Part shown: positions 1 to 11,169 of the stretch, one piece after another
Layout: every line of letters starts with the position of its first letter
How positions within the stretch are numbered: the stretch's first letter is position 1
Origin: an uncultured Victivallales bacterium
GTDB taxonomy: Bacteria > Verrucomicrobiota > Lentisphaeria > Oligosphaerales > JAFGRS01
Assembly (NCBI GenBank): GCA_903834675.1
Contig: CAILKC010000005.1
Location: 1-11,169, forward strand
Length of the DNA: 11,169 bases
Direction of reading: 5' to 3'
The notes under the pieces: generated by a model
The model's database searches: none
Told to the model about the DNA's origin: nothing
Seen by the model: the letters and a program-made list of their open reading frames with translations, nothing else
Position numbers and translations under genes: made by a program

Positions 1-851
1 AGCTTCTCGTTGCTCCAGGGGCGCTTACCGACGCCGAAGTCCATCTTGAATGTCTTCATGAAAGCGACGGCGCGCGCCAGCTCTTCGTGGTCGTACAGGC
101 CGCGTTCCATCCGGCCTTGGACGCCAACCATGTCGTAAGAGACGGTGCCCATGCCGAGGTACTGTTGGAAGAGGTTCCGACGCACGTCCGAGCCGATGAT
201 GCCCATGGAGACGCTGCCGACCGAGAGGTAGTTCTTGCCACGCATCTCGCCCACCGCGGCGGCGGCCCGCGCAAAGCGCAGGAGGCGGGTGGCGACGAAG
301 TCATTCAGCGGCTCCTTCTCGTCCTCGAGGTCGGGCGAGTAGATCGAGAAGATCGGGCGCTTCTTCTCGTCCATGGCGGCGCAGAAGGCCTTGAGCCAGA
401 CGGCGCCAGGGCGGTCGGTCTGGTTCAGGCCATAGGCGGCTTGGGTCCACTCGGTGCTGCCGACGCCCATGCAGGCGCTCATCAGTTCATCGCTGTAGGC
501 CCAACTGCGGCTGATCCAGATATTGGCGCTGACGCCTTGGGTGGCGTAGTACGCCTGGGCCACGGCGCCAGAGCGCGGGCCGTAGACGATCTCGGGCGCG
601 ACCACGATGCGCACCGCCCGGCCGCCGGGCAGCGTCACCTTGCTGGTGATCAGGTCATAGACCTTCTCTACCAAGCGCCAGGTTTGCGCCGCGTTGCTCT
701 CGTAGGCGCCGGTACGCCCATCGGCCACCGGCGTGATGGCGATCGTTGGCACGGGCCCCACCAGCGTCGTGGCAGACGGCGTGAAACCGCGCACGGCAGC
801 AGCTTTGGCAGCGAAATCGGGGCGGCAGGAACAGCAGCACGTCGAAGCCAT
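1..851 (-). CDS. fucI: L-fucose isomerase, N-terminal part (runs off left edge)
   Basis: This is the N-terminal 283 codons of an L-fucose isomerase, which interconverts L-fucose and L-fuculose using Mn2+ in the cytoplasm. Recalled E. coli FucI aligns along the whole visible length: the start block with PVADG at residues 41-45, RPGAVW at 147-152, RLLRFARA at 189-196, and a GK-YLS-G-VSMGI-GS block at 205-221. The family is about 590 residues, so roughly half is present. The metal-binding Glu, Asp and His lie in the missing C-terminal half, so catalytic competence cannot be judged. The ATG at 851 is preceded by AGGAAAAGG about 7 nt upstream. Relative to E. coli there is an N-terminal extension of about 30 residues carrying an odd cysteine cluster (Cys 5, 6, 7 and 9). 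Later GTG codons at residues 20, 31 or 34 are possible starts but lack a Shine-Dalgarno. The gene sits about 115 bp downstream of a MITE-like element. The D-arabinose/L-fucose isomerase family call is secure; exact substrate is not. Confidence 0.93.
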   Translation of the reverse strand, partial: MASTCCCSCRPDFAAKAAAVRGFTPSATTLVGPVPTIAITPVADGRTGAYESNAAQTWRLVEKVYDLITSKVTLPGGRAVRIVVAPEIVYGPRSGAVAQAYYATQGVSANIWISRSWAYSDELMSACMGVGSTEWTQAAYGLNQTDRPGAVWLKAFCAAMDEKKRPIFSIYSPDLEDEKEPLNDFVATRLLRFARAAAAVGEMRGKNYLSVGSVSMGIIGSDVRRNLFQQYLGMGTVSYDMVGVQGRMERGLYDHEELARAVAFMKTFKMDFGVGKRPWSNEK

Positions 852-956
852 GGGTACACCTTTTCCTGATCTGTGCGTGAAGTCCAGAGTTCGGGCGCGA
901 AAGGCTTACGTAACGCTGTCACCATAGCCACGGCCGAAATCAATGCAACCCTTGCC

Positions 957-966
957 GCTGACCTCC
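957..966. repeat. Target-site duplication, left copy (element 1)
   Basis: GCTGACCTCC directly abuts the left inverted end of the 967-1234 element. It is identical to the 10 bases at 1235-1244 that directly follow the right end. Confidence 0.8.
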
Positions 967-1234
967 CAGGGCGGTTTCAAGAAAGCGGGCTGGGCGGCGC
1001 AACAACCCGTGGTCTGTCTGCCGTATCTGGTTGCGCGAGAACACCCGCCGTCAGTCATGGCACAGGCGCCAAGCCAAAGCGGTGTCGCGGTCGCCGTCGG
1101 CGACCTTGCCACGCGCACCCCACATGGCCGAGGCGCGATATGGACTGCGTGCGGCAGAGGGCCGCGGACGCGGCCCGTCGACGCCGCTTTCACTGCCGAC
1201 GGTACGACAGCGGTCGTTTCTTGAAACAGCCCTG
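967..1234. mobile_element. MITE-like element 1, 268 bp, no transposase
   Basis: The left end is CAGGGCGGTTTCAAGAAA (967-984). The right end is its reverse complement, TTTCTTGAAACAGCCCTG (1217-1234), with one mismatch in 18. The element is flanked by a perfect 10-bp direct repeat, GCTGACCTCC, at 957-966 and 1235-1244, as expected of a target-site duplication. The interior carries two strong hairpins: GGTCGCC/GGCGACC with a 3-nt loop (1089-1105) and GGGCCGCG/CGCGGCCC with a 2-nt loop (1159-1176). There is no room for a transposase, so it would be non-autonomous and moved in trans. CAGGG termini and 8-10 bp duplications are what I recall for the ISAs1 family. It could still be a remnant with internal deletion. 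A second copy of the ends occurs at 10753-10911. Confidence 0.82.
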
Positions 1235-1244
1235 GCTGACCTCC
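1235..1244. repeat. Target-site duplication, right copy (element 1)
   Basis: GCTGACCTCC immediately follows the right inverted end of the 967-1234 element and matches 957-966 base for base. It lies only 10 bp beyond the stop codon of the propeller gene, so the insertion spared the coding sequence. Confidence 0.8.
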
Positions 1245-1254
1245 GGGCCCGCGC

Positions 1255-4200
1255 TCACTCTTCGGCGCGCAGATGCAGGCCGCAGAGCACGGGCGGGGCC
1301 GGGCTGCCGGGGGCGGCCCGCAGTTCGAGATTGAAGCGGTCGCCGAGGTGGAGGTTGCGGAGTTCGCGCACCACGGTCTGGCGGACAGGGCCGGCGAGGC
1401 GCACCGCCGGCAGGGCGACGCGGCCCTGCACCAGCACGTCAAAGACGCGGTCCAAGGGCTTGGCCTCGGGCTCGGCGAAGACCAGGCGCAGGGCGTAGGT
1501 CGGCGCGGGCTCGGCGGCCAGTTCCGCGGTGGTCTTGGGAAAGGCAAGGTCGAGACTGGGCCCGCCGCCGCTGGGATTGTCGGTTGAACGGGCCACGCGG
1601 CGGCCGCGGCCGCTGATGATAAAAGCGATGGCCTGGCCGGGCTTCCAGCCTGGCCGCGAGACGACTTCGCGGAGCAGCGGGGCAAGGTCGGGCGAGCGTT
1701 GGGCGGGGGTCGCGGCGCCGACGGTCGGCCAGGGCGGCACGATCCAGCGCACCTCGGCCTTGGTGAGGGGCCGGCTGCTCAGCTCGGCAGGAGCCTTGCC
1801 AAAGGCTTGGGCGTCATCGGCGGCCTGCGCCCGGATGACGACCTCGGTGACCTCGTCCGAGGCCTCCTCGACGGTGAAGCAGAGGGCGGCGGCAGTAAGG
1901 GTGTCTCCGGCTGCCAGCGGGACCTTGGCGAAGCGGATGCCAACAGTCTGCTCGGTCTTGTCGCGGACCAGTTCCAGGTCACTGCTGCCGTGGGCTACGA
2001 TGCCATTGGCTTCCTCGGCATCGTCGAGGGGCGTCGCGACCGTCAAGCGTAGGTGCCGGGAAAGCTCCTCCGGGCTCAGCAGGTCAATGCTCAGGCGCAG
2101 CTCGCCCTGGACCCCACTGGCAGCAATCCAGGGCAGGCCCCCGCTGAACTCGGCGCTGGGTTGCTGGAACCAGGTCAGCGCGGCGCCCTCGAGGGTGATC
2201 GGCAGACTGGGCGATGGGCCGCCCACCAGGGGGAACTCGAACCACAGCGGCCCGGCGGGTTCGCGGCGGTCGCCGGGGGCCCCGAGGTTGACCGCGAGGT
2301 CGAGGATGCGCCCGCTGCCGCGGGGGATGTCATTGGCGGTCCACGAGTCAAGGTCGGGCGCCGAGACGAAGGCCAGCGAGGTCTGGTTCTGGTAGCTGCA
2401 GGTGCAGGTGCGAGTGTAGTCCGGCGCATTCAGGACGCCGTCGGCCACGATGAGGTTCGAGGTGCAGCCGCTCTTGAAGCCGCCCAGGTTGGCGGTGCCG
2501 CTGTCGGTAGCCAGGTCGTAGAACCCGGCGGCGCCGGAACGGAAGGTGAGCAGGTACTCCGAGGCCACCACGGCGTTGCAGCCGTAACGGCGGTGGTAGG
2601 ACCAGGGGATCGGCTGCCGCGTCAAAGGATGCGGGCGCATCACGGTATTGCCGGTCAACAGTTCGACCGCACCACCGGTGGTACTGACGGCCGAGGTGTA
2701 GATCGTCTTGCCATGCAGCATCACGGGTCCGCCGAAGGAGCCCTTATGGTCCCAGAGCAGCTCGCCGTCGCGGCTGCGCAAGGCCATCAGCCGTTCGGCG
2801 GACTCGTCGCGCAGGGCATCGCGGGAGGCGCGCCCGGCCTGCAGCAGGACCCCGTGCTCGGCGGAGACGCTGAGCCAGGTGCCAAAGACGCCCTCGCGGC
2901 GCTGCCAGCGTTCGCGGCCGGTCCGCAGGTCCAGAGCCAGGAGCACCGGCGCGTCGCTGGGCATACGCCCGCGCCTTTTGAGGCGTTCGACGACCGCGCT
3001 GGGGAGGGCGTCGATGCAGTAGAGCGTGTCGGCACTGGCACAGATGGCATTATGGCGGAAGCCGAGACGGGCCGGCCGGCTCCAGAGCACGGCCCCGCTG
3101 TGGCGGTCAAGGGCGGCCAGGCCGCGACTGGAGCTGAGGTCATAGTCGTCCGCGGCCTCGCCCTTCTCGATGTCGTGAATCCGGGAGAAGGCCGCATAGC
3201 CCGTGCCGCCGATGAGCACGTCGCCGACGACCCCGAGGTAGCCCCATTCGGGAGGCTGGCCGCTGGCCGCGTCGGCAGGCAGGGCAAGAGTGGCTAGTGT
3301 CTGCCCGGTGGCGGGGTCGAGGGCAAGGCACTGCTTGCCGGCCAGCAGGTAGAGCCGGTCCGGGGTGGCGGCGAGGTTGGCTCCGCGGGCGTTGGCGCCG
3401 GGGATGTGGCGCTGGTTGTAGCTGATATCCAGGGGGTCCGGGCAATAGGTCGAATCGTAGTAGATCCCGGCGGTGCCCAGATCGGTAAACTCGCGCCGCC
3501 AGAGCGTCACGCCGGTGTAGACATCGCGGGCGCTCAGCGTGTTGATTCCCTGGATAAAGAGCCGCCCGCCGATGACCTGTTCGCCGGGGCCGTGGCCGTG
3601 CCGGGGCAGGACATCCTGATGGCTGTTGCCGCCGAACCAGAGCAGGCCGAGCGGCGCCCGGACCCGCGTATCGTTGCTGCTGGCGGAGTTCGCCGCATCG
3701 CCGTAGAGATGGGTCCAGGCCGCTGCGCCAGGGAGGGCGCCCTGGCGAGTCAGAAGCAGCCCACCGGGCGCTTCGGCCAGCTCAACCCCCGGCAGGTCGG
3801 CCGCCGCCGCCAGATGCCGCAGACGGGCCGCAGCGCCAGCGAGATAGAGCCTGCCACCGTAGGGTCGCACGGAGGCGTAGAGGGCCTGGAGCCAGGCGGT
3901 GTCCGCGTCCGCCGGGATACCGCCGACGACGGTGAGCAGCGCCAGGTACGGCGGCGCCCGAAAGTCCTGCACCGTACCGAGGTGGACGCTGGCGCGGTCA
4001 CCGTAGAGGCCGCGGTCGCGCAGGTATTGGCGCAGGGTCTCGACGGTCTTCGGGTCGCGGTTGACGGCTACAACCCGCAGGCCGGGGCGGGCCAGCAGCG
4101 CCTCGATGGCCGCCGGCTCGCTAACGTCGTAGGCCAGGGCCCAGCCGAGCGGCAGAGCCAGGCCTGCGGTCAGACCCTCGTACGGGTGGCCGGCGCGGGT

Positions 4201-5592
4201 CGGCGCGGCCACCGTGGCTGCGGCCGTGGCCGCGGGCGGCGGCGCGGTCCCGGTGGCCGCGCCAAAGCAGGCGAGGCCACCTTCGGCGGTGACCGCGAAC
4301 AGGCGCTGGTCGGCGGCGATCAGGCGGGTCACGGTGCCCTCGAGGTCGAGCGTCCACAGGGGCGTCGGCGGCGAGGCGCCGAGGTCGATGGCGGTGATTC
4401 TGCCCCTGGCGGCGGCATAGAGCCGGTTGCCGGCGCGCATCAGGGCCCCACTGCCAGCGATGGGGAGTTCCCAGGCCGGGGCGATTTCCCCGCGTTTACG
4501 GGTGACTGGTTTCGGTTCGGCCCCGGTGGCTTCAGAGGACCGCGGTTGCGGTTCCCAGAGTTGGAAGGCGCGGACCTTATCCCCGCCCAGGATCAACATG
4601 CCGTCACTCAGCACGGGTTGGTGCGTGCCCTTCCAGGCCGTGTAGGCATTGCCTGAAGCGCCGTCGTAGAGGACCGTCGCCAGGCCGCGGCAGTTCAGCA
4701 CGTAGCGGCCGTCGGTGCATACGTAGGAGCCGCCCTCGAGCTTGCGATAGGCTGCTTCGGCGGTGTCCTGGAGGGTGGAGCCCTCAAGGTGGAACCAGCG
4801 CAGGGCGCCGCTGGCGCGGTCGAGGCCGGCGGGCACGGCCCGGCCATTGGGCACCACCAGCAGGTCGCCGGCCGCCGCGAAAGCGCCCTGAGGCGCAAGC
4901 GCGCCGAACGATTCCGCGCCGGGATGCGGCTGTTTCAGGTAAAGGTCGCCCAGCAGTCCCTGCGTCCAGACGGGGTTGCCGTTGCGGGAGTCGACTGCGC
5001 GGATGACGGTGCCCATGAAGGGCCAGATGCCGGCGCCGAAATAGACGGTGTCCCCGACCAGTACGGGTCCGCCACGGGCACACCAGGCCGATACCAAACG
5101 GCCATTGCCGAGCACCCGGCGGTCGTCGCGCCCAGCGCGGACGCGCCAAAGCTGGCGACCGTCGCCGAGGTCCCAGGTGTAGAGCCAGCCATCGTCGCTG
5201 ACCGCATGCACCCGGCCGTCGTGCAGCACGGGCGGCAGGCGCACCGGCGCGTCAGTCACGGCCTGCCAGAGAGTGCGGCCGCTGCGCGTATCGAGAGCGC
5301 TGACGCTGTCGTCACGGTTCGAAGAGAAGACCAGGGTGGTGCCCGCCACGACGGGCTCGTACGCCCGGTCGAAGGGCATGCGGTCCTGGTTGACCGGGTC
5401 TTCCCAGCACGACACCAGCGGGGGCAACTGCCGAGCCCAGAGCAGACTCGGCCGGTCAGGCAACTGTTCGTTGGAGGCAGCGGAACGGCCAGCGTCGTGT
5501 TGCCACATAGGCCAGTCCGCCGCCGAACCGGCCAGCGCCGAACACACCGCCCAGGCGGCCAGGCGCCAACAATAACCCCTTCTCCCGGCCAT
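1255..5592 (-). CDS. Secreted PQQ-like beta-propeller with methyltransferase-like and malectin-like domains
   Basis: This is a 1445-residue exported multidomain protein. Residues 1-25 form a signal peptide with a basic start, a hydrophobic core and AGSAA before DWPMW. Residues 26-450 are a first PQQ-type beta-propeller (WPMWQHDAGR, repeated LYA..G.I.AID-type blades). Residues 470-620 resemble a Rossmann-fold methyltransferase, but the GxGxG loop is absent (ALAYDVSE at 485-492) and the acidic ribose-binding residue is replaced (AVNRDP, 509-514), so it is probably non-catalytic. Residues 625-1090 are a second propeller ending in a Cys-rich block (GC at 1004-1005, SGCTSN at 1041-1046, RTCTCSYQNQTSLA at 1061-1074). 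Residues 1195-1350 resemble the DNRLRE-like beta-sandwich, and 1365-1445 are malectin-like (LRLVFAEPEA, RVFDVLVQG). The role is unknown; an extracytoplasmic carbohydrate-binding or scaffold function is inferred. The ATG at 5592 was chosen because it begins the signal peptide and follows AGGTGACC; an ATG 48 bp upstream is in frame but lies inside the 34-bp palindrome. Confidence 0.88.
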   Translation of the reverse strand: MAGRRGYCWRLAAWAVCSALAGSAADWPMWQHDAGRSAASNEQLPDRPSLLWARQLPPLVSCWEDPVNQDRMPFDRAYEPVVAGTTLVFSSNRDDSVSALDTRSGRTLWQAVTDAPVRLPPVLHDGRVHAVSDDGWLYTWDLGDGRQLWRVRAGRDDRRVLGNGRLVSAWCARGGPVLVGDTVYFGAGIWPFMGTVIRAVDSRNGNPVWTQGLLGDLYLKQPHPGAESFGALAPQGAFAAAGDLLVVPNGRAVPAGLDRASGALRWFHLEGSTLQDTAEAAYRKLEGGSYVCTDGRYVLNCRGLATVLYDGASGNAYTAWKGTHQPVLSDGMLILGGDKVRAFQLWEPQPRSSEATGAEPKPVTRKRGEIAPAWELPIAGSGALMRAGNRLYAAARGRITAIDLGASPPTPLWTLDLEGTVTRLIAADQRLFAVTAEGGLACFGAATGTAPPPAATAAATVAAPTRAGHPYEGLTAGLALPLGWALAYDVSEPAAIEALLARPGLRVVAVNRDPKTVETLRQYLRDRGLYGDRASVHLGTVQDFRAPPYLALLTVVGGIPADADTAWLQALYASVRPYGGRLYLAGAAARLRHLAAAADLPGVELAEAPGGLLLTRQGALPGAAAWTHLYGDAANSASSNDTRVRAPLGLLWFGGNSHQDVLPRHGHGPGEQVIGGRLFIQGINTLSARDVYTGVTLWRREFTDLGTAGIYYDSTYCPDPLDISYNQRHIPGANARGANLAATPDRLYLLAGKQCLALDPATGQTLATLALPADAASGQPPEWGYLGVVGDVLIGGTGYAAFSRIHDIEKGEAADDYDLSSSRGLAALDRHSGAVLWSRPARLGFRHNAICASADTLYCIDALPSAVVERLKRRGRMPSDAPVLLALDLRTGRERWQRREGVFGTWLSVSAEHGVLLQAGRASRDALRDESAERLMALRSRDGELLWDHKGSFGGPVMLHGKTIYTSAVSTTGGAVELLTGNTVMRPHPLTRQPIPWSYHRRYGCNAVVASEYLLTFRSGAAGFYDLATDSGTANLGGFKSGCTSNLIVADGVLNAPDYTRTCTCSYQNQTSLAFVSAPDLDSWTANDIPRGSGRILDLAVNLGAPGDRREPAGPLWFEFPLVGGPSPSLPITLEGAALTWFQQPSAEFSGGLPWIAASGVQGELRLSIDLLSPEELSRHLRLTVATPLDDAEEANGIVAHGSSDLELVRDKTEQTVGIRFAKVPLAAGDTLTAAALCFTVEEASDEVTEVVIRAQAADDAQAFGKAPAELSSRPLTKAEVRWIVPPWPTVGAATPAQRSPDLAPLLREVVSRPGWKPGQAIAFIISGRGRRVARSTDNPSGGGPSLDLAFPKTTAELAAEPAPTYALRLVFAEPEAKPLDRVFDVLVQGRVALPAVRLAGPVRQTVVRELRNLHLGDRFNLELRAAPGSPAPPVLCGLHLRAEE

Positions 5593-5612
5593 GGTCACCT
5601 GCCGCTGCGTTG

Positions 5613-5646
5613 GGCGTCTTGCCGCCCGCGCGGGCGGCAAGACGCC
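5613..5646. repeat. Perfect 34-bp palindrome between regulator and propeller genes
   Basis: The first half is GGCGTCTTGCCGCCCGC and the second half is its exact reverse complement, with no spacer. It starts 8 bp past the response-regulator stop codon and ends 20 bp before the propeller start codon. In RNA it would form a very stable hairpin of about 15 bp with a 4-nt loop. On the minus strand it is followed by CAACGCAGCG, not by a run of U. It is therefore not a textbook intrinsic terminator; a transcript-end, attenuation or mRNA-stability structure, or a dimeric protein-binding site, are all possible. It separates the two-component operon from the propeller gene. Confidence 0.9.
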
Positions 5647-5654
5647 GCCTGAAA

Positions 5655-6467
5655 TCAGTACGACGAGCCGCGGCCCATAAAGTACTTCAGCCAGGCCATG
5701 AGGCCCTTCTCGCCGCTAGCGTCGTACTTGGTGGGATCGATGCAAGATTCCTTGGCGATGTTGACCAGTGGCGCATAGCCGGTCTTGCCGTGATGCACGG
5801 TCTTCTTGAAAACGAAGCCCTTCTCGCCCGCCGTCGAGGACAACACGATGATCGGGATGCCCTGGGACTCGCCGCGTGCCTCGTAATCCTTCTTGAGGGT
5901 CGCGATGAGGGTCCAGCCATCCATCACGGGCATGTTCAAATCAACCACCATGAGGATGGGATCGCGCTTGTAGGTCTGGCGAATCTCCTCAAGTTTGTCG
6001 AGGGCTTCCTGGCCGTTCCCCGCCTCAAAGATGACGATGTTCGCGTCGTTCTTCGAGATGTCCCTGGCCACGCGACGCCGGATGGCGCGCTCGTCATCGA
6101 CGATGATGACCGTATTGCTGCCGGGGTCCATGCGGCGCTTGATACTGTCCAGCAACTGCGAGTAGTCCTCGGAATCACTGCGCCCGCCCGGCCCCGTCGG
6201 GGCGTTCGGCGCACCCGGCCCGCTCGGCGCACTCGGCGCACTCGGCGCACTGGCTGGGGTCGCCGCGCGCGGCGCGCTCGTCCGCATGGCGCTGAGTTCA
6301 GTGGGAGCGCTGGACCGGCTGGGGGCGCTGGGCTCACTGGGCGCGCTAGGCTCACTGGGCTCGCTGGGTGGGGTCGCCGCGCTGGGGGCGCTGGGGCGGC
6401 TAGGTTTGCCTGGGACGCCCAGCCCGCTCGGCCCATCCACATCAATGTACTTACGCTCGGTCGTCAT
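5655..6467 (-). CDS. Receiver-only response regulator with Ser/Ala/Pro-rich linker
   Basis: This 270-residue cytoplasmic protein has three parts. Residues 1-20 are a short non-repetitive head. Residues 21-95 are a low-complexity linker of APS/EPS repeats. Residues 117-250 are a CheY-type receiver: the acidic pair D124/D125 (IIVDDE), phospho-acceptor D176 (VVDLNMPVMDG), and S210 at the switch position (PIIVLSS). The usual Lys-Pro after the fifth strand is not evident; K239 (NIAKES) is the best candidate for the conserved lysine. No DNA-binding, cyclase or other output domain follows, so it probably acts by protein contact or as a phosphate carrier. The ATG at 6467 follows a near-perfect AGGAGG seven bases upstream. 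The gene lies 43 bp after the kinase stop codon, which makes the kinase its likely partner (inference). A shorter start at Met61 would lie inside the linker and is unlikely. Confidence 0.9.
   Translation of the reverse strand: MTTERKYIDVDGPSGLGVPGKPSRPSAPSAATPPSEPSEPSAPSEPSAPSRSSAPTELSAMRTSAPRAATPASAPSAPSAPSGPGAPNAPTGPGGRSDSEDYSQLLDSIKRRMDPGSNTVIIVDDERAIRRRVARDISKNDANIVIFEAGNGQEALDKLEEIRQTYKRDPILMVVDLNMPVMDGWTLIATLKKDYEARGESQGIPIIVLSSTAGEKGFVFKKTVHHGKTGYAPLVNIAKESCIDPTKYDASGEKGLMAWLKYFMGRGSSY
6183..6407 (-). repeat. Codon-level Ser/Ala/Pro/Glu repeat tract in the regulator
   Basis: The DNA that encodes residues 21-95 of the response regulator is a degenerate run of 9-bp modules (on the plus strand GGCGCACTC, GGGCTCACT and similar). 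They encode AlaProSer or GluProSer triplets. Such tracts expand and contract by slippage, so the length may differ between strains. Confidence 0.75.
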
Positions 6468-6510
6468 GCCTGTGCCTCCTGCCTACGGAGCCATGCTGGC
6501 CCTATGCTAT

Positions 6511-7737
6511 TCAAATCTCCACAATGAAACGCGTGCCGCTGGGTCCCGTCTCGCAACGGATGTTGCCGCCGTGGATATCGATGATCTTCTTGCAGATAGT
6601 CAAACCCAGTCCGGTCCCGCCCTGTTTCTTGGTCTTGAACGCGGTAAACAGGTTACTGGCAATCTCCTCGGGCATCCCCGGGCCGTTGTCGATGATGTCA
6701 ATACGCGTGCGGCTCTTCTCCTCGCGGCTGGTGATCAGCAGCAGGGCATTCGGCGTCTTGAACTCGGCCAGGGCTTCGACCGCGTTCTTGCAGAGGTTGA
6801 AGAAGGCCATGCGTAACTGGTCGGGGTCGAGTCGTTTGATGGTGACCGCGTCATCCAGTTCGGCGCGCACCTCGACCGGCCAGGCGCTGAGGTCATTGGC
6901 GAAGACACGCATATCGGCGGCGGTCCGGCGCAACACATCGTTGGGGTTGGAATCCTCCACCTGTGGCGTGTAAATCTTGGTCAACTGCAAGTAGTTGACG
7001 GCCAACTTCGAACCCTCCCGCGCTGAGCTTTCCGCCAGCTCGAAGTCTTCCTTGATGGTGGGATCCTCAAAGAGCTCGGCATTGATGTCCTGGATGTCTT
7101 CCTTCAAGCAGTTCATCCAGCTTTGCGTAGCGATCAGTTTGTTCTTCAGTTCGTGGATCACCTGGTAGGAGGTCTGGCGCAGACGCATGACCTCCATGCC
7201 GAAGGAGATGTTGGGCAGGATCCAGAAGACGTCCTGAAGGGTGTCCTCGTAGTGTGCCTGGGTCTTGACGTCATCGAGGCTAAACTCGACGGCGCCCTGG
7301 GTGACATCGCGCTCCGGAAAGAGGTTTTCGTCGAAGAGGAGCTGCAGCACGCCGGCGCTCTTCACCCGGGTCCGCGCCTCGGCGGCCTGGTGAATGGAGG
7401 GGATCGGGATGCTGAGCAGGTAGCGAGTCTGGTGCTTGATGGAGCCGTCGATCCCCTCGAAATGCCGTTTGTCCGTGGGCGCATAGGTGTAGATCACGAT
7501 GCTCTCACGGGCGGTGTTGCCGGCGATGCTGTCCCAGGGCACGTTGATGCCGATAAGCGTGGCGACGTTCGAAAAGATGAACTTGAGGAAAGGGCCCTCT
7601 TCCGCGAGGATGGAGCCGCCCTGGGCCCCGGCCAGTTCAATACAGATCCGCAGGCAGTCCTCCATCATCTCCTCGGCTGGCTTCACGAGGCTATTCTGGA
7701 GTACCTGTTTGAGGTAGACCTCGAAATTCTCTTTCAC
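6511..7737 (-). CDS. Soluble GAF-domain sensor histidine kinase
   Basis: This 408-residue histidine kinase has no membrane segment or signal peptide, so it should sense a cytoplasmic signal. Residues 10-185 resemble a GAF domain (ILAEEGPFLKF, then LLSIPIPS and AGVLQLLF strands). Residue numbers here count from the chosen start. The phospho-acceptor is H195 in VIHELKNKL. The ATP-binding core shows an N box (FFNLCKNAVEAL, N318), a G1 box (DNGPGMP, D350), an F box (FTAFKTKK) and a G2 box (GGTGLGL, 373-379), so all catalytic motifs are intact. The start is GTG at 7737, ten bases after GGAGGA. An earlier in-frame GTG at 7761 has no Shine-Dalgarno and would add eight residues. It is the first gene of a pair with the receiver protein 43 bp downstream. 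The ligand of the GAF domain is unknown. Confidence 0.92.
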   Translation of the reverse strand: MKENFEVYLKQVLQNSLVKPAEEMMEDCLRICIELAGAQGGSILAEEGPFLKFIFSNVATLIGINVPWDSIAGNTARESIVIYTYAPTDKRHFEGIDGSIKHQTRYLLSIPIPSIHQAAEARTRVKSAGVLQLLFDENLFPERDVTQGAVEFSLDDVKTQAHYEDTLQDVFWILPNISFGMEVMRLRQTSYQVIHELKNKLIATQSWMNCLKEDIQDINAELFEDPTIKEDFELAESSAREGSKLAVNYLQLTKIYTPQVEDSNPNDVLRRTAADMRVFANDLSAWPVEVRAELDDAVTIKRLDPDQLRMAFFNLCKNAVEALAEFKTPNALLLITSREEKSRTRIDIIDNGPGMPEEIASNLFTAFKTKKQGGTGLGLTICKKIIDIHGGNIRCETGPSGTRFIVEI

Positions 7738-7809
7738 CCGGGCGCTTCCTCCGCGCGACACATGGGTGAGCCCGTCGCGTTAGATGCATGCTCTGAATAG
7801 GGACAAATC

Positions 7810-7831
7810 GCGCCGCTGCCGCCAGCGCGGC
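7810..7831. terminator. Imperfect GC-rich inverted repeat after the oxidoreductase gene
   Basis: In the gap after the FAD oxidoreductase, GCCGCTG and CAGCGCGGC face each other around a short loop. On the minus strand the structure is followed by GATTTGTCC, only a weak U-rich tail. It might end the sialidase-oxidoreductase transcript, but the stem contains a mismatch. It also lies downstream of the candidate kinase promoter, which is awkward for that role. Confidence 0.22.
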
Positions 7832-7849
7832 AGTCCGACGACGGCAGGC

Positions 7850-7879
7850 ACAATAGCGCCGTGCAGGGCGGTTTGCCAA
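7850..7879 (-). promoter_or_regulatory. Possible sigma70-like promoter for the kinase-regulator pair
   Basis: On the minus strand TTGGCA (7874-7879) and TATTGT (7850-7855) are separated by 18 bp. They match the consensus hexamers at 5 of 6 and 4 of 6 positions. Transcription would start near 7842, leaving a leader of about 105 nt. This is the best such pair in the gap, but short matches like this arise by chance. Confidence 0.28.
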
Positions 7880-7916
7880 CGGCGCGGTGGGCGGTTCATG
7901 CGTGGTTTCAAGATGC

Positions 7917-9362
7917 TTACAGCAGCACGCCCTGCTTCACCAGGGTCGACTGCAAATCGGCGATCGGCAGTTCGCGGAGTTCGCAGGCGCGCTGTACGCA
8001 GAGGGCGGCGGCAGTGCCAGCAGCCTCGCCGGTGATCATGCACTGCACCGTCGGCCGGATGCAGCCGAAAGCTTCGTGCGTCGCGGACATGCAGCGCCCC
8101 GCCAGCAGCAGATTCGCCTTGCCTTTGGCCAGCAGGGCGCGGAAGGGAATATGGAAGTACCAGCGCGGGGGGTAGGCCGTGGCCGGGTCGCTGATCCACT
8201 TCGGCCGCGGGTAGCTGTCGATGGGATGGCTGCCGCGCCCGATGCGATCCGGGAACTCGACCTGGTTATAGATGTCGCGGATGGTCAGCAGAAAGTCGCC
8301 CTGGATGTGGCGGGTTTCGCGCACGCCGATCTCAGGACAATCGAGCAGGAACGCCTTCTCGAAGCCAGGCAAACCCCGGATGCCGGTCATCCAGCGGTGT
8401 ACCATGTCCGCCAGCACCACCTCGGCCCGGGTCAGGTCCGCGACGTCGGTGCCGTCGCCCTGGTAGCACGGGCAACATAGGGTCACCACGCCAGGCGTGG
8501 GCAGGTTGTAGACCTGGAATCCGCGCGGCGTGGTGTTGGCGTCGGTGAGGATGTTGAGAGTGGCCATGTCGCCCTTCTCGAAGCGCGCCTTGGCCTCTTC
8601 CAGCGAGAAGCGCGCAAAGGGCTGGCGCTGGAAATGCGCGGGCTCCCGCACCAGCCAGTCGAAGGTGCGCTGCAGGTCGACATTGCCGGCTTTGAACATG
8701 ACTCCCATAGCCTGCATCACGCCAAGTTTGGCGCCTTCCTGCACGCACTCGTCGGCCGGGGTCACGCCGAGATGGAAGGGCACGCCGGCGCGGGCGGCCA
8801 GGTCGCCATCGCCGGTGGCATCGATGATTTGCCGGGCCAGGACAGCCTGGCGGCCGGACTTGGATTCGAGCACGACGCCGCGCAGCGTGTCGCCCTCCTG
8901 CAGCACGTCGACCACCCACGAGTGCAGCCGCATCTCGACCTTCGCCTCCGCCATCATCTCGAAGAGCAATCTCTTGAAGTCCTCAGAGGAGGTGAACACA
9001 TAGCTGCCGGCCTGGCCGGTGTTGCCGCTGCCGACACCGCTGCGGATCAGGCGGTCGGCGATCTCCCTGGGGATGCCGCCGGCGACCTGCACGTCCTGCG
9101 GCTGCGTCGCCAGCGTTTCCTGGTCGCGGGTGTGCTCCTCGTCCGCGCCGGAGAACTTCATGAACATGGTCAGGCCGGCATTGCCCGTGGTCATCATGCC
9201 GCCAAGGCAACCGCTGCGCTCCACCAACAGGACCCGCACCCCCTGCCGCGCCGCGGCCAGGGCCGCCACGCAGCCGGCGGTACCGCCCCCAGCCACCAGC
9301 ACATCGACCTCGGCCACCACCGGCGTGGCCACTTGCATCGTCAGCGTGTCACCGACATTCAT
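7917..9362 (-). CDS. FAD-dependent oxidoreductase (FAD_oxidored type)
   Basis: This 481-residue flavoprotein belongs to the FAD-dependent oxidoreductase group (Pfam FAD_oxidored as recalled), often found beside sugar-degradation genes. An N-terminal Rossmann fold binds FAD: VDVLVAGGGTAG (19-30, with GxGxxG at 25-30), then LLVERSGCLGG (45-55) with E48 for the ribose. A second nucleotide-contact motif, DATGDGDLAARAG, is at 181-193. The C-terminal family block is GRCMSATHEAFGCIRPT (422-438) followed by ITGEAAGTAAAL. No signal peptide is visible, so it should be cytoplasmic; the substrate is unknown, and a carbohydrate or its breakdown product is an inference from the neighbours. The ATG at 9362 follows GAGGAG seven bases upstream. 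The sialidase-like stop codon lies just before this site, leaving an 11-bp gap, so the two are likely translationally coupled. An ATG 15 bp upstream is in frame but precedes the Shine-Dalgarno. Confidence 0.92.
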   Translation of the reverse strand: MNVGDTLTMQVATPVVAEVDVLVAGGGTAGCVAALAAARQGVRVLLVERSGCLGGMMTTGNAGLTMFMKFSGADEEHTRDQETLATQPQDVQVAGGIPREIADRLIRSGVGSGNTGQAGSYVFTSSEDFKRLLFEMMAEAKVEMRLHSWVVDVLQEGDTLRGVVLESKSGRQAVLARQIIDATGDGDLAARAGVPFHLGVTPADECVQEGAKLGVMQAMGVMFKAGNVDLQRTFDWLVREPAHFQRQPFARFSLEEAKARFEKGDMATLNILTDANTTPRGFQVYNLPTPGVVTLCCPCYQGDGTDVADLTRAEVVLADMVHRWMTGIRGLPGFEKAFLLDCPEIGVRETRHIQGDFLLTIRDIYNQVEFPDRIGRGSHPIDSYPRPKWISDPATAYPPRWYFHIPFRALLAKGKANLLLAGRCMSATHEAFGCIRPTVQCMITGEAAGTAAALCVQRACELRELPIADLQSTLVKQGVLL

Positions 9363-9373
9363 CTGCGTTCTCC

Positions 9374-10669
9374 TCAAAGGGTTGGCACGCCAGCGGCCTG
9401 CTTATCGATCCAGGCGTCGGTGATGAACTTGCCCAGCAGGTAGAACTTACGGTCGGGGTACCAGAGCACCCGCTGGCCGTGGAAGACGGTCATACTGCTG
9501 TAGGTGGCGATCTCGGCGGTGCCCTTGGGGCCGACCGGGATGTCGTTGGTGTCGAGGAGCACCTCAGGCAGGGCGAACCAGATGGGCTGGTGCGCCCCGG
9601 GGCGGAACTCGCCAATAGAGGCAAACATCGGGTTGCGGATGTGGTCCAGGTGATTCAGCCGCCAGTGGCGACAGTACTGGCTGAACTCGTCCTTGGTGCC
9701 GTCGTTATTGTGGTAGAGCAGCAGGTAGCGATCGGGGCCGACATCGTAGATCGGGCAGCAGGAGAGCGGGTGGCGCAGCGGCGCGCCATCATCCCGCAGG
9801 CGGAGCACCTCGGGCGGGCGCCAGGTATCGCCATCGTTGTCCGACACCGAGTACCAGATGTGGCCTTCCATGGTCCGCATGGTGGTGAACAGCCGACCAT
9901 CCGGCAGCAGCACCAGACTGGGCTCCTGGGCCACAGACAGGCGCGGGTAGAAGCGGTGCGGGACTTCGAGTCCCTCGCGATCCACCGGCATCCAGGAGAT
10001 GCGCAGATCGCGCGGGTCGGGTCCGGCGTCAAGGTTTTCGAAGCGCATGAAAGCGGAGCGGCTGTCGATGGTCCACCAGCCCTCGGGCGGCGGGACGACG
10101 TCCTTGCTGCTGCACTGGGTGTAGCCCGCCAGCCAGCGGCCCTGGGCATCGCGGATCGGCTTTTGCCAAACGATCCAGTTCTTGGGCACGGCCAGGTCAG
10201 GGCTGTCGAAACGATTGCGGGGCATGGGGATATCGTCAGCCACCTGCCAGGTGAGCGCGTTGTCATCGGAGATCATGCAGCCCATGACGCCGCAGCCCTG
10301 CCGGCTGTAGTCGAAGCGCTCGGCTTCCTTGGTGTAGAAGCAGTAGATGCGGCCGCAGTCCGCGATCACCAGGAAACCCCAGCTTGCCTGTTTCTCGCTG
10401 CCGCCGGCGGAGGTGCCGACCACGCGCATCGGCGCGCTCCAGGCGTTGCCGTCGGCGCTGCGCGCCAGGGCCAGGTGATTGTCGCCGCGGCCCTCGCAGG
10501 AGCTCTGCGTCCAGAGGGCGAGCAACTCGTCGCTCTTGGGCGCCTTGTAGACCAGGAAGTGCTCGTTGTCGGTATCGTTGCACGGCTTGCCGCGGGGGAT
10601 GTAGACCACGATGTCGGGGTGACTGCGCCCCCAGTCGGTGGCCGGATCGGCGGCAGGGTAGCTGGGCAT
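9374..10669 (-). CDS. Sialidase-like BNR-repeat protein
   Basis: This 431-residue protein looks like an exo-alpha-sialidase-type six-bladed propeller. Asp-box-like motifs appear at residues 71-77 (SADGNAW), 134-141 (SDDNALTW) and 276-283 (SDNDGDTW). The block QEPSLVLLPDGRL with a following MRT (about 248-266) resembles the conserved Glu and Arg region of BNR sialidases. I cannot confirm the full arginine triad or the Tyr/Glu nucleophile pair, so activity on sialic acid is unproven. Related BNR proteins act on other sugars. No signal peptide is visible. The start is the ATG at 10669, eight bases after GGAGG. Another ATG six bases upstream is too close to that site. A still longer frame begins at 10861, inside the transposon-like element, and yields a compositionally odd leader. 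The gene heads an operon with the FAD oxidoreductase. Confidence 0.85.
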   Translation of the reverse strand: MPSYPAADPATDWGRSHPDIVVYIPRGKPCNDTDNEHFLVYKAPKSDELLALWTQSSCEGRGDNHLALARSADGNAWSAPMRVVGTSAGGSEKQASWGFLVIADCGRIYCFYTKEAERFDYSRQGCGVMGCMISDDNALTWQVADDIPMPRNRFDSPDLAVPKNWIVWQKPIRDAQGRWLAGYTQCSSKDVVPPPEGWWTIDSRSAFMRFENLDAGPDPRDLRISWMPVDREGLEVPHRFYPRLSVAQEPSLVLLPDGRLFTTMRTMEGHIWYSVSDNDGDTWRPPEVLRLRDDGAPLRHPLSCCPIYDVGPDRYLLLYHNNDGTKDEFSQYCRHWRLNHLDHIRNPMFASIGEFRPGAHQPIWFALPEVLLDTNDIPVGPKGTAEIATYSSMTVFHGQRVLWYPDRKFYLLGKFITDAWIDKQAAGVPTL

Positions 10670-10712
10670 AACCATGACCTCCGGGTTGTTGGCGGCACGA
10701 GAAAACAGGCGC

Positions 10713-10721
10713 ACTATAGCA
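10713..10721 (-). promoter_or_regulatory. Candidate extended -10 promoter of the sialidase-oxidoreductase operon
   Basis: The minus strand reads TGCTATAGT: a TGn extension followed by TATAGT, five of six bases of the -10 consensus. No good -35 box lies 16-18 bp upstream, which is typical of extended -10 promoters. Transcription would start near 10706, giving a leader of about 37 nt before the ATG at 10669. The transposon-like element begins just upstream of where the -35 region would be, so insertion could have altered control. Confidence 0.4.
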
Positions 10722-10743
10722 CCGCTCCCGAAAGGCGCGGTGG

Positions 10744-10752
10744 GGTTGGAGG
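10744..10752. repeat. Imperfect target-site duplication, left copy (element 2)
   Basis: GGTTGGAGG abuts the CAGGG end of the 10753-10911 element. It matches 10912-10920 at eight of nine bases. Confidence 0.62.
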
Positions 10753-10911
10753 CAGGGCTGTTTCTTTCACGGGCGGTAGGCGCCTTGGAGCCGGCGGGAT
10801 ACCGCGAACCCGCCCGGAACGGGCTTGGCATCGCGGGCTCCAGGGCGGCAAGCGGGGTCATGGCAGACGCCTGCCAGATCCAGCGGGGGTCTCTTTCTTG
10901 AAACAGCCCTG
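10753..10911. mobile_element. MITE-like element 2, 159 bp, same ends as element 1
   Basis: The left end begins CAGGGCTGTTTC (10753-10764). The right end, TTTCTTGAAACAGCCCTG (10894-10911), is identical over 18 bp to the right end of element 1. The left end matches its partner for 12 bp and then diverges (TTTC in place of AAGAAA), so it is partly decayed. Nine-bp flanks GGTTGGAGG (10744-10752) and GGTTGAAGG (10912-10920) differ at one base, as expected of an ageing target-site duplication. The interior can form stems, including GGAGCC (10787-10792) with GGCTCC (10836-10841) and GCCCG-GAA-CGGGC. No transposase is present. Confidence 0.75.
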
Positions 10912-10920
10912 GGTTGAAGG
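10912..10920. repeat. Imperfect target-site duplication, right copy (element 2)
   Basis: GGTTGAAGG directly follows the CCCTG end of the 10753-10911 element. It differs from the left copy by a single G/A change. Confidence 0.62.
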
Positions 10921-10979
10921 GTTTGGATGTCGGCGCTGGGGCTCTAGGTTAGGCAGGCAGACGATAATGAAGAAGGTGT

Positions 10980-11169
10980 GGAGCGGCCGCGGCTCGCGGC
11001 CAGAGACGACCCGACGGTCGGCGCTCCCAGGATGATGGAGCGGCCGCGGCTCGCGGCCAGAGACGACCCAACGGTCGGCGCTCCCAGGATGATGGAGCGG
11101 CCGCGGCTCGCGGCCAGAGACGACCCAACGGTCGGCGCTCCCAGGATGATGGAGCGGCCGCGGCTCGCG
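10980..11169. repeat. 57-bp tandem repeat, three full units plus a partial
   Basis: Full units start at 10980, 11037 and 11094; a fourth starts at 11151 and is cut by the window edge after 19 bp. The units are identical except for one G/A change at position 34 of the first. Each unit contains three nested or adjacent complementary pairs: GGAGC (1-5) with GCTCC (44-48), GGCCGCG (6-12) with CGCGGCC (16-22), and CGACC (28-32) with GGTCG (37-41). Together these form a three-way junction. The single variant base falls in a loop. The period is a multiple of three and one frame per strand stays open, but no start, Shine-Dalgarno or gene context supports translation. Confidence 0.93.

Follow-up and report, generated by a model that had tools for sequence, protein, structure and literature searches.

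We analyzed a window of 11,169 nucleotides (the whole stretch of DNA considered here), which begins within fucI, the gene for L-fucose isomerase, and continues through an ORF for a PQQ/beta-propeller protein. A short element (element 1) is located between these two genes, and a second, smaller one (element 2) was found close to the other end of the window (Table 1). The presumed ATG of fucI is at 849–851. The initial annotation had placed element 1 about 115 bp upstream of fucI and 20 bp past the stop codon of the propeller gene, and both distances proved to be correct. Two other repetitive regions were observed: GC repeats with a 9-bp period at 6172–6419, in the Pro/Ser/Ala-rich N-terminal part of a response-regulator ORF, and, at 10979–11169, a GC-rich unit of 57 bp repeated in tandem (3.4 copies with 99% matches) up to the window end.

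Table 1. Features of the window discussed in the text
Feature	Position	Strand	Sequence or remark
fucI, L-fucose isomerase	1-851	-	cut by window edge; Fucose_iso_N1/N2 domains
Target-site duplication, left copy	957-966	.	GCTGACCTCC, 10 bp
Element 1, non-coding ISAs1-type MITE, 268 bp, strongly foldable	967-1234	.	based on sequence, fold and shuffles
Left terminal inverted repeat of element 1	967-984	+	CAGGGCGGTTTCAAGAAA
Interior block of element 1, 57 bp	1072-1128	.	84-89% identical to three places in G001
Right terminal inverted repeat of element 1	1217-1234	-	TTTCTTGAAACAGCCCTG; reads CAGGGCTGTTTCAAGAAA on the minus strand
Target-site duplication, right copy	1235-1244	.	GCTGACCTCC, exact 10-bp match to left copy
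PQQ/beta-propeller protein ORF	1255-5640	-	ends 20 bp from element 1
Element 2 left flank	10744-10752	.	GGTTGGAGG
Element 2, 159 bp	10753-10911	.	both ends share the outer 12 bp, CAGGGCTGTTTC
Interior block of element 2	10784-10848	.	85-98% over 46-65 bp in G002, G024 and Kiritimatiellae MAG L033
Element 2 right flank	10912-10920	.	GGTTGAAGG

Element 1 is bounded by 18-bp inverted ends that are complementary at 17/18 positions and is flanked on both sides by an exact 10-bp direct repeat, just as the initial annotation had described. The pair of inverted ends was also recovered by a repeat search of the window. In dinucleotide shuffles, the strict combination (18-nt arms with at most one mismatch, a span of 60–600 and an exact 10-bp flanking repeat) occurred in 0/2000 sequences, and 18-nt arms alone, without the duplication, in 30/2000. 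Two looser settings, one with 12-nt arms, up to 3 mismatches and an 8-bp repeat and the other with 18-nt arms, up to 6 mismatches and an 8-bp repeat, were matched in 43/200 and 27/200 shuffles, respectively; in the window, the former returned one further pair besides element 1, at 4714–5212. Because of a C/G match at the edge, the border could formally also be placed at 966–1235, the repeat then being 8 bp, but 967–1234 is favored because elements in Lentisphaerae RIFOXYA12_64_32, a 10.6-Mb draft genome designated G001, begin at CAGGG regardless of the preceding base. The two overlapping ORFs found across element 1 (93 and 153 aa) matched no Pfam family, consistent with the earlier statement that its 268-bp body cannot code for a transposase.

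The right end of element 2 is the full CAGGGCTGTTTCAAGAAA, and its left end diverges after 12 bp. Its 9-bp flanks agree at 8/9 positions, and this mismatch in the duplication suggests that element 2 is older than element 1, whose own jump we infer to have been recent. Two such elements are present within the 11-kb window. Element 2 also overlaps a minus-strand ORF with a BNR domain, at the mechanically assigned 5' end of that ORF.

The initial annotation had pointed to relatives as the place to look for an empty site. One genome, G002, was found to be syntenic: positions 1–972 of the window matched it at 86% and positions 1262–5538 at 81% DNA identity, with the 6 bases by which the first match reaches into element 1 taken as chance. 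The interval between the two matches measures about 0.9 kb in G002 and holds an ORF with a YkuD domain; paired ends were not detected in it. At the corresponding place, this one syntenic relative lacks element 1 but carries another gene, and no clean empty site was identified. The YkuD (L,D-transpeptidase) ORF of G002 (L159, 2563–3303) is flanked by the propeller gene and fucI; the window has no such ORF. In the fucI stretches of G001, G024 and G029 (76–77% alike over fucI; synteny unexamined), no such ends were present. The shuffles under the strict settings, the second element in the window, the numerous short copies with paired ends and 8–10 bp duplications in some other genomes (see below) and the absence from the syntenic relative all support the transposition event proposed originally.

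Similar ends occur in other genomes. The pattern CAGGGCKGTTTCAAGAAA matched 67 stretches in one-per-species genomes, 9 of which also had a partner end and an exact 9–10 bp duplication. These came from G001 (2 stretches), Victivallales Loclat_bin-09902 (2), a MAG labelled Akkermansia TH-08apr19-195 (1) and the cyanobacterium UBA11153 (4, all in one MAG), and a further stretch, in Kiritimatiellae STF1_228, had a duplication with one mismatch. End-bearing stretches without partner and duplication (e.g., in Nitrososphaerota and Clostridia) probably reflect chance or decay and were not counted. Paired ends without a flank duplication were found in five Pseudanabaena stretches (L027, L039, L042, L045 and L068). 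Two stretches of viral contigs had one exact end each and no partner end nearby, and were judged to be chance matches; in 16 plasmid records, the best matches covered 22–50 bp with E values of 0.08 to 0.9. Element 1 as a whole was not found in other genomes among the best 3 candidates per genome.

We further counted ends in six whole genomes chosen for having the end, allowing up to 2 mismatches and using the reversed pattern as a control. G001 contained 403 sites (204+199), and the other counts were 10+6 in G002, 48+42 in G003 (a MAG labelled Akkermansia), 1+1 in G004, 1+3 in G005 and 8+9 in G006. The control gave no match in the six genomes except for a single one in G003. Within the class of G001, ends were matched in 47/197 genomes and the reversed control in about 31/197, with 1–2 sites each; because of this control, single matches are regarded as background, and most of the 47 genomes are at background level. 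Those that stood out were G001, G002 (10+6), G009 (5+5) and G024 (45+35).

ISAs1 duplications range from 8 to 10 bp in size. In a survey of 19 loci chosen for their ends (16 in G001, 2 in G003 and 1 in G024), with the right end taken by best flank match, exact duplications of 8–10 bp were present in 22 of 28 candidate pairs (19 of 9 bp, 2 of 10 bp and 1 of 8 bp). The remaining pairs included one with one mismatch, one with two mismatches and four with no duplication; the G024 locus had none. Among 16 places fetched from G002, 4 yielded a pair whose duplication had no more than one mismatch, and G009 yielded such a pair at both of its two places, the elements being 335 bp long.

The initial annotation had also suggested a search for an ISAs1-type transposase gene with the same ends. 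Such ends, with 0–2 changes, were found around ISAs1-type genes in two settings. In Pseudanabaena, stretches of 1215 bp (L017; left end exact, right end with one change) and 1223 bp (L042; right end with two changes) enclose broken-frame pieces of ISAs1-family genes, which scored 194.6 and 50.9 bits (L017) and 100.6 bits (L042) against NF033564 (cut-off, 70 bits); PF13808 was matched in both. In G003, a 2476-bp stretch (L102, 95–2570) has CAGGGCTGATTCAAGAAA, one base off the ends in the window, at both of its ends, and the same sequence also terminates the 141-bp MITEs of this genome. Its 449-aa frame begins with PF14236 (DruA), followed by PF13808 and PF01609, and scored 103.3 bits against NF033564, and its 240-aa frame matched the C-terminus of ISAs1 below the threshold (37.1 bits). 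No flank duplication was present around the 2476-bp element. Altogether, 3/5 gene pieces passed the NF033564 cut-off, those below it being the 131-aa piece of L017 and the 240-aa piece of L102. When the 449-aa frame was used as a protein query, 1732 relatives (E ≤0.001) were obtained among 7996 candidates scored. The predicted DruA-ISAs1 fusion is common in databases, as PF14236 and PF13808 were both present in 119/120 relatives among the matches listed (counted by hand).

G001, G002 and G024 each yielded no ISAs1-type gene bounded by these ends. Candidate partner genes sought there with NF033564 and PF14236, and in G001 and G002 also with PF13808, gave either no match or matches without the ends nearby: the draft genome of G002 had no match to PF13808 or NF033564, that of G024 had none to NF033564, and G001, despite its 403 end sites, had one ISAs1 match without such ends nearby. 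In another genome, G063, one intact CAGGGCTGTTTC end adjoins ISAs1-type frames in pieces (L266, 168–1900), and a good second end was not found at this locus. We read a frame adjoining these pieces as DruA-like; the DruA family search in G063 gave 0 matches.

With a probability of about 0.93, we interpret element 1 as a non-autonomous MITE with ISAs1-type ends that was moved by an ISAs1-family transposase made elsewhere. After binding to the CAGGG ends of 18 bp, such a transposase would insert the element into target DNA cleaved with a ~10-bp stagger (a cut-and-join mode assumed from what is generally known of such elements), and repair of the gaps would leave the 10-bp duplication. A compatible transposase would act, or would have acted, in the host. 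The assignment to the ISAs1 family made in the initial annotation is in agreement with the nearly identical ends on ISAs1-type genes and with the sizes of ends (14–22 bp, starting with CAGGG) and duplications (10 bp in Frankia mutants) given in the part of a published account that deals with them (PMC11946415). Element 1 shares CAGGG ends within 14–22 bp, a duplication of ~8–10 bp and the lack of transposase coding with ISAs1-type MITEs.

The first alternative is that a transposase of another family, which shares CAGGG ends and 9–10 bp duplications, moved the MITE, and the missing ISAs1 transposase with these ends in G001, G002 and G024 argues for it. However, the ISAs1-type genes found in Pseudanabaena and G003 do lie between ends with 0–2 changes. 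Draft genomes tend to lose multi-copy elements, and these drafts may lack such genes. Eight listed end sites in G001 begin 40–64 bases from a contig start. We therefore consider another family very improbable.

The interiors of these elements bear on a second alternative. The 57-bp interior block of element 1 recurs in G001 (Table 1), and a later part of its interior was 86% identical over 43 bases to G002. In the searches with the interior blocks, the best 3 or 4 candidates per genome were scored and the lists are incomplete; among the loci obtained, neither those of the element 1 block (L204, L111, L197 and L205) nor those of the element 2 block (L219, L230, L233, L179, L220 and L231) were enclosed by CAGGG ends. 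In L233 and L179, a right end was present 225 and 208 bp away from the element 2 block, respectively, and one of the two copies of this block in L033 was inside a paired element. Judged by these sequence matches, the interior parts shared with dispersed repeats were probably captured, and it looks as if CAGGG ends can frame differing hairpin-rich DNA.

Interiors rich in GC hairpins raise the idea that element 1 is a palindromic repeat of the REP/BIME type, mobilized by a RAYT (tyrosine) transposase. REPs are not known to have long terminal inverted repeats or target duplications, both of which element 1 has. Y1_Tnp genes, putatively RAYTs, were present in 4/4 genomes searched, and a verrucomicrobium is described as highly enriched in GTAG REPs in a section of PMC3733652. 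In G001, where element interiors are GC hairpins, CAGGG ends were found on both sides within 250 bp at 26/29, 22/25 and 43/48 sites for three probes (18 loci, 16 of them chosen for ends; the third probe overlaps the others). Because the hairpins mostly have ends on both sides, the idea that they are free REPs was dropped, and a RAYT-moved repeat appears highly unlikely as an explanation of element 1.

A third alternative takes element 1, located between propeller gene and fucI, as a regulatory RNA or an attenuator whose closing stem is formed by the inverted ends. This would fit the strong folding of element 1 on both strands (z −5.1 on plus, −5.6 on minus) and the co-directional genes on either side, but it is extremely improbable. 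It leaves unexplained why element 1 is flanked by an exact 10-bp duplication, why the window has a second element and why relatives have copies with the same ends at many sites; moreover, the window had 0 Rfam matches at gathering thresholds, and the syntenic G002 is devoid of the element. The initial annotation had suggested that the element could change fucI expression or end the upstream transcript. We found no support for this: no sigma-70-like promoter was detected in 800–1400, and the one terminator-like site (minus strand, 945–958; 0.4 expected in shuffles) is located outside element 1. Still, fucI could be affected. Element 1 is predicted to fold strongly if transcription from the propeller gene runs into it, and this could influence the mRNA.

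The locus matters chiefly because elements of this kind have proliferated in bacteria that have received little study. In some Lentisphaerota and their neighbors, short ISAs1-ended elements have expanded, with 403 end sites in a single draft genome of 10.6 Mb. In such genomes, most of which are known through metagenomes, they give rise to repeats, to breaks in the assembly and possibly to regulation. The DruA-ISAs1 fusion with the same kind of end is a testable candidate for the moving enzyme. A limited search of the literature on ISAs1, MITEs, Lentisphaerae and DruA found no description of these elements in the portions of the sources that were accessible. As a tentative proposal, with the odds against it, Lentisphaerota and related bacteria might harbor a large unnamed group of ISAs1-ended MITEs with GC-rich palindromic interiors, at around two hundred copies per genome, that are moved in trans by DruA (DUF4338)-ISAs1 fusions; DruA of the Druantia defense system would in that case have a common origin with a DNA-handling domain of transposons.

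Element 1 is an ordinary kind of element, an insertion of an ISAs1-type MITE, and is itself new as a member. Compared with ISAs1 insertion sequences, it has the same type of 18-bp CAGGG ends and 10-bp duplication, as far as the relevant part of PMC11946415 describes them, and nearly the same ends occur on genes matching NF033564, whereas element 1 is only 268 bp long and has no transposase gene. Its interior matched no insertion sequence in the searches made. Bacterial MITEs, such as Nezha, NEMIS, ERIC and RUP, measure 70–300 bp according to a passage of PMC3733652. Element 1 resembles bacterial MITEs in size, terminal inverted repeats, non-coding and intergenic nature, foldability and flank duplication. 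As they are commonly described, Nezha, NEMIS, ERIC and RUP have ends other than ISAs1-type, and element 1 is set apart from them by its ISAs1-type ends. The GTAG/CGTC REPs covered in part of PMC3733652 share closely spaced GC-rich palindromes with the interiors of the relatives' elements, whereas the palindromes here are inside transposon-type ends with target duplications. The Tn3-derived TIMEs, as outlined in excerpts of PMC4133298, are likewise non-autonomous, with a 262-bp size, a structured core, mosaic derivatives and presumed movement in trans, and differ in having Tn3-type ends of 38 bp and 5–6 bp duplications, compared with 18 bp and 9–10 bp in the elements studied here.
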